Of a stretch of DNA of 64,000 bases, positions 1 through 64,000 are shown piece after piece. Below the pieces are notes generated by a model. The model was not told the DNA's origin, did not search any database, and saw only the letters and a program-made list of their open reading frames with translations. The first letter of the stretch is position 1. Each line of letters begins with the position of its first letter. This DNA comes from Peptoniphilus lacrimalis DSM 7455 (GTDB lineage Bacteria; Bacillota; Clostridia; Tissierellales; Peptoniphilaceae), in the NCBI RefSeq assembly GCF_000378725.1, contig NZ_KB900370.1:1-64000 (forward strand), given 5' to 3'. The position numbers and the translations under genes are program-made.

Positions 1-418
1 TTTTTGTTTTATTAGTTTTATTTTTTAGATCTTTATTTTTATCTGTATTTGGCATATTTGAAGGTCTTACTCTCTTTTTTGGTTTCAGTCCTTCTATGCC
101 TTTTTCTCTAAATTCTTTAACCCATCTAGATATCATTGATGGATTATTGATTTTAAATTCATTTGCTAGGCTTTGATAGGACATTTCTCCTGTTAGATAC
201 AAGTCTACTACATTTAGTTTTAAGTCTAAAGAGTAACTACTATTTTTTCTTGATACTTTTAGTCCATCGTAACCTTGAGATTCATAAATATTAACCCATC
301 TTCTAACAGTCGAATGATCTAGGATAGAGTATTTTTTTGCTAATCCTTTGTAGCCTATATTTCCTTCTAAATATTCTTTTACTACTTTATTCTTAAATTC
401 TGTTTTGTATTTTGCCAT
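1..418 (-). CDS. IS3-family transposase OrfA (helix-turn-helix), 3' end outside window
   Basis: The frame starts at an ATG whose first base is 418 and stays open through position 1, giving at least 139 residues. It begins MAKYKTEFKNKVVKEYLEG and contains two consecutive helix-turn-helix units: residues about 5-50 with STVRRWVNIY, and about 60-105 with PSMISRWVKEF. This is the duplicated HTH layout of IS3-family OrfA proteins, which bind the element's ends and, after a -1 frameshift, form the OrfAB transposase. An RBS, TAAGGAGG, lies just upstream. The lysine-rich tail at the window edge fits the end of OrfA, where the frameshift site would lie. Family assignment is confident; activity cannot be judged. 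Confidence 0.85.
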   Translation of the reverse strand, partial: MAKYKTEFKNKVVKEYLEGNIGYKGLAKKYSILDHSTVRRWVNIYESQGYDGLKVSRKNSSYSLDLKLNVVDLYLTGEMSYQSLANEFKINNPSMISRWVKEFREKGIEGLKPKKRVRPSNMPNTDKNKDLKNKTNKTK

Positions 419-450
419 TAAAAAACTGACCTCCTTATGTTGGTTTTTAA

Positions 451-474
451 GTCCAACTTTTGGGGGTCAGTTCA
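451..474 (-). repeat. Terminal inverted repeat of the IS3-family element
   Basis: This 24-base end carries the run of five C/G and the AAAAGTTGGAC core typical of IS150-group ends. It sits immediately upstream of the OrfA ribosome binding site (TAAGGAGG on the minus strand, 430-437). The partner repeat is outside the window. Confidence 0.7.
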
Positions 475-617
475 TATCTAGGTTTTTTTATTTTCAAAGT
501 AAAGTTTTCTTTTTTAAATATATTTAATTAACTACTATGGTTAAAATATATTGAATGGTTTTATTTTAGGGTACAAAATATATATAATAAATATTATATT
601 TGAGGAGTTGAGAATTT

Positions 618-1400
618 ATGAAAGAAAGCAAAAAATTTTTAATTACTTTAGTATTAACAATGATTTTTTTATTGGCATGCTCAAAAAACTCGGACAAGAC
701 AGAAAAAACAGGGAAAATACCGGAAGATAAAAATAAAGTTATTTCTTCATTTATAGATGATGAAGATTTAAAATCTTACACTTTAAAGACGGAGAGCCTA
801 TGGCAGGTGGATTCTCCTGATAAAAAAGAAAAAACTAAGTCAATGGGACTTTTTGAAACTATAAAGGACGAAAAAATTTCCCATATCAAATGGGAAAATG
901 ATGAAGGAGATAATAAAAGTCAAAATGAAGAGTTTATTATAGGAAATGTAATATTTAATAGGGATAATAAGGGCAAATGGACTAAACTTTCTACTGACAA
1001 AAAATTATCTGATGGCAAAGAAAATAAAACTTATTTTACAGGAAAGACTTTAATAAGCTCAAAAATTATATTAAATAAACTGGGCAAATACATTAAGCTA
1101 ACAGAAGACAAGAGTTTTTATATAGCTGAACTTGATTCTAATTCTTCAAATATTAAAGAAATAAGAAAAATTATTTTTCCTAATGATGAAGATAAGTCTT
1201 TTTTTGGTGAACTAACATCCTTAAAAGGTAAATTTGTATTTAGAAAAGATAATTTTTATCCTAATTCATTTGAATTGCAAGGGGAATTTTTAAATAAGGA
1301 TAATAATGAACATACAATAATTAGACAAAGGGGAGCTTATGATAAGGTAAATAAGCTTGAAAAGATAGAAATCCCTATAGAAATTACAAATTTATTTTAA
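618..1400 (+). CDS. Putative lipoprotein of unknown function
   Basis: The protein has 260 residues. It starts with a lipoprotein signal: a basic tip (KESKK), a hydrophobic stretch and the lipobox LLAC with Cys at about residue 21. The mature part is rich in Lys, Asp, Glu and Asn and strand-like, with a central GKWTKLSTDKK segment. The overall look resembles lipoproteins with LolA/LppX-like or DUF6612-like folds, but I recognise no firm family. An RBS GAGGAG lies at 602-607. It is a single-gene unit closed by a terminator at 1422-1458. Expected location is the outer face of the cytoplasmic membrane; no enzymatic motif is visible. Confidence 0.7.
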   Translation: MKESKKFLITLVLTMIFLLACSKNSDKTEKTGKIPEDKNKVISSFIDDEDLKSYTLKTESLWQVDSPDKKEKTKSMGLFETIKDEKISHIKWENDEGDNKSQNEEFIIGNVIFNRDNKGKWTKLSTDKKLSDGKENKTYFTGKTLISSKIILNKLGKYIKLTEDKSFYIAELDSNSSNIKEIRKIIFPNDEDKSFFGELTSLKGKFVFRKDNFYPNSFELQGEFLNKDNNEHTIIRQRGAYDKVNKLEKIEIPIEITNLF

Positions 1401-1421
1401 AATTTAAATAAGCAATTCATA

Positions 1422-1458
1422 AAAGGAGCTTGAGAAAAAACTTGAGCTTCTTTTTTTA
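1422..1458 (+). terminator. Intrinsic terminator after the lipoprotein gene
   Basis: An imperfect stem, AGGAGCTTGAG against CTTGAGCTTCT with an A-rich loop, is followed by a run of seven T. It separates the lipoprotein from recD2. Confidence 0.75.
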
Positions 1459-1496
1459 TCAGTAAAAAATTGATACAATTAAAATGAGGGGATTTA

Positions 1497-3680
1497 ATGA
1501 TTAACATTGATGGAATTGTAGAAAAAATAATTTTTAGAAATGATGAGAATGGTTATACTGTTGCTAAATTTTTGTCTGATGATGAATCTATAGTTGTGGT
1601 AGGTTCATGTTTTGAAATTTTTGAGGACAGATCTTATAAATTAAAGGGTGATTTTACATATCATAAAAAATTTGGTCAGCAGTTTGCTTTTAATTCTATT
1701 GAGGAAATCTTGCCAAACTCTAAAGAGGCACTTATTAAATATCTTTCTAACGGAATGATTCCTTTTGTAGGGGAAAAGGTGGCAAGAAAAATTGTTGATG
1801 AGTTTGGTGAAAATACCCTCGAAATTTTAGAAAAAAATCCCCAAAGACTTTTGAGTATTGAAGGAATCGGAAGAAAAAAATATAAAAAAATATATGAAGC
1901 TCTGGAAAAAAACTTAAATGCAAGAAAGATTTTGCTTTATTTTTCTTCCTACAATATTTCTCCCAACTTAGCTCTTAAAATCTATAAGGAGTATGGTGAT
2001 AAATCCATTGACCTTATAAAAGAAAATCCCTATGTTTTAATTGAAGATATAGGTGGCATAGGTTTTAAAAAGGCTGATCAAATAGCCTTATCTTTTGGTA
2101 TAAAAAAAGATTCAGAAGAAAGAATTATCCAAGGTTTAAAATATGTTCTATCAAGGGCAAATTTAAATGGTCATACTTATCTTCCTCTTGATATTTTAGT
2201 AAAAAATGCCAATAAACTTTTGGAAATTTCTATTGATGACTTAGAAAATTCTCTAAGGGGACTTTCTTTTTCAAAAGATTTTTATGTTGATAAGGTTGGG
2301 GATGACTACCTATGTTATTATGCTCCATATTTAAGGGCTGAAAATTATATTGCAGGAAAATTAAACGAAATTAATATTACTTTCCACGAAGATTTAGATG
2401 TAAATAAAAAAATTGAAGAAATTGAGGAAACAAGAAATATTAAACTTGCCCAGGGGCAAAGACAGGCGATAAAAAAATCTCTTGATCATGGAGTTTTTCT
2501 TATAACTGGCGGACCTGGTACGGGAAAAACTACTGCCTTAAAAGCTCTTATAGATGTTTATGAATTTATGGGCAAAAAAATAAAACTTGCTGCACCAACG
2601 GGAAGGGCTGCAAAAAGGATGAAGGAATCTACTGGTCATGATGCCTTAACTCTTCATAAACTTTTGGAGATTAATTTTACTGATTCTAAAGATATTTATT
2701 ATGATCCTATAGATTTAGAATGTGATGTTTTAATAGTTGATGAGATGAGTATGGTTGATATTATGCTTATGGAAACTCTTTTAAGAAGTTTGGAAAAGGG
2801 AGTCAGACTTATTTTAGTGGGTGACCCTGACCAGCTTCCATCTGTTGGGGCAGGAAATGTGTTAAGGGATATTATTGATTCAAAATTATTTAGTCAGGTA
2901 AATTTAGTTGAAATTTTTCGTCAAAAGGAAGAGTCAATGATAATAAAAAACGCCCATCTTATTAATAAGGGAGAGCGTCCAATTTTAAATAATAATGATT
3001 TTTTTCTTATAAGTGAGCAAGGAGAAAATAAGGGTCTTGAAATTATTAAAGATTTGCTTTCAAAAAGATTAGGCGAATATTACGGGATTGATTCTTCTGA
3101 TATTCAGGTTTTAAGCCCTATGAAAAAGGGACTTCTTGGAACTTTTAATTTGAACAAGGTTTTACAGGAACTTTTAAATAAGTCCCAAGAAAAAATAGAG
3201 GTTTTTGGAAAAACTTTCAAGCTATATGACAGGGTTATTCAAATGAAAAATAACTATGATTTGGAAGCTATTATAGAAAATGATTTTTATAAGGAAACTA
3301 CTAAAGGAGTTTTTAATGGAGATTTGGGTTATATTTCATCAATAGATGTTGAGGAAAAAATTCTTGAAGTTACTTTTGATGATGCAAAAAAAGTTAAATA
3401 TTTGCCAGAAGATTTAGACCAGCTTGAGCTGTCTTATGCTATGACAATTCATAAATCCCAAGGCAGCGAATTTCCTGTAGTGGTTATTCCTCTTTTTTGG
3501 GCTCCTCCCATGCTTTTGACAAGAAATTTAATCTATACTGCTATTACTAGAGCCTCAAAACTTGTGGTTTTAGTAGGAAAATATGAATATCTTATGAAAA
3601 TGATTGAAAATAACAAAACTAGAATAAGATATTCAAACTTAAAAAATAAATTAATTGAAGCTAATGAAAAAGTTATTTAA
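1497..3680 (+). CDS. recD2: RecD2-type ATP-dependent 5'-3' DNA helicase
   Basis: The 727-residue protein matches the RecD2/RecD-like family found in bacteria without RecBCD. It has an N-terminal OB-like region, then helix-hairpin-helix segments (residues about 70-200, including SIEGIGRKKYKKI and IGGIGFKKA). The SF1 motor follows: Walker A GGPGTGKTT at 338-346, motif II DEMSMVD at 415-421, and a C-terminal UvrD-like module with YAMTIHKSQGSEFP near 647-660. Length is normal for the family. The family unwinds DNA with 5'-3' polarity and is tied to recombination and replication restart. The start ATG has a GAGGGG RBS about 6 bases upstream. The end overlaps the ComFC-like gene, suggesting coupled expression. 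Confidence 0.93.
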   Translation: MINIDGIVEKIIFRNDENGYTVAKFLSDDESIVVVGSCFEIFEDRSYKLKGDFTYHKKFGQQFAFNSIEEILPNSKEALIKYLSNGMIPFVGEKVARKIVDEFGENTLEILEKNPQRLLSIEGIGRKKYKKIYEALEKNLNARKILLYFSSYNISPNLALKIYKEYGDKSIDLIKENPYVLIEDIGGIGFKKADQIALSFGIKKDSEERIIQGLKYVLSRANLNGHTYLPLDILVKNANKLLEISIDDLENSLRGLSFSKDFYVDKVGDDYLCYYAPYLRAENYIAGKLNEINITFHEDLDVNKKIEEIEETRNIKLAQGQRQAIKKSLDHGVFLITGGPGTGKTTALKALIDVYEFMGKKIKLAAPTGRAAKRMKESTGHDALTLHKLLEINFTDSKDIYYDPIDLECDVLIVDEMSMVDIMLMETLLRSLEKGVRLILVGDPDQLPSVGAGNVLRDIIDSKLFSQVNLVEIFRQKEESMIIKNAHLINKGERPILNNNDFFLISEQGENKGLEIIKDLLSKRLGEYYGIDSSDIQVLSPMKKGLLGTFNLNKVLQELLNKSQEKIEVFGKTFKLYDRVIQMKNNYDLEAIIENDFYKETTKGVFNGDLGYISSIDVEEKILEVTFDDAKKVKYLPEDLDQLELSYAMTIHKSQGSEFPVVVIPLFWAPPMLLTRNLIYTAITRASKLVVLVGKYEYLMKMIENNKTRIRYSNLKNKLIEANEKVI

Positions 3681-4263
3681 AAGATGTCCAATTTGTGGAG
3701 AAAAATTAGAAAAATTTAATCTGTGCAAAAATTGTCTAGATAATTTAGAATTTGACCCCTACCATTCCTATAAGATTGATGGTTTAAGAGATGTACTTGT
3801 AAGCTTTCAATATAGCGGGATAGGTAAGGAGTTGATAAAAAAATTTAAGTTTAATGGTGAGCTTTTTTTAGACCAAATTATTGGAGATTTGATGATTGAA
3901 AAACTTTTAAAGACTTCTTATTTGTCAGAATTTTCAAATATTACTTATGTTCCTATGACAAAAAAGAAAAAAAGCATAAGAGGTTTTAACCAATCAAAAA
4001 TTCTAGCCCAATATATTGCAAAAAATTTAGATTTAAATTTGATAGAGTCCTTTGAAAAAATCAGGTCTACAAAAGAACAAGTTGGGCTTGATAAAAATGA
4101 CAGACAAAAAAATATTAAAGATGCTTTTGTAATAAAAAATTATTCATCAGATATAATTATTGTAGATGATGTAATTACAACAGGTTCAACTATAAGAGAA
4201 CTTGTAAAATTAACATCAAAAGAAGGTATAAAAACCCTAGCTTTAATTGCAGCTACTCAATGA
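3664..4263 (+). CDS. ComFC-like phosphoribosyltransferase-fold protein with zinc ribbon
   Basis: The protein has about 199 residues from the ATG at 3664; a TTG at 3655 is an alternative start. The N-terminus has a four-cysteine zinc ribbon (CPICG at about 8-12, then CKNC). The body is a type I phosphoribosyltransferase fold with the PRPP-binding loop IIIVDDVITTGST near the C-terminus and RGFNQSKILA in the middle, both hallmarks of ComFC/GntX proteins. ComFC takes part in DNA uptake in competent bacteria and is widespread in non-competent ones, where its role is unclear. The frame overlaps the last 17 bases of recD2, so the pair is probably co-transcribed. Substrate is unknown. Confidence 0.88.
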   Translation: MKKLFKRCPICGEKLEKFNLCKNCLDNLEFDPYHSYKIDGLRDVLVSFQYSGIGKELIKKFKFNGELFLDQIIGDLMIEKLLKTSYLSEFSNITYVPMTKKKKSIRGFNQSKILAQYIAKNLDLNLIESFEKIRSTKEQVGLDKNDRQKNIKDAFVIKNYSSDIIIVDDVITTGSTIRELVKLTSKEGIKTLALIAATQ

Positions 4264-4269
4264 AATTAA

Positions 4270-5169
4270 TTACTTATAAATAATTGTATCTTTTCTATTT
4301 TCTTCGTGATTTCCTTTTTTTATAGAATATAAAACTATATTTATTTCAGCACCTATTAAAATTAGGGTGCTTAACAAAAATAGCCAAATTAAAAATACAA
4401 TGATACCACCTAGAGAGCCGTAAGTTATTGAATATTTACCGAAGTTATTCACATAAAAGGCGAAGATAACTGTTGCAATTATAACTGCAAATGTTGAAAA
4501 CAATGAACCTGGGATAACTGTTTTATATTTTATCTTATCATTTTTTGGTGGGCAGGGAGCAAATCTATATACGGCTGAAAATGTAAGAAATAAATAAATT
4601 AAAGGTATAAGACTATTTGCTATTATCCATAAAAAATATATTATTTTAGAATCAATATGAAAGATTGATATAAATTTATAGAAGATTATTTTTCCAAAAA
4701 CTTGTGATACTATCAACAAAAGAATCATAAAAATAAAGAGAAGGGTAAAAATTATTGCTAAGACTCTATTAAAAAAAAAGTTTCTGTTGTCTTCAAAACC
4801 ATAAGAATTATTTATAAATTTAATCAGCTTATTTATGGCTGAAGATGCAGAAAATAAACCTGCCAATACTGAAATAGAAAGTAGTTCAGTAGATGAGGTT
4901 ACATTAAGTTCAATAAAAAAATTTTTAACAATATCTTTGACACTATTTGGAAAATATTGCATCAAGTTTAAAATATTATCTACATTTATAATATCAAGAA
5001 AATTTACTATATTAATTAAAGCGATAAGAAAGGGAAATATAGATAGTATTAAGAAAAATGCAAGACCTGCACCGTAAGAGGTAATATCATTTTCTTTTAG
5101 TCTGTATAATAGCTTATCAAAAAAATTAAGAGTTTTGTTATTTTTGTATTTTTTAAGAAATTTATCCAT
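4270..5169 (-). CDS. YihY/BrkB-family integral membrane protein
   Basis: The protein has 299 residues with six hydrophobic helices and the family signatures ITSYGAGLAFFLILSIFPF in the first helix and YGSLGGIIVFLIWLFL near the end. YihY/BrkB proteins are widespread inner-membrane proteins. They were once annotated as RNase BN, which is now considered wrong, and no transport activity is firmly established. The start ATG is preceded by GGGTGAT as a weak RBS. It is convergent with the ComFC-like gene, with only 6 bases between the stop codons. An unrelated minus-strand gene lies upstream behind its own terminator, so this gene probably has its own promoter in 5170-5290. Confidence 0.9.
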   Translation of the reverse strand: MDKFLKKYKNNKTLNFFDKLLYRLKENDITSYGAGLAFFLILSIFPFLIALINIVNFLDIINVDNILNLMQYFPNSVKDIVKNFFIELNVTSSTELLSISVLAGLFSASSAINKLIKFINNSYGFEDNRNFFFNRVLAIIFTLLFIFMILLLIVSQVFGKIIFYKFISIFHIDSKIIYFLWIIANSLIPLIYLFLTFSAVYRFAPCPPKNDKIKYKTVIPGSLFSTFAVIIATVIFAFYVNNFGKYSITYGSLGGIIVFLIWLFLLSTLILIGAEINIVLYSIKKGNHEENRKDTIIYK

Positions 5170-5293
5170 TTAATCACCCACTTATACTAAGGCTATAATT
5201 TATAGCATGAATATTATTAAAAATGCTCAGTTATTTTTTTTTTACAAATTTTAAGACAATTAGGTCTTAGCTACATATAAAAAGTTTTAAAAT

Positions 5294-5328
5294 TAGAAAA
5301 AAATCCGATGTTAAATTTCATCGGATTT
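5294..5328 (-). terminator. Terminator whose stem includes the last codons of the MltG-like gene
   Basis: On the minus strand AAATCCGATG pairs perfectly with CATCGGATTT across an 8-base loop that holds the TAA stop (5311-5313), and a T run follows. The 5' arm encodes the last residues, so coding sequence and terminator overlap. Confidence 0.85.
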
Positions 5329-5988
5329 AATTTCATCAATAATATACTTAACTTTTAAAGGTGCCTCTATTTTATAATCACCAGCTTTAAAGGAATTTAC
5401 ACCTAAATTCTTACACTCTGTTTTAAAAGCATCAACTGATTGTATCAAGCCTATATTTTTTAAAGCACGTCCGACATCATCTGCATTAACACCTTGTGCC
5501 AAAGAAAATTCAAATTCTTTTATCTGTCTACCACAGATTAGAGCTAAAATTTCTTTAACTTTCATACCGTTTTTAATATCGTAAGTTCCTGGGACTATAG
5601 CTTTATCAAGACCCATTCTTTCCATAAGCAGTTTATAGGCATTAATGTCTTTAATTAAATTATTTTCCAAAAGAATTTTGCCAAGACTTTCTACATCAGA
5701 ACCTTCAGGTACTGTAATTTGTAGAGAGTTTTTTTCTTCTTGGACTTCTTCTACAACAGGAACTTGGTAACTTTCTTCATTTTTTCCCAAAAGTTTTTCA
5801 ATTTCCATAGTAGTCTTTTTTATTTCTGCACTAATAGTGAAATGAGCTTTGCCTTTAGTGTTAGCATTTAAATATATATGGTCAATTCTCCATTTTATGA
5901 TAAAAGCAAGAGCTAATATAATAAATATTATGAAAACAACTTGTAGTATTTTCATAAAAGTCATAGAAATTTTATTGAAATTTTTCAC
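5311..5988 (-). CDS. Membrane-anchored protein with two MltG-type LysM-like repeats, no catalytic domain
   Basis: The 225-residue protein has one N-terminal membrane anchor (residues about 12-33). An acidic linker follows, then two tandem copies of a domain of about 65 residues. Copy 1 (about 93-155) has VPEGSDVESLGKILLENNLI and GTYDIKNGMKVKEIL. Copy 2 (about 157-222) has LAQGVNADDVGRALKNIGLI and GDYKIEAPLKVKYII. The pattern matches the N-terminal LysM-like subdomain of the endolytic transglycosylase MltG/YceG. The catalytic domain of MltG is missing, so I infer a binding or regulatory role in the envelope rather than glycan cleavage. The start is GTG with RBS AGAGG. It is divergent from the pseudouridine synthase gene across a symmetric promoter. 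Confidence 0.72.
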   Translation of the reverse strand: MKNFNKISMTFMKILQVVFIIFIILALAFIIKWRIDHIYLNANTKGKAHFTISAEIKKTTMEIEKLLGKNEESYQVPVVEEVQEEKNSLQITVPEGSDVESLGKILLENNLIKDINAYKLLMERMGLDKAIVPGTYDIKNGMKVKEILALICGRQIKEFEFSLAQGVNADDVGRALKNIGLIQSVDAFKTECKNLGVNSFKAGDYKIEAPLKVKYIIDEIKSDEI

Positions 5989-6015
5989 ATTTAACCTCTT
6001 TTCTATTTATGCATT

Positions 6016-6035
6016 TGTTATAATGTATTATAACA
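6016..6035. promoter_or_regulatory. Mirror-image divergent extended -10 promoters
   Basis: The core GTTATAATGTATTATAAC (6017-6034) is palindromic except for its central two bases. Each strand reads TGTTATAAT, an extended -10 element: plus strand 6016-6024, minus strand 6035-6027. The plus element would drive the pseudouridine synthase gene and the minus element the MltG-like gene. No good -35 is visible on either side, as expected for extended -10 promoters. The two transcripts would overlap by roughly ten bases at their 5' ends. Confidence 0.65.
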
Positions 6036-6056
6036 GATTTAAAGGGTTTGGTGAAG

Positions 6057-7007
6057 ATGAGAAAAGTTATTATAGGTTCTAATGATAGCGACCAAAGGTT
6101 AGATAGATTTTTAAAAAAATATTTTGAAAAGGCACCTCTTTCTTTTATTTATAAAAATTTGAGAAAAAAGAATATAAAAGTTGATGGTAAAAAAGCCAGT
6201 CCTGAGGACTTAATAAAGGAAGGTCAGGAAATTTCTTTATTTATTTCTGATGAAACTATTGAAAAATATAAAAAAGATAAGTTAGCCAGAAATTCTCAAA
6301 AATTTCCACAAATTTTATATGAAGACGATAATATTTGTCTGATGAAAAAACCCTTAAATATGCTAACCCATAATGATAAAAATTTTTATCAGGACAATAT
6401 GGTTGATAGATTTATTGACTATTTAATTTTTAAAGAAGAGTACTCGCCTAGGGAAGAGAATACTTTCAGACCCAGCATATGTAACAGACTCGATAGGAAT
6501 ACATCAGGAATTTTACTTGGTGCAAAAAATGCTGAAACTTTGAGAGAAATTAACAAGGCTATTAAAGAAAGATTAGTAGATAAATTTTATCTGACAATTG
6601 TTAAAGGTAAAGTTCAAAAGCCTTTTGAAATTAATATCAAATTGGAAAAAACTGATAAAAATATTATGAGAAAATCATGCGTTGGCAAGGATTCTCTGAC
6701 AAAATTTTTCCCTTTAATTTCAAATGGAGAATATTCCCTTTTAAAAGTAAAATTAATAACTGGAAGAACTCACCAAATAAGAGCATCACTAAAAGAAAAG
6801 GGACTGTATATTTTAGGTGATAGAAAATATGGCAAAGGTAAGGATAAAGAATTTAATTCTCAAGCCCTTCATAATTATCTTATAAAATTTAACTTGGATG
6901 GAGAGCTTTCATATCTAAACAATAGGGAATTTAAAATGATGCCTCCCAAGAAACTTAGCCAATTGATTGAAGAAATATTTAATGTAAGAGTGGATGAGAT
7001 TTTATGA
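6057..7007 (+). CDS. RluA-family pseudouridine synthase
   Basis: The protein has 316 residues from the ATG at 6057. That start is preferred because AAAGGG lies 10 bases upstream; TTG 6048 and GTG 6051 sit too close to it. An N-terminal S4 RNA-binding domain (DQRLDRFLKKYF, then KNIKVDGKKA) precedes the catalytic domain. The conserved motif NRLDRNTSG (residues 143-151) contains the catalytic Asp146, and GRTHQIRASL is the second family motif. RluA-family enzymes isomerise uridine to pseudouridine, mainly in 23S rRNA; the exact target site cannot be read from sequence. The stop overlaps the start of the next gene by 4 bases. Confidence 0.92.
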   Translation: MRKVIIGSNDSDQRLDRFLKKYFEKAPLSFIYKNLRKKNIKVDGKKASPEDLIKEGQEISLFISDETIEKYKKDKLARNSQKFPQILYEDDNICLMKKPLNMLTHNDKNFYQDNMVDRFIDYLIFKEEYSPREENTFRPSICNRLDRNTSGILLGAKNAETLREINKAIKERLVDKFYLTIVKGKVQKPFEINIKLEKTDKNIMRKSCVGKDSLTKFFPLISNGEYSLLKVKLITGRTHQIRASLKEKGLYILGDRKYGKGKDKEFNSQALHNYLIKFNLDGELSYLNNREFKMMPPKKLSQLIEEIFNVRVDEIL

Positions 7008-9580
7008 CTGTAAAAAAAGTGCTTTTAAAATCCTTGGATAGCAAAATCAATTTAGATGATTTTGATGATGAAGGATTGTTTTATATTTTACCAACTGAAG
7101 ACAGCTTAATAGATAAGAGAGTAAATTATATTCATGATAAGGGATTTTTAAAAAACATTAAATTTATGACCTTTGATGCTTTATTTTTTCAAACTGCTCC
7201 TCCAACAAATCCTAATCCTTTATATAGTTTTTATGTCTTAAAGAAAATTTTAAGGAAATATTTTCCTAAAGAAGAATATTTTCATGATTTTTCTAAGAAT
7301 ATTTATGACTTTTTTAATGATATATTTGTTGAGGGAATAGATTTTTCAAGCCTTTTAACTTTTAAAGATACTTTTATAAAATCGCTTTATGAGGTAATAG
7401 AAGAATATGAATCATTTTTTGCTAAGAAAAATATGACCCTTTATAAGGCTTACAGAAAATCTATCTGCCAATTAAAAATAAAAACTTTAATAGTTGATGG
7501 TTTTGTAGACTTTAGATATTGGCATTTAAAATTAATTGAAGATATAAGCGAAAATTCTGATGTTTACATTCATCTGCCCTTTAACCTTAAAGAATTTAAT
7601 TTAATAGAAAAAAATCTTGAAATTTTTAAAAAGATGGGCTTTGAAATTGAATGTGATGATGCAAAAGAGCTTGATTCTTATTTAAAGGGGAAAAATATAG
7701 AGATTATCAAAGGGCAAAACTTTTATAATAATATGGTTTTTTCTTATATAAAAAAATCTATAAATGAAAGCTCCATAAAAAATCTTTCAATAATTTTAAA
7801 TGATAAATCTATGGGAGAACTTTTATATGCTTGCCAAGATTTAGAAGAACTTTCTTTTGATTTGGATAGGAAAATTTTTGATTTTATTGGCGACCAAATT
7901 AAAGTATATTTCAACTTTTTGGACAAAAAAAATAGGGATAATATAATGCTAAGGACACAACTTCACTATATACCTATAAGCCAAGATGTTGATAAAATCT
8001 TACAGATTTTATATATGAATAATTTTTCTAGAATTGAGGATTTTGATGAGAAGTTTAAGGATAATTTATTTATAGACAAAAATCATATTGGAGATTTTTT
8101 AGATTTTGTCGACCAAATAAAGACAGAAAAAATAGATCCCTATAATGATTTAGATTATTACATAAATTTCCTAAAAAATTTAGAAGATAAAATTAGAGAG
8201 ATTTTAGATAGGGATTTTGAAAATTTAAAAGATGCAGAGATTTATAGGGTAGGTAATTTATCCCTTGACCAGATAGATAAATTCATTAATATAGCAGATA
8301 GTTTTAAAGATATGTATGACAAAATATCCTTTAAAGAATTTAGAGAGATTTTGTTCACATATTTAGATTCTATAAGTCTAAAATCTTTGAGAAATTATGA
8401 GGGTATAAAAACAGCAAGTCTAGATAAAATTTATTACAGCAATAATGAAATAGGCATTTATTTATCTTATGATAAGAATAAAAATCTTTATAAGAAAAAT
8501 TTTATCTATAACGATGATAACATGGAAGACTTAAAAAGAATTGGACTTGTAAAAGATTATAATCAGATAGAACTTATAGAACTTATTTACAGGCTTTGTA
8601 ATGACAAAAAATCTATTTTTTTGATTAAAAATGATGAAATATCTAATTCTTTAAACCTGATAAAAACAAGGGGAAATATAGAAATCTCAACTTATGAAGA
8701 TAATTATATAAGTTCAGCTCTCAATGCTTACGAAAACATAAATAGAGAAGATGATTTTAAATTAGATTCCACAAATATATGTCAATTAAAGAGAATTTTA
8801 GAAAATAGGTCTTTTTCAGCCACAGATTTTGATTCATATGTAAAAAGTGGCAGAGATTTTTTGATAGAAAGAGTTTTTAAAATCGAAGAATATGAGGACT
8901 CTTTCAAGGAAGTCGACTATCTTAAAGATGGGTCTATCTATCATAAAATATTAGAAAACTATTTTAAAAATAGAAAAGTATATGATGAAGATTATTTAAA
9001 AAATTTAATTATGAAAGAAACTTTTCCAAAGTGTTCAAAAGTAGAAGATTTGAGTTTTTCCGACAAGTTTAAATTTATTAAAGATTTCTCATATCTTTTA
9101 GATATAGTAAGGGCAGATACAGATACAAATAGGATAAACAAAGATTTTATGCCTAAACTATTTGAACAGAGATTTTCTTTTGATATTGGACCAATTAATC
9201 TCGTAGGTTCCATTGATAGGATTGATGCAAAAGATGATGAAGAGATACTTATAGATTATAAATCATCTAGTTCGTCAACAAGAACGGCTGCCGATGTGTT
9301 CAATAACAAGTCCTTTCAAAGTGTAATTTACGCATTGGCAAGAAAAAATAAGGACAAGAAAATTGCTGGTTTTTATTATAAAATAATTAAAAATTTTAAA
9401 AATGTGCCAATTTTTGTAAATGAAAAATATATTGATAAATATGACAAGGGACGCTTTTACAAAAGTGATGATGAAATTAATGAGTTTCTAGATAATGCCA
9501 CCAATAAGATAATTGAATTATATAAGGACATGTGTGATGGAGTTTTCTATAATGAGGATGAAAAAAAGAAAGGGAATTAA
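7004..9580 (+). CDS. PD-(D/E)XK nuclease-domain protein, AddB-like
   Basis: The protein has 858 residues. The C-terminal region carries a PDDEXK_1-type nuclease core with Asp738 (GSIDRID) and Asp751-Tyr-Lys753 (IDYKS), followed by SFQSVIYALA, the arrangement seen in AddB/RexB and related recombination nucleases. The N-terminal 600 residues look like a degenerate helicase-like scaffold without Walker A, as in AddB. The C-terminal cysteines that form the iron-sulphur cluster of classical AddB are not present, and the protein is shorter than typical AddB. No addA is adjacent. I infer a partner in AddAB/RexAB-like double-strand break processing, but a stand-alone nuclease is possible. It overlaps the upstream gene by 4 bases. 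Confidence 0.7.
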   Translation: MTVKKVLLKSLDSKINLDDFDDEGLFYILPTEDSLIDKRVNYIHDKGFLKNIKFMTFDALFFQTAPPTNPNPLYSFYVLKKILRKYFPKEEYFHDFSKNIYDFFNDIFVEGIDFSSLLTFKDTFIKSLYEVIEEYESFFAKKNMTLYKAYRKSICQLKIKTLIVDGFVDFRYWHLKLIEDISENSDVYIHLPFNLKEFNLIEKNLEIFKKMGFEIECDDAKELDSYLKGKNIEIIKGQNFYNNMVFSYIKKSINESSIKNLSIILNDKSMGELLYACQDLEELSFDLDRKIFDFIGDQIKVYFNFLDKKNRDNIMLRTQLHYIPISQDVDKILQILYMNNFSRIEDFDEKFKDNLFIDKNHIGDFLDFVDQIKTEKIDPYNDLDYYINFLKNLEDKIREILDRDFENLKDAEIYRVGNLSLDQIDKFINIADSFKDMYDKISFKEFREILFTYLDSISLKSLRNYEGIKTASLDKIYYSNNEIGIYLSYDKNKNLYKKNFIYNDDNMEDLKRIGLVKDYNQIELIELIYRLCNDKKSIFLIKNDEISNSLNLIKTRGNIEISTYEDNYISSALNAYENINREDDFKLDSTNICQLKRILENRSFSATDFDSYVKSGRDFLIERVFKIEEYEDSFKEVDYLKDGSIYHKILENYFKNRKVYDEDYLKNLIMKETFPKCSKVEDLSFSDKFKFIKDFSYLLDIVRADTDTNRINKDFMPKLFEQRFSFDIGPINLVGSIDRIDAKDDEEILIDYKSSSSSTRTAADVFNNKSFQSVIYALARKNKDKKIAGFYYKIIKNFKNVPIFVNEKYIDKYDKGRFYKSDDEINEFLDNATNKIIELYKDMCDGVFYNEDEKKKGN

Positions 9581-9584
9581 AAAT

Positions 9585-10406
9585 ATGACAAAAATTTTAA
9601 CATCTAAAGATTTAAGAAAAAGATTAAAAGAAAAATTATTAGAAAAAATAGAAAACTTAAATGAAAAGCCGGTTTTAGCCATTATAAGATTAGGACAAAG
9701 ACCTGAAGATTTATCTTATGAAAAAGGACTTACAAAAACTTCAAAAGAATTATCCATACCTGTAGATATATATAAGCTTGAAGTGCAAACAAAAACGAGC
9801 CAATTAATTTCTTTAATTGAAAAATTAAATGAGGATAAAAAAGTTAAGGGGATTTTGATTTTTAGACCCCTACCTAAACATATTGATGAAAAAGAAGTTG
9901 CCCTTGCAATTTCTCCACAAAAAGACTTAGATTGTATAAATCCCATCAACAAAGCTAAAATTTATGATGGAGATGTGAATGGATTTATTCCGCTTTCACC
10001 TAAGGCAGCCGTTATGTTGATGGAAGATTATGGATACAACTTAGCTAAAAGAGCCTTAATTATAAATAGGTCGCAAGTTGTAGGTAAACCTCTTGCCATG
10101 CTCTTATTAAATAGAAATGCAACAGTTACAATTGCTCATTCTAAAACAGAAAATATAAAGGAATTAATAAAAAAATCAGATTACGTCTTTACGGCTATGG
10201 GAAAAATGAAATCTCTTGACAGAAGTTTCTTTACAGAAAAATCAATAATTATTGATTTATCAATTGGTATAGATGAAAATGGCAAACTTTGCGGAGATAT
10301 TGCTCAAGAAGATGTTAATGATTTTGTACAAGCTTATACACCAGTACCTGGTGGGGTAGGAAGTTTGACAAATTTACTTCTATTGGAGTCCTTAATTCAT
10401 GAATAA
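9585..10406 (+). CDS. folD: Bifunctional methylene-THF dehydrogenase / methenyl-THF cyclohydrolase
   Basis: From the ATG at 9585 (RBS AAAGGGA, 9570-9576) the protein has 273 residues; an upstream in-frame start at 9513 lies inside the previous gene and lacks an RBS. It interconverts methylene-, methenyl- and 10-formyl-THF. Visible signatures are KGILIFRPLP, NRSQVVGKPLAMLLL (nucleotide-binding region) and the C-terminal PVPGGVGSLTNLLLL. The active-site helix reads SYEKGLTKTSKE, so the lysine lies six residues after the conserved Tyr rather than the usual four. That is a variant of the catalytic Y-x3-K spacing. It overlaps the cyclo-ligase gene by 8 bases, forming a folate pair. Confidence 0.92.
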   Translation: MTKILTSKDLRKRLKEKLLEKIENLNEKPVLAIIRLGQRPEDLSYEKGLTKTSKELSIPVDIYKLEVQTKTSQLISLIEKLNEDKKVKGILIFRPLPKHIDEKEVALAISPQKDLDCINPINKAKIYDGDVNGFIPLSPKAAVMLMEDYGYNLAKRALIINRSQVVGKPLAMLLLNRNATVTIAHSKTENIKELIKKSDYVFTAMGKMKSLDRSFFTEKSIIIDLSIGIDENGKLCGDIAQEDVNDFVQAYTPVPGGVGSLTNLLLLESLIHE

Positions 10407-10935
10407 AAAAGAACTGAGAAAAGAATTTAAAAACATAAGAGATAATATTAAAAAAAGAGATCTGCTTTCTCATCAGATAGGAGAAAATTTATTTGAATCT
10501 GATTTATACAAAAATGCGAGGTCAATTTTTACCTTTATAAGTTTTAGAAGTGAGGTTGAAACTTTTGAAATTATAAAAAGAGCATTGGAGGATAAAAAAA
10601 TTGTAACAGTTCCAAAAGTTCAGGGAAAGGATATGAAAGTCATAAAAATTTATAGTCTTGATAATTTAAAAAGAAGTCCTTTAGGAATTTTAGAACCTGA
10701 AAATGATGATGAGTTTTATAATGTAGATATTACCCTTACACCAGGTCTTGCTTTTTCAAAAGATGGATACAGGCTCGGATATGGAGGAGGGTATTATGAC
10801 AGATTTTTTGCTAAATATAGGACAAAAAAAGTGGGACTTGCTTTTTATGACCAATTGACAGATAAAATTCCAAAAGAGGAATTTGACCAAAAGTTAGATT
10901 ATTTAGTTACAGAAAAAGGAATTATAGAATACTAA
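10399..10935 (+). CDS. 5-formyltetrahydrofolate cyclo-ligase
   Basis: The 178-residue protein shows the family's glycine-rich signature GYRLGYGGGYYDRF (residues about 130-143), an N-terminal KKELRKEFKNIRDNI helix and SFRSEVET. The enzyme converts 5-formyl-THF to 5,10-methenyl-THF with ATP, rescuing the storage or inhibitory folate form. Its product is the substrate of FolD, encoded by the overlapping upstream gene, so the pair forms a compact one-carbon unit. Length is normal. Confidence 0.93.
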   Translation: MNKKELRKEFKNIRDNIKKRDLLSHQIGENLFESDLYKNARSIFTFISFRSEVETFEIIKRALEDKKIVTVPKVQGKDMKVIKIYSLDNLKRSPLGILEPENDDEFYNVDITLTPGLAFSKDGYRLGYGGGYYDRFFAKYRTKKVGLAFYDQLTDKIPKEEFDQKLDYLVTEKGIIEY

Positions 10936-10960
10936 AAAATCCACTTTAAAAGGGGATTTA
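10936..10960 (-). terminator. Terminator between converging genes
   Basis: AATCCACTT pairs with AAGGGGATT (one mismatch) around a TAA loop. On the minus strand it is followed by six T, so it mainly ends the SGNH/MBOAT operon; on the plus strand the T tract is poorer. Confidence 0.65.
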
Positions 10961-11983
10961 CTATTTATTAATATTATAAGTTTTTAAATTCTTTAGCCAG
11001 TTCTTATCTAGAGATGAAGTATCAGTATAAAATCCATTTTTAAACATATAATTTATAAAGAGCTTGTTGAATTTTTCTGCTCCCTTGCTGTTTAGGTGAT
11101 AAAAATCATAGAAGTCATCATCTGTAAGATTCATTTGACTTTTATATTCATTAAAGTCCACAAAATCGACAGATAATTCTTCAAATTTTTTCTCCCAAAA
11201 ATTTATATTATTTTTGAAACATTTGTCATCGCTTATGGGAGTTTTTACAAAAATAAGATTTACATTATTTTTTTGGCACTCATGAATCATTTTATTTAAA
11301 TATTTCAAGTTAGTTTTTACATACTCATCATCCATGGCTAGTTCAATATGTTTTAAAATCTCAGCATTAATATTTTTATTGTCTTTGAAGGCTTGACTTG
11401 AATTTTTTAAAAGCACATATCCTTTTAAATAGTCCTTATAATCTTTTCTTGTGATATTAAAATCTTCTTTTTTTAATTCATCCCATCTGGAATGATATTT
11501 GATTAATGGTAAAAGGTTTTGAGCCTTATATTTATTAGGCACTATTTTTAAAATCATCATTAATTTATTCATACTCATAGGCAGATAGTCAAGATATGAA
11601 TGTATAATCGCATCGTCTTCTTTAATAAAAAAAATCAGCGCTTGTATATCTACGAAAATAATTTTAGGTTTATCTCTTTTTAAAACCTCTTTTAAATAAT
11701 AATAAGTTGCCTTAAAGGGTTGTTGTTGGGATGCAAATACATAAGATTTAATACCAGTGTCATTATAAATCATAAGAGGATTGAAGGAGCAATAAGTATG
11801 GCTTGTTCCCAAAAAAAACATTTGAAAATCATCTTTTTCATTAAAATATCCACCAATTTTATTGCCCATATCCCAAGGTTTTGACAGAGATTTTCTCATA
11901 AAAATTTCGTCAACTTTATACATTCCCAAAAGGACTAGACCAATAAATATTAATGATAATAAGATTTTTTTTAATTTTTTCAT
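10961..11983 (-). CDS. SGNH-hydrolase-like (DHHW/AlgX-type) protein, partner of the MBOAT enzyme
   Basis: The protein has 340 residues with one N-terminal membrane anchor (about 6-24). It carries an SGNH-type nucleophile block FLGTSHTYCSFNP (residues about 56-68) and a C-terminal DDFYDFYHLNSKGAEKF block, where Asp and His complete the probable catalytic triad. Proteins of this kind sit outside the membrane and work with MBOAT acyltransferases in O-acylation of surface polymers (compare DltD, AlgJ/AlgX, PatB). The gene lies 12 bases downstream of the MBOAT gene on the same strand, which strongly suggests a two-gene operon. The acceptor polymer is unknown. No dltA or dltC is nearby, so D-alanylation is not supported. 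Confidence 0.8.
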   Translation of the reverse strand: MKKLKKILLSLIFIGLVLLGMYKVDEIFMRKSLSKPWDMGNKIGGYFNEKDDFQMFFLGTSHTYCSFNPLMIYNDTGIKSYVFASQQQPFKATYYYLKEVLKRDKPKIIFVDIQALIFFIKEDDAIIHSYLDYLPMSMNKLMMILKIVPNKYKAQNLLPLIKYHSRWDELKKEDFNITRKDYKDYLKGYVLLKNSSQAFKDNKNINAEILKHIELAMDDEYVKTNLKYLNKMIHECQKNNVNLIFVKTPISDDKCFKNNINFWEKKFEELSVDFVDFNEYKSQMNLTDDDFYDFYHLNSKGAEKFNKLFINYMFKNGFYTDTSSLDKNWLKNLKTYNINK

Positions 11984-11995
11984 ACAACCATTTCC

Positions 11996-13444
11996 TTAAA
12001 ACTGAAAATATATAAACTGAGATTCTGAAAATCCTGGTCCATAAATTCCAAAAATTAAAATTCCAAAAATAAAGAACAAGTAAATAATCCATCTGATTGG
12101 AAGATAAATATTCTTAAGCGTATTTATCGGTTTTATTCCCTTATATTTAAGAAAATCTACTAATAATAAGATTAAAATACTTATCACAAGAACGAGTAAT
12201 TCATTATTAGAAAATTTAAGCGCAATTAAACTACTGTTAAAATCATATTTAGAAAAGTCAAAGGTGAAAATATTTTTTATAAATAAAATTGCATCCATTG
12301 TTGTAGACGCTCTAAAAAATATTGTAGTAAATATAAAAGCTAAATATGTAGCAATTATTCTTAAAGTGTTTAATAACATACCAGTTTTTTTCTTATGAAT
12401 CCCCGTTATGTTTTCAAAGATTATTAAAAGACCATTTATAAATCCCCAAACAATAAAAGACAATTCTGCACCATGCCAAAGTCCACTTGCTGTGAAAACT
12501 ATTAACAAATTTATATACTTTCTGAATTTTCCTTTGCGGTTGCCTCCCAAGGGTATATAAAGATAATCTTTAAACCACGAGGACAATGAAATGTGCCATC
12601 TACTCCAAAATTCAACTATAGATTTTGAAAAAAAAGGCTCCTTAAAATTATCCATTAAATCAACACCCAAAATTTTTGCTGAACCCTTGGCTATAATTGA
12701 GTATGAATAAAAATCACAGTATATCTGAATAGTGAACAAAAATGCTGCAAAGAAAAGGACAAGAGAAGAATAACTTTCAATTGAATTAAAAACACCATTT
12801 ACCACTATGGCAGCCCTATCAGCTATTACAAGTTTTAAAAAATAACCATAAGTTATAAATATCAAGCCAATTACCATATTGTCATAAGAAAATTTCCTAT
12901 TTTTCTTGATTTGTGGGAGCAAGTTAGTTGATCTTTCAATAGGTCCTGCTACTAATTGAGGGAAAAAAGATACAAAAAGAGCATAATTTATAAAATTTTT
13001 CTCGGCTTTTATATCTTTTCTATATACATCAATGGTGTAACCAAGAGCTTGAAAGGTATAAAAAGAAATCCCCACAGGCAATAGAAAATTTAAGTATCTT
13101 CCTACTGAGTGTATATGAAAAATTGCAAGTATATCATTCAAAGAATTAAGTGCAAAATTAAAATATTTAAAGAAAAATAATATGCCTAAATTTATTGCAA
13201 AACAAATAAAAACAGCTTTCTTCTTTTTTCTTTCGTCGTCAATATGTTTATCCAAATATATTCCTGTAAGATAGGTTATAACAATGGAAAAAACCATCAG
13301 AAAAGTATATTTTACATTCCAACATGAATAGAAAAATAAAGAGGCTAGCAATAAAAATATTTTTTTAGCTTTTCTAGGTAGTAAGAAAAAAATAATTACT
13401 ACTGAGGGCAAAAATAACAAGTAAGTTAAAGAATTAAATAGCAT
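11996..13444 (-). CDS. MBOAT-family O-acyltransferase (AlgI/PatA/DltB-like)
   Basis: From the ATG at 13444 the protein has 482 residues and about ten hydrophobic helices. This start has the strong RBS TGGAGG; an upstream ATG at 13459 lacks one. Family motifs are LPVGISFYTFQALGY, FFPQLVAGPIER, RWHISLSSWFKDYLYIPLGG (His about 284) and the active-site SGLWHGAELSF (His about 324). MBOAT proteins of this class move acyl groups across the membrane for O-acetylation of polysaccharide, peptidoglycan or teichoic acid. The downstream SGNH-like protein is the probable extracellular transferase. Which polymer is modified cannot be told from sequence. Confidence 0.9.
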   Translation of the reverse strand: MLFNSLTYLLFLPSVVIIFFLLPRKAKKIFLLLASLFFYSCWNVKYTFLMVFSIVITYLTGIYLDKHIDDERKKKKAVFICFAINLGILFFFKYFNFALNSLNDILAIFHIHSVGRYLNFLLPVGISFYTFQALGYTIDVYRKDIKAEKNFINYALFVSFFPQLVAGPIERSTNLLPQIKKNRKFSYDNMVIGLIFITYGYFLKLVIADRAAIVVNGVFNSIESYSSLVLFFAAFLFTIQIYCDFYSYSIIAKGSAKILGVDLMDNFKEPFFSKSIVEFWSRWHISLSSWFKDYLYIPLGGNRKGKFRKYINLLIVFTASGLWHGAELSFIVWGFINGLLIIFENITGIHKKKTGMLLNTLRIIATYLAFIFTTIFFRASTTMDAILFIKNIFTFDFSKYDFNSSLIALKFSNNELLVLVISILILLLVDFLKYKGIKPINTLKNIYLPIRWIIYLFFIFGILIFGIYGPGFSESQFIYFQF

Positions 13445-13513
13445 AAAACCTCCATTCAATTATTATAGCAGAAATTATTAATTATAAAAGATTATAAAAA
13501 ATTTTTAAAAAAA

Positions 13514-13558
13514 GTTGTATTAACAACAGAAATAATTGATAATTATTGTTAATATGAT
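13514..13558 (+). promoter_or_regulatory. Candidate promoter/operator of the GTPase-ABC cassette
   Basis: Two inverted repeats lie here: GTTGT-ATTA-ACAAC (13514-13527) and AATAATT-GAT-AATTATT (13531-13547). A -10-like TATGAT follows at 13553-13558. Outward-facing half-sites TTAACAA (13520-13526) and TTGTTAA (13546-13552) resemble halves of the redox-sensing Rex box but are in the wrong order and spacing. The function as operator is inference. Confidence 0.4.
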
Positions 13559-13587
13559 ATTAGAAATAATAAAAAGGGATGAGTTTT

Positions 13588-14736
13588 ATGGATATTAATC
13601 AAACAGTATATAAATTATGCACGCAAAATAAAGATTTGAGAGATTTTCTAATCTCTAAAGGATTTAATAATTTGTCTAGTGACACAATGTTTAATACTAT
13701 GGCAAAAATGATAAAGTTAAAAGATGCCTTAAAATTAAAAAATATAGATGCAGAGATTTTTCAAGAAGAATACAAAAGTTTTTCATCTAAAGTGATTGAA
13801 AATGAAAATTTTGAAAATAAAGATTCAAAATACACGATAGAAGGAGCTGTACCTTGTCCTATAAGAGTTCCCCTAATGGAATCTTTAAAAGACTTTTCTA
13901 CTGGCAAGGATATAGATATAGATTTTGATTTGAGATCAGCAAACCTTGGTATGGATTTTGTATTTGATAAGTTCAAAAATAAAAAGAAACTTCCAGACTT
14001 AATCACAACAGCTGGATTTGAATTAATTTTAGATGACAAAATTTATGAAGAGGTTAAAAAGTCTTATACAGATTGCAATATACCAATAAATGATGATTTT
14101 ATAAAAAGAGGGGTAGATTTAAAAGACCCTGAAGGAATTTTTCATATTTTAGGAATCGTGCCAGCTGTTTTTATTGTCAACAAAGAACTTTTAGGTTCAA
14201 GGAAGATGCCAAATTCTTGGGAGGATTTGTTGAGTGGAGAATTTGAAAATTCTATAACTATTCCTGTAGCAGACCTTGATATGTATAATGCAATTTTAAT
14301 TACAATATATGCTAAATTTGGTCTTGACGGTGTAAAAAAATTAAAGGACGGATTTTTTTCAAAGCTTCACCCAGCCCAAATGGTAAAGGCAGATAGGAAC
14401 AATGCTGCTTGCATAAGTATTTGTCCATACTTTTTTGCAACCATGATTTCATCAGATTCTCTTAAACTTGTATGGCCAAAAGAAGGGGCAGTAATTTCAC
14501 CAATATTTATGACTGCAAAAAAAGAAAGCCTAAAAAATGTAAAGGATGCAATTGATTATTTTACTTCTAAAAAAGTTGGACAAATATTTTCTTTCAACGG
14601 AAAATTCCCATCTACAGTAGTAGGAATTGACAACAATTTATCTGAAGACCAAAAGTTTTTATGGGCAGGATGGGAAATGTTAAATAATAAAAGAGAAAAA
14701 TTAAAAAGTCAAATTTCACAATATTTTGATTTATAA
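13588..14736 (+). CDS. Cytosolic substrate-binding-protein-like protein with N-terminal DUF1858-like domain
   Basis: From the ATG at 13588 (AAAGGG 9 bases upstream; an ATG at 13579 abuts that RBS) the protein has 382 residues. Residues 1 to about 65 resemble a DUF1858/ScdA-N-like helical domain. Residues from about 85 to the end look like the periplasmic iron-type binding-protein fold (for example AVPCPIRVPLM, then PNSWEDLLSG and DGFFSKLHPAQMV). There is no signal peptide or lipobox, so the binding-protein fold should be in the cytosol, which is unusual. Short cysteine motifs AVPCP and ACISICPY could bind metal. It is first in a three-gene cassette with a GTPase and an ABC ATPase and has no permease partner. 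Function unknown. Confidence 0.65.
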   Translation: MDINQTVYKLCTQNKDLRDFLISKGFNNLSSDTMFNTMAKMIKLKDALKLKNIDAEIFQEEYKSFSSKVIENENFENKDSKYTIEGAVPCPIRVPLMESLKDFSTGKDIDIDFDLRSANLGMDFVFDKFKNKKKLPDLITTAGFELILDDKIYEEVKKSYTDCNIPINDDFIKRGVDLKDPEGIFHILGIVPAVFIVNKELLGSRKMPNSWEDLLSGEFENSITIPVADLDMYNAILITIYAKFGLDGVKKLKDGFFSKLHPAQMVKADRNNAACISICPYFFATMISSDSLKLVWPKEGAVISPIFMTAKKESLKNVKDAIDYFTSKKVGQIFSFNGKFPSTVVGIDNNLSEDQKFLWAGWEMLNNKREKLKSQISQYFDL

Positions 14737-14750
14737 GTAAAGGAGAAATA

Positions 14751-15434
14751 ATGAGATTTATTACTTTTTCAGGACCTCCATCTTCTGGTAAAAGTTCTGT
14801 AATAATTAATACAATTAAAAATTTAAAAAAAGACGGTATAAAAGTTGGAGTAGTAAAGTTTGATTGCTTATATACTGATGATGACATACTATACAAAAAC
14901 GCAGGAATATTGGTAAAAAAAGGCTTATCCGGAGCCTTATGCCCTGATCATTTTTTTGTTTCTAATATTGAAGAAATTTTAAATTGGGCTAAAGAAAATT
15001 CTCTTGATATTTTAATAACTGAATCTGCAGGTTTATGCAATAGATGTTCACCATATTTAAAAGATATTTTGGGAATATGTGTGATTGATAATTTGTCTGG
15101 AGTAAATACACCTATGAAAATTGGTCCTATGCTTAGAAATGCTGACATTGTTGTTATCACAAAGGGAGATATAGTTTCTCAAGGGGAAAGAGAGGTTTTT
15201 TCATCAAGAGTTTTAGCTGTTAATCCAAGGGCAATAGTTATGAATATAAATGGTCTTTCTGGGCAAGGAAGCCTTGAATTATCTATGATTTTAAAAGAAA
15301 AATCAAAAGACCTTAAAGAACAAGAAAATTTAATTTTGAGATATCCCATGCCAACTGCTCTGTGCTCATATTGTTTGGGAGAAACTAGAGTTGGTGAAAA
15401 ATATCAATTGGGAAATGTTAAGAAAATCAGGTGA
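14751..15434 (+). CDS. HypB/UreG-like SIMIBI-class P-loop GTPase
   Basis: The 227-residue protein starts with a P-loop GPPSSGKSS (about residues 7-15). It has a switch-like ESAGLCNRCSPY segment, comparable to the ENVGNLVCP region of HypB, and the guanine-specificity motif TKGD. Two CxxC pairs are present: CNRC in the middle and CSYC near the C-terminus. Relatives are metallochaperone GTPases (HypB, UreG, CobW), which deliver Ni, Co or Zn to enzymes. The RBS AAAGGAG is good. It lies 14 bases after the binding-protein-like gene and 4 bases before the ABC ATPase gene. No hydrogenase or urease gene is nearby, so the client is unknown. Metal delivery is inference from the family and cysteines. Confidence 0.75.
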   Translation: MRFITFSGPPSSGKSSVIINTIKNLKKDGIKVGVVKFDCLYTDDDILYKNAGILVKKGLSGALCPDHFFVSNIEEILNWAKENSLDILITESAGLCNRCSPYLKDILGICVIDNLSGVNTPMKIGPMLRNADIVVITKGDIVSQGEREVFSSRVLAVNPRAIVMNINGLSGQGSLELSMILKEKSKDLKEQENLILRYPMPTALCSYCLGETRVGEKYQLGNVKKIR

Positions 15435-15438
15435 AAAT

Positions 15439-16410
15439 ATGAAGATAAGTGAAATTTTAGAAAAATATCCTTTTGCACAAGCTTATTTTGAAAATAATAA
15501 ATTAAATATAGGAGGAAAAGAATCTGAGGATTTTGATTATTTTCTTAAAAACATATCTGATGAAAAATTAGAAGAACTTGCAACAGATAGAAAAGCTTTA
15601 AAAGATGGCTTAAAAAGTTTTATTGATTCTATGATGGAGTTTTTGTCAGATAATCAAATACAATCAATAACTATACTTCCAGGTAGGGATAAGGATGGAA
15701 ATGAGGAAAATTTTAAAGAATTAATATTAAAAAAATCTGATGTTTTTTCAATAGTTGGGCCAACAGGAGCCGGCAAATCAAGACTTCTTTCTGATATAGA
15801 TTGGCTTGCTCAGGGAGATACTCCAACAGGAAGGAAAATATTAGTTAATGGTCAAAAACCAGATTCAACTATGAGATTTTCAACTCAGGATAAAATTGTC
15901 GCTGAACTTTCACAAAATATGAATTTTGTAATGGATTTAACTGTAAGAGAATTTATAGAACTTCATTCAAAATCGAGATTAATTGACCCTAAAGAAAAAA
16001 TAAAAAAAATAATAGAAGATGCCAATAATTTGGCAGGAGAAAAATTTTCTTTAGATACTAATATAACCGAGCTTTCCGGTGGTCAATCAAGAGCCCTTAT
16101 GATTTCTGATACTGCTAATCTCTCAAAATCTCCAATAGTTTTAATTGATGAAATAGAAAATGCAGGAATTGACAGAAAAAAAGCCGTTGAGCTTTTAATG
16201 TCGCAAGATAAAATTGTAATTATCTCCACCCATGACCCTACCCTTGCCCTTATGGCTGATAAAAGAATTGTTATAAAAAATGGTGGTATATATAAAATAA
16301 TTGAAACATCTGAAAATGAAAGAAAAATTCTTAACAAATTAGAAGGTATAGATGAATATTTAGAAACATTAAGAAACAATTTAAGAAATGGACAAAAGAT
16401 TAATGGTTAA
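15439..16410 (+). CDS. Stand-alone ABC ATPase with N-terminal DUF1858-like helical region
   Basis: From the ATG at 15439 (RBS CAGGTGA overlapping the previous stop) the protein has 323 residues. Residues 1 to about 85 form a helical domain resembling DUF1858 (KISEILEKYPFAQAYFE), echoing the first gene of the cassette. The ABC domain follows: Walker A GPTGAGKSR (about 115-123), signature LSGGQSRALMISD, Walker B IVLIDEIENAG, and the switch His in STHDP. There are no membrane helices and no permease gene nearby. I infer a soluble ATPase working with the cassette's GTPase and binding protein, possibly in cofactor or metal-centre assembly. The ABC ATPase call is secure; the role is not. Confidence 0.78.
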   Translation: MKISEILEKYPFAQAYFENNKLNIGGKESEDFDYFLKNISDEKLEELATDRKALKDGLKSFIDSMMEFLSDNQIQSITILPGRDKDGNEENFKELILKKSDVFSIVGPTGAGKSRLLSDIDWLAQGDTPTGRKILVNGQKPDSTMRFSTQDKIVAELSQNMNFVMDLTVREFIELHSKSRLIDPKEKIKKIIEDANNLAGEKFSLDTNITELSGGQSRALMISDTANLSKSPIVLIDEIENAGIDRKKAVELLMSQDKIVIISTHDPTLALMADKRIVIKNGGIYKIIETSENERKILNKLEGIDEYLETLRNNLRNGQKING

Positions 16411-16435
16411 AGACTTGGATTTTTCAAGTCTTTAT
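16409..16435 (+). terminator. Terminator closing the cassette
   Basis: AAGACTTG pairs with CAAGTCTT around a 7-base loop, followed by a short T/A-rich tail. It begins inside the stop codon of the ABC ATPase gene. Confidence 0.7.
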
Positions 16436-16488
16436 TAAATTTATTTTATATATATTAACTTTAGGTTATAATAGGAAAAGGAGGTATT

Positions 16489-19386
16489 ATGGAAAATTAT
16501 AAATTATTGGAAAAAAAATATATAGATGAAGTGGCTTCCGAATGTTTAGTCTATGAACATATAAAAACTGGAGCAAGAGTTTTAACCCTAAAAAATGATG
16601 ATAATAATAAGGCATTTGCTATAGGCTTTAGAACTCCACCAAAATTTGGAAATGGCGCGGCTCATATTGTAGAACACTGTGTGTTGTCAGGTTCAAGAAA
16701 ATATAGGACTAAGGAGCCTTTCATGGATTTAATAAAATCCTCTATGCAAACTTTCTTAAATGCAATGACTTTTCCCGACAAGACAATTTATCCTGTATCT
16801 TCAAGAAACGAAAAAGATTTTCAAAATCTTATGGATGTTTATTTAGATGCTGTTTTTTATCCTAGAATATATGAAGAAGAAAAAATTTTCATGCAAGAAG
16901 GATGGCACTATGAAATAGATAAGAATACAGGCGAATTAATATATAATGGTGTAGTTTATAATGAAATGAAAGGAGTTTATTCACAAGCTGAAAATATTGT
17001 AGGAGATGAATTCATTTTTAACCTCCATGAAGGCTCATCTTATGGAGTAGATTCTGGTGGAAATCCAAAGTTAATTCCCACTTTATCGTATGAAGAATTT
17101 TTAGATTTTCATAAAAGATACTATCATCCTTCTAATTCTTACATTTATCTATATGGAAATATGGATATGGAAGAAAAACTTCAATATATACATGAAGAAT
17201 ATTTAAATAATTTTAGAAAAGAAGAGATAGACTCAGAAATAATCTTAAACGAACCCCTAGAAAAACAAAAGTATGTTGAAATAACTTATTCAGCATCTAA
17301 AGAGGAGTTAGCAGATAATAAAGACTTTTTGCTATACGGTTGGTGCTTAGGACTTGCCTTAAATAAAAAAGATTTCTTTATGAGAAATTTTCTTTCAGAA
17401 CTTCTGATTGATGCCGAAGGAGCACCCTTAAAAAGAGCATTATTAGATGCAAATTTAGGACAAGATGTTTATGCCGAAACATCTAGTTCCAAAACTTTAG
17501 ATCTTGGAGTGGTTCTTAAAAATACTGATGGCAAGAAAATTAATGAATTTAAAAAAATTGTAGAAGATACTTTAAAAGATATAGTTGAAAAAGGCATCGA
17601 TAAAAAACTACTGCAAGCAACCTTATCTCGTTTCGAATTTAATTACAGAGAAGGTGGAGGAACTCAAAAGGCAATAATATATTATATAAGAGCCTTAAAT
17701 TCTTGGCTTTATGATAGAAGCCCATTAGAATCACTTGAATTTAATGACATAATAGAAGAGATAAAGACCTCAGCAGATAAGGGTTTTGTCGAAGAATATA
17801 TAAAAGAAAAAATATTAAACAATAATTATTCTGTAATTTTATCATGCATTCAAGAACTAGATAAAAATCTTAAAGAAGAAAATGAATTAAAAGAAAAATT
17901 GAGGGAATTTAAAGAAAGTTTAAGCCCTGAAAAAATTGATAAAATAAAAGAAAATGCAGAAAACTTATTTAAGTATCAATTAGAAGATGATTCTGAAGAA
18001 GACAAAAAAACAATACCTATGCTTGAACTAAGTGATATCTCACATGGTATTAGTGAGTATAATTGCACAGAAGATAAAATTTCAGATGCTTTATATTTAA
18101 GATCTGATCAGGCTACAAATAATATTGTATATACAACTATTTCTCACAATATTGATTTTCTTAATGATGATGAAATTAAAAATCTTCCAATACTGTTAGC
18201 TTTAATAGCAAGCCTTGATACAAAAAAATATTCTTATCAAGAGCTAGATAATGAAATTTATATAGCTAGTGGTGGAATTTCTTTTGGATGTTCAACTTAT
18301 AAAGAAGAAGAAAAAGAAGAATTCAAGCCTAGGCTAAATGTAAAATTTAAAGTCTTAGAGGAAAATTTCCATCAAGCAATAGACTTAATTATTGAAATAA
18401 TTAAAAATACAAAATTTGATGATAAAAAACGAATTAAGGAAATTCTTTTAAGCTCAAAATCACAAATAGAATCAGGCTTATTAATGTCAGGTTCACAAGT
18501 GGTTATGGGACTTGTAAAATCTTATTACTCACCAATGGGTTCTTATAACAATAAAGTTTCAGGACTTGATGCTTATAAATATTTGTCAGAACTTTTAAGT
18601 GATTTTGAAAGTGAGTTTTCAAAACTTAAAGACAAGTTAATAAAGCTTTATAAAAAAATCTTTAACTCCAAGGATTTGATAATATCTTCTGTTGGTAAGG
18701 ACGAAGATTTGGATAATAACAAGAAGGCTCTTGAAAAATATATAAATAATTTAAATAGGCAAGAATTCAAAAAAGCTAAATACAGTTTCATTAAGAACAA
18801 TAAAAATCAAGGGATATACCTTTCATCAAATGTTAATTTCATATCCAAGGGATATAATTTAAAAGATTTAGGCGAAAAATATACAGGAGATAAGGTTGTT
18901 CTTGCAAATATTTTATCTTCATCTTATCTGCATACAGAGATAAGGGCAAAAGGTGGAGCCTATGGAGATGGAGCGGTATTCTCAAGAAATGGAGATTTCT
19001 TAACTTACTCCTACAGGGATCCTAATGTAGAAAATACCATCAAAGTCTATAATGAAATTCCAAATTATATAAGAAATTTGGATTTATCACAGGATGATTT
19101 GAAAAATTATATAATTGGCAGTATGAACTCCTTTGATCCACTTCTTAGCTTATCAGTAATTGATGAACTAAATTTGTCGAAATACTTGACAAAAGTTTTT
19201 GACGAAAAAGTCATAGAAAATAAGGAAGAAGCCTTAAAGACAAATATGGAAAAATTAAAATCCTATGCAGATATAATAGAAAAAGCCTTAAATGAAAATT
19301 ATATAGGTGCCATAGGAAATGAAGAAAAATTGAGAGAAAATTCAAAATATTTTAAAGAAATAATTCCACTCAATAAAAATAATTAA
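16489..19386 (+). CDS. M16C-family zinc metallopeptidase (presequence-protease/Cym1-like)
   Basis: The 965-residue protein carries the inverted zinc motif HxxEH at residues 59-63 (HIVEH) and the downstream Glu in VVYNEMKGVYSQAEN, typical of M16C. Four M16 halves with the central hinge region match the family's usual length of 950-1000. There is no signal peptide, so it is expected to be cytosolic, degrading peptides enclosed in its chamber; in organelles the homologues degrade presequences. A single-gene unit: GTTATAAT promoter-like sequence at 16466-16472, RBS AAAGGAGG, and a strong terminator at 19401-19431. Confidence 0.92.
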   Translation: MENYKLLEKKYIDEVASECLVYEHIKTGARVLTLKNDDNNKAFAIGFRTPPKFGNGAAHIVEHCVLSGSRKYRTKEPFMDLIKSSMQTFLNAMTFPDKTIYPVSSRNEKDFQNLMDVYLDAVFYPRIYEEEKIFMQEGWHYEIDKNTGELIYNGVVYNEMKGVYSQAENIVGDEFIFNLHEGSSYGVDSGGNPKLIPTLSYEEFLDFHKRYYHPSNSYIYLYGNMDMEEKLQYIHEEYLNNFRKEEIDSEIILNEPLEKQKYVEITYSASKEELADNKDFLLYGWCLGLALNKKDFFMRNFLSELLIDAEGAPLKRALLDANLGQDVYAETSSSKTLDLGVVLKNTDGKKINEFKKIVEDTLKDIVEKGIDKKLLQATLSRFEFNYREGGGTQKAIIYYIRALNSWLYDRSPLESLEFNDIIEEIKTSADKGFVEEYIKEKILNNNYSVILSCIQELDKNLKEENELKEKLREFKESLSPEKIDKIKENAENLFKYQLEDDSEEDKKTIPMLELSDISHGISEYNCTEDKISDALYLRSDQATNNIVYTTISHNIDFLNDDEIKNLPILLALIASLDTKKYSYQELDNEIYIASGGISFGCSTYKEEEKEEFKPRLNVKFKVLEENFHQAIDLIIEIIKNTKFDDKKRIKEILLSSKSQIESGLLMSGSQVVMGLVKSYYSPMGSYNNKVSGLDAYKYLSELLSDFESEFSKLKDKLIKLYKKIFNSKDLIISSVGKDEDLDNNKKALEKYINNLNRQEFKKAKYSFIKNNKNQGIYLSSNVNFISKGYNLKDLGEKYTGDKVVLANILSSSYLHTEIRAKGGAYGDGAVFSRNGDFLTYSYRDPNVENTIKVYNEIPNYIRNLDLSQDDLKNYIIGSMNSFDPLLSLSVIDELNLSKYLTKVFDEKVIENKEEALKTNMEKLKSYADIIEKALNENYIGAIGNEEKLRENSKYFKEIIPLNKNN

Positions 19387-19400
19387 TACTATTAAAAAAA

Positions 19401-19431
19401 AGGACTTTCATTTTTGAAAGTTCTTTTTTTT
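19401..19431 (+). terminator. Intrinsic terminator after the M16C peptidase gene
   Basis: AGGACTTTCA pairs with TGAAAGTTCT (one G-U) around a TTTT loop, followed by eight T. Confidence 0.85.
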
Positions 19432-19436
19432 ACTAT

Positions 19437-19465
19437 TTGTCAAAAATCTTCATATAATTTATAAT
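19437..19465 (+). promoter_or_regulatory. Sigma-A promoter of the phosphodiester glycosidase gene
   Basis: TTGTCA (19437-19442), a 17-base spacer and TATAAT (19460-19465), just after the preceding terminator and 20 bases before the start codon. Confidence 0.8.
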
Positions 19466-19484
19466 CAATTTGGAGGTATATATT

Positions 19485-20570
19485 ATGAAAAAAATAATTG
19501 GAATTTTATTAGCTTTAACTTTAATTATTCCTGTTTTTGGGCAGGTGAAATCAAACGTTTCAACAAAAACTATTCAAGGAGTTAGGTGTAATGTATGTGA
19601 ACTTACTTTAGACGAAACTTCAGAAATTCATGTTGCAAAAGGGAAAAATGCTTTAATAGGTGCAGAAAATTTTTATGAAATTGTAAAAAATAACAAGGCT
19701 CAAGTAGCGATTAACGGTAATTATTTTGATTCTTATAAAACTTTAGTTCCTATGGCAACAATTATTAAGGATGGAGAAGTTTGGAAAATGGTAGGCACCA
19801 CTCCTTCTTTTTTTGTATTTGATAAAAATAAGGTAAAAATTGATAATTTATCTTTAAAATACAAGGGTTATCTTGATGGTAAAAGAAAAAATGAATGGAA
19901 TAATGATAAGGGTCTTATGGAATTTAATGTTTTCGATTTATGGTATGTAAATGTTGATCCTACTGATACTGCAGGAATTTTTAAATTCACTAATAAATAT
20001 AATAATGAATTAAATTTAAAGAATGGAAGAGTTATTGAAGTAGTAAAAGATACTGTAACAAAAATTTATGAGCCAAAAGGAAAAATTTCTTTACCTAAAG
20101 ATGGATACATAATTTATTTTGGAAAAGATTCTGTAGATAAATCATATATTGACCAAAGATTTAAGCTTGGTAGAAAAGTTGAACTTGTCTTAGTGGATGG
20201 CAAGGGTAACGAAACTTTTAAATACAATGGTCAAGATATAAGTTATAGCAAAGTAACAGAACTTGTAGCAGCAGGACCTATGCTTTTACAAAATGGCAAA
20301 AATGTTGTAGCAGAAAGTAAGAATAATTATAAAGAAGGAAAAATAAATGCATCCACAGGTCAAAGGTCAGCTATAGGGATTACTAAAAACGGAAAAGTTA
20401 TTTTACTTACAACTGTAGCAAACGTTGATAAACTTGCTTTAATAATGAATGATTTAGGATGCATTGATGCTATGAATTTAGATGGAGGTGCATCATCAGC
20501 ATTATTTGCAAATGGAAAAGTTATAAAAAATGCTGGCAGAAATCTTAATACTGTCTTAATTTTTAAATAA
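19485..20570 (+). CDS. Secreted phosphodiester glycosidase family protein (NAGPA domain)
   Basis: From the ATG at 19485 (RBS TTGGAGG; the in-frame ATG at 19470 lies before it) the protein has 361 residues. A signal peptide spans about residues 1-22 (KKIIGILLALTLIIPVFG). The rest matches the NAGPA/DUF2233 family: AINGNYFDSYKTLVPM, RSAIGITKNGKVILLTT and the closing NLDGGASSALFANGK block, where Asp and Gly of LDGGASS are the family hallmark. The human homologue uncovers mannose-6-phosphate by removing GlcNAc from a phosphodiester. Bacterial members are secreted and may act on phosphodiester-linked sugars of wall polymers, which would fit the LTA-synthase-like gene downstream. The substrate is inference. 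Confidence 0.87.
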   Translation: MKKIIGILLALTLIIPVFGQVKSNVSTKTIQGVRCNVCELTLDETSEIHVAKGKNALIGAENFYEIVKNNKAQVAINGNYFDSYKTLVPMATIIKDGEVWKMVGTTPSFFVFDKNKVKIDNLSLKYKGYLDGKRKNEWNNDKGLMEFNVFDLWYVNVDPTDTAGIFKFTNKYNNELNLKNGRVIEVVKDTVTKIYEPKGKISLPKDGYIIYFGKDSVDKSYIDQRFKLGRKVELVLVDGKGNETFKYNGQDISYSKVTELVAAGPMLLQNGKNVVAESKNNYKEGKINASTGQRSAIGITKNGKVILLTTVANVDKLALIMNDLGCIDAMNLDGGASSALFANGKVIKNAGRNLNTVLIFK

Positions 20571-20585
20571 AAATCAAAAAATGTG

Positions 20586-20626
20586 CTGGTGGCTAATAAT
20601 AAATAAAATTTTGCCACCAGTTTTTT
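20586..20626 (+). terminator. Intrinsic terminator after the glycosidase gene
   Basis: CTGGTGGC (20586-20593) pairs perfectly with GCCACCAG (20613-20620) and is followed by six T. Confidence 0.85.
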
Positions 20627-20865
20627 AGTGCGAATTATAGAAATTTATATAGTATTTAAAATAAGTATTAATTTAAAAAATTTTTTTGTAAGAAAATTTA
20701 TTTTAATAAAATATATGCTTAATATATTTAAAAAATAAGTTTAACTAATATAAATTTTAAAAAAATTTAAAAATAATTTTCATATAGAAATCGCTAAAAA
20801 TCAATATTTGTATAGGGATAAAAAATAATCATAGTAAATTCCTTGGAAAAAATTTCAAAAAAAGC

Positions 20866-20894
20866 TTTACAATTTTTTTGAACTAAGTTATAAT
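20866..20894 (+). promoter_or_regulatory. Promoter of the candidate structured RNA
   Basis: TTTACA (20866-20871), exactly 17 bases, then TATAAT (20889-20894). A start near 20901 is predicted. No open reading frame with an RBS follows before the terminator at 21113-21145, so it appears to serve a non-coding transcript. Confidence 0.75.
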
Positions 20895-20977
20895 AAGACA
20901 TAGTTAGTTGATACTAACTATCATTTACTCAAATGATTAGAATTAACTTATGGTTAATTCATATTGCACCCATTTAT

Positions 20978-21001
20978 TATAATGTAGAATTCTACATTAT
21001 A
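20978..21001. repeat. Perfect 24-bp palindrome
   Basis: The sequence reads TATAATGTAGAA followed by its exact reverse complement TTCTACATTATA. It could form hairpin H4 of the RNA with an AATT loop, or act as a protein-binding site; both ends read TATAAT outward-in. No -35 element fits either strand. Confidence 0.8.
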
Positions 21002-21112
21002 GCTGTACTTTAATTTAATCTAAGGATACCCCCCTTGAGATTAAAACTTAAATTTTATACCAGTCTTATTTTCCATCCTCTCCTTTCATATTCAGTATGG
21101 ACGGAAAATACC

Positions 21113-21145
21113 AAAAGCCACATTCTCCCAAATGTGGCTTTTTGT
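21113..21145 (+). terminator. Terminator of the candidate RNA
   Basis: AAAAGCCACATT (21113-21124) pairs perfectly with AATGTGGCTTTT (21131-21142) around CTCCCA, then a T-rich tail. The plus-strand tail is better than the minus-strand tail, supporting plus-strand transcription. Confidence 0.85.
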
Positions 21146-21222
21146 GTATTTAAAATAATGTGAATGCTATGTAAAAGAAATATTAAAATTTGGTGAAATT
21201 TTATAAATTTCTGACACTAAAA

Positions 21223-21251
21223 TTGTAAATTTTTATTGATTGCTTTATACT
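21223..21251 (+). promoter_or_regulatory. Promoter of the LTA-synthase-like gene
   Basis: TTGTAA (21223-21228), 17 bases, TATACT (21246-21251). An AGGTGA RBS and the ATG at 21267 follow closely, leaving a very short leader. Confidence 0.75.
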
Positions 21252-21266
21252 AAGTGAGGTGATGTT

Positions 21267-23102
21267 ATGGAAAATTTTAATAAATTATTTAAGGATATAT
21301 TTTTTATTGCTTTTGTGGCTTTGTTGAGCACTACTATGGTATTTGTTTTAGCAACGGCACCTTTTTTTGAATTAATAAAAAATGTATTTTCTTTTAAACT
21401 TATTATTTTAAATTTTTTACCCCCGTTTTTGCTTGCTTTATTTTTATATGGTTTAAGTGGCAGGGTAAAAATTTCTATCGTTTTAGTTTCAGCTTTTCAA
21501 ATTATTTTTCTTATTATAAATAGAATGAAAATAATTTATAGAAAAGACCCTTTTAAACTTTCGGATATAAATGAAAGTTTAGAAGCTGTAAAAATGGTGA
21601 AAAGTTCTTATTCTCCTGATAAGTTTTCTATAATTTTAGCTCTGTTATTTTTTACATTTTTAGCTATAATATTATTTTTTTATAAAACTAATAAATTGAA
21701 TTTATCAACAAGAGCAACAATTCTTATAATAAGCCTCGTAATTGGATTTTTCTCATACAAGGGATTTTATATTTCATCAAATGTTTATAATTCTTTGAAA
21801 GTTTATGGTAATCCTTTTAATGAAATTGATGTTTATAATTCCATGGGATTTAATTATTCCTTTATTTTTAAAATCAATGCTTCAATGATTAGACCACCAC
21901 AAAATTATAACAAAGAAGAATATGCCAATAGAGATAGGGAAGATAGAGGGGAAGAAATTTCTGTATTAAAAGCTCAAGAAAAACCAAATATTGTTTGGAT
22001 AATGGGCGAATCTTTTACAGATTTTTCACAAAATCCCGTATTTTCTTTTGATAAGGGAAATGACCCTAATGAAAATTTTAAAAAGATTTGTAACCAAGCA
22101 CCAATGACAGGAAGAATTGTAGTGCCTGGATTTGGTGGAGGTACTGGTGATACAGAATTTGATGTTTTAACAGGAACCTTAACTATTGATACAGCTCCAA
22201 ATGGATCTTATGCTTTTAACATTGTAAAAAATAATACTAAATCTTTGGCAAGTGTACTAAAAAATATTGGCTATAATACTATGGCATTTCACCCAGGTTA
22301 TGAATGGTTCTACCACAGAAATGTTGTATATCCAAGACTTGGTTTTGATAAATCTAGTTTTCTTGAAAATATAAAAAATCCTGAAAATAAAGGAGATTAT
22401 TTCAGTGAAGAAAAGTTTACCGATATATATCTAGATGGATTGAAAAAATCTCTTGATTCAAAAGAAACAGTTTTTGATTATGCAGTGGATATTCAAAATC
22501 ATGGACCATATTTTTATGATAAATATGGACAAACCTTGCCTTTTAATTGCACTAAACCTCTAACAGATGAAGCAAAAGTGTGCTGGGGTTCCTATTTTAT
22601 AGGAGTAAAAGATATTGATACAATGCTTGGCAGAGTTTATGATTTTATAATGTCTAGACAAGAACCTATAATTTTTGTATTTTATGGTGACCATCTTCCA
22701 GCTTTAGGAGAAGACCCTGATGGCTACAAACAAATAGGTATTGATATGAAAGTAGATACTTTAGAGGATGAAATAACTCGTCACTCTACACCTTTTTTTA
22801 TAACTGCAAATGAAGCAGGAAGAAAATATTTGAATGTAGAAAATGCTAAGCTGACAAAAGGCTCAGTAATTTCTGCAAACTTTTTAGGATCAAGTGTTTT
22901 AGATATGCTTGGCTTTACAAAAGCTGACAATTTCTTTGAGTATAATTCTAATTTGAGAGATTATATGCCTATTATTTCAAGACATTTTATATACACTAAG
23001 GATGCAACTTATCCAAAGGAAAAAGTTGGCGGAGAAGCAGCCCAAAAATATATGGATTACAGGGCATATGAATATTACAGAGTTAATCAAAGAAAAAAAT
23101 AG
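21267..23102 (+). CDS. LTA synthase family protein (sulfatase-fold phosphoglycerol transferase)
   Basis: The 611-residue protein has five N-terminal membrane helices (residues about 1-190) and an extracellular sulfatase/alkaline-phosphatase-fold domain. Metal-site residues align with those of LtaS: Glu248 in MGESFTDF, the nucleophile Thr293 in GGGTGDTEF, and Asp475-His476 in YGDHLP. Such enzymes transfer glycerol phosphate from phosphatidylglycerol to build or prime lipoteichoic acid or related polymers outside the membrane. It stands alone with its own promoter. TagO/WecA-like and WecB genes 2-4 kb downstream suggest a regional cell-surface polymer theme, but which polymer is made is inference. 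Confidence 0.88.
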   Translation: MENFNKLFKDIFFIAFVALLSTTMVFVLATAPFFELIKNVFSFKLIILNFLPPFLLALFLYGLSGRVKISIVLVSAFQIIFLIINRMKIIYRKDPFKLSDINESLEAVKMVKSSYSPDKFSIILALLFFTFLAIILFFYKTNKLNLSTRATILIISLVIGFFSYKGFYISSNVYNSLKVYGNPFNEIDVYNSMGFNYSFIFKINASMIRPPQNYNKEEYANRDREDRGEEISVLKAQEKPNIVWIMGESFTDFSQNPVFSFDKGNDPNENFKKICNQAPMTGRIVVPGFGGGTGDTEFDVLTGTLTIDTAPNGSYAFNIVKNNTKSLASVLKNIGYNTMAFHPGYEWFYHRNVVYPRLGFDKSSFLENIKNPENKGDYFSEEKFTDIYLDGLKKSLDSKETVFDYAVDIQNHGPYFYDKYGQTLPFNCTKPLTDEAKVCWGSYFIGVKDIDTMLGRVYDFIMSRQEPIIFVFYGDHLPALGEDPDGYKQIGIDMKVDTLEDEITRHSTPFFITANEAGRKYLNVENAKLTKGSVISANFLGSSVLDMLGFTKADNFFEYNSNLRDYMPIISRHFIYTKDATYPKEKVGGEAAQKYMDYRAYEYYRVNQRKK

Positions 23103-23119
23103 TAAATTTTGCCTAAGAC

Positions 23120-23148
23120 TTAAAATTAACCTTTTAAACTGATATAAT
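23120..23148 (+). promoter_or_regulatory. Promoter of the tsaC-rpiB-upp-wecA-wecB operon
   Basis: TTAAAA (23120-23125), 17 bases, and the extended -10 TGATATAAT (23140-23148). It precedes tsaC, and the genes to 27438 follow with gaps of at most 9 bases or overlaps. Confidence 0.6.
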
Positions 23149-23175
23149 TAAATAAGATTTAAAAGAGGTGTTTTT

Positions 23176-24228
23176 TTGAAAACAAGCATTATTAAATTAA
23201 GCGAAAAAGATATAGATAAGGATAAAAAAGAATTAAAAAAAATAACCGAAACTTTTAAAGAAGGGGGATTAGTTGTTTTTCCGACTGAAACAGTTTATGG
23301 ATTAGGTGCAAACGGCTTAGATAAGGAAGCTGTGAAAAAAATTTATGAAGCTAAAGGTCGTCCTAATGACAACCCATCAATTCTTCATATTGCAAAAACT
23401 TCACAGTTAGATGAGTTAGTCAGTGAAATTCCAAAAATTGCAAAAAAATGTATAAATAATTTTTGGCCAGGACCGTTGACTATAATTTTTAAAAAGTCTG
23501 GTATTGTTCCTATGGAAGTTACGGGAGGACTTGATACTGTTGCTATAAGAATGCCGTCAAATAAAATTGCAGCAAAAATTTTAAAAAATGTAAATTTGCC
23601 AATAGCAGCGCCTTCTGCCAACATTTCTGGACGACCATCACCCACTAAAGCGAGCCATGTAATTGAAGATTTAATGGGCCGTGTGGATATAATTGTGGAT
23701 GGGGGAAAATCTATTGTTGGAATTGAATCTACAGTTCTTGATGTAACAACAGATCCACCTATGATTTTAAGACCTGGAAAGGTAACATTGGAAGATTTAC
23801 AAAAAATTGATAAGTCCATTGGAATAGATAATACAACTATTGATGCAAAGGATAAGTCAATACCAAAATCTCCGGGGCAAAAATACAAACACTATGCCCC
23901 AAAGGGAGTGGCAACTTGCTTTGTCGGTGAGATGGATGGAATTGTAAATGAGATAAATAAAAGAATAAAAAATTCAAAGGGTAAGGTTGCGGTTCTTGCT
24001 ACCAGCCAAAATCTTGACAAGTATGTGGGAGCCGACCTTATCTTAAATTTAGGAGATAGAGATAATCTTGAAGAAGTAGCAAATTCTTTATTTGACCTTT
24101 TGAGAAAGTGCGATGAAGAAAAAGTTGATGTAATTTTCGCTGAAGGATTTGAATTAAAGGGTATGGGCCTAAGTATTATGAATAGACTTCTTAAAGCCTG
24201 TGCCGGTAGGGTTGTAATTGGACTTTAA
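23176..24228 (+). CDS. tsaC: L-threonylcarbamoyladenylate synthase (Sua5/TsaC2 type)
   Basis: The 350-residue protein is a full-length Sua5-type enzyme. The YrdC domain spans about 1-205 (VVFPTETVYGLGANG, AKGRPNDNPSILHI, IAAPSANISGRPSPT, STVLDVT). A linker with SPGQKYKHYAPKG leads to the C-terminal Sua5 domain (KVAVLATSQNL to NRLLKACAGR). It makes threonylcarbamoyl-AMP from Thr, bicarbonate and ATP for the t6A37 modification of ANN-decoding tRNAs. The start is TTG with AGAGGTG upstream; no ATG fits the conserved N-terminus. Head of an operon with rpiB and upp. Confidence 0.93.
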   Translation: MKTSIIKLSEKDIDKDKKELKKITETFKEGGLVVFPTETVYGLGANGLDKEAVKKIYEAKGRPNDNPSILHIAKTSQLDELVSEIPKIAKKCINNFWPGPLTIIFKKSGIVPMEVTGGLDTVAIRMPSNKIAAKILKNVNLPIAAPSANISGRPSPTKASHVIEDLMGRVDIIVDGGKSIVGIESTVLDVTTDPPMILRPGKVTLEDLQKIDKSIGIDNTTIDAKDKSIPKSPGQKYKHYAPKGVATCFVGEMDGIVNEINKRIKNSKGKVAVLATSQNLDKYVGADLILNLGDRDNLEEVANSLFDLLRKCDEEKVDVIFAEGFELKGMGLSIMNRLLKACAGRVVIGL

Positions 24229-24237
24229 GGAGGTAAA

Positions 24238-24672
24238 ATGAAAATAGCATTAGGTAGCGACCATGCAGGATTTCATCTCAAAGAAGACATTAAAAAATAT
24301 TTGCAAGAAAAACAAATAGAAACAATAGATTGTGGAAGTTTTTCTGATCAAAGATGTGATTATCCTGATTTTGGACATAAAGTCGCAAAGACAGTTCAAA
24401 ATGGAAGTGTTGATTACGGAATAGTTATTTGCGGTTCAGGCATCGGAATTTCAATATCTGCCAATAAGGTAAAAGGAATAAGATGTGCCCTTTGCTCAGA
24501 ACCATTGAGCGCAAAGCTTTCTAGAAATCATAATAATTGCAATATGCTTGCTATGGGAGCAAGATTAATAGGGCTTGATATGGCAAAAGAAATTGTAGAT
24601 ACTTTTGTTCAAAGCAAATTTGAAGGCGGTAGACATATAAGAAGAGTAGAAAAAATAGAGGAGGATTTATGA
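24238..24672 (+). CDS. rpiB: Ribose-5-phosphate isomerase B
   Basis: The 144-residue protein shows the RpiB signatures [10 protein letters not shown] at the N-terminus, [18 protein letters not shown] with the active-site Cys, and [19 protein letters not shown]. It interconverts ribulose-5-phosphate and ribose-5-phosphate, the precursor of PRPP, which the next gene's product uses. The RBS AAGGAGG is strong. It overlaps upp by 4 bases (ATGA). Confidence 0.95.
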
Positions 24673-25295
24673 GTTTAAAAATAATGGATCATCCATTAAT
24701 AAAGCATAAGATGACCATACTTAGAAAGAAAGAAACAAGTTCTATGGAATTTAGACAAATAACAACTGAAATTGCAACTCTAATGGGATATGAAGTCACA
24801 AGAGATTTAGAGTTGAGAGATATTGATATTGAAACACCTCTTGAAAAAACGGTTGGTCAAGAAATTTCTGGTAAAAAAATAAGTATAGTTCCAATATTAA
24901 GAGCAGGTATTGGAATGGTTGATGGACTTTTAACAATTGTACCTTCTGCAAGAGTTGGTCATATAGGAATGTATAGGGATCCAGAAACATTAAAACCAGT
25001 AACTTATTATTGCAAACTTCCAAAAGATATTGAAAACAGATTAGTAATTCTTCTTGATCCGATGCTTGCAACAGGAGGAACTTTAGTTGAAGCTATTGAT
25101 GAATTGAAAGCAAAAGGAGCTACAAAGATAAAAAGTTTGAACTTACTTGCAGCACCTGAAGGCATAAAAGCAGTTCAGGAAAAACATCCAGATGTAGATA
25201 TTTATGTTTGTGAAGTTGATAGATGTTTAAATGAACACGGATATATTTTGCCCGGTTTAGGAGATGCCGGAGATAGATTGTTTGGTACAAAATAA
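24669..25295 (+). CDS. upp: Uracil phosphoribosyltransferase
   Basis: The 208-residue protein has family-normal length, the N-terminal [27 protein letters not shown], the PRPP loop [11 protein letters not shown], and the C-terminal [16 protein letters not shown] uracil-binding segment. It makes UMP from uracil and PRPP (pyrimidine salvage). rpiB upstream supplies the PRPP pathway. Confidence 0.96.
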
Positions 25296-25296
25296 T

Positions 25297-26331
25297 ATGA
25301 TAATTAAATATTATTTAAAGCCTTTTTTATTAGCCTTTGTTTTCACTTTACTTATAACACCAGTAGTTATATACCTTGCAAAAAAGTTTAATTTTCTAGA
25401 TATACCAAAGGACAACAGAAGGATGCACAATAAACCTATGCCCATAGGTGGTGGCTTGGGAATGTATATAGTAATAAGTATCCTCAGTATTTATTTTTTA
25501 AAATTAGACAGGATGCTTGTTATGTTGCTTATAGGTTCAACTATTATTGTTGTTTCAGGACTTATTGATGATAAGAAAAGTTTGAGTCCAAAGATGAAAC
25601 TTTTATTTCAGGTTCTTGCAGCGGTATGCTTGATAATAGGTGGGGTAAAAATAGAATTTTTTACAAATCCTTTTGAAGCTGAACAAATGCTAGAACTTAT
25701 AAATTTACTTTCAATACCGATAACAATTTTTTGGGTATGTGGAATCACAAATACTATTAATTTGATAGATGGATTAGATGGTTTGGCAGCAGGTATATCA
25801 ATGATATGTGCCATATCAATGTTTTTTATCACGAGAAGAATAAACCATATAGCAGTTACCTTTATTTGTGTTCTAGTTGCAGGTGCGTGTTTGGGATTTT
25901 TGCCTTACAATTTTAACCCAGCAAAAATATTTATGGGGGATACAGGAGCCTTATACTTAGGTTTTATGCTTTCTTTTATAACAATTCAAGGAGTAATGAA
26001 ACAAGCAGCTATACTGATGATGTTTGTTCCTCTCTTAGCCCTAGGAGTGCCTGTTTTTGATACAGCCTTTGCTATGGTTAGAAGAAAATTGCATGGAAAA
26101 TCAATAGTGGAAGCTGATAAAGGTCATCTTCATCATAGACTACTAGCAAAAGGATTAAATCAAAAACAAACAGTATTAATCTTATATAGCATTTCTATTA
26201 TATTTGGAATTTTGGCTAATTTTATTGCTGATTTCAAATCTCAAGTAGGTTTAATCGTTTCAATTCTAATAATAGTTGCTATAATATTAATAGGAATATT
26301 TAGTGGAATGATTTCAAATAAGGAGGAATAA
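25297..26331 (+). CDS. WecA/TagO-type undecaprenyl-phosphate GlcNAc-1-phosphate transferase
   Basis: From the ATG at 25297, one base after the upp stop, the protein has 344 residues and about ten membrane helices. Catalytic motifs of the MraY/WecA superfamily are visible: LIDDKKSLSPK, NLIDGLDGLAAGIS, FMGDTGALYLGF and the WecA-type His loop EADKGHLHHRLL. The family loads GlcNAc-1-phosphate onto undecaprenyl phosphate to start wall teichoic acid or other surface glycans. The next gene, wecB, makes ManNAc nucleotide, the second sugar of the usual teichoic acid linkage unit. The N-terminus could extend upstream inside upp, but no RBS supports that. Confidence 0.9.
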   Translation: MIIKYYLKPFLLAFVFTLLITPVVIYLAKKFNFLDIPKDNRRMHNKPMPIGGGLGMYIVISILSIYFLKLDRMLVMLLIGSTIIVVSGLIDDKKSLSPKMKLLFQVLAAVCLIIGGVKIEFFTNPFEAEQMLELINLLSIPITIFWVCGITNTINLIDGLDGLAAGISMICAISMFFITRRINHIAVTFICVLVAGACLGFLPYNFNPAKIFMGDTGALYLGFMLSFITIQGVMKQAAILMMFVPLLALGVPVFDTAFAMVRRKLHGKSIVEADKGHLHHRLLAKGLNQKQTVLILYSISIIFGILANFIADFKSQVGLIVSILIIVAIILIGIFSGMISNKEE

Positions 26332-27438
26332 ATGAAAGTTTTATTTGTATTTGGAACCAGACCTGAAGCAATAAAAATGGCTCCTGTTATAAAAGAAATT
26401 GAAAAACACAAAAACATTGAAAGTTTAATATGTGTAACTGGTCAACATAGACAGATGCTTGACCAAGTTTTAAAAATTTTTAATATTAAACCCGATTTTG
26501 ACTTAAATATTTTTAAAAAAGGACAAAGTCTTACAGATATTACAACACAAAGTCTACGAGGACTTGAAAATATTTTAGATGAGCAAAAACCGGATATACT
26601 TTTAGTGCAAGGAGATACAACAACTGTATTTGCTGCGGCACTTGCAGCTTTTTATAAAAAAATAAAAATAGGCCATATAGAAGCAGGTCTAAGGTCAGGA
26701 AATATTTATTCACCATATCCTGAGGAAGCAAATAGGAAATTAGTATCAGTAATTTCAAACTTTAATTTTGCCCCAACACAAAACAATAAAAATAATCTCT
26801 TGAAGGAAGGATATGATGAAAAGAATATTTTTGTTACTGGAAATACAGTGATTGATGCTCTAAAATATACGGTAAAAGATAACTACAAATTTGAAAATGA
26901 CTTGTTAAATAATATTGACTATAAAAATAAAGATGTAATATTACTCACATCACACAGACGTGAAAATTGGGGAAAACCCATGGAAGATATATTTTCAGCC
27001 TTTTCAGAAATAGTTAATGAAAGAGAAAATGTAGAAGTAATATTTCCTATGCATCTAAATCCTCTTATAAGAGAGATTGCTCACAGACATTTTGATGGTT
27101 TAGATAGAGTTCATTTAATTGAACCCCTATCATACCTACCTTTTTCAAACTTGATGAATAAGGTTAAATTTGTTGTAACTGATTCTGGAGGAGTTCAAGA
27201 AGAAGCCCCATCTTTGGGTAAACCTGTTTTAGTAATTAGAAATGAAACAGAAAGAAGAGAGGGTGTAGAAGCTGGAACTGCAAAGCTAATCGGTGTAAAT
27301 AAAGAAAATGTATATAAAAATATCATAGAACTTCTAGACAATAAAAAAGTTTATGATAAAATGAGTAAGGCTGTAAATCCTTATGGAGATGGGAAAGCTT
27401 CTATACGAATTGTAGAAATTTTAGAAAAAAATATATAA
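26332..27438 (+). CDS. wecB: UDP-N-acetylglucosamine 2-epimerase (non-hydrolysing)
   Basis: The 368-residue protein begins with the signature FGTRPEAIKMAPVI and contains VTGQHRQMLD, VQGDTTTVFA, GHIEAGLRSG, PEEANRK, LTSHRRENWG and TDSGGVQEEAPSLGKP. It converts UDP-GlcNAc to UDP-ManNAc for teichoic acid linkage units or capsule (also called mnaA). It follows the WecA-like gene without a gap and has AAGGAGG upstream. The terminator at 27471-27491 ends the operon. Confidence 0.95.
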   Translation: MKVLFVFGTRPEAIKMAPVIKEIEKHKNIESLICVTGQHRQMLDQVLKIFNIKPDFDLNIFKKGQSLTDITTQSLRGLENILDEQKPDILLVQGDTTTVFAAALAAFYKKIKIGHIEAGLRSGNIYSPYPEEANRKLVSVISNFNFAPTQNNKNNLLKEGYDEKNIFVTGNTVIDALKYTVKDNYKFENDLLNNIDYKNKDVILLTSHRRENWGKPMEDIFSAFSEIVNERENVEVIFPMHLNPLIREIAHRHFDGLDRVHLIEPLSYLPFSNLMNKVKFVVTDSGGVQEEAPSLGKPVLVIRNETERREGVEAGTAKLIGVNKENVYKNIIELLDNKKVYDKMSKAVNPYGDGKASIRIVEILEKNI

Positions 27439-27470
27439 ATTTTTTTCAAAATGTAAAATTGGTGAAAAAC

Positions 27471-27501
27471 GTCTATTATTAGACTTTTTTTAGGGTATAA
27501 T
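27471..27501 (+). terminator. Short terminator followed at once by the next operon's -10
   Basis: GTCTA (27471-27475) pairs with TAGAC (27480-27484) around TTAT, then seven T (27485-27491). A TATAAT (27496-27501) follows and probably drives the maoC-thlA-crt-hbd operon. The stem is short, so some read-through is likely. Confidence 0.6.
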
Positions 27502-27529
27502 ATGAGTGAAATGTCTAAGGAGGTAAAAC

Positions 27530-27946
27530 ATGAAAGGGAAAACCATGGACCAAATTAAAATTGGAGACAGTGCCAGTTTTACGAAGACAATTACGGAAAG
27601 TGATGTATATACCTATGCTGGTATTACAGGAGATTTAAATCCAGCCCATATCAATGAGGTAGAAGCTGAAAAAGGAATCTTTAAAACAAGAGTAGCCCAC
27701 GGTATGCTAACAGCAGGGCTTGTATCTGCGGTTTTAGGAATGCAACTTCCTGGACCTGGAACTATTTACCTTGGGCAAGAATTAAAATTCACCAAACCTG
27801 TTTATTTTGGTGACACCATAACTGCAAAAGTTGAGGCCACTGAAATCATTAAGGAAAAAATTTTAAAATTAAAAACAACATGCACAAATCAAAAAGGTGA
27901 AGTAGTTTTAGAAGGAGTGGCAAGTGTTATGCCACCACGTGCATGA
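27530..27946 (+). CDS. MaoC-family (R)-specific enoyl-CoA hydratase-like protein
   Basis: The 138-residue hotdog-fold protein has the catalytic MaoC/PhaJ motif [10 protein letters not shown] (Asp and His) followed by [17 protein letters not shown] and [16 protein letters not shown]. PhaJ-type enzymes hydrate crotonyl-CoA to (R)-3-hydroxybutyryl-CoA. It is the first gene of a thiolase-crotonase-dehydrogenase operon, with a strong AAGGAGG RBS. Crt encoded two genes downstream uses the opposite (S) stereochemistry, so the pair could interconvert both forms. Confidence 0.87.
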
Positions 27947-27959
27947 CAAGGAGGAAAAA

Positions 27960-29147
27960 ATGGAAGATAGAATAGTTATAGCATCAGCAGCAAGAACTCC
28001 AGTAGGTGCTTTTGGTGGAGCATTTAAAACAGTAGGACCTGTAGAATTAGGTATCGTAGCTGTAAAAGAAGCAATGAAGAGAGCGAAAGTATCTCCAGAA
28101 ATGATTGATGAAGCTTACATTGGAAATGTTTTGCAAGCAGGACAAGGACAAAACGTTGCAAGACAAATAGTTTTAGGTTCTGGAATTCCAAAAGAATGTC
28201 CAGCAGTAACAATAAATATAGTTTGTGGTTCAGGTCTAAGAGCAGTTTCACTTGCAGCCCAAGTAATAAAAGCTGGAGATGCAGAAATTGTTTTAGCTGG
28301 TGGTAGTGAAAGTATGTCAGCTTCAATGTATGGTATTCCAAGCTCTAGATGGGGAGCAAGAATGAATGACAAAACATTAGTTGACTTAATGATCAAAGAT
28401 GGTCTTTGGGATGCATTTAATGATTACCACATGGGAATTACAGCAGAAAATGTTGCTGAAAAATATGGAATAACTAGAGAAATGCAAGATGAATTAGCTT
28501 GCAGATCTCAAAATAACGCTTCAAGAGCAAGAGCAGAAGGAAGATTTAAAGACGAAATCGTACCTGTTGAAGTTAAGGGACGTAAGGGAAAAGTTACAGT
28601 AGTTGAAGATGATGAATTTATTAGAGATGGAGTAACTGTAGAATCCTTAGCTAAATTAAAACCAGCTTTCAAAAAAGAAGGCGGTACAGTAACAGCAGGT
28701 AATGCTTCAGGTATAAACGATGGAGCAGCTATGTTAATAGTTATGAAAGAATCTAAGGCTAAAGAACTTGGAGTAACTCCACTTGCATACATTATTTCTT
28801 ATGCAACTTGTGGTGTTGATCCTAAGGTTATGGGTACAGGACCTATTCCATCATCAACAAAAGCTCTTAAGTTAGCAGGACTTACAGCAGATGACTTAGA
28901 CTTAATTGAAGCAAATGAAGCTTTTGCAGCACAAGCTTGTGCAGTAAATCAAGTTATGAAATTTGATATTTCTAAAGTTAATGTAAATGGTGGAGCTATA
29001 GCAATTGGTCACCCAATTGGAGCAAGTGGCGCAAGAATTTTGACAACTTTACTATACGAAATGCAAAAAAGAGATTCTAAGAAGGGTCTTGCAACTCTTT
29101 GTATAGGCGGAGGCATGGGAACTGCTTTAGTTGTCGGAAGGGACTAA
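27960..29147 (+). CDS. thlA: Acetyl-CoA C-acetyltransferase (thiolase)
   Basis: From the ATG at 27960 (RBS AAGGAGG) the protein has 395 residues. The nucleophile is Cys89 in [28 protein letters not shown] contains the catalytic His and CIGGGMG the second Cys. It condenses two acetyl-CoA to acetoacetyl-CoA, the first step of butyrate formation. The upstream in-frame ATG at 27924 overlaps maoC and has no RBS. Codon use is strongly biased to A-ending codons, consistent with high expression. Confidence 0.95.
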
Positions 29148-29148
29148 A

Positions 29149-29931
29149 ATGGATTATAAATATTTGAAGGTTGATTGTAAGGACAATGGAATAGTTGTCC
29201 TTACAATTTCTAGAGAGAAAACATTAAACTCTTTAAATACTGAAGTATTAAAAGAACTTAGCGATTTTTTTGACAATATATTTGAAGACGATGAAGTAAA
29301 TGTAGTAATTTTAACAGGTGCAGGAAAATCTTTTGTAGCTGGTGCAGATATTGGTGAAATGGCTACACTTTCAGCTACTGAAGGCTATGATTTCGGTAAG
29401 CTTGGTATGGATACGCTTATGAAAATAGAAAAAGGCAAGAAACCTGTAATTGCTGCTGTAAATGGATATGCCCTTGGCGGTGGATGCGAAATTGCCTTAG
29501 CCTGTGATATAAGAATTGCATCAAAACGTGCTAAATTTGGACAACCTGAAGTAGGCTTAGGTATTATTCCAGGCTTCGGTGGTACTCAAAGGCTTATAAG
29601 AGCAATAGGACCAGGATATGCTAAAGAAATGATATTCACAGCAAAAATGATTGATGCTGAACAAGCAGAAAGATGGGGACTTGTAAATCACGTTTACGAA
29701 GCTGATGAGCTTTTAGATAAGGCTTTAGAAATGGCAGAATTAATAGCAAGCAAAGCACCAAAGGCAATTCAATATTCAAAATCAGCCATAGAAAGTGGTT
29801 CTCAAACAGATATTGAAACAGCAATGGAAATTGAAAGAACATCTTTTGGTCTTTTGTTCTCAACAGATGACCAAAGAGAGGGTATGAATGCCTTTTTAAA
29901 TAAGAAAAAGGCTAATTTTATTGGTAAATAA
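29149..29931 (+). CDS. crt: Enoyl-CoA hydratase / crotonase
   Basis: From the ATG at 29149, one base after the thlA stop and preceded by GGAAGGGA, the protein has 260 residues. Crotonase-fold motifs are TGAGKSFVAGADIGEM (oxyanion-hole loop), VNGYALGGGCEIALACDI and GQPEVGLGIIPGFGGTQR, the latter carrying catalytic Glu residues. It interconverts (S)-3-hydroxybutyryl-CoA and crotonyl-CoA. Operon context with thlA and hbd supports a crt role in butyrate-type metabolism. Confidence 0.93.
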   Translation: MDYKYLKVDCKDNGIVVLTISREKTLNSLNTEVLKELSDFFDNIFEDDEVNVVILTGAGKSFVAGADIGEMATLSATEGYDFGKLGMDTLMKIEKGKKPVIAAVNGYALGGGCEIALACDIRIASKRAKFGQPEVGLGIIPGFGGTQRLIRAIGPGYAKEMIFTAKMIDAEQAERWGLVNHVYEADELLDKALEMAELIASKAPKAIQYSKSAIESGSQTDIETAMEIERTSFGLLFSTDDQREGMNAFLNKKKANFIGK

Positions 29932-29940
29932 GGAGAAAAA

Positions 29941-30777
29941 ATGAAAATAGCTGTAATTGGTTCAGGCACCATGGGCGCAGGAATTGCACAATCAATGGCT
30001 GCCTATCACCAAGTTGTTGTAAGAGATATAAATCCAGATGCACTAAAAAATGCAATGGAAAAAATAAAAAAAGGATACGAAAAAAATGTATCAAAAGAAA
30101 GAATGACAAAAGAAGAAATGGAAAAAGCCATTTCAAATATAACTTTGTCACCAAATATTGAAGATATTAAGGATTGCGACTTAATTATAGAAGCAGCAAC
30201 AGAAAATCCTAAGATAAAAAAATCAATATTTGCTGAATTAGATGAAGTTTGTCAAGAAAAAACAATCCTTGCTTCAAACACATCTTCATTATCAATAACA
30301 GATATTGGTCAAGCAACAAAAAGGCCTGAAAAAGTTATAGGAATGCACTTCTTCAATCCAGTTCCTCTAATGAAATTAGTAGAAGTAATTTCAGGACAAA
30401 AAACTGATGCAAAAGTTAAAGAAACAATAATTAACCTTGCAAAAGAAATAGGAAAGACTCCAGTTGAAGTTGAAGAAGCACCAGGATTTGTTGTAAATAG
30501 AATTCTTATACCAATGATAAATGAAGCTATTGGAATCTATGCAGAAGGAGTAGCTTCAAAAGAAGATATAGATACAGCAATGAAACTTGGAGCTAATCAC
30601 CCAATGGGACCACTTGAACTTGGAGATTTAGTAGGACTAGATATAGTTCTTGCAATTATGGAAGTTCTTTATAGCGAATTTGCTGATCCAAAATACAGAC
30701 CACATCCATTACTTAAAAAGATGGTTAGAGCAGGTCTATTGGGTAGAAAAACTAAAGAAGGTTTTTATAAATATTAA
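29941..30777 (+). CDS. hbd: 3-hydroxybutyryl-CoA dehydrogenase
   Basis: The 278-residue protein has the Rossmann motif GSGTMGAGIAQ at its start, then SNTSSLSITDI, GMHFFNPVPLMKLVEVI (His of the His-Glu pair), FVVNRILIPMINEA and the C-terminal ANHPMGPLELGDLVGLD. It reduces acetoacetyl-CoA to (S)-3-hydroxybutyryl-CoA. Last gene of the operon, closed by the terminator at 30808-30850. The bcd/etfAB and acyl-transfer genes needed to finish butyrate are not in this window. Confidence 0.95.
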   Translation: MKIAVIGSGTMGAGIAQSMAAYHQVVVRDINPDALKNAMEKIKKGYEKNVSKERMTKEEMEKAISNITLSPNIEDIKDCDLIIEAATENPKIKKSIFAELDEVCQEKTILASNTSSLSITDIGQATKRPEKVIGMHFFNPVPLMKLVEVISGQKTDAKVKETIINLAKEIGKTPVEVEEAPGFVVNRILIPMINEAIGIYAEGVASKEDIDTAMKLGANHPMGPLELGDLVGLDIVLAIMEVLYSEFADPKYRPHPLLKKMVRAGLLGRKTKEGFYKY

Positions 30778-30807
30778 TAAAAGACTAAACTCTTATATAT
30801 AAAAAAA

Positions 30808-30850
30808 GAGATGCTAAGGAATAGAAAATCTGTTGTTAGCATCTTTTTTA
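30808..30850 (+). terminator. Terminator of the butyrate-type operon
   Basis: GATGCTAA (30810-30817) pairs with TTAGCATC (30836-30843) around an 18-base loop, followed by seven T. Confidence 0.8.
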
Positions 30851-30946
30851 TTGAGATTTTATATAATATTTCTAAAATAAATAGAACTTATAAGAAATCA
30901 TAAGTAATTTTTATTTAATCATCAAGTAAATTCAACTTTTGTATTA

Positions 30947-31249
30947 TTATTTTTTCGAAAATATACAATACCAAATTACATTTTCTTGTTCGATTATTTT
31001 GTGGGAAGTGTGGGCTGGTATTTCTAAGAAATCTCCTTCTTTTAAGTCTATAATTTCATCATTAATTAATAATTTAGCTTTTCCTCTTGCAACAAGGACA
31101 AGTTCCAAATTTTCTTCTTTCATAAAATCTGTCTTTTGGTTTAAGGACACTATTCTTATAGCTTTTATGTTTTGATTTTCAAAAATAATTTCTTCTATTT
31201 CTTTATCTTCAGAAAAATGTACATTTTCAAATATATTAAATCTTCTCAT
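30947..31249 (-). CDS. Small cupin-domain protein
   Basis: The 100-residue single-domain cupin has ELVLVARGKAKLLINDE and KEGDFLEIPAHTSHKI, where His residues could bind a metal. It is the last gene of a minus-strand ABC importer operon and overlaps the ATPase gene by 14 bases, so it is translationally coupled. Small cupins with importers often act on or sense the imported compound, but the ligand here is unknown. Confidence 0.82.
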   Translation of the reverse strand: MRRFNIFENVHFSEDKEIEEIIFENQNIKAIRIVSLNQKTDFMKEENLELVLVARGKAKLLINDEIIDLKEGDFLEIPAHTSHKIIEQENVIWYCIFSKK

Positions 31250-31811
31250 CTAAATTAATTACCCTTTCTATTCCTAATTTTTTTATGTCATCGTAGTCGT
31301 GGCTGATGTAAATGAGTGTCTTCTTATCTAAAAATAATTTTATGCTATCAAGTATTACTTTTCTAGTTTCATCATCAATTTCTCTTACTGCTTCATCTAA
31401 AATTAGAAGTTGGCAAGGATAAATTAAGGCTCTTAAAAGTGCAAGCCTTCTTTTCATACCTCCTGATAAATTTTTGACCAGGGTATCTGCATTTCCATCT
31501 AATTTCATAAGAGATAAATATTCTTCGCATTTTTCTTTAGTCATGGGACAAATAATATTTAAATTTTCATATGCGGTAAAATCTTCTAAAAGCCTATTTT
31601 CTTGAAAGACTACAGATATTTTATCTGTTACAAAAACTTGCCCCTTATCAGCTTCTATATTTTTTAGTATTAAATTTATAAGTGTAGTTTTACCCACACC
31701 TGTTTTACCAATAATGGCTACTTTTTCGTTTTCTCCAATTTCCAACGAAAAGTTTTCAAATACTTTTTTATTCTTAAATGATTTATAAATATTTTTTAAA
31801 GATACTATCAT
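31236..31811 (-). CDS. ABC importer ATPase (nitrate/sulfonate/taurine type)
   Basis: The protein has 191 residues, shorter than usual for SsuB/TauB (about 250) because the C-terminal part is trimmed. Walker A is GKTGVGKTT (about 35-43), Q-loop VFQENRLL, signature LSGGMKRRLALLRAL, Walker B LLILDEAVREID, switch ISHDYDD. All motor motifs are present, so it should be active. It pairs with the permease gene (4-base overlap). Confidence 0.88.
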   Translation of the reverse strand: MIVSLKNIYKSFKNKKVFENFSLEIGENEKVAIIGKTGVGKTTLINLILKNIEADKGQVFVTDKISVVFQENRLLEDFTAYENLNIICPMTKEKCEEYLSLMKLDGNADTLVKNLSGGMKRRLALLRALIYPCQLLILDEAVREIDDETRKVILDSIKLFLDKKTLIYISHDYDDIKKLGIERVINLDEKI

Positions 31812-32548
31812 AAGAACCTCCTTAAGATGAAAAGGATGATTTTTTCAAAAATTATGGCTATTATCATTGCCACAAAGGTATAAGAAAAAAGATTTGCTAT
31901 ATCTAAATAAACTTTTGATTCATAGAGCATTCTACCAATAGTCTTATCGGCTATTCCGATTACCTCGGCTGAAAGTCCAGCTTTAAAGGAGATGCCCATG
32001 GCAAGAGATGCACCTGAATAAAGATAGGATTTTAAGGAGTGAAGATATATATATTTAAGCTTATTTTTAGTTGATATGGAAAAAATTTTTGCCATTTCTA
32101 AAATCTTATAATCTATGGAAAGTAGACCTTCTAGAATATTTGTATAAAAAATCGCAAAACTCATAATTGCAGGTATAAATACAGATAAGTATTTAGAATT
32201 TAAAAACATCAACAGTAGCATTATAAATGAAACTACAGGTACAGATTTTATAAATTGGACTAGAGGATATATAAAATCTTTAAATGTCTTGAATTTATAT
32301 GAGATAAAGCTAAGTATAACTCCTATAAAAAGTCCTAACAAAAATCCCATAAGAATTTTCCAACTTGTATTAAAAATAGCAAGGTAAAAAGTTTTATCTT
32401 GTAAATTCTCTAAGGTTTTTAAGAAAACTTTAAAAGGAGATACAATCAGTATCTCCTCATTAATTAATAGGGCAAAAATTTGCCAAATTACTATCCAAAA
32501 TATTGCAACTGAAAATTTTTTAAGCTTCTTTGTAGTAGAAGTTTTCAT
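31808..32548 (-). CDS. ABC importer permease (SsuC/TauC/ThiX type)
   Basis: The 246-residue protein has six membrane helices and the EAA-like loop LEMAKIFSISTKNKLKYIYL typical of BPD-type permeases of the nitrate/sulfonate/taurine group. It overlaps both neighbours in the operon. The imported substrate cannot be read from the permease. Confidence 0.88.
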   Translation of the reverse strand: MKTSTTKKLKKFSVAIFWIVIWQIFALLINEEILIVSPFKVFLKTLENLQDKTFYLAIFNTSWKILMGFLLGLFIGVILSFISYKFKTFKDFIYPLVQFIKSVPVVSFIMLLLMFLNSKYLSVFIPAIMSFAIFYTNILEGLLSIDYKILEMAKIFSISTKNKLKYIYLHSLKSYLYSGASLAMGISFKAGLSAEVIGIADKTIGRMLYESKVYLDIANLFSYTFVAMIIAIIFEKIILFILRRFL

Positions 32549-33587
32549 CAGGCAGTTTACCTCCTACTGCTTTTGGATCTTGGTCAAAAAGTGTTTTTAA
32601 GTATGCGCTTAAAACTTTTTGCATTTCATCACCGCTTACAAAATGAATATTGCAAGAAGGAATTGCTTTTTGGGCAATTGGAGCTTTTACTATATCATAT
32701 TTTTCAGATAATTTTGCGGCTTCTTCTGTATTTTTATTGACATATTCTACAGATTTTTTGTATTCTTCTAAGAAACTATTAACTGCATCTTTGTTTTCAT
32801 CAATAAAATCACTTCTTCCAATCATTACGCCTGTTACAAGTTGAGAATCTCCAGGTAATTTATCCCAAATATCAGTTAAAGAAAGGTTGGTTTTTAAGCC
32901 TTGGACTTTAGTTTTTGCAACAGTTAAAAATGGTTCTGGAAGCATTACAATAGCATTTTCATCGGCTGCTAAAGCACCGACTACTTCTGTATGTTCAGAT
33001 TTAAAATCAATTGTAAGGTCTTTGTCGGGGTCAATACCTGATTGTTTTAATACATATCTTAAAGCATATTCCGGTGTTGCACCTTTACCTGAAGTTATAA
33101 TTGTTTTTCCTTTTAAGTCATCTAGTGATTTTATATCTTGCTTTGATGCAATATATAAAACACCAAGAGTATTAATATTTAAAACTTTAATTTTTCCTTG
33201 AGTTTTTTGGTATAAAACTGCTGCTAAGTTAGCAGGAACTGCTGCTAAGTCAAGTTCTCCCTTTACAATTTTTGTTACAACTTCATCGGGTGAGTTGAAA
33301 ATTTCATAATTGTAATTATTTGATGCATTCTTATTATCGGAATCATCAAAAAGTTTTACTAAACCTAAAGATGTAGGTCCTTTCAAAGCTCCAAGTTTTA
33401 TATCTACCTTTGAGCTTTCATCAGTAGATTTGTTTTCTTCTGTATCTTTTTTATTGTTTACAGCAGCAATTGCTGTGTTTTTGTTATTTTCCTTAGAATT
33501 TGCACTATTTGCTCCTTGACCACAGGCTGTAAGCATAAGTGTTGAAATTAGAAAAATAGTAAATAATGAATATAATTTCTTTTTCAT
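32520..33587 (-). CDS. ABC importer substrate-binding lipoprotein (NMT1/SsuA-like)
   Basis: From the ATG at 33587 (RBS AGGGAGTG) the protein has 355 residues: signal peptide, lipobox LTAC (Cys about 22), an Asn/Lys/Glu-rich linker to about residue 60, then a NMT1-like type II binding fold (KLGALKGPTSLGLVKL, DLAAVPANLAAVLYQKT, ATPEYALRYVLKQSGIDPD). Relatives bind sulfonates, nitrate, thiamine precursors or other small molecules. An upstream in-frame ATG at 33632 lacks an RBS and would spoil the signal peptide. No riboswitch is seen in the short leader. Substrate unknown. Confidence 0.87.
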   Translation of the reverse strand: MKKKLYSLFTIFLISTLMLTACGQGANSANSKENNKNTAIAAVNNKKDTEENKSTDESSKVDIKLGALKGPTSLGLVKLFDDSDNKNASNNYNYEIFNSPDEVVTKIVKGELDLAAVPANLAAVLYQKTQGKIKVLNINTLGVLYIASKQDIKSLDDLKGKTIITSGKGATPEYALRYVLKQSGIDPDKDLTIDFKSEHTEVVGALAADENAIVMLPEPFLTVAKTKVQGLKTNLSLTDIWDKLPGDSQLVTGVMIGRSDFIDENKDAVNSFLEEYKKSVEYVNKNTEEAAKLSEKYDIVKAPIAQKAIPSCNIHFVSGDEMQKVLSAYLKTLFDQDPKAVGGKLPDENFYYKEA

Positions 33588-33620
33588 AATACACTCCCTA
33601 TTTTTAAAATATTTAACTCT

Positions 33621-33665
33621 AGTATAGCACAAAGTTTCAAAATTTTTTCAAAATTATGCTATACT
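33621..33665. promoter_or_regulatory. Divergent promoters formed by an inverted repeat
   Basis: AGTATAGCA (33621-33629) and TGCTATACT (33657-33665) are perfect inverted copies, so each strand has the extended -10 TGCTATACT. Between them TTTTTTCAAAATT and TTTCAAAATTTT offer TTGAAA-like -35 elements on the minus strand. One side serves the guanylate-kinase-like gene, the other the ABC importer. Confidence 0.65.
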
Positions 33666-33692
33666 AAAATGAAAAGAACAAGGGAGGCATAG

Positions 33693-34217
33693 ATGCTTTA
33701 TATTATAGTAGGTAATTCTGGAAGTGGGAAATCCACCTTAGCTAAAGATTTAAAAGACCGTGGGTACAATAGAATTATAACTTACACGACAAGACCAAAA
33801 AGACCTGGTGAAATCCATGGTGTTGATTATTTTTTTATTGACAGAGAAGAATTTCTAAAAAGATATAATAACGATGAATTTATTGGACCGACAAAGTATG
33901 CGGGAAATTTTTATGGAACATTAAAAAGCGACTTAGAAAAAGCGGAAAAATCAAAAAATCCAATGATAATAATAGTTGACCAAAATGGACTTGAGAAGAT
34001 AAAAAAGTTAATACCAAAAGCTAAATGTATTTATCTTGATTTGGATGATAGTACTAGAGAAAAAAGATTAGAAATTAGAAACGAAAATGAAGAAACGATA
34101 AAAAAAAGAATGAAAGAAGTATTTGATTTTTCATCTATGTGTGATTATAAGATAAGTGCAGATAAAAGTGAAGATTATACATTAAATGAAGTATTAAAAA
34201 TAATAAAAAATTCATGA
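33693..34217 (+). CDS. Guanylate kinase-like P-loop kinase
   Basis: The 174-residue protein has Walker A GNSGSGKST (about 7-15) and the GMP-binding guanylate kinase signature TYTTRPKRPGEIHGVDYFFI. It is shorter than canonical Gmk (about 200), with a reduced lid and C-terminal part. The RBS GGGAGG is good and the gene is monocistronic. It may be the cell's GMP kinase or a paralogue; a second gmk elsewhere (usually near rpoZ/dfp) would argue for paralogy. Confidence 0.8.
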   Translation: MLYIIVGNSGSGKSTLAKDLKDRGYNRIITYTTRPKRPGEIHGVDYFFIDREEFLKRYNNDEFIGPTKYAGNFYGTLKSDLEKAEKSKNPMIIIVDQNGLEKIKKLIPKAKCIYLDLDDSTREKRLEIRNENEETIKKRMKEVFDFSSMCDYKISADKSEDYTLNEVLKIIKNS

Positions 34218-34225
34218 TATAAAAA

Positions 34226-34302
34226 TGGTCGGAGTGAGAGGATTTGAACCTCCGGCTTCATGGTCCCGAACCATGCGCGCTACCAAGCTGCGCTACACCC
34301 CG
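34226..34302 (-). tRNA. tRNA-Pro, anticodon CGG
   Basis: On the minus strand a 77-nt cloverleaf is complete with encoded CCA. The acceptor stem CGGGGTG/CACTCCG has one G-U. The anticodon stem CATGG/CCATG holds the loop TTCGGGA, giving anticodon CGG, and the T arm is GGAGG-TTCAAAT-CCTC(T). The anticodon reads CCG codons, which are rare in this AT-rich window. It is transcribed from its own promoter and is a single tRNA gene. Confidence 0.93.
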
Positions 34303-34313
34303 ATACGTTTTAT

Positions 34314-34342
34314 ATTTTACAATAAAAAACTTGTAATTGCAA
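34314..34342 (-). promoter_or_regulatory. Promoter of the tRNA-Pro gene
   Basis: On the minus strand TTGCAA (34342-34337), 17 bases, TAAAAT (34319-34314), 12 bases before the mature 5' end of the tRNA. Confidence 0.7.
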
Positions 34343-34368
34343 TTTTAAAATAAGGCAGATGTTAAGAG

Positions 34369-34398
34369 TAGGATCTTTTAAAGATATCCTATTTTTTT
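34369..34398 (+). terminator. Plus-strand terminator beyond the tRNA
   Basis: TAGGAT-CTT pairs with AAG-(AT)-ATCCTA with a two-base bulge, then seven T. It would end plus-strand transcripts from the guanylate-kinase-like gene that have run antisense through the tRNA. Confidence 0.6.
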
Positions 34399-34410
34399 GT
34401 AAAAAAAAGA

Positions 34411-34439
34411 TTGAATGGTAATGATTTTTATTATATAAT
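34411..34439 (+). promoter_or_regulatory. Promoter of the metal importer operon
   Basis: TTGAAT (34411-34416), 17 bases, TATAAT (34434-34439). The DtxR-type operator begins 4 bases downstream and covers the predicted start site, as expected for repression. Confidence 0.85.
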
Positions 34440-34443
34440 TCTG

Positions 34444-34462
34444 TTAGGTTAGGCTAACTTAA
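34444..34462 (+). promoter_or_regulatory. DtxR/MntR/IdeR-type operator
   Basis: TTAGGTTAGGCTAACTTAA matches 17 of 19 positions of the DtxR/IdeR consensus (TTAGGTTAGCCTAACCTAA). Its position over the transcription start of a Mn/Fe/Zn importer strongly supports metal-dependent repression. The repressor gene itself is not in the window. Confidence 0.85.
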
Positions 34463-34493
34463 TAATTATGCCTAAATTTATTTTGGAGGTTAT

Positions 34494-35447
34494 ATGAAAA
34501 AATTATTATTACTTTTTGTCTTATTGATAGGTTTAACAGCTTGTGCACAATCAAAAGACAATACAAATAAAGCTAATACTAGCGATTCACAAAAAACTGA
34601 AGTTGCAGAATCTAAAAAGATGGTAACTACAACAACATCATTTTTATATGATATGACCAAAGTTTTGGCTGGAGATTATGTTGATGTTGACATGGTAATT
34701 CCAGCAGGAGAAGATCCACATCTTTATATTCCAAAAACTAAGGATGTTGAAAAAATTACAAATGCCGATTTAGTTTTGTTTCATGGTCTTCATTTTGAAG
34801 GAAAGATGGTTGATATCTTAGAAAAAAATGGCGTAGATTTATCGGCTAATTTTCCTAAGGATAAAATCGGACAAATGGATGAAGGTGGAAAAACTATTGT
34901 AGATCCGCATTTTTGGTTTGATATTTCTTTATATAAACTTGCCTGTGAAAATGCTGCAAAAGCCTTAGATGAACTTGTACCAGAACATAAAGAAGATATT
35001 GATAAAAATTTACAAAATTATTTGAAAAAACTTGATGATTTAGATGCTTATAATAAGAAAAGGCTTGGAGAAATCAAAGAAAGCTCAAGATATCTTATAA
35101 CTCCCCATGATGCATTTAATTATTTTTCAAGAGCATACAATATAAAAGTTGTTGCACCACAAGGTGTTTCTACTGATTCAGAAGTTGCAAATAAGGATAT
35201 TGAAAGCACTGCTAATTTTATTGTTGAACATAAAGTACCGGCAATATTTGCAGAATCAACAACTGACCCTGCAAGGATGGAAAAGTTAAAAGAAATGTGT
35301 AAGTCTAAAGGATTTGATGTGAAAGTTGTATCTGGAGATGGAAATGAATTATTTTCCGATTCTTTAGCTCCATCTGGTCAAGATGGTGATAATTATATAG
35401 ATATGTATAAACATAATGTTGATTTGATTGTAGATAATTTAAAATAG
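34494..35447 (+). CDS. Metal ABC importer substrate-binding lipoprotein (ZnuA/MntA family)
   Basis: The 317-residue protein has a signal peptide with lipobox LTAC (Cys about 18). Metal ligands typical of cluster A-I binding proteins are visible: His in GEDPHLYIP, His in FHGLHFEGK, His in DPHFWFD, and the C-terminal acidic ligand region. The long His/Asp-rich loop typical of Zn-specific ZnuA is absent, which together with the DtxR-type operator favours Mn or Fe over Zn. That specificity is inference. First of four importer genes. Confidence 0.92.
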   Translation: MKKLLLLFVLLIGLTACAQSKDNTNKANTSDSQKTEVAESKKMVTTTTSFLYDMTKVLAGDYVDVDMVIPAGEDPHLYIPKTKDVEKITNADLVLFHGLHFEGKMVDILEKNGVDLSANFPKDKIGQMDEGGKTIVDPHFWFDISLYKLACENAAKALDELVPEHKEDIDKNLQNYLKKLDDLDAYNKKRLGEIKESSRYLITPHDAFNYFSRAYNIKVVAPQGVSTDSEVANKDIESTANFIVEHKVPAIFAESTTDPARMEKLKEMCKSKGFDVKVVSGDGNELFSDSLAPSGQDGDNYIDMYKHNVDLIVDNLK

Positions 35448-35455
35448 GTGAAATA

Positions 35456-36178
35456 ATGAAGGATACAGTTATAAGTGTAAAGAATTTAACTATTGCTTAT
35501 AATGACAAACCTGTATTATGGGATAATAATATAGATTTTGTAAAGAATTCTATTACCGCCATAGTTGGACCTAATGGAGCAGGGAAATCTACTCTTTTAA
35601 AAGGTATTTTAGGTTTAAAAAAAATCCTTTCCGGGAAGATTGAGATTGAAGGCAAAAACTTGAAGGATGTGAAGAAAGAAATTGCTTATATACCTCAATC
35701 TTCTTCTGTTAATTGGGATTTTCCAACAACGGTTTTTGATGTGGTTTTAATGGGGCGATATGTTCATTGTGGTTGGATTAAAAGACCTAATAAAAGCGAT
35801 AAGAAAAAAGCCCTTGATGCAATAGAAAAAATAGGTTTAAGTCAATATAGAGATAGGCAGATATCACAGCTTTCGGGAGGTCAAAAGCAAAGAGTTTTTA
35901 TTGCAAGAGCAATTGCATCTGATGCAAATATATATTTTATGGATGAACCTTTGGCAGGTGTTGATAAAAAAACTGAAGGAATTATCATGGAATTTTTGAG
36001 GGATTCACAAAAAATGGGAAAAACCTCTATAGTTGTTCATCATGATTTAAATACTATAAAAAAATATTTTGACCATTTGGTAATTATTAACAAAAGAATA
36101 ATTGCTCAGGGTCTTGTAAATAATGTTTTTACAAGCGAATATATTGAGATGGCTTTTGGAGGGGAATTTCTTGTTTAA
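35456..36178 (+). CDS. Metal ABC importer ATPase
   Basis: The 240-residue protein has Walker A GPNGAGKST, YIPQSSSVNWDFP (typical Q-loop of the Mn/Zn/Fe group), signature LSGGQKQRVFIARAI, Walker B IYFMDEPLAGVD and switch VVHHDL. It energises the two permeases downstream. It is 8 bases after the binding protein gene and overlaps the first permease by 8 bases. Confidence 0.94.
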   Translation: MKDTVISVKNLTIAYNDKPVLWDNNIDFVKNSITAIVGPNGAGKSTLLKGILGLKKILSGKIEIEGKNLKDVKKEIAYIPQSSSVNWDFPTTVFDVVLMGRYVHCGWIKRPNKSDKKKALDAIEKIGLSQYRDRQISQLSGGQKQRVFIARAIASDANIYFMDEPLAGVDKKTEGIIMEFLRDSQKMGKTSIVVHHDLNTIKKYFDHLVIINKRIIAQGLVNNVFTSEYIEMAFGGEFLV

Positions 36179-37052
36179 ATATGAAGTTATAAGTTCTTAT
36201 GCATTTTTAGTTGTAGCTTTAGGAACCTTATTTTTATCAATTGCGGCTGCAAGTCTTGGAACTATTACAGTTTTAAAGGGTCAATCTTTAATTGGAGATG
36301 CAATAGGGCATAGCAGTTTTCCAGGACTTGTACTTGCTTTTATTTTATTTGAAAGAAGAGAGCCTTTAATTCTTCTTTTGGGAGCAATTTTTTCCGGGTC
36401 TATAGCTTTTATATTGATACAAATTGTAAATAAAAATACAAAAATCAGCCTAGATACAATTTTAGCCGTCGTTTTATCAACTTTTTTTGGTATGGGTATG
36501 GTTTTGAAATCCTATATTCAAGGAAATCCCAATTTTCTTAAAGCTTCACAATCTGGCTTGCAAAATTATATTTTTGGTCAAGCTGCGTATATGCTTATGG
36601 CGGATGTGAAACTCATATCTATAATTTCTTTATTATCATTACTACTTATTGGAATTTTTTACAAGGAGATTAAACTTTTTGTTTTTGATGAAGTTTATGC
36701 TCAAAGTATAGGCATAAATTGTAAGATAGTTTATGGGATTATTATGCTATGTTCTATGAGTGTTATTGGTGCAGGCTTAAAGCTTGTTGGGGCGATTTTA
36801 ATTTCTTCTCTTTTAATTGTACCAGCTATAACTGCCTTGCAATGGTCTAATAATTTTTTTAAAGTTATGGTAATCGCATCTTTTGTGGGAGGATTTTCTG
36901 CCGTCACAGGAACTTATATTTCAACAGTTTATTCAGGAATGAGCACAGGACCGACTATTATTGTAACTATGACAATACTCGCATTTTTATCTCTGATATT
37001 CGGACCTAAAGGGTATTTGGCAACTTATAGGAAAAGGAGCAAATATAAATGA
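36171..37052 (+). CDS. Metal ABC importer permease 1
   Basis: The best start is TTG at 36171, with GGAGGGG 6 bases upstream; an ATG-like extension from 36123 lies inside the ATPase gene without an RBS. The protein has 293 residues and eight to nine membrane helices of the ABC-3 family, with GQSLIGDAIGHSSFPGL near the N-terminus and GLKLVGAILISSLLIVPAITA near the C-terminus. It forms a heteromeric channel with permease 2. Confidence 0.9.
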   Translation: MFKYEVISSYAFLVVALGTLFLSIAAASLGTITVLKGQSLIGDAIGHSSFPGLVLAFILFERREPLILLLGAIFSGSIAFILIQIVNKNTKISLDTILAVVLSTFFGMGMVLKSYIQGNPNFLKASQSGLQNYIFGQAAYMLMADVKLISIISLLSLLLIGIFYKEIKLFVFDEVYAQSIGINCKIVYGIIMLCSMSVIGAGLKLVGAILISSLLIVPAITALQWSNNFFKVMVIASFVGGFSAVTGTYISTVYSGMSTGPTIIVTMTILAFLSLIFGPKGYLATYRKRSKYK

Positions 37053-38161
37053 ATAAAATGATTTTTTTAATACTTTTTATGACTTCTTTGTCCTGTAGTC
37101 TGATTGGAGTTTTTTTAATTTTTAGAAATTTATCTATGGTAACCGATGCCATAAGTCACAGTGTTCTTTTGGGAATAGTTTTAGCATATTTTGTCTGTGG
37201 TGATATTTCATCTAATTTTCTAATAATAGGAGCAGCAATATTTGGTCTTTTAACTGTTTTTGCCATTGAAACTTTATCGAGTACAGGTCTTGTTAAAAAT
37301 GATGATGCAGTCGGAATAATCTTCCCCTTATTCTTTTCATTGGCTGTAATACTTATATCTAAATATGCAAGAAATGTTCATATAGACACTGATGTTGTTT
37401 TGATGGGAGAAGTTATTTTAGCACCTTTAAATACTGTAAATATTTTATCTATAGAAGTTCCAAAGGCACTAATATCATCAAGTTTAATTTTACTTATTAA
37501 TTTAACTTTTATTACTGTATTTTATAAAGAGCTTAAACTTACAACTTTTGATCCGGATTTTTCAACAATAAGTGGATTTTCTTCTTTAATGTTATTTTAC
37601 TCTTTAATGGCACTAAGTTCTTTAACAGCGGTTGTATCCTTTGACTCAGTCGGGGCAATATTAGTTATATCCTTTTTCATAGTTCCAGGTGCTACTGCAT
37701 TTTTATTAACAACGAAATTAAAAAATTTATTAATTTTATCTGCTTTATTTTCTTTAATAAGTTCTTATTTAGGTTTTATTTTTGGATATGCCTTTAATGT
37801 ATCAATGGCAGGGATGACTGCCACAGTATCAGGAATCTTATTTTTCTTAGTTCTATTATTTAACAAAAGAGGTTTGATAACAGAAATTTTTCTAAGACGA
37901 AAAAATAAACAATTAGTAAAAATTCATCTGCTTTTAATCTATATTGGTGATAGTGCACAAGAAGAAGATGCTCAAAATAAGCTTGGTTTTGCAACAATAA
38001 ATACTTATCTGAACTGGGATAATAAAACTTTAGAAAAAGTTTTGGAGTATTTAACAAAAAAATCTTACATAGATAGAGATTGTAAGAAAAAAATGTATAA
38101 TTTAAATACTAAAGGTGTTGAAAAATACAGGGAACTTTTAAGAGATTATAATTTATGTTAG
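37049..38161 (+). CDS. Metal ABC importer permease 2 with C-terminal winged-helix tail
   Basis: The protein has 370 residues. Residues 1 to about 275 form an ABC-3 permease (SMVTDAISHSVLLGIVLAYF, FDSVGAILVISFFIVPGATA). The last 85 residues are soluble and read like a DtxR-type winged helix: a helix (LVKIHLLLIYIGD), an HTH-like segment (TLEKVLEYLTKKSYI) and a wing (KKKMYNLNTKGVEKYREL). B. subtilis MntC and chlamydial YtgCR also have C-terminal extensions, and in YtgCR the tail becomes a repressor. The DtxR-type operator at 34444-34462 makes a similar feedback role conceivable. The tail lacks a dimerisation/metal domain. It overlaps permease 1 by 4 bases. Confidence 0.87.
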   Translation: MNKMIFLILFMTSLSCSLIGVFLIFRNLSMVTDAISHSVLLGIVLAYFVCGDISSNFLIIGAAIFGLLTVFAIETLSSTGLVKNDDAVGIIFPLFFSLAVILISKYARNVHIDTDVVLMGEVILAPLNTVNILSIEVPKALISSSLILLINLTFITVFYKELKLTTFDPDFSTISGFSSLMLFYSLMALSSLTAVVSFDSVGAILVISFFIVPGATAFLLTTKLKNLLILSALFSLISSYLGFIFGYAFNVSMAGMTATVSGILFFLVLLFNKRGLITEIFLRRKNKQLVKIHLLLIYIGDSAQEEDAQNKLGFATINTYLNWDNKTLEKVLEYLTKKSYIDRDCKKKMYNLNTKGVEKYRELLRDYNLC

Positions 38162-38181
38162 GGATTTAACCAATTAATATC

Positions 38182-38210
38182 TTGACAAAGAATAAAAAAA
38201 GCAATAAAAT
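38182..38210 (+). promoter_or_regulatory. Strong promoter upstream of the glnN leader terminator
   Basis: A perfect -35 TTGACA (38182-38187), 17 bases, TAAAAT (38205-38210). It lies just after the metal importer operon and before the terminator at 38239-38268. The initial transcript begins A-rich and could pair AAAAAAAC (38213-38220) with GTTTTTTT (38228-38235). Confidence 0.7.
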
Positions 38211-38238
38211 AAAAAAAAACCGAAGAAGTTTTTTTCAT

Positions 38239-38268
38239 AATGGCAGAAATAATTTCTGCCATTTTTTA
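38239..38268 (+). terminator. Intrinsic terminator between promoter and glnN (possible attenuator)
   Basis: AATGGCAGAAA pairs perfectly with TTTCTGCCATT around TAA, followed by six T. It can end the metal importer transcript, but it also lies about 30 bases downstream of the only good promoter before glnN, so it could control glnN by antitermination. Confidence 0.85.
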
Positions 38269-38350
38269 TTGTTAATAGGCAAGTTTCTCAAACGTCCACA
38301 ATATTTTACTAGGATGGTATGAAGGGAATCTAATTGTAGGAGGATAATGA

Positions 38351-42042
<3,692 letters not shown>

Positions 42043-42055
42043 AAATAATTTAATT

Positions 42056-42081
42056 TGCAGGATTTATCTCCTGCATTTTTT
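42056..42081 (+). terminator. Terminator after pyrG
   Basis: TGCAGGA (42056-42062) pairs perfectly with TCCTGCA (42069-42075) around TTTATC, followed by six T. The rest of the gap to 42249 is AT-rich with no gene or recognised element. Confidence 0.85.
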
Positions 42082-42249
42082 ATTTCAAAAATATTTTATT
42101 TAAACTCTATCGGGCTTAATTACCAGTAAGAGGGACACTATTATCTATATAACATATTATCAATTTAAACTTTAACTCTATAAATATATAAATTAAACAG
42201 TTGAACTTTTTAAAATTTAAAAATATATCTTCTAATTGGTCAAAAATAG

Positions 42250-42258
42250 TGTTATAAT
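42250..42258 (+). promoter_or_regulatory. Extended -10 promoter of the liv operon
   Basis: TGTTATAAT, identical to the elements at 6016 and 61381. TTGGTC at 42236 is too close to serve as a -35. The start codon follows 34 bases downstream with GGGGGG as RBS. Confidence 0.6.
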
Positions 42259-42292
42259 TAGGAAAAATTTTTTTAAAAATGGGGGGAAAATT

Positions 42293-43459
42293 ATGAAAAA
42301 GAAAATTTTATTTGCATTATTAGCCTTTATGCTAGTTTTAACAGCATGTGGTACTACTGATAATGTCAATGAAGCAAGTAAGGGCGAACAAGGAAAAGAC
42401 TCGTCTGATGAAATTATTTTAAGAAGTATGGGACCAAAGACAGGAGCCGTTGCTATTTATGGAAAAACAACTGAAAACGGAATAAAACTTGCCATAGATG
42501 AAATTAATGAGGCTGGCGGAATAAACGGTAAAAAAATTAATTATGCAACTGGTGATGATAAGGGAGATTCAACTGAAGCTATGAATTTATATTCTAGATA
42601 TGTTGAAGAAGGTGCTGATGGTATCATAGGTGCTGTTACATCAAAACCATCTTTGGCAATTGCTGAAAATTCACAAGAGGATAATATGCCAATTATTACC
42701 CCTACAGGAACAATGAATTCAATTACAGAAGGAAAACCTAACGTATTTAGAATTTGCTTTACAGACCCTGGTCAAGGAGTTATACTTGCAAATTTCGCTT
42801 CAAATAATTTGAAGGTAAAATCTGCAGCAGTTTTAAGAAACACTTCTTCAGACTATTCAAATGGAGTTGCTGATGCTTTCATTAAGCAAGCTAAAGAAAA
42901 AGGAATTCAAGTTGTAGCTGATGAAGGATATGGAGCTACAGATAAAGATTTTAAAGTTCAGCTTACAAATATAAAGTCAAAAAATCCTGAAGTAATACTT
43001 GTTCCAGATTATTATGAAAATGATGTTGTAATTGCAAAACAAGTTGCTGATTTAGGAATTAACGCAAAAATTCTTGGACCTGATGGATGGGATGGAGTGC
43101 TTTCAACAGTAGCACAAGGTGATGACAAAATACTTGAAAATTGTTATTTTACTAACCATTATTATGTTGATGACCAAAAAGAAGTTGTTAAGAATTTTGT
43201 TACAAATTATAGAAAAAAATACAATGAAGATCCATCTGCTTTCTCAGCCTTAGGTTATGATGCCGTTTATGTTTATAAAAATGCTTTTGAGAATGCAAAA
43301 TCACTAAAGCATGAAGATGTTATAGAAGCTTTGAAAAATACTACAACTGATGGAGTTACAGGCTCACTTAAATTTGATGAGAATAATAATCCTATCAAAT
43401 CTAGTGCAATCTTAACTATAAAAAACGGACAATATGTTTTAGATTCATTTGTAGAATAA
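42293..43459 (+). CDS. livJ: Branched-chain amino acid ABC importer binding lipoprotein
   Basis: From the ATG at 42293 the protein has 388 residues. The in-frame start at 42236 would put 19 residues before the signal peptide and has no RBS. Signal peptide with lipobox LTAC (Cys about 18), then a type I periplasmic binding fold: GPKTGAVAIYGKTTENGIKLAIDEINEAGG in outline, AVTSKPSLAIAENSQ, ITPTGTMNSIT and LGYDAVYVYKNAFE. It should bind Leu/Ile/Val or related amino acids. It is followed by a terminator and then livHMGF. Confidence 0.92.
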   Translation: MKKKILFALLAFMLVLTACGTTDNVNEASKGEQGKDSSDEIILRSMGPKTGAVAIYGKTTENGIKLAIDEINEAGGINGKKINYATGDDKGDSTEAMNLYSRYVEEGADGIIGAVTSKPSLAIAENSQEDNMPIITPTGTMNSITEGKPNVFRICFTDPGQGVILANFASNNLKVKSAAVLRNTSSDYSNGVADAFIKQAKEKGIQVVADEGYGATDKDFKVQLTNIKSKNPEVILVPDYYENDVVIAKQVADLGINAKILGPDGWDGVLSTVAQGDDKILENCYFTNHYYVDDQKEVVKNFVTNYRKKYNEDPSAFSALGYDAVYVYKNAFENAKSLKHEDVIEALKNTTTDGVTGSLKFDENNNPIKSSAILTIKNGQYVLDSFVE

Positions 43460-43467
43460 TAAAAAGT

Positions 43468-43491
43468 GGGCAGGTTTACTGCCCTTTTTTT
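43468..43491 (+). terminator. Intraoperonic terminator between livJ and livH
   Basis: GGGCAG (43468-43473) pairs with CTGCCC (43479-43484) around GTTTA, followed by seven T, and the livH RBS GGAGG begins directly after. No promoter is visible between it and livH, so livHMGF is probably fed by read-through, giving more binding protein than permease. Confidence 0.85.
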
Positions 43492-43500
43492 GGAGGTATT

Positions 43501-44388
43501 ATGGGATTCATATTACAAATAATAAACGGGCTTTCCCTTGGCTCAATCTATGCTCTAGTAGCTTTGGGATACACAATGGTATATGGTATTGCCTTATTAA
43601 TAAATTTTGCTCATGGTGAAATAATAATGATAGGTGCTTATACTGTTGTCTTTTCAACAACATTATGTTTAGCAAAAATTGGTGCACCCTTGTGGTTATC
43701 AATTATACCAGCGGTTATTTTATGCACAATTTTAGGACTTTTCATTGAAAGGGTAGCTTACAGACCTCTAAGAAATTCTCCAAGAATTTCAAATTTAATT
43801 ACAGCTATAGGCGTTTCATTATTTTTACAAAACATTGTAATGTTATTTTTTGGTGCTGGAGCTATGTCTACTCAATCTTTATTTAAAACTCAGATAGTAA
43901 AATTAGTCTCATTAGAAATTCCTTTTATTTCTCTTATAACCATAGTGATAACTGCAATTTTAACAGTAGCACTTCAATATTTTATGACTAGAACTAAGAT
44001 GGGAAAAGCTTTAATTGCCACATCTGAAGATTCTAAAGCTGCACAACTTGTAGGCATAAATGTTGATAATGCTATGGTATTAACTTTTGGAATTGGTTCG
44101 GCTCTTGCAGGAGTTGCGGCAGTCTTATATATGGGCACTTATGCACAAGCTCAGCCTTTAATGGGTTCAATGCTTGGAATAAAAGCTTTTACAGCAGCAG
44201 TTATTGGTGGAATAGGTTTAGTTCCAGGTGCAGTTATAGGTGGACTATTACTTGGAATAGTTGAAGCTTTGACACGTGCTTATCTATCATCAAAACTTGC
44301 AGATGCTATTGTATTTTCCATTCTTATAATTGTACTTTTAATTAAACCAACAGGTCTTTTAGGGAAAAATGTAAAGGAAAAGGTGTAG
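43501..44388 (+). CDS. livH: Branched-chain amino acid ABC importer permease LivH
   Basis: The 295-residue protein has eight membrane helices and LivH signatures: NGLSLGSIYALVALGYTMVYG, LINFAHGEIIMIGAY, ATSEDSKAAQLVGINVD (EAA-like cytosolic loop) and IGGIGLVPGAVIGGLLLG. It follows livJ and precedes livM by 2 bases. Confidence 0.94.
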   Translation: MGFILQIINGLSLGSIYALVALGYTMVYGIALLINFAHGEIIMIGAYTVVFSTTLCLAKIGAPLWLSIIPAVILCTILGLFIERVAYRPLRNSPRISNLITAIGVSLFLQNIVMLFFGAGAMSTQSLFKTQIVKLVSLEIPFISLITIVITAILTVALQYFMTRTKMGKALIATSEDSKAAQLVGINVDNAMVLTFGIGSALAGVAAVLYMGTYAQAQPLMGSMLGIKAFTAAVIGGIGLVPGAVIGGLLLGIVEALTRAYLSSKLADAIVFSILIIVLLIKPTGLLGKNVKEKV

Positions 44389-44390
44389 GC

Positions 44391-45386
44391 ATGAAAAGAA
44401 AAAATATATTAACTTATATATTAGCTTTTTTACTTTTAATAGGTCTTTATGGAATAATTTTATTTTTAAATAGACAAGGAATTATAAATAGATATTCATT
44501 AACTGTTTTGAGAATGGTAGCTATTAACATAATTTTAGCTACATCTTTAAATATAACAGTAGGTAACTTGGGTCAAATCACCCTTGGTCATGCTGGATTT
44601 ATGTCAATTGGTGCATATAGTGCAGCTTTATTTGCAAAATCAGCTATTGTTCCAGGAATGGCAGGATATATATTGAGCCTTTTCTTTGGTGGATTCGTTG
44701 CATTTATTTTTGGAATTATTATTGGTTTACCTGCCTTAAGATTAAAAGGAGATTATTTAGCTATTGTAACTCTTGCCTTTGGTGAAATTATAAGAGTTTT
44801 GATAGAATATTTTAATTTTACAGGTGGAGCACAAGGTTTAAGCGGCATTCCAATGATGAAAAGTTTTGATATCATCTATGTAATCATGATAATATGCGTA
44901 ACCTTAATGTATTCTGTCATGACAAGTAGACATGGCAGGGCGGTCTTATCTATAAGAGAAGATGAAATAGCATCTGAAGCATCTGGCATAAATGTAACAT
45001 TTTACAAAACTTTTGCTTTTTCACTTTCAGCTTTTTTTGCTGGTCTTGCTGGAGCCATTTATGCACAAAATATTGGGGTAATTGATGCTAAAATTTTTGA
45101 CTATAACAAATCTTTCGATATTTTAGTTATGGTTGTACTAGGAGGTATGGGTTCTTTTACCGGTTCTGTAATTTCAGCAACAGTTCTTACTATAATTCCT
45201 GAAATTTTGAGGTCATTTGCTTCATATAGAATGGTAATTTACTCATTAGTATTGATAGTTATGATGATATTTAGACCAGTTGGTTTGTTGGGAAGAAAAG
45301 AATTCTCACTTCATAAAGTTTTTGATATTATAACTAGCTCGGATAAGAGAAAATTTTTAAGAGCGAAGGGTGATGAACATGAATAA
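44391..45386 (+). CDS. livM: Branched-chain amino acid ABC importer permease LivM
   Basis: The 331-residue protein has about nine membrane helices, with LNITVGNLGQITLGHAGFMSIGAY in outline, GLPALRLKGDYLAIVTLAFGE, SIREDEIASEASGINVT and GGMGSFTGSVISA as LivM-type signatures. It pairs with LivH to form the channel. Its end overlaps livG by 8 bases. Confidence 0.94.
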   Translation: MKRKNILTYILAFLLLIGLYGIILFLNRQGIINRYSLTVLRMVAINIILATSLNITVGNLGQITLGHAGFMSIGAYSAALFAKSAIVPGMAGYILSLFFGGFVAFIFGIIIGLPALRLKGDYLAIVTLAFGEIIRVLIEYFNFTGGAQGLSGIPMMKSFDIIYVIMIICVTLMYSVMTSRHGRAVLSIREDEIASEASGINVTFYKTFAFSLSAFFAGLAGAIYAQNIGVIDAKIFDYNKSFDILVMVVLGGMGSFTGSVISATVLTIIPEILRSFASYRMVIYSLVLIVMMIFRPVGLLGRKEFSLHKVFDIITSSDKRKFLRAKGDEHE

Positions 45387-46152
45387 AGTTTTGGAATGCA
45401 AAGATGTAGGCATAGAATTTGGTGGTTTAAAGGCTGTAAATAAATTTAACCTTACAATAGAAAAAGGAGAACTTTTAGGTCTTATAGGTCCTAATGGTGC
45501 AGGAAAAACTACTGTTTTTAATATGATCACAGGTGTTTACAATCCAACAGAAGGAGAAATTTTTCTTAACGGTTCAAAAATAAGCGGTTTGGGAGTTTAT
45601 AAAATTGTAAAAATGGGAATAGCCAGAACTTTTCAAAATATAAGGCTTTTTCAAAAGATGACTGTGCTTGAAAATGTAAAAGTTGCATCTAATAGACAGA
45701 TGTCTTATGGAGTTTTTACTGGGATGTTTAGACTTCCAAAATATTGGAAAGAAGAAAATGAAATCAATGAAAAAGCAATTGAAATGCTTAAAATATTTGA
45801 TTTAGACAGATATTGGTCATTACCTGCTGAATCCTTATCTTATGGTCAACAAAGAAAACTTGAAATTGCAAGAGCAATGGCAACAAAACCATCTCTTCTA
45901 TTATTAGATGAACCAGCAGCAGGCATGAATCCGAAAGAAACTGAAGAACTGATGGAAACCATTAATTTAATAAGAGATAAATTTAACATAACAATATTGT
46001 TAATAGAACATGATATGAAACTTGTTCTTGGAATATGTCAAAGACTTATGGTATTAAACTATGGTCAAATCTTGCATCAAGGAGATCCAAAAGAAGTAAT
46101 TAATAATCCTAAAGTTGTAGAAGCTTATTTGGGAGGTGTCAGAGGTGCTTAA
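45379..46152 (+). CDS. livG: Branched-chain amino acid ABC importer ATPase LivG
   Basis: From the ATG at 45379 (GAAGGG 8 bases upstream) the protein has 257 residues; GTG 45370 and ATG 45373 are alternative starts. Walker A GPNGAGKTT, signature LSYGQQRKLEIARAM (Tyr replacing the second Ser/Gly, common in LivG), Walker B LLLLDEPAAGMNP and switch IEHDMK are present. One of two ATPases energising LivHM. Confidence 0.94.
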   Translation: MNKVLECKDVGIEFGGLKAVNKFNLTIEKGELLGLIGPNGAGKTTVFNMITGVYNPTEGEIFLNGSKISGLGVYKIVKMGIARTFQNIRLFQKMTVLENVKVASNRQMSYGVFTGMFRLPKYWKEENEINEKAIEMLKIFDLDRYWSLPAESLSYGQQRKLEIARAMATKPSLLLLDEPAAGMNPKETEELMETINLIRDKFNITILLIEHDMKLVLGICQRLMVLNYGQILHQGDPKEVINNPKVVEAYLGGVRGA

Positions 46153-46840
46153 GGTAAATAAATTAGATGTATATTATGGAAATATTCATGCTATAAAAGA
46201 AATCAATTTTCACGTAGAAGAGGGAGAAACAATATGCCTTGTTGGTGCAAATGGTGCAGGTAAAACCACAACCTTGCAAAGCATATCAGGTTTAATCCCT
46301 AAAAGTGGAAAATTAGAATTTATGGGAAATAATATTTCAAAATTAAAAGCTAATCAAATTACAGCACTTGGTATTGCACAAGTTCCAGAAGGAAGAAGAG
46401 TATTTACTGGTCTTTCAGTTTATGATAATTTGCATCTGGGTTCTTTTTTAATAAAGGAAGATAATACAAAAATTTTAAATAGAATTTATCAAATGTTCCC
46501 AATACTAGAAGAAAGAAAAAATCAGTTAGCAGGAACTTTATCTGGTGGAGAACAACAGATGCTTGCTATGGGTAGAGCTTTAATGTCAAGACCTAAACTT
46601 TTACTTCTAGATGAACCTTCCATGGGTCTTTCACCCTTATATGTTGAAAAAATTTTCAAAGTAATAGAAATGTTAAGAGAAGAAAAAATTACCATGCTGT
46701 TAGTTGAACAAAATGCAAATCTAGCACTTGAAGTATCTGATAGGGCCTATGTATTAGAAACAGGAAAAATTGTAAAAGAAGGTAGCGCTAAAGAACTTAA
46801 GAATGACCCAACAATAAAAACAGCATATTTAGGAGAATAA
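46145..46840 (+). CDS. livF: Branched-chain amino acid ABC importer ATPase LivF
   Basis: From GTG at 46145 (GGGAGG 8 bases upstream) the protein has 231 residues; GTG 46136 lies within that RBS. Walker A GANGAGKTT, VPEGRRVFTGLSVYDNL (LivF hallmark), signature LSGGEQQMLAMGRAL and Walker B LLLLDEPSMGLSP are present. It overlaps the end of livG and closes the operon before the terminator at 46846-46880. Confidence 0.94.
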   Translation: MLKVNKLDVYYGNIHAIKEINFHVEEGETICLVGANGAGKTTTLQSISGLIPKSGKLEFMGNNISKLKANQITALGIAQVPEGRRVFTGLSVYDNLHLGSFLIKEDNTKILNRIYQMFPILEERKNQLAGTLSGGEQQMLAMGRALMSRPKLLLLDEPSMGLSPLYVEKIFKVIEMLREEKITMLLVEQNANLALEVSDRAYVLETGKIVKEGSAKELKNDPTIKTAYLGE

Positions 46841-46845
46841 GTTTA

Positions 46846-46880
46846 AGATTATTAATCTTTTAGGTTAATAATCTTTTTTT
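46846..46880 (+). terminator. Terminator of the liv operon
   Basis: AGATTATTAA pairs with TTAATAATCT around a 9-base loop, followed by a run of eight T. Confidence 0.85.
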
Positions 46881-46972
46881 TGAGAATATTTTTAAAAAAA
46901 ATTAATTTCTAAATACTGGTACAAATTTGATATTAAAAATATAAATAAGTCAAATAAAATCTATAATAAAAA

Positions 46973-46998
46973 TGGGACGATCCCATAGGAAAGTCCCA
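46973..46998 (-). terminator. Terminator after ldh
   Basis: On the minus strand TGGGAC pairs with GTCCCA, followed by ATTTTTATT. The smaller alternative TGGGA-CGA-TCCCA lies within the same bases. Confidence 0.65.
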
Positions 46999-47028
46999 AA
47001 TTTAAAATTATTAATTTTTGAATTTTAA

Positions 47029-47991
47029 TTAGTTTTCTCTAACTTTTGCCATTCCCTTATCTTGAACTTCTTTTAAAGCCTTAAAAGATTTTTCCATAAG
47101 TTCTTTTTCTTTTTCATCAAGTTCAACTTCAATTATTTTTTCTATTCCGTTACGTCCAATAACACAAGGCGTTCCCATATAAACTCCACTTAAGCCGTAT
47201 TCACCTTCAAGGCAAGCACCAACTGTTATTATAGAATGAGAATCTTCAATAATATGTCTACAAATTCTAGCTAAAACAGTGGCAACTCCGTAGTAAGTTG
47301 CACCTTTATTTTCAATGATTCTGTAAGCAACGTCACGAACATTTGTATAAATTTTTTCTTTTGCAGCTTCTAAATCATCAGTTTTTTCTGCAATCCATTC
47401 AGTAGCTTTTTTACCGGCAATATTTGCGTTTGACCAACATGGAAAAGAAGAATCTCCGTGTTCACCCATAATATATGCTGTGATGTCACGACGATCAACA
47501 CCAACAAATCTAGAAATTTCATCACAGAATCTTGCAGAGTCAAGGGATGTACCTGAAGAAATAACACGTTCTCTTGGGAATCCACTGAATTCTTTAACAG
47601 CATAAGATAAAATATCAACAGGGTTTGCTGCAACTAAGAATAATCCATCAAAACCTGACTTCATAATATTATCTACAACATCTTTTATAATTTTTAAGTT
47701 TTTATCAACTAATTGAAGTCTTGTTTCGCCTGGTTTTTGTGGAGCACCTGATGTAATAACTACAAGATCTGCATCCTTACAATCGCTGTAATCGGCTGAA
47801 TAAATAAGTTTTGTAGAATTGTATGTTAAAACAGGATTTAAATCCATTGCATCGCCAATAGTTTTTTTCTTATTGATGTCAATAATTCCTAATTCTCTAC
47901 CTAGACCCTTTAAAGTCATTGCAAAAGCAAAGCTTGAACCTACAGAGCCATCTCCAACTAAAATTACTTTAAAATTTGGGTTTTTAATCAT
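47029..47991 (-). CDS. ldh: L-lactate dehydrogenase
   Basis: The 320-residue protein has the NAD-binding GDGSVGSSFAFAM at its start, TSGAPQKPGETRLQLVDKN in outline (mobile loop with catalytic Arg), VAANPVDILSYA, and the active-site His in GEHGDSSFPCWS. The Gln of the loop (APQKPGETR) marks lactate rather than malate specificity. It regenerates NAD by reducing pyruvate. The RBS AGGAGG is good. It is monocistronic, convergent with the liv operon. Confidence 0.95.
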   Translation of the reverse strand: MIKNPNFKVILVGDGSVGSSFAFAMTLKGLGRELGIIDINKKKTIGDAMDLNPVLTYNSTKLIYSADYSDCKDADLVVITSGAPQKPGETRLQLVDKNLKIIKDVVDNIMKSGFDGLFLVAANPVDILSYAVKEFSGFPRERVISSGTSLDSARFCDEISRFVGVDRRDITAYIMGEHGDSSFPCWSNANIAGKKATEWIAEKTDDLEAAKEKIYTNVRDVAYRIIENKGATYYGVATVLARICRHIIEDSHSIITVGACLEGEYGLSGVYMGTPCVIGRNGIEKIIEVELDEKEKELMEKSFKALKEVQDKGMAKVREN

Positions 47992-48117
47992 CTTTTATAC
48001 CTCCTAATGTTGCGAGATAATTATACCCTTATTGATTGATTTCGTCAAAAGGATTTTATAAAATATTATAAAACATTATATTACTATAAAATTTTATTAT
48101 ATATAAGAGGTGTATAT

Positions 48118-48642
48118 ATGGAAAAACTTTATTGCCAAAGGCTTATTTTAAGACTGCCAATTCCTGATGATGCTTATGATTTATATGAATATGGAAAAGA
48201 TGACCAAGTGACAAAATTTTTGACTTGGGATTCTTATAAAGGTGTTAAAGATGCTGAAGAAATTTTAAAAATTTTCTCAGTTCAAGATGAAAAAGTGCCA
48301 AGATTTGCTATATATCACAAGGAAGATAAAAAAGTAATAGGAATTATTGAAGGAAGGATTAGACAAACAAATTCAAAAGATAGGTGTGCAGAGCTTGGAT
48401 ATGTTTTAAATAAAAATTATTGGTCCAAGGGTTATATGACTGAAGCTTGCAAAGAATTTATAAAATATTTATTTGAAAAGAAAAATATTCACAGAATAGA
48501 AGCCATGGCTGATGTGAGAAATATTGCATCACAAAAAGTTATGGAAAAATGCCTAATGACTTATGAAGGAACTTTGAGAGAATTATTTTTTAGAAAGGGT
48601 CAGTATGTGTCTTTTAAAATTTATTCAATCTTACAAGCTTAG
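48118..48642 (+). CDS. GNAT-family N-acetyltransferase (RimJ/RimL type)
   Basis: The 174-residue protein shows RimL-type features: LYCQRLILRLPIPDDAYDLYEYG in outline at the N-terminus, RCAELGYVLNKNYWSKGYMTEA (acetyl-CoA binding region) and HRIEAMADVRNIASQKVMEKC. Such enzymes acetylate protein N-termini or small amines; the substrate is unknown. AGAGG RBS lies 8 bases upstream. It is monocistronic. Confidence 0.88.
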   Translation: MEKLYCQRLILRLPIPDDAYDLYEYGKDDQVTKFLTWDSYKGVKDAEEILKIFSVQDEKVPRFAIYHKEDKKVIGIIEGRIRQTNSKDRCAELGYVLNKNYWSKGYMTEACKEFIKYLFEKKNIHRIEAMADVRNIASQKVMEKCLMTYEGTLRELFFRKGQYVSFKIYSILQA

Positions 48643-48722
48643 AAAGAAAAAGTGAGGGTCTGTTAATAATTATCTTTAATTAAAAGTCTATATAGTGTAA
48701 AATAATTATGAGGAGATGAACC

Positions 48723-49226
48723 TTGGAGTATTGGGATCTTTATAATAAGAAGGGAAAATTAAAGCATAAAGTAATAAAAAAAGGTATGCCCATGAGAAAG
48801 GGCCAGTATCATTTGATATCTGAAGGTTGGATTTATAGGTCTGATAAAAAATTTATTATTCAGAGAAGATCTTTAGAAAAATCGAGTTTTCCTGGTATGT
48901 GGTATTGCTCTGCAGGTGGTTCCTGCATCAGTGGGGAAACTAGCAAAGAAGGAATGAAAAGAGAATTTTTTGAGGAGCTGGGTATAGATATACCTATTGA
49001 AGAGATTAGGCTAAAAAGGATAGTTACCGGCAAAAATTTTATTTTTCATATTTTCTTAGTTAGAAAAGATATAGATTTAGAAGATTTAACTTTGCAAAAA
49101 GAAGAGGTCATGGATGTGGCTCTAGCTACAGAAGAAGAAATTTTCCAAATGATAGACAAGAAAATTTTTATTTCTTTATCTTATTACAAAGATTTTTTTG
49201 ACAAAATTAAAAATAATCGTCTCTAA
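48723..49226 (+). CDS. Nudix hydrolase (IDI-like)
   Basis: The 167-residue protein has a full Nudix box: Gly-x5-Glu-x7-Arg-Glu-x2-Glu-Glu-x-Gly, from GGSCISGE to REFFEELGI (residues about 67-90). The N-terminal EYWDLYNKKG resembles the IDI/YfcD-like Nudix group. The start is TTG with GAGGAG about 7 bases upstream; the ATG at 48716 is out of frame. The substrate, a nucleoside diphosphate derivative, is unknown. The stop codon lies in the loop of the downstream terminator. Confidence 0.87.
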   Translation: MEYWDLYNKKGKLKHKVIKKGMPMRKGQYHLISEGWIYRSDKKFIIQRRSLEKSSFPGMWYCSAGGSCISGETSKEGMKREFFEELGIDIPIEEIRLKRIVTGKNFIFHIFLVRKDIDLEDLTLQKEEVMDVALATEEEIFQMIDKKIFISLSYYKDFFDKIKNNRL

Positions 49227-49241
49227 TTGAGGCGTTTTTTT
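49218..49241 (+). terminator. Terminator overlapping the end of the Nudix gene
   Basis: CGTCTC pairs with GAGGCG (one G-U) around TAATT, which contains the stop codon, then seven T. The cysS RBS follows directly, so cysS either relies on read-through or on an unseen promoter; the gap of 30 bases has no room for a T-box leader. Confidence 0.75.
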
Positions 49242-49255
49242 ATAGGAGGAAATTT

Positions 49256-50659
49256 ATGAAGCTTTTTAATTCTTTGACTGGTAAAAAAGAAGAATTTTAT
49301 CCAATTAATAGTGGAAAAGTAACAATGTATAATTGCGGACCTACTGTCTATAATTATATTCACGTTGGAAATGCAAGACCTATTGTTGTTTTTGACACTC
49401 TTAGAAGATATTTTCTATATAAAGGTTTGGATGTAAAATTTGTGCTTAACTTTACAGATATAGATGATAAGATAATTAATCGTGCCAATGAAGAGAACAA
49501 AACAACTGAACAAATAGCTGAAAAATATATAGAAGAGTTTAAAAAAGATGCAAGTGCCCTTGGTCTTTATGATTACCAAACAATAAATCCTCGTGCTACT
49601 CATGTTGTAGATCAGATGATTAGTTTTATACAAACTTTAATAGACAAGGGTGCGGCTTATGTTTCATCAGGTGATGTTTATTTTGATGTGAATTATGACA
49701 AAGAATATGGCAAACTTTCAGGAAAAAAGATTGAAGATTTAAGAGCGGGTTCTCGTGTAGATGTTTCAGATTTAAAAAGAAATCCTTATGACTTTGCTCT
49801 TTGGAAAAATAAGAAAGAAAATGAGCCATATTGGAAAGCACCATGGGGAGAAGGAAGACCAGGTTGGCACATTGAATGTTCAGTCATGGCAAAAACACTT
49901 TTAGGAGATACTATAGATATCCACACAGGTGGCGAAGATTTAAAATTTCCTCACCATGAAAATGAAATTGCCCAATCTGAAACGTGTAATGATGCACCTT
50001 TTGCAAGATTTTGGCTTCACAATGGAATGATAACTGTAAATAACGAAAAGATGAGTAAATCAAAGGGAAACTTCTTTACAGTTAGAGAAGTGTCAAAAGA
50101 ATATGATTTAGAAATACTTAGATTTTTCCTTCTTACAACTTCTTATAGGGCACCAATTAATTTTTCAAGGGAAGTCATGAATCAAACAAAAAATGCACTT
50201 GAAAGGCTTTATAATGCTAAATATAAACTTGAAAAAGACATTGAACTTTCAAAAGAAAGAGATTTGACAGAAGATGAAAAGAAAATAGAAGAAAAATTCC
50301 AAACTCATAGACAAAGCTTTGAAAAAGCTATGGAAGATGATTTAAATACCGCAGATGCTATTACAGCTATATTTGATTTAGTTAAAGATATAAATGTTAA
50401 TTTAGATGAAAATTCTGCAAAAAAATTATTGGAAGAAGGAATGTCTTTATTAAAAACTTTGACTAAAATTTTGGGTATCATGGAAAGAGAAAAAAATTGT
50501 GATGATTTAGATGAAGAAATTTTAAATCTTATCAAAGAAAGAGAAGATGCACGAAAAAATAAGGACTTTAAAAGAGCTGATGAGATTAGAGATGAATTGT
50601 TAGAAAAGGGTATAGAAATTAAAGATACCAGAAAGGGTATTGAGTGGAAAAGACTTTAA
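49256..50659 (+). CDS. cysS: Cysteinyl-tRNA synthetase
   Basis: The 467-residue protein has the zinc/HIGH region YNCGPTVYNYIHVGNARP, WHIECSVMA, GGEDLKFPHHENEIAQSE (zinc ligands) and KMSKSKGNF. It charges tRNA-Cys. The order cysS-mrnC-(thyX)-rlmB-NYN is the conserved Firmicute cluster. The last 16 bases overlap mrnC. Confidence 0.97.
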   Translation: MKLFNSLTGKKEEFYPINSGKVTMYNCGPTVYNYIHVGNARPIVVFDTLRRYFLYKGLDVKFVLNFTDIDDKIINRANEENKTTEQIAEKYIEEFKKDASALGLYDYQTINPRATHVVDQMISFIQTLIDKGAAYVSSGDVYFDVNYDKEYGKLSGKKIEDLRAGSRVDVSDLKRNPYDFALWKNKKENEPYWKAPWGEGRPGWHIECSVMAKTLLGDTIDIHTGGEDLKFPHHENEIAQSETCNDAPFARFWLHNGMITVNNEKMSKSKGNFFTVREVSKEYDLEILRFFLLTTSYRAPINFSREVMNQTKNALERLYNAKYKLEKDIELSKERDLTEDEKKIEEKFQTHRQSFEKAMEDDLNTADAITAIFDLVKDINVNLDENSAKKLLEEGMSLLKTLTKILGIMEREKNCDDLDEEILNLIKEREDARKNKDFKRADEIRDELLEKGIEIKDTRKGIEWKRL

Positions 50660-51057
50660 AAGACTTTTTAGCTTTTGGTAAAATTTATGATGAAAAGTCC
50701 ATAAAAGAGCTAAATTCTCTTGCCCTAGCCTATGTGGGAGATGCAGTTTTTGAGCTTTTAGTGAGAACTATGGTTTTAAAGGGAAATATCCCCGCCCATA
50801 AACTTCATACTAAAAGTATAAAATATGTTCAGGCAAAGGGTCAAAAAGAATTGATAGAGAAAGTTTTGCAAAGCCTGAGTGAAGAAGAATTGGGCGTGTA
50901 TAATAGGGGTAAAAATTCTAAACCTCATACTGTTGCAAAAAATCAAACACTTGGCGACTACATGGAAGCGACGGGTCTTGAGGCTCTTTTCGGATATTTA
51001 TATTTACTTGATAGGCTTGATAGACTGGTAGAAATTTTTGGGGAGATGATAAATTGA
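50644..51057 (+). CDS. mrnC: Mini-ribonuclease III
   Basis: The 137-residue protein is an RNase III catalytic domain without dsRNA-binding domain: [16 protein letters not shown] carries the catalytic Asp/Glu signature, followed by [16 protein letters not shown] and [18 protein letters not shown] with the second acidic motif. In B. subtilis it trims 23S rRNA ends. The start is GTG inside cysS with AAAGGG upstream. It overlaps thyX by 4 bases. Confidence 0.93.
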
Positions 51058-51821
51058 AAGTCAAAATAATTGCTCATACTGAATTTCCTGAAGAAACTAT
51101 AGCGAAAAGTGCCAAACTTTGTTATTCAAGAGTGGGTGTAGATGAGATTTCAGAAAAACTAGATGAAGATTCTACAAATAAATTTTTAAATATGCTTATG
51201 GGTTTTTCTCATATGTCACCTCTTGAACATGCATCTTTTACCTTTGCAGTAGAAGGAGTATCAAGAACTTTGACTCATCAACTTGTAAGGCACAGAATTG
51301 CTTCATACTCTCAACAATCTCAAAGGTATGTAAGATTAAATCATTTTGAGTATATAGTTCCACCACAAATTGAAAAAAATCCCAAGGCTAAGGAAATTTT
51401 TATCAGGACTATGGAAGAAGATCAAAAAGCCTATGATGATTTAGTGGAAATTTTAATTGAAGAAAATTCAAAAGAATATATAGAGATGGGACTTGACAAG
51501 GATAAGGCAAGAAAAAAAGTTGAAAAACAATCAATAGAAGATGCCAGATATGTTTTCCCTAATGCTTGTGAAACAAAAATTGTTTTCACAATGAATGTAA
51601 GGACCCTTTTACACTTCTTATCACTTAGATGTTGCAATAGGGCTCAGTGGGAAATAAGACAGATGGCTACAGAAATGCTTAGACAGTTAAAAGAGATTTC
51701 TCCAATTTTGTTTAAGAATGCAGGACCAGGTTGTGTTTATGGACCTTGTCCAGAAGGAAAAATGACTTGTGGAAAAGCAAAAGAAGTCAGAGAATTTTTT
51801 AAGAATTTAGGTGAAAAATGA
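51054..51821 (+). CDS. thyX: Flavin-dependent thymidylate synthase
   Basis: The 255-residue protein has the ThyX motif [13 protein letters not shown] (residues about 78-90) and [16 protein letters not shown] before it. It makes dTMP from dUMP using methylene-THF and FAD, leaving THF, which ties to the folate genes at 9.6-10.9 kb. The start is TTG (GGGGAG about 8 bases upstream), overlapping the mrnC stop. Its place between mrnC and rlmB interrupts the usual B. subtilis order. It overlaps rlmB by 4 bases. Confidence 0.95.
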
Positions 51822-52522
51822 GTTACATTTACGGAAGAGGACCTGTTATAGAGGCCTTAAAAAATAATAAAGTAGATAAAATTTATTTAGCCTCTCATGA
51901 AGGCTCAATCATTAAAATAAAGGCTATGGCAAAAGAAAAAAAAGTTCTAATCTCAAGCCTTTCAAAGGATAGGCTAGACAAAATGGCTCCAGGAAAAAAT
52001 CATCAGGGAGTCGTGGCTCTTGTGAGCGGTTATGAATACAAAGATTTTCAAGAATTATTGGATGAAAATAAGGACAAAAAAGAATTTCGTCTATTAATTT
52101 TAGATAAGATGGAAGATCCCCACAATTTAGGAGCCATAGCAAGAAGTGCCTTATTTTTTAATTTTGACGGAATAATTATCCCAAAACATAGGGAAGCCTT
52201 AGTTAATGATACTGTTTATAAAACTTCTCAAGGGGCAGTTGATAATGTAAATATATGTCAGGTTACAAACCTAAGCCAAACTATAGAAAAATTAAAAAAA
52301 TCAGGTTTTTGGATTTATGCAGCTCTTCTTGAAGGAGATAATATAAAAGATGTAGATTTTTCAGGTAAAGTTGCCATAATCATAGGAAATGAAGGAAAGG
52401 GAATAAGCGATAATTTAATAAAAGCTTCAGATTTTAAGGTAAAAATTCCGAATTTATCAGAATTTGATTCTCTAAATGCTTCTGTTGCAGCAGGAATAAT
52501 TATGTATGAAGTGATAAGGTAA
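51818..52522 (+). CDS. rlmB: 23S rRNA 2'-O-methyltransferase RlmB (TrmH family)
   Basis: The 234-residue SPOUT protein has an N-terminal substrate-binding domain ([10 protein letters not shown], then [12 protein letters not shown]) and the SPOUT motifs [26 protein letters not shown] and [13 protein letters not shown]. It methylates a guanosine in 23S rRNA; the exact site is inferred from the family. It shares one base of its stop with the next start. Confidence 0.9.
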
Positions 52523-53049
52523 TGTATAGAATTAGGTATGAAAAAGATAAAAATTATCTATTTGTAGATGCTTATAATATGATAAATTTTTGGCCGGATT
52601 TAGTTAAATTAAAGGATATAAATCTTGAAGATTCAAGAATTTGTTTTATAGATAAAATGATTGAATTTTCTCATTTTACGAAAGAAAAGATAATTCTTGT
52701 CTTTGATGCCTATTTAGTTAAGGGTTCTGGTGGAAAAATTTATAAAAAAGATGGTATAGTTATTGTTTTTACTAAGGAAAATGAGAGGGCAGACCATTAT
52801 ATTGAAAGAGAGCTTGATATGATAGGCAGACTTAGAAATGTTAGAGTTGCCACATCTGATGCTACAATTCAAGAAATTATTCTTTCAAGGGGAGGAACAA
52901 GAATTTCTGCAAGAGAACTTTTAGCGGAGATTGAAAACTCAAAAAAAGTTACCAAAAATCTACAGAAAAAACTCAAAGAAAAAAATTTATCTTCCTTTGA
53001 TAAGAATGATATAAAAAAACTTAAAGATTTAAAAAATAATTTAAAGTAG
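52522..53049 (+). CDS. NYN-domain ribonuclease (YacP/Rae1-like)
   Basis: The 175-residue protein has PIN/NYN-like acidic positions (FVDAYNMINFWPDL, ILVFDAYLVKGSGG, ENERADHYIERELD and VATSDATIQEIILSRG) and a basic C-terminal tail. In B. subtilis the homologue Rae1 cleaves mRNA in the ribosomal A site. The cysS-mrnC-rlmB context fits that orthology exactly. Confidence 0.88.
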   Translation: MYRIRYEKDKNYLFVDAYNMINFWPDLVKLKDINLEDSRICFIDKMIEFSHFTKEKIILVFDAYLVKGSGGKIYKKDGIVIVFTKENERADHYIERELDMIGRLRNVRVATSDATIQEIILSRGGTRISARELLAEIENSKKVTKNLQKKLKEKNLSSFDKNDIKKLKDLKNNLK

Positions 53050-53059
53050 GTGATGTGAA

Positions 53060-54418
53060 ATGAATTATCAAGAATATGCAGAATATAGAGAAAAGTTCGT
53101 TGAGATGGTAGATGAGAAAAGACTTACTGAACTTAAAAATATTCTAGCAGACTTGAATGTGGTTGACACCGCTGAAATAATTGAAGATATGGAAGATACT
53201 TATCTTTTAATTTGTTTCAGAATGTTGGCTAAAGAAAAGGGTGCTGAAGTATTCTCTTTTATGGAACCCTATGACCAAAAGAGAATAATAAATAAGATTA
53301 ATAACAGCGAGCTTGAAGAAATCCTAGATGAACTTGATTTTGATGATATGATTGATATCTTGGAAGAAATGCCTGCTAATGTTGTTACAAAAGTTCTTCA
53401 GAAATCAACTCCAGAAGAAAGAACAGAGATAAATAAATTTTTGATGTATGATAAAAATTCAGCCGGTTCCATAATGACCATAGAATATGTCTCTTTAAAA
53501 AGAGATTGGACTGTAGCAGAAGCCTTAGATCATATAAAAGAATTTGGAAAAGATAAAGAAATTATTTATACCTGTTATGTAGAAAGTGAGTATAAGCAAT
53601 TGTTAGGATTTGTTTCCTTAAGAACTCTTGTGGTGGCGGATAAGGATGCTTTGATAAATGATATTATGGAAACTGATCTGGTTTACTTTTCTACATCTGA
53701 TGATAAGGAAGAAGTTGCTCAAGCTTTCACAAGATATGGTTATATAGCAATTCCTGTTGTAGATAGAGAGCATAGACTTTGTGGTATTATAACATTCGAT
53801 GATGTCATGGATATTGTTGAAGATGAAGCGACAGAAGATATTCACAAGATGGCAGCTATTAATCCATCTGAAGATGAATATTTGGACCAAACTCCATGGC
53901 AACTGGCAAAAAATAGAATACCATGGCTTCTTATTCTTATGATTTCTGCAACATTAACTTCTGGGATAATTACAAAATATAATTTTATTTTGAGTCAGTT
54001 TTTGATTTTGTCCTCATTTATACCAATGATAACAGACACAGGAGGAAATTCAGGTTCTCAATCATCAACAGTAGTAATAAGAGCAATAGCTACTGGAGAA
54101 ATTGGATTAAGGGATGGAGTTGCTGTAATATTTAAAGAATTTAGAGTTGGTGTAATTTGTGGTGTTGTGCTTTCAGCAGTGAATTTTTTAAGATTATTGA
54201 TCTTTACACAGGCTGATATAAAAATTTCGTTTTTAGTTTCTTTAACTATTTTATGTACAGTAATTCTTTCAAAATTAATGGGAGCAATTCTTCCATTATT
54301 TGCTGAAAGAATTAATCTCGACCCTGCCATTATGGCATCGGCTTTAATAACAACTATTATTGACTCTGTAGTTTTAGTTATTTATTTTGGCTTAGCATCA
54401 ATTATACTTGGAATATAA
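53060..54418 (+). CDS. mgtE: MgtE-type magnesium transporter
   Basis: The 452-residue protein has the three MgtE parts. The acidic MgtE-N superhelix (1 to about 130) contains ELEEILDELDFDDMIDILEEMP in outline. Two CBS domains (about 135-255) include AIPVVDREHRLCGIITFDD. Five C-terminal membrane helices include PMITDTGGNSGSQSSTVVIRA, the pore signature, and an Asp in LDPAIMASALITTI. It is a Mg2+-gated Mg2+ channel/transporter. It is 10 bases after the NYN gene but probably an accessory passenger of that operon. Confidence 0.95.
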   Translation: MNYQEYAEYREKFVEMVDEKRLTELKNILADLNVVDTAEIIEDMEDTYLLICFRMLAKEKGAEVFSFMEPYDQKRIINKINNSELEEILDELDFDDMIDILEEMPANVVTKVLQKSTPEERTEINKFLMYDKNSAGSIMTIEYVSLKRDWTVAEALDHIKEFGKDKEIIYTCYVESEYKQLLGFVSLRTLVVADKDALINDIMETDLVYFSTSDDKEEVAQAFTRYGYIAIPVVDREHRLCGIITFDDVMDIVEDEATEDIHKMAAINPSEDEYLDQTPWQLAKNRIPWLLILMISATLTSGIITKYNFILSQFLILSSFIPMITDTGGNSGSQSSTVVIRAIATGEIGLRDGVAVIFKEFRVGVICGVVLSAVNFLRLLIFTQADIKISFLVSLTILCTVILSKLMGAILPLFAERINLDPAIMASALITTIIDSVVLVIYFGLASIILGI

Positions 54419-54421
54419 AAT

Positions 54422-54444
54422 AACCCGGCACTTAGCCGGGTTTT
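54422..54444. terminator. Bidirectional terminator between mgtE and the glutaredoxin-like gene
   Basis: AACCCGGC pairs perfectly with GCCGGGTT around ACTTA. On the plus strand TTTT follows, on the minus strand ATTTTAT, so it can serve both converging genes. Confidence 0.85.
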
Positions 54445-54450
54445 GATGAT

Positions 54451-54693
54451 TTATTTATTAAACTTATCCTTTAAGTAGGAAATAATATCTAATGATTCGT
54501 AAAGAGCTTCTTCACCGATAAATAGACAAGGAACTTGTTTTTTACCACCATTTTCTATTAAGTAGTTGCGAGCTTCTTTATCCTTATCAATATTAATTAA
54601 TTCCACACCACTGATGTTATTTTTTTCAATGTAGTCTTCAACTTTTTTGCAAAAGGGGCAAGTAGTGCCAACAAATAATCTTAAGTTTTCCAA
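54451..54693 (-). CDS. Glutaredoxin-like thioredoxin-fold protein
   Basis: The 80-residue protein has the redox motif CPFC at about residues 13-16 (GTTCPFCKKVEDYIE), the cis-Pro KQVPCLFIG and a C-terminal ALYESLDIISYL helix, as in NrdH/GrxC-like proteins. A thiol-disulfide role is inferred. The RBS GGAGGG is good. Convergent with mgtE; monocistronic. Confidence 0.9.
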   Translation of the reverse strand: MENLRLFVGTTCPFCKKVEDYIEKNNISGVELINIDKDKEARNYLIENGGKKQVPCLFIGEEALYESLDIISYLKDKFNK

Positions 54694-54808
54694 AAAAATC
54701 CCTCCTTAATAAATTATTACCCAAGAAAAGCACTTTTAAAAAAGTATTATCTAAGGACTTACTTAAAACTTTTATGGAAACACAAATATTTTAATTACTT
54801 ATATTTTT

Positions 54809-54817
54809 TGGTATAAT
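54809..54817 (+). promoter_or_regulatory. Extended -10 promoter of the murF-ddl-rnr-smpB operon
   Basis: TGGTATAAT, without a clear -35. The first gene starts 23 bases downstream with AAGGGGTGAT as RBS. Confidence 0.6.
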
Positions 54818-54840
54818 AGCCTTTGATAAGGGGTGATTTT

Positions 54841-55203
54841 TTGAGTTTTTTAGACAATTTTCAAACAAACTTAGATGAAATAAGAAATAATTTAAATATT
54901 ATAACAAAAAGACTTTCACAAAACACAAGAGAGATACGAGATATAGCAAAAATTAAGTTAGAGATTATAAAAGAAAAGAAAAATTTAAACAGTTTATACA
55001 AAGAATTGGGAACACATCATTACAAGCTATATAAAAATTTGGAAACCACCCTTAATGAAGATAATCAAATTGTAAAAATAGATATTTCTCTAGCAAGAAT
55101 TAAATCTTTAGAAGATTCTATAAAAAGTCAAGGAAAAGACTCTATAGATTCAGGAATTTCTGGCTTATATATAATGGATAATAAAAAAGATAATGATGAC
55201 TAA
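54841..55203 (+). CDS. Small coiled-coil protein of unknown function
   Basis: From TTG at 54841 (AAGGGGTGAT upstream) the protein has 120 residues; an in-frame TTG at 54823 precedes that RBS. It is almost entirely helical, with heptad-like spacing (IRNNLNIITKRLSQNTREIRDIAKIK, split in two here) and no membrane segment or cysteine. I do not recognise a family. It heads an operon leading to murF and ddl and overlaps the hydrolase gene by 11 bases, so an envelope-related or scaffolding role is possible. Confidence 0.65.
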   Translation: MSFLDNFQTNLDEIRNNLNIITKRLSQNTREIRDIAKIKLEIIKEKKNLNSLYKELGTHHYKLYKNLETTLNEDNQIVKIDISLARIKSLEDSIKSQGKDSIDSGISGLYIMDNKKDNDD

Positions 55204-55969
55204 TATAAAAAAATCTTTTGTAAAAATTAAAAATATTGATACAGCCTACATTAAAAGGCAGGGCGGAGAAAAAGTTGCCCTTGTTCTACATGGCTGGGGA
55301 GCAAATATAGAATCTGTTATGCCTATAATTAATTCTATACCACCTTCTTATACAGTCTATGCTTATGACGGACCGGGTTTTGGAGATAGTGAGAATCCGG
55401 ATTATGTATATGGAACTTATGATTATTATGAATTTTTGAAAGAATTTTGTAGGCAATTTGATATTAAAAAGGCGAGTTTCATAGGTCATTCTTTTGGGGG
55501 CAAAACTTTAACGATTTTAGGTTCAAGAGATAAAGATTTAGTGGAAAAACTCATCTTAATTGATGCCTCAGGAATTATCCCTAAAAGAAAACTTTCATAT
55601 TATGTTAAGGTATATACTTTTAAAACTTTAAAAAAATTATATTTATTGACCCATAAAAATGACAAAAATGCTTTGGAAAAATTTTATAAAAATCACGGCT
55701 CTGATGATTATCAAAATTCACAAGGGATTATGAGAAAAGTTTTTGTAAAAGTGGTGAATGAATCGACTTTAAAAGAGCTATCTGCAATAAAAGCCCAAAC
55801 TCTTTTACTTTGGGGAGATAAGGACGATGCTACACCTCTTTATATGGGAAAAATTTTTGAAAAAGAAATAGAAAACTCTGGTCTTGTGGTTTTAAATGGT
55901 GGTCATTTTTCATATATTGATGATTTTGGAACTTTTAGGGCTGTCATTAATTCATTTTTAGGAGAATAG
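55193..55969 (+). CDS. Alpha/beta-hydrolase
   Basis: The 258-residue protein has LHGWGANIESV (oxyanion region), the nucleophile elbow GHSFGGKT with Ser at about 99, Asp in LWGDKDDATP and His in GGHFSYID, a complete catalytic triad. It has no signal peptide. Its place directly before murF in the operon is suggestive but gives no substrate. Start ATG at 55193 or the next ATG at 55196. Confidence 0.88.
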   Translation: MMTNIKKSFVKIKNIDTAYIKRQGGEKVALVLHGWGANIESVMPIINSIPPSYTVYAYDGPGFGDSENPDYVYGTYDYYEFLKEFCRQFDIKKASFIGHSFGGKTLTILGSRDKDLVEKLILIDASGIIPKRKLSYYVKVYTFKTLKKLYLLTHKNDKNALEKFYKNHGSDDYQNSQGIMRKVFVKVVNESTLKELSAIKAQTLLLWGDKDDATPLYMGKIFEKEIENSGLVVLNGGHFSYIDDFGTFRAVINSFLGE

Positions 55970-55972
55970 GAA

Positions 55973-57505
55973 ATGATAATATTTTATTTGTGCGAATTTA
56001 TAATTATATGTATTGGCTTATATTTTTCTTATTACAGGAGCAATTATCCAATTCATATGTTGCAACTTGAAGGTTATGATAATAAGGAATACAAAAATTG
56101 GATAAGGGAAAATAAAGACCATGTTAGTAAATTTTTCTACAGCAAAAATTATAAGTCAAAAACTCCTTTGGTATGGACTGACAGGGCAAAAAGGCTTTTA
56201 AAGACTCACAAACTTGTAAATTTCATATGCTTTCTTATAGGGGCAATAATTACTGATATAATATATGAAAATACAAAATCTTATTTAAGCCTTATAGGAC
56301 TAATAATTTTTTCACTATTGATTTATTATTTCCAATATGTTTTGTTACTGATTTCAAATGCTATAAGAAAACCCAAGGAAGAAAAAATTAATCTTGGTTT
56401 TTATCTTCAAGCTCAAGAAAAAATAAAGACCCTAAAAAAGGAAAGTGGACTGAAAGTTTTAGGAATTACAGGTTCTTTTGGCAAAACATCAGTTAAATTT
56501 ATCAGTGATACAATTTTAAAAGAAAAATATAGGACTAAAAATACTCCATCATCATTTAATACACCCATGGGACTTTCTAAGGTAATAAATAATGAATTAG
56601 ATAAAAATCATGAAGTTTTTATTGCTGAATTAGGGGCAAAACAAAAGGGTGAAATTGATGAAGTTGCAAAGCTTGTTTCTCCTGATATTGGAATTATTAC
56701 TGCTGTAGGGCCAACTCATATGCACCTATTTAAAACTATAGAAAATATTCAAAATACCAAGTATGAATTAATTGAAGATTTACCTGAAGATGGGATTGCC
56801 ATTTTTAATTATGATAATGATTATGTCAAACCCTTAGCTGATAAGACAAAGAAAAAAACTTATCGTTACGGAATTAAGGATATAGAAAAACTTGATGTCT
56901 ATGCAAAAGATATAAGGGTTAATGAGAAAGGTTCAACTTTTACTCTTGGCATAAAGGGATTAGGAGAAATTTCCTGTTCATCAGTTCTTTTAGGAATTCA
57001 TAATATTTCTAATTTGCTTGCAGGAGCAAGTGCAGCTTATGTTTTAGGTCTTAATTTAGAACAAATAAAAAATGGCATAGAGAAAGTTAAGGCTGTGGAA
57101 CACAGACTAAATATTGTGCCATCACCTGCTGGATATGTAGTAATTGATGATGCCTTTAATTCCAATCCTGTAGGTTTTCGTGCCGCTCTTAGTGTTATAG
57201 ATGAATTTAAAGAAGGTAAAAAAATAATTATTACACCAGGAATGGTAGAACTTGGAGCAATTGAAGAAGAGGAAAATTATAAAATTGGTATAGAAATTGC
57301 AAAAGTCTGCGATTATGTAATTCTTGTAGGACAAAAGATTTCTGCTCCGATAAAAAGAGCTTTGATAGATAATAATTTTAACGAAGATAGGATATTTACA
57401 GTAAAAAGTCTTAATGATGGCACAAGTAAATTAGTAGAAATCGCCAAAGCTGGCGATGTAGTTTTATTTGAAAATGACTTGCCTGATAATTATAACGAGG
57501 AGTGA
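55973..57505 (+). CDS. murF: MurF-type UDP-MurNAc-tripeptide D-Ala-D-Ala ligase with N-terminal membrane region
   Basis: The 510-residue protein starts with about 135 residues holding hydrophobic helices (1-19, about 82-95 and 103-125), not present in classical MurF (about 450). The Mur ligase part follows: P-loop GITGSFGKTSVKFI, NTPSSFNTPMGLS, ELGAKQKGEIDE, GPTHMHLFKTIENI and DDAFNSNPVGFRAAL with the C-terminal domain. MurF joins D-Ala-D-Ala to the UDP-MurNAc-peptide. ddl, directly downstream, makes that dipeptide, which supports the call. The membrane region may tether it near MraY; that is inference. Confidence 0.87.
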   Translation: MIIFYLCEFIIICIGLYFSYYRSNYPIHMLQLEGYDNKEYKNWIRENKDHVSKFFYSKNYKSKTPLVWTDRAKRLLKTHKLVNFICFLIGAIITDIIYENTKSYLSLIGLIIFSLLIYYFQYVLLLISNAIRKPKEEKINLGFYLQAQEKIKTLKKESGLKVLGITGSFGKTSVKFISDTILKEKYRTKNTPSSFNTPMGLSKVINNELDKNHEVFIAELGAKQKGEIDEVAKLVSPDIGIITAVGPTHMHLFKTIENIQNTKYELIEDLPEDGIAIFNYDNDYVKPLADKTKKKTYRYGIKDIEKLDVYAKDIRVNEKGSTFTLGIKGLGEISCSSVLLGIHNISNLLAGASAAYVLGLNLEQIKNGIEKVKAVEHRLNIVPSPAGYVVIDDAFNSNPVGFRAALSVIDEFKEGKKIIITPGMVELGAIEEEENYKIGIEIAKVCDYVILVGQKISAPIKRALIDNNFNEDRIFTVKSLNDGTSKLVEIAKAGDVVLFENDLPDNYNEE

Positions 57506-57509
57506 TTTT

Positions 57510-58682
57510 ATGTTTAATGTGGCTGTAGTTTTTGGAGGAATATCTGTGGAACATGAAGTTTCAGTTATCACAGGTCTTCAAGTTATTGAAAATTTAGATA
57601 AGGAGCAATTCAACCCGATTCCAATATATATATCTAAGGAAGGTAGATTTTATAGCGGTGAAATGTTAAAAGATTTCAAGACCTATAAAGAAGGAAAATA
57701 TAGAGAAGCTACTGAAGTTTTTATAATTCCTCAAAAAGGAGATAGGTTTTTATATTCTACAAAGGTAGTGGGCGGAATATTTAAAAAAACCCATACAGAA
57801 AATTATATTTATGCAAGAATTGATGCAATATTTCCAGCCCTTCACGGAACTTTTGGCGAAGATGGAGCTATCCAAGGGCTTTTTGAATATATGAATATAC
57901 CTTATGTAGGCTGTGGAGTTTTGGCAGGAGCCTGTGGTATGGATAAAGTTATTATGAAGGATATATTTAAAGCAAATAATATTCCTGTAGTTGATTATAC
58001 TTATTTTTACAGAAGTGAGCTTAAAGATTTACAAAGTGTTCTAAAAAAATGTGAAAAATTAGGGTATCCATTAATTGTAAAACCAGCTAATCTTGGTTCT
58101 TCTATTGGCATTTCAAAAGTTAAAGATACTCTTGAACTTACTAAGGCTTTAGAAGTGGCATCAAATTATGATAAGAAAATAATAGTTGAAAAGTGCCTTA
58201 CAGACCATAGAGAAATAAATGTTGCTGTTTTAGGTGACCAAGATGATTTAAAAGTTTCAGCTTGTGAAGAACCTATTACAGCAGAAGATATTTTAACCTA
58301 TGGTGATAAATATGTGGGTTCATCAAAAACAAAGATGGCTTCACAAGAAAATCAAAAGAAAAAACTTCCTGCAGATTTGTCAAAAGAAGTGCATAATAAA
58401 ATCTGCCAATTGGCTAAAGAATCATTTAAGGCAATTGATGCAACAGGAGTTTCAAGAATAGACTTTTTGCTAAAAAATGATGAAGTTTATGTAAATGAAA
58501 TAAATACTTTGCCGGGTTCTATTGCATTTTATTTATTTGAAGTAGAAGGATTATCTTTTAAAGATTTACTTACAAAACTCTTAGAAATTGCTATTAAACG
58601 ATTTAAAGAAAAAGAAGAAAATGTGTACTCTTATGATTCAAATCTCTTTAACAAGACAAGTTATGGAGCAAAAATTAAATGA
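57510..58682 (+). CDS. ddl: D-alanine-D-alanine ligase
   Basis: From the ATG at 57510 (RBS GAGGAG) the protein has 390 residues. Motifs: VVFGGISVEHEVSVITG, PALHGTFGEDGAIQGL, PYVGCGVLAGACGMDK, PLIVKPANLGSSIGISK and NEINTLPGSIAFYLFE. The ligand-selecting position is in the ordinary Ddl context, with no clear sign of D-Ala-D-Lac type. It feeds MurF encoded 4 bases upstream and overlaps rnr by 4 bases. Confidence 0.95.
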   Translation: MFNVAVVFGGISVEHEVSVITGLQVIENLDKEQFNPIPIYISKEGRFYSGEMLKDFKTYKEGKYREATEVFIIPQKGDRFLYSTKVVGGIFKKTHTENYIYARIDAIFPALHGTFGEDGAIQGLFEYMNIPYVGCGVLAGACGMDKVIMKDIFKANNIPVVDYTYFYRSELKDLQSVLKKCEKLGYPLIVKPANLGSSIGISKVKDTLELTKALEVASNYDKKIIVEKCLTDHREINVAVLGDQDDLKVSACEEPITAEDILTYGDKYVGSSKTKMASQENQKKKLPADLSKEVHNKICQLAKESFKAIDATGVSRIDFLLKNDEVYVNEINTLPGSIAFYLFEVEGLSFKDLLTKLLEIAIKRFKEKEENVYSYDSNLFNKTSYGAKIK

Positions 58683-60793
58683 TTAAAGAAAAGATTTTAG
58701 AAGTAATTAAAAATTCAAAACCTCAGACAAAAGAAGATTTGGCAAAAGTTTTTAATATAAAAAAAAGAGATAGAGAAAATTTTTATTTTTTGTTGGAAAA
58801 CCTTCAAAGACAAGGCTTGGTCTTTGAAGACAAAAAAGCTAAGCTGATATTTGTAGACAACAAGACATATTTCTTTGGAAAAATCCAAACTTCTAAAAAG
58901 GGTTTTGGATTTCTAATTACTGAAAATCTGGACGAAGATATTTATATTTCTGAAGAAAATTTAAATTTTGCCTTAAATTGCGATGATGTAATTGTAAAAA
59001 AATATAAGGATTCTTCAGGTTCAAAACCAGAAGGTAAAGTAGTTTTTATAGTCGAAAGAGTTAATCAAAAAGTTGTTGGAATTTTTCAAGCTACAAAAAA
59101 TTTTGGTTTTGTAGTTGCAGATGATGCAAAATTTGCTACCGACATATATATTCCTAAAAAACGTATGAATGGAGCAAAAAATGGTCAAAAAGTTTTAGTA
59201 AAAATAGACAAATGGCCAAGCCCTGGCAAAAAACCAGAAGGAAGAGTCCTTGAAATTTTAGGATATCCTGATGAACCACATGTAGATATTTTATCTGTGG
59301 CAAAATCACTTGATATTCCTATGGAATTTTCAAAAACAGTAAAACGAGAAGCAAAATCACTGGAAACTTCAGTACAAGCTGAAGAAATTAAATCTAGACT
59401 AGATCTAAGAGATAAATTAATTTTCACAATTGATGGAGCAGATTCGAAAGATTTTGATGATGCAGTAAGTCTTGAAATATTAGAAAATGGAAATTATCTT
59501 TTAGGTGTTCATATTGCAGATGTGGCTCACTATGTAAAAGAAGATAGCCCCATAGATGAAGAAGCATTTTTAAGAGGAAATTCAGTTTACCTTTTAAATA
59601 AAGTAATTCCTATGCTACCCTTTGAACTTTCAAATGGAATATGTTCATTAAATGAAGGAGTAGATAGGTTGACCCTATCTTGCATAATGGAAGTAGATAA
59701 AAAAGGTCAAGTTATTAATAAAAAAATATGTGAGTCAGTAATTAATTCTAAAAAAAGACTTGTTTATGATTATGTTTCAGATTATTTAGAGGATGGAGTA
59801 TCAGATGATTCTCTGATTGGACTTGAGGAAACATTAAAAAATATGTATGAGCTTTCCAAAATTTTGCAGGAGAAAAGAAGAGAAATGGGCTCCATAGATT
59901 TTGAAGTTCCAGAGGCTTTAATTAAGGTAACAGAAGACGGATGGCCTACAGAAATTTTAAGAAGAGAGAGAAGATCTGCCAACAAATTAATAGAAGATTT
60001 TATGCTTCTTGCAAATACAAGTGTTGCAGAATATTTTTTTAAGTTTGAAATCCCATTCTTATATAGAATTCACGAAAAACCAAGAGAAGAAAAAATCCAA
60101 GAATTAAATTCCTATCTTAGACCCTTAGGCTACATGGCAAATTTTGGAAGTGAAATAAAATCAAGAGATATACAAAAACTTCTAAAAAAAGTTCAGGGTA
60201 AAAAAGAAGAATTATTTATCTCAACTATGGCGTTAAGAGCTATGGCAAAGGCAAGATACTCACCCAAAAATGATATTCACTTTGGTCTTTGTTTTCAATA
60301 TTATACTCATTTCACCTCTCCAATCAGAAGATATGCAGATTTGACTGTTCATAGAATAATAAAAGATTTTTTGAGAGGGGATTTGTCAAAGAATAAAGTC
60401 AAGAAATTAAAAGATGAGTTGCAAGGAATAAGTGAGCATATTTCAGCGACAGAAAGAGTTGCACAAGAAGCTGAAAGACAAGTTGAATCTATCAAAATGG
60501 CGGAATATATGTCTGATAGAATCGGCAATAAATATAATGGAATTATTTCTGGAATAACAAATTTTGGAATTTTTGTAGAATTAGAAAATTTAATTGAAGG
60601 ATTAGTTTCTTACAAAACCATGAAAGGATTTTATGAATTTGACCCCGTAAATTATAGGGCGGTAGATGTTGATACAAAAAATTCTTTTGGAATTGGTGAT
60701 TTAGTTACAATTAAAGTGGTAAATGTAAATTTAACTTTAGGCAAGATAGATTTTGAATTAGAAAGTGATGATAATGAAAAAGAAGAAGGCTGA
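58679..60793 (+). CDS. rnr: Ribonuclease R
   Basis: The 704-residue protein has an N-terminal winged helix, two cold-shock domains ([16 protein letters not shown] and [15 protein letters not shown]), the RNB catalytic domain with [16 protein letters not shown] (catalytic Asp cluster) and [16 protein letters not shown], and a C-terminal S1 domain. It is a processive 3'-5' exonuclease and a known partner of SmpB/tmRNA in trans-translation, and smpB is the next gene. Confidence 0.96.
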
Positions 60794-61235
60794 TGCAAAT
60801 AATTTAAGTCAAAATAAAAAAGCAAGGCATGAATATTTCATAGAAGATATTTATGAAGCAGGCATAGAACTTAAAGGTACAGAAGTTAAATCAATAAGAA
60901 ATGGTTCAGCTAATATAAAAGATGCTTTTTGTCAGATAAAAAATGGAGAAATGTTTATTTATAATATGCATGTCGCCCCCTATGAAGAAGGGAATATTTA
61001 TAATGTTGACCCATTAAGAACAAGAAAATTACTTCTTCACAAAAAAGAGATAAGAAAGCTTGAAAAAATAAAGAACCTTCAAGGTTATTCTATAATACCC
61101 TTGCGTCTATATCTAAGTAAAGGCAGAGTCAAAGCTGAAATAGCAACAGCTAAAGGTAAAAAACTATATGACAAAAGAGCGGACATGGCAAAAAAAGAAG
61201 TTCAAAAAAGATTGAGAGAAAAAATAGATTATTAA
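60774..61235 (+). CDS. smpB: SsrA-binding protein SmpB
   Basis: From the ATG at 60774 the protein has 153 residues; ATG 60768 and GTG 60765 are alternatives. Motifs: [47 protein letters not shown] and the basic C-terminal tail [14 protein letters not shown]. It brings tmRNA to stalled ribosomes. It overlaps rnr by 20 bases. The tmRNA gene is not in this window. Confidence 0.96.
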
Positions 61236-61262
61236 TCTAAATATAAATTTTTTGAAAATTAT

Positions 61263-61290
61263 GAGATTTGAATCATCAAGTCTCTTTTTT
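61263..61290 (+). terminator. Terminator after smpB
   Basis: GAGATTTGA pairs with TCAAGTCTC (one G-U) around ATCA, followed by six T. Confidence 0.85.
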
Positions 61291-61320
61291 AATGTATAAA
61301 AATACATTTTTAAGTGTATG

Positions 61321-61356
61321 GATAGTCAATATTTTCCTTTTGTCTGTTAGACTATC
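61321..61356. repeat. Inverted repeat upstream of the ABC exporter genes
   Basis: GATAGTC (61321-61327) and GACTATC (61350-61356) are perfect inverted arms 22 bases apart; a smaller GTCT-GTT-AGAC lies at the right arm. They precede the promoter at 61381 and could be a regulator site, but no regulator gene is adjacent. Confidence 0.4.
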
Positions 61357-61380
61357 AGTTTAATTTTTTATAAAATTCTG

Positions 61381-61389
61381 TGTTATAAT
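61381..61389 (+). promoter_or_regulatory. Extended -10 promoter of the ABC ATPase/FtsX-like permease operon
   Basis: TGTTATAAT, identical to those at 6016 and 42250; the start codon follows 17 bases later with AGGGTGAT as RBS, so the leader is very short. Confidence 0.6.
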
Positions 61390-61406
61390 TAAATCAGGGT
61401 GATACT

Positions 61407-62108
61407 ATGGCTTTTATTGAAGTTATTAATATGTCAAAGGTTTACAAAGCTGGAGAAACTTCCATTGTTGCCAATGACTCTTTGACTTTTCAGATAGAAA
61501 AAAATGAGTTTGCTATTATCTTAGGACCATCTGGCGCAGGTAAGTCGACTTTTCTTAATATTTTAGGGGGAATGGATAAGCCTACTGATGGGGAAATTAT
61601 AGTAGACGGAAAAGAAATTTCAAAATATACAGATAGAGAATTAACTACATATAGAAGGAATGTGATGGCATTTGTTTTTCAATTTTATAATTTGATACCT
61701 AATTTAACTGCACTTGAAAATGTTGAATTAGCCACTCAAATAGTTAAAAATGCAAAGGATCCTCTTGAAGTTTTAAAATCTGTTGGTCTTGAGAATAGGA
61801 TAAATAATTTTCCATCACAATTATCAGGTGGGGAGCAACAAAGGGTTTCTATAGCTAGAGCAATTTCAAAAAATCCCAAACTTTTATTATGTGATGAACC
61901 GACTGGTGCTCTTGATTATAAGACTGGTAAACAAATTTTGACTCTATTACAAGATTTAACAAGAAATACTGATACTACTGTGGTTGTTATAACTCACAAC
62001 AGTGCTATTGCTCCTTGTGCAGATAGGGTTATTGAGATAACAGATGCAAAGGTAAAAAATATTTCAATAAATAAAGAGCCGAAAAAAATTAGCCAAATAG
62101 AATGGTAG
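61407..62108 (+). CDS. ABC transporter ATPase (MacB/LolD/FtsE type)
   Basis: The 233-residue protein has Walker A GPSGAGKST, VFQFYNLIPNLTALENVELA (typical of the MacB/LolD group), signature LSGGEQQRVSIARAI, Walker B LLCDEPTGALDY and switch VITHN. It lies 7 bases before a large FtsX-like permease gene, its obvious partner. Such exporters handle peptides, lipoproteins or antibiotics; the substrate is unknown. Confidence 0.92.
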   Translation: MAFIEVINMSKVYKAGETSIVANDSLTFQIEKNEFAIILGPSGAGKSTFLNILGGMDKPTDGEIIVDGKEISKYTDRELTTYRRNVMAFVFQFYNLIPNLTALENVELATQIVKNAKDPLEVLKSVGLENRINNFPSQLSGGEQQRVSIARAISKNPKLLLCDEPTGALDYKTGKQILTLLQDLTRNTDTTVVVITHNSAIAPCADRVIEITDAKVKNISINKEPKKISQIEW

Positions 62109-62115
62109 TGATCTT

Positions 62116-64000
62116 TTGAAAGCAAGTAAAAAAGATAATTTTAAAGAAATTAAAAACACTTTTTCAAGGTTTATTTCAATACTTTTGATAGTGGGTCTGG
62201 GAGTTTTTGTTTTAATAGGACTTATTTGTACAGGACCTATAATGAGAAAGACGCTAGATAAAGCCATAAATAAATCTAATTATCAAGATATATATGTTAG
62301 TGCACCATCAGGCTTAGAAGACGAAGATATGAAAATTATTGAAAATCAAGATGGGCTTGATGAGCTTGAATATGCTTATGATATTGATTTATCTATAAAG
62401 GGACGTACAGAAGTCATTAAAGTTATGAATATGCCCTTGAAGATAAATATGCCTAATATTATTGAAGGAAAGCCTCCAAGAAAAGGTCAAATTCTTTTAG
62501 ACAAAAGATTAAAGGAACTCTCATATAAAATTGGAGATAAAATTTCTTTTGCAACAGAAGTTAACAAGATGGATGAAAATGAAGGGCAAAGCAAGCTTAA
62601 AAATTATAGCTATGAGGTTTCAGGCTTTTGTAATAGTCTTGATTATATAATGAACAGGACCAGAGGATATTCTCAAAGAGGTCTTGGAGAAATTCAAGGT
62701 TTTGCTTATATTGATGCTGGTGAATTTAATGATAAACCAACAATTGCTAGACTTATTTATAAAGATTCAAAAAAATATGATACTTCAGATAAAGAATATA
62801 AGAATTTAATATCTTCTAAATTTCAAAGTTTAAAAATTGATATGAGATATAGACCCTCCAACAGATTAGAAAAAATAAAGGGTAATATTTCTGATGATAT
62901 AAAAAACGGCGAAGGTAAAATAGCCGATGCCAGAATGCAGCTTATAAACGCCAAGGATAAACTTGAAAGAGGCAGGAATGATTTAAAAAAAGGTCAAGAC
63001 CAATATGAAAAAGGTCTAAAAGAATTTCAAAGTCAAAAAAAAGAAGGACAAGACAAGTTAACAGATTCAAAATATAAATTATCTAAGGCAAAAGGCGATT
63101 TAAATAAAGCTGATAAAGACTTAAAAGAAGGCAAGAAGAAACTTGATAATGGAAAGAAAGACCTTAACGATGCCAAAAGCCAAATTGATGAAAATAGAGA
63201 AAAATTACAAGATGGCTACAGAAAATATGAAAACGGCAAGGGTCAGCTTAAGGCGGGAGAAGAGGCTTTAAGTGAAGGTGAAAAACAGCTTGCAGATGGC
63301 AGAAAAAAACTTGATGATGGTTGGAAAAAAATTGAAGAATCAAAAATAAAACTTCAAGAAGGTAGAATAAAATACGAACAAGGCATACAAGAATATACTG
63401 AAGGGAAAAGAAAGCTTGAAGAGTCAAAGGGAAAGATTGTTGAAACTTTCAACAAAATGGGCATATCAAATGTAAATTATGACCAAGCTCAAAGTCTAAT
63501 TATTACAATGTCATCAGCCCTAGACAGATTATCTCCCTTGATAGATCAAAGTAAAGGCATTGATGAACAAATTTCTCAATCTCAAAAAAATATAGAAAAC
63601 TATCAAAATCAAAAAAATAAAATTGAAGCTGATATTGAATCATTAAATAAAGAGATTGCAGACGAAAATGATGTTCAAAAAAAGCAAGAGCTTTCCAATA
63701 AATTAGAATCTTTAAAAAATCAAAAAAATCAGATAAATGCAGATTTAGCAAAAGAAAATCTTAAGCTCCAAACCCTTAAAAAAACAAAGGAAGAAATTGA
63801 CAAGAACTTTGCAGAACTTGATAAAATCCTTCCAGGAATAGGAAATATTGGCGATATTAATTCTATAAAGGAAAAATTATCTCAAGCTAAGGATGGAGTC
63901 GCTAAGATTCAAACAGGTGAAAAGACTTTAATTGAAGCTAAAGCTAAGCTTGACAGTTCAAAGACCCAGCTTGAAGAAGGAGAAAAACAGCTCCAAGAAG
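62116..64000 (+). CDS. FtsX-like ABC permease with long extracellular coiled coil, 3' end outside window
   Basis: The frame opens at TTG 62116 and stays open to the window end, at least 628 residues. It begins MKASKKDNFKEIKNTFSRF, then a membrane helix (about residues 19-40) and an extracellular part with MacB-like strands. From about residue 255 a long charged coiled coil follows. At about 360-440 it has a regular seven-residue unit ending in Gly or Ser (for example EEALSEG, EKQLADG, RKKLDDG). After a non-repetitive stretch the same pattern resumes at the edge (KTLIEAKAKL, QLEEGEKQL). The FtsX helices should lie beyond 64000. There is no good RBS, so translation may be coupled to the ATPase gene. 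Family known as large ABC permeases with coiled-coil inserts; function unknown. Confidence 0.85.
   Translation, partial: MKASKKDNFKEIKNTFSRFISILLIVGLGVFVLIGLICTGPIMRKTLDKAINKSNYQDIYVSAPSGLEDEDMKIIENQDGLDELEYAYDIDLSIKGRTEVIKVMNMPLKINMPNIIEGKPPRKGQILLDKRLKELSYKIGDKISFATEVNKMDENEGQSKLKNYSYEVSGFCNSLDYIMNRTRGYSQRGLGEIQGFAYIDAGEFNDKPTIARLIYKDSKKYDTSDKEYKNLISSKFQSLKIDMRYRPSNRLEKIKGNISDDIKNGEGKIADARMQLINAKDKLERGRNDLKKGQDQYEKGLKEFQSQKKEGQDKLTDSKYKLSKAKGDLNKADKDLKEGKKKLDNGKKDLNDAKSQIDENREKLQDGYRKYENGKGQLKAGEEALSEGEKQLADGRKKLDDGWKKIEESKIKLQEGRIKYEQGIQEYTEGKRKLEESKGKIVETFNKMGISNVNYDQAQSLIITMSSALDRLSPLIDQSKGIDEQISQSQKNIENYQNQKNKIEADIESLNKEIADENDVQKKQELSNKLESLKNQKNQINADLAKENLKLQTLKKTKEEIDKNFAELDKILPGIGNIGDINSIKEKLSQAKDGVAKIQTGEKTLIEAKAKLDSSKTQLEEGEKQLQE

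Follow-up and report, generated by a model that had tools for sequence, protein, structure and literature searches.

A C-rich small RNA gene of Peptoniphilus lacrimalis with a Fur-type operator, a candidate iron-sparing regulator

The stretch of Peptoniphilus lacrimalis DNA analysed here (64,000 nucleotides, hereafter the window) contains a gene for a structured RNA that is probably a small regulatory RNA (sRNA) repressed by Fur, which would be made at low iron and would base-pair mostly with the mRNAs of iron-sulfur proteins. Comparison of genomes reveals an RNA family with a common structure, conserved C-rich loops and a shared operator. The preliminary description of this DNA had seen an unclassified, structured, C-rich sRNA, probably trans-acting, and this reading is borne out by the presence of the RNA in 19/19 genomes of two genera, covarying stems, conserved loops, changing neighbours and the lack of an Rfam match. 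The operator, which lies directly past the -10 box, had been overlooked. The features of the locus are as follows.

20866–20894, + strand: sigma-70-type promoter TTTACA-17-TATAAT (motif scan; similar promoter at the same place in homologues)
20900–21144, + strand: predicted sRNA transcript of ~245 nt (start placed from the -10 box; fold z -7.06; 19-genome covariance-model family)
20909–20923, + strand: Fur-type operator TGATACTAACTATCA, a 7-1-7 palindrome at the start site (2 mismatches to TGATAATNATTATCA)
20967–20971, + strand: C-rich motif 1, CACCC, unpaired (kept in 7/7 long forms)
21009–21052, + strand: core hairpin, whose loop AUACCCC (21026–21032) is C-rich motif 2 (fold and family model)
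21049–21065, + strand: conserved stretch UAAAUUUUAUACCAGUC (UAUACC in 19/19), which the family model leaves unpaired
21068–21109, + strand: hairpin with a 7-bp outer stem, whose anti-Shine-Dalgarno-like loop CCUCUCCUUUCA (21077–21088) is C-rich motif 3 (5/7 long forms)
21113–21142, + strand: intrinsic terminator with a 12-bp stem, whose loop CUCCCA is C-rich motif 4 (loop in 7/7 long forms)

The sequence TTTACA-17-TATAAT is the top promoter-like site between 20000 and 22200, with 11/12 matches, while promoter-like sites as a class are not enriched in that interval (12 found against 15.7 expected in shuffles). The -10 box sets the expected start at 20900–20902 and the transcript would end at 21144. 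Over 20900–21144 the minimum free energy is -62.0 kcal/mol, against -32.7 ± 4.2 kcal/mol for dinucleotide shuffles (z -7.06), none of 200 being as good; the score of -7.65 for the whole interval 20866–21145 comes from a fold that partly uses bases at or just past the -10 box, outside the expected transcript. Seven stem-loops make up the predicted fold, which leaves C-rich sequence unpaired at four places (CACCC, AUACCCC, CCUCUCC and CUCCCA); a few bases of the UAAAUUUUAUACCAGUC stretch pair weakly when this single sequence is folded. Terminator-like sites number two in 20000–22200, the same hairpin on either strand, against 0.9 expected. The architecture given in the preliminary description therefore stands: the promoter is present and is the best of its neighbourhood, the chain of up to seven stems folds far better than shuffles, the 12-bp terminator was found at 21113–21142, and the loops AUACCCC, CCUCUCC and CUCCCA are all as stated there.

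Relatives of the RNA were sought by BLAST, by pattern and with covariance models. BLAST gave a close copy from within the genus (91% over 286 bases) and, of another, 68 bases; among its many weak matches, the four that were read (L004, L005, L006 and L007) look unlike the sRNA. A pattern search added Peptoniphilus mikwangii (G098); a pattern match in G088 reads by eye as coding sequence. The covariance model R1, built from four sequences, returned seven clear long forms (E <= 8.4e-9), eight weak matches in the window's genus (E 0.0047–0.086), which when read were recognised as a shorter version of this gene (the short form), and two weak matches elsewhere. From those eight short forms the model R2 was built, which found the short form in 12 genomes (E <= 3.8e-17), four of them missed by R1, and which also gave weak cross-matches to three of the long forms and to a single unrelated site. 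Weak model matches in G020 (L086), G030 (L080) and G024 (L132), having neither the operator nor the UAUACC stretch, were excluded. The L080 element (G030:C30:37761-37871), from another genus of the family, combines a C-rich hairpin, which includes CCTCTCCTTTCAT, with a terminator-like one whose loop reads UUCCCCC; it is possibly an unrelated C-rich sRNA.

The long form thus occurs in 7 genomes and the short form, with an expected length of ~135 nt, in 12, and one or the other is present in all 14 genomes of the window's genus (including P. raoultii) and in all five of a second genus (including Anaerosphaera aminiphila and P. mikwangii). In the other 230 of the 249 genomes of the order, the covariance models, run with stricter filters by which diverged members may be missed, gave no convincing member; a scan of viral contigs gave no match to the sRNA. 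Both forms share the hairpin with the C-rich loop, the invariant UAUACC and the terminator. Across the 19 members, UAUACC and a CCC motif are found in 19/19, ACCCC in 17/19 and UAUACCARUC in 17/19. Motif CUCCUUUCA is present in five of the seven long forms, and CACCC, CUCCUUUCA and CUCCCA are each missing from the short forms (0/12). Beside the sRNA gene of A. aminiphila (L003, ~801–1440) a long repeat (with GACCTATCATCAATTTATAAAATAAATTGG) is present in two similar copies, which by eye resemble a mobile element.

An alignment for compensatory changes had been proposed in the preliminary description as a check, with conservation of the stems in relatives as the point at issue; the stems are kept across two genera, and they covary. 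The R1 alignment covers 15/19 members (14 distinct) and 28 pairs in 324 cells, 90.7% of which are paired, in an alignment that was fitted to the structure and is to that extent biased towards pairing. Changes on both sides were seen in 12/28 pairs (48 cells). The observed pairing, the number of double-changed cells and the covariation score were reached by none of 500 shuffles, and the two remaining measures were equalled by 2 and 3 of 500, a control that related sequences can beat without structure. When partners were slid, pairing fell to 37–55%. RNAalifold applied to the eight short forms alone recovered the corresponding core hairpin. All seven pairs of the terminator helix show changes on both sides around a loop, CUCCCA, that is constant in 7/7 long forms; because a terminator needs no fixed loop, CUCCCA is probably kept for base pairing. 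The terminator stem is the same in A. aminiphila and G099 and differs in the other long forms. The agreement is not uniform along the RNA: one column pair of helix 1 is broken in each of the seven distinct rows from short forms, and pairing is poorly conserved in the inner part of hairpin 2 (77.8%).

Comparison of the 64-kb window with Rfam 15, another check that had been suggested, gave no family at its gathering score except one distant tRNA, consistent with the earlier statement that the RNA lacks the signatures of tmRNA, SRP RNA, RNase P or a T-box; 6S RNA was likewise unmatched in the window. At the RNA locus the best match of a permissive search stayed below threshold, scoring 30.3 bits where 50 are required, and the sequences of three relatives had no match at the gathering threshold. 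IsrR, FsrA and RyhB are not among the names of the seven weak Rfam matches, and nothing in this search makes the RNA a member of any of these families.

Several readings of such an RNA other than a trans-acting regulator have to be weighed. A short mRNA for a small protein would account for a promoter and terminator arranged as in a small gene and for a partly similar frame in 6/12 short forms, which are near-identical. Yet 9/19 RNAs have no frame of at least 12 codons, none of the frames of that length in the 19 homologues is preceded by a Shine-Dalgarno sequence, no frame is common to all, and the compensatory changes keep stems; we rejected this reading as scarcely tenable, in agreement with the earlier finding of no convincing coding frame. 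It is also very improbable that the RNA acts in cis, as a leader or attenuator for the sulfatase-family (LtaS-like) gene that lies downstream at 21267. A similar membrane-protein gene does follow on the same strand, as right neighbour, in both the window and P. raoultii, and 9/12 short forms have a LysR-like left neighbour (by eye), so that among the short forms the place of the gene is fairly stable; however, the RNA has its own terminator, the neighbours differ between the forms, and in the second genus the gene that comes next is encoded on the opposite strand in 5/5 cases. The comparison of neighbours in 19 genomes found no fixed position before a conserved gene: the locus is stable within a form and changed between forms, and no gene accompanies the sRNA throughout; this arrangement fits an RNA that acts in trans. 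An RNA that sequesters a protein, for example a sponge for CsrA or another RNA-binding protein, would agree with the presence of several hairpins whose loops are invariant, but the conserved loops are C-rich whereas CsrA sponges carry repeated GGA, and we regard this as a slim possibility.

The promoters of the family share an operator. TGATA-N5-TATCA is situated at the start site in 7/7 long forms. Short forms have the more diverged TGATA-N5-TGTCA there (3–4 mismatches) and, in 12/12, a second box (TGATAATTTTTATCA or close) at a fixed distance a few bases before the -35 hexamer; in two long forms TGATAATNATTATTA overlaps the promoter spacer, and in one TGATAATTATTTTCA lies upstream of the -35. 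The best site of each of the 19 promoters has 1–3 mismatches to TGATAATNATTATCA. These sites average 1.74 mismatches, where random sequences with matched dinucleotide composition average 4.69; a random sequence did as well as the promoter in no more than 3% of trials in 18 cases and in 6% of trials in the remaining one. For C. difficile the deduced Fur consensus is TGATAATVAWHWTCA, and the flavodoxin gene of that species has a Fur box (PMC6311696). To this consensus all 19 sRNA promoters have 1–3 mismatches.

Within the window's genome the exact operator TGATANTNANTATCA occurs four times: at the sRNA, at the start site of flavodoxin, ahead of a gene for a DUF6796 protein, and once within a coding sequence. 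When one mismatch is allowed, 21 sites are found genome-wide against 17 in a reversed control, which is hardly an enrichment, so that only exact sites are informative. In 17/19 genomes the flavodoxin promoter has a site that differs from the C. difficile consensus at no more than 2 positions (in G012 at another place than usual), and those of G001 and G005 have no site within this distance. The flavodoxin match of G005 (L106) contains an in-frame TAA and no operator was found upstream; the gene may be decaying there, or the match may be out of frame. The third exact operator, TGATATTAATTATCA at G000:C6:88392-88406 (L047:1501-1515), precedes a gene for a DUF6796 membrane protein, followed by a methyltransferase-like gene, and the DUF6796 gene is a possible further member of the same regulon.

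Two Fur-family proteins are encoded in the window's genome. One (L043), whose gene lies beside RuvX-like and RNase J-like genes (by eye), scores best with the Fur model, at 168 bits against an NCBIfam equivalog cut-off of 220, and is likely to be Fur rather than another regulator of the family. The gene of the second adjoins a ZnuA-like gene (by eye), and this protein may be Zur. The feoAB genes are a textbook target of Fur; in the window's genome their upstream region has no Fur-type box. Near the feoAB promoter (L063) stands TTAAGTATACCTAA, which we take to be reminiscent of a site for the DtxR/IdeR family, and the control of iron uptake may thus be separate from that of iron sparing, each under its own regulator. 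Taking operator and regulator together, we consider it likely that the sRNA is under the control of Fur.

Candidate targets were sought by comparing the unpaired part of the sRNA with 144 start regions (those of the window, of C6 1-80000 and of one C8 stretch, and that of ferredoxin), with start codons picked by script. The longest exact complement among the 144 regions, 14 nt over the Shine-Dalgarno sequence (-31.6 kcal/mol), belongs to oppB, which in the window's genome had been found through a motif search and is a biased choice. It is the first gene of an opp-type operon (G000:C8:32576-38245, L116), whose first Shine-Dalgarno sequence is the 14-nt exact complement of an sRNA loop. The oppB of A. 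aminiphila has a 14-nt complement to a neighbouring stretch of the sRNA. Homologues of oppB were found 15 times in relatives and eight of them were scored; together with the window's own, a long complement is present in 2/9 genes, the other seven having 6–8 nt only, and oppB was rejected as the main target. One of these seven, L140, is surpassed by a single one of the 57 control regions when ranked by energy.

The region of the standalone ferredoxin, chosen because it belongs to an iron-sulfur protein gene, has a 13-nt exact complement, GGUAUAAAAUUUA, just upstream of the Shine-Dalgarno sequence. When this region is considered by itself, the 13-nt run is equalled by 3 of 2000 shuffled sRNAs; when all 144 are considered, a run of at least 13 nt is reached by 15 of 100, and the match is not significant genome-wide. 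The ferredoxin gene was found in one genome only, and not in the stretches taken from P. raoultii, G003 and P. mikwangii. Complements of 11 nt were seen for scfB (a radical-SAM maturase, by eye) and a sodium symporter-like gene, and one of 10 nt for PFOR (by eye), like several genes of other kinds. Beside the Shine-Dalgarno sequence of rnfB (by eye), both here and in P. raoultii, is GAUUGGUAUA, complementary to UAUACCAGUC with one G-U pair; it also forms the last part of the coding sequence of rnfA, which may account for its conservation. Neither the G003 nor the G098 stretches yielded rnf genes.

As a class, genes encoding a CxxCxxC-type motif, a crude proxy that also catches proteins other than iron-sulfur proteins, would bind slightly better (20 against 1016 start regions of four genomes; one-sided p 0.013 for energy and 0.023 for run length), in a comparison that omits ferredoxin and oppB and in which some of the 20 genes are mutual orthologues. 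Run lengths in G098 show no iron-sulfur effect (7.25 against 7.38). In P. mikwangii (G098, L203:14202-16484) the 5' region of an NfnA-like gene (by eye) has a 12-nt complement, AAAATTTTATAC, to the conserved sRNA stretch. In C. difficile, oppBCAD and nfnAB are reported to go down and rnf to go up at low iron (PMC6311696); the fall of oppBCAD and nfnAB agrees with repression by an RNA of this kind, and the rise of rnf disagrees with it. Pairing at the starts of ferredoxin, rnfB, PFOR, scfB and oppB is a set of leads, suggestive only.

A different regulator recognising TGATA-N5-TATCA, either a Fur-family protein used in the manner of PerR or a redox regulator, could control a trans-acting C-rich sRNA whose targets lie outside iron metabolism, for example in peptide uptake. 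We judge this unlikely, weighing a regulator secured only as a member of the Fur family, feoAB without a box, and an oppB with the longest complement of 144 regions and a 14-nt counterpart in A. aminiphila, against an operator common to flavodoxin that fits the C. difficile Fur consensus, a regulator that scores best with the Fur model, and oppB matches which in seven other genes shrink to 6–8 nt, the window's own having been picked for its match. Under the preferred reading, control by Fur with mostly iron-sulfur targets, transcription itself, the binding of Fur, the response to iron, the pairing and the targets are all predictions. When iron is plentiful, Fur on the start-site operator would repress the sRNA gene. 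When iron is scarce, Fur would leave the operator and the ~245-nt RNA would be made, its exposed C-rich loops and UAUACC stretch pairing with the ribosome-binding sites of mRNAs, mostly for iron-sulfur proteins. Pairing would lower translation of these targets as flavodoxin, with the same operator, rises. The RNA would thus probably be an iron-saving switch under scarcity.

A more far-reaching version, which we advance tentatively and think rather doubtful, makes the RNA the lineage-wide arm of a flavodoxin/ferredoxin switch: Fur would act directly on both flavodoxin and the RNA, so that they come on together, and the RNA, through UAUACC and its C-rich loops, would shut off ferredoxin, Rnf, PFOR and radical-SAM enzymes. 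Were this so, it would provide a model for the rewiring of amino-acid fermentation at low iron. In C. difficile such rewiring is reported to be mostly not directly Fur-controlled. If ferredoxin is a true target, its 5' UTR may follow the form of the sRNA, with GGUAUAAAAUUU in long-form and GGUAUAAUUUU in short-form species. More generally, if the preferred reading is true, anaerobic peptide fermenters of the human body would use the solution of Fur plus a C-rich RNA, in two versions, one short and compact and the other long with extra C-rich loops, and the iron control of their anaerobic energy metabolism would be testable by deletion of one gene.

Iron-sparing sRNAs under Fur control are known from several lineages. 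RyhB and PrrF of the Proteobacteria are of this kind and depend on Hfq; the likeness to the Peptoniphilus RNA is in the idea of an iron-sparing sRNA under Fur. FsrA of Bacillus subtilis is a Fur-regulated sRNA with C-rich pairing regions, likewise from a Firmicute, of another lineage than Peptoniphilus. LhrC, RsaE and other Firmicute sRNAs with UCCC loops pair through C-rich loops with ribosome-binding sites, for which the C-rich loops described here would also be suited; they are not known to be controlled by Fur. The Peptoniphilus RNA has no Rfam match to IsrR, FsrA, RyhB, PrrF, LhrC or RsaE, and its comparison with IsrR and FsrA is one through Rfam. Among the open-licence matches listed, by their titles and the starts of their abstracts, there was no iron-sparing sRNA from clostridial Firmicutes and no study of a Peptoniphilus sRNA.

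The closest resemblance is to IsrR of Staphylococcus, which is described as having two Fur boxes, separate C-rich regions, some of them in hairpin loops, a terminator and genus-wide conservation, and as not being orthologous to RyhB or to any other sRNA characterised for that function (PMC9410917). The Peptoniphilus RNA shares with it Fur-type boxes in the promoter (IsrR and the short form each have two), C-rich loop regions, a terminator, conservation in the genus and a low-GC Gram-positive host. The host belongs to another order, the long form has an invariant C-rich terminator loop unlike IsrR, and the iron response and targets that are shown for IsrR are predicted for the Peptoniphilus RNA. 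With a predicted Fur-type box on 19/19 promoters, unpaired C-rich regions and an intrinsic terminator, the RNA has features of the class of Fur-controlled iron-sparing sRNAs, and it is best read as a new RNA family that, with no visible homology to FsrA, IsrR or RyhB, would work as they do.
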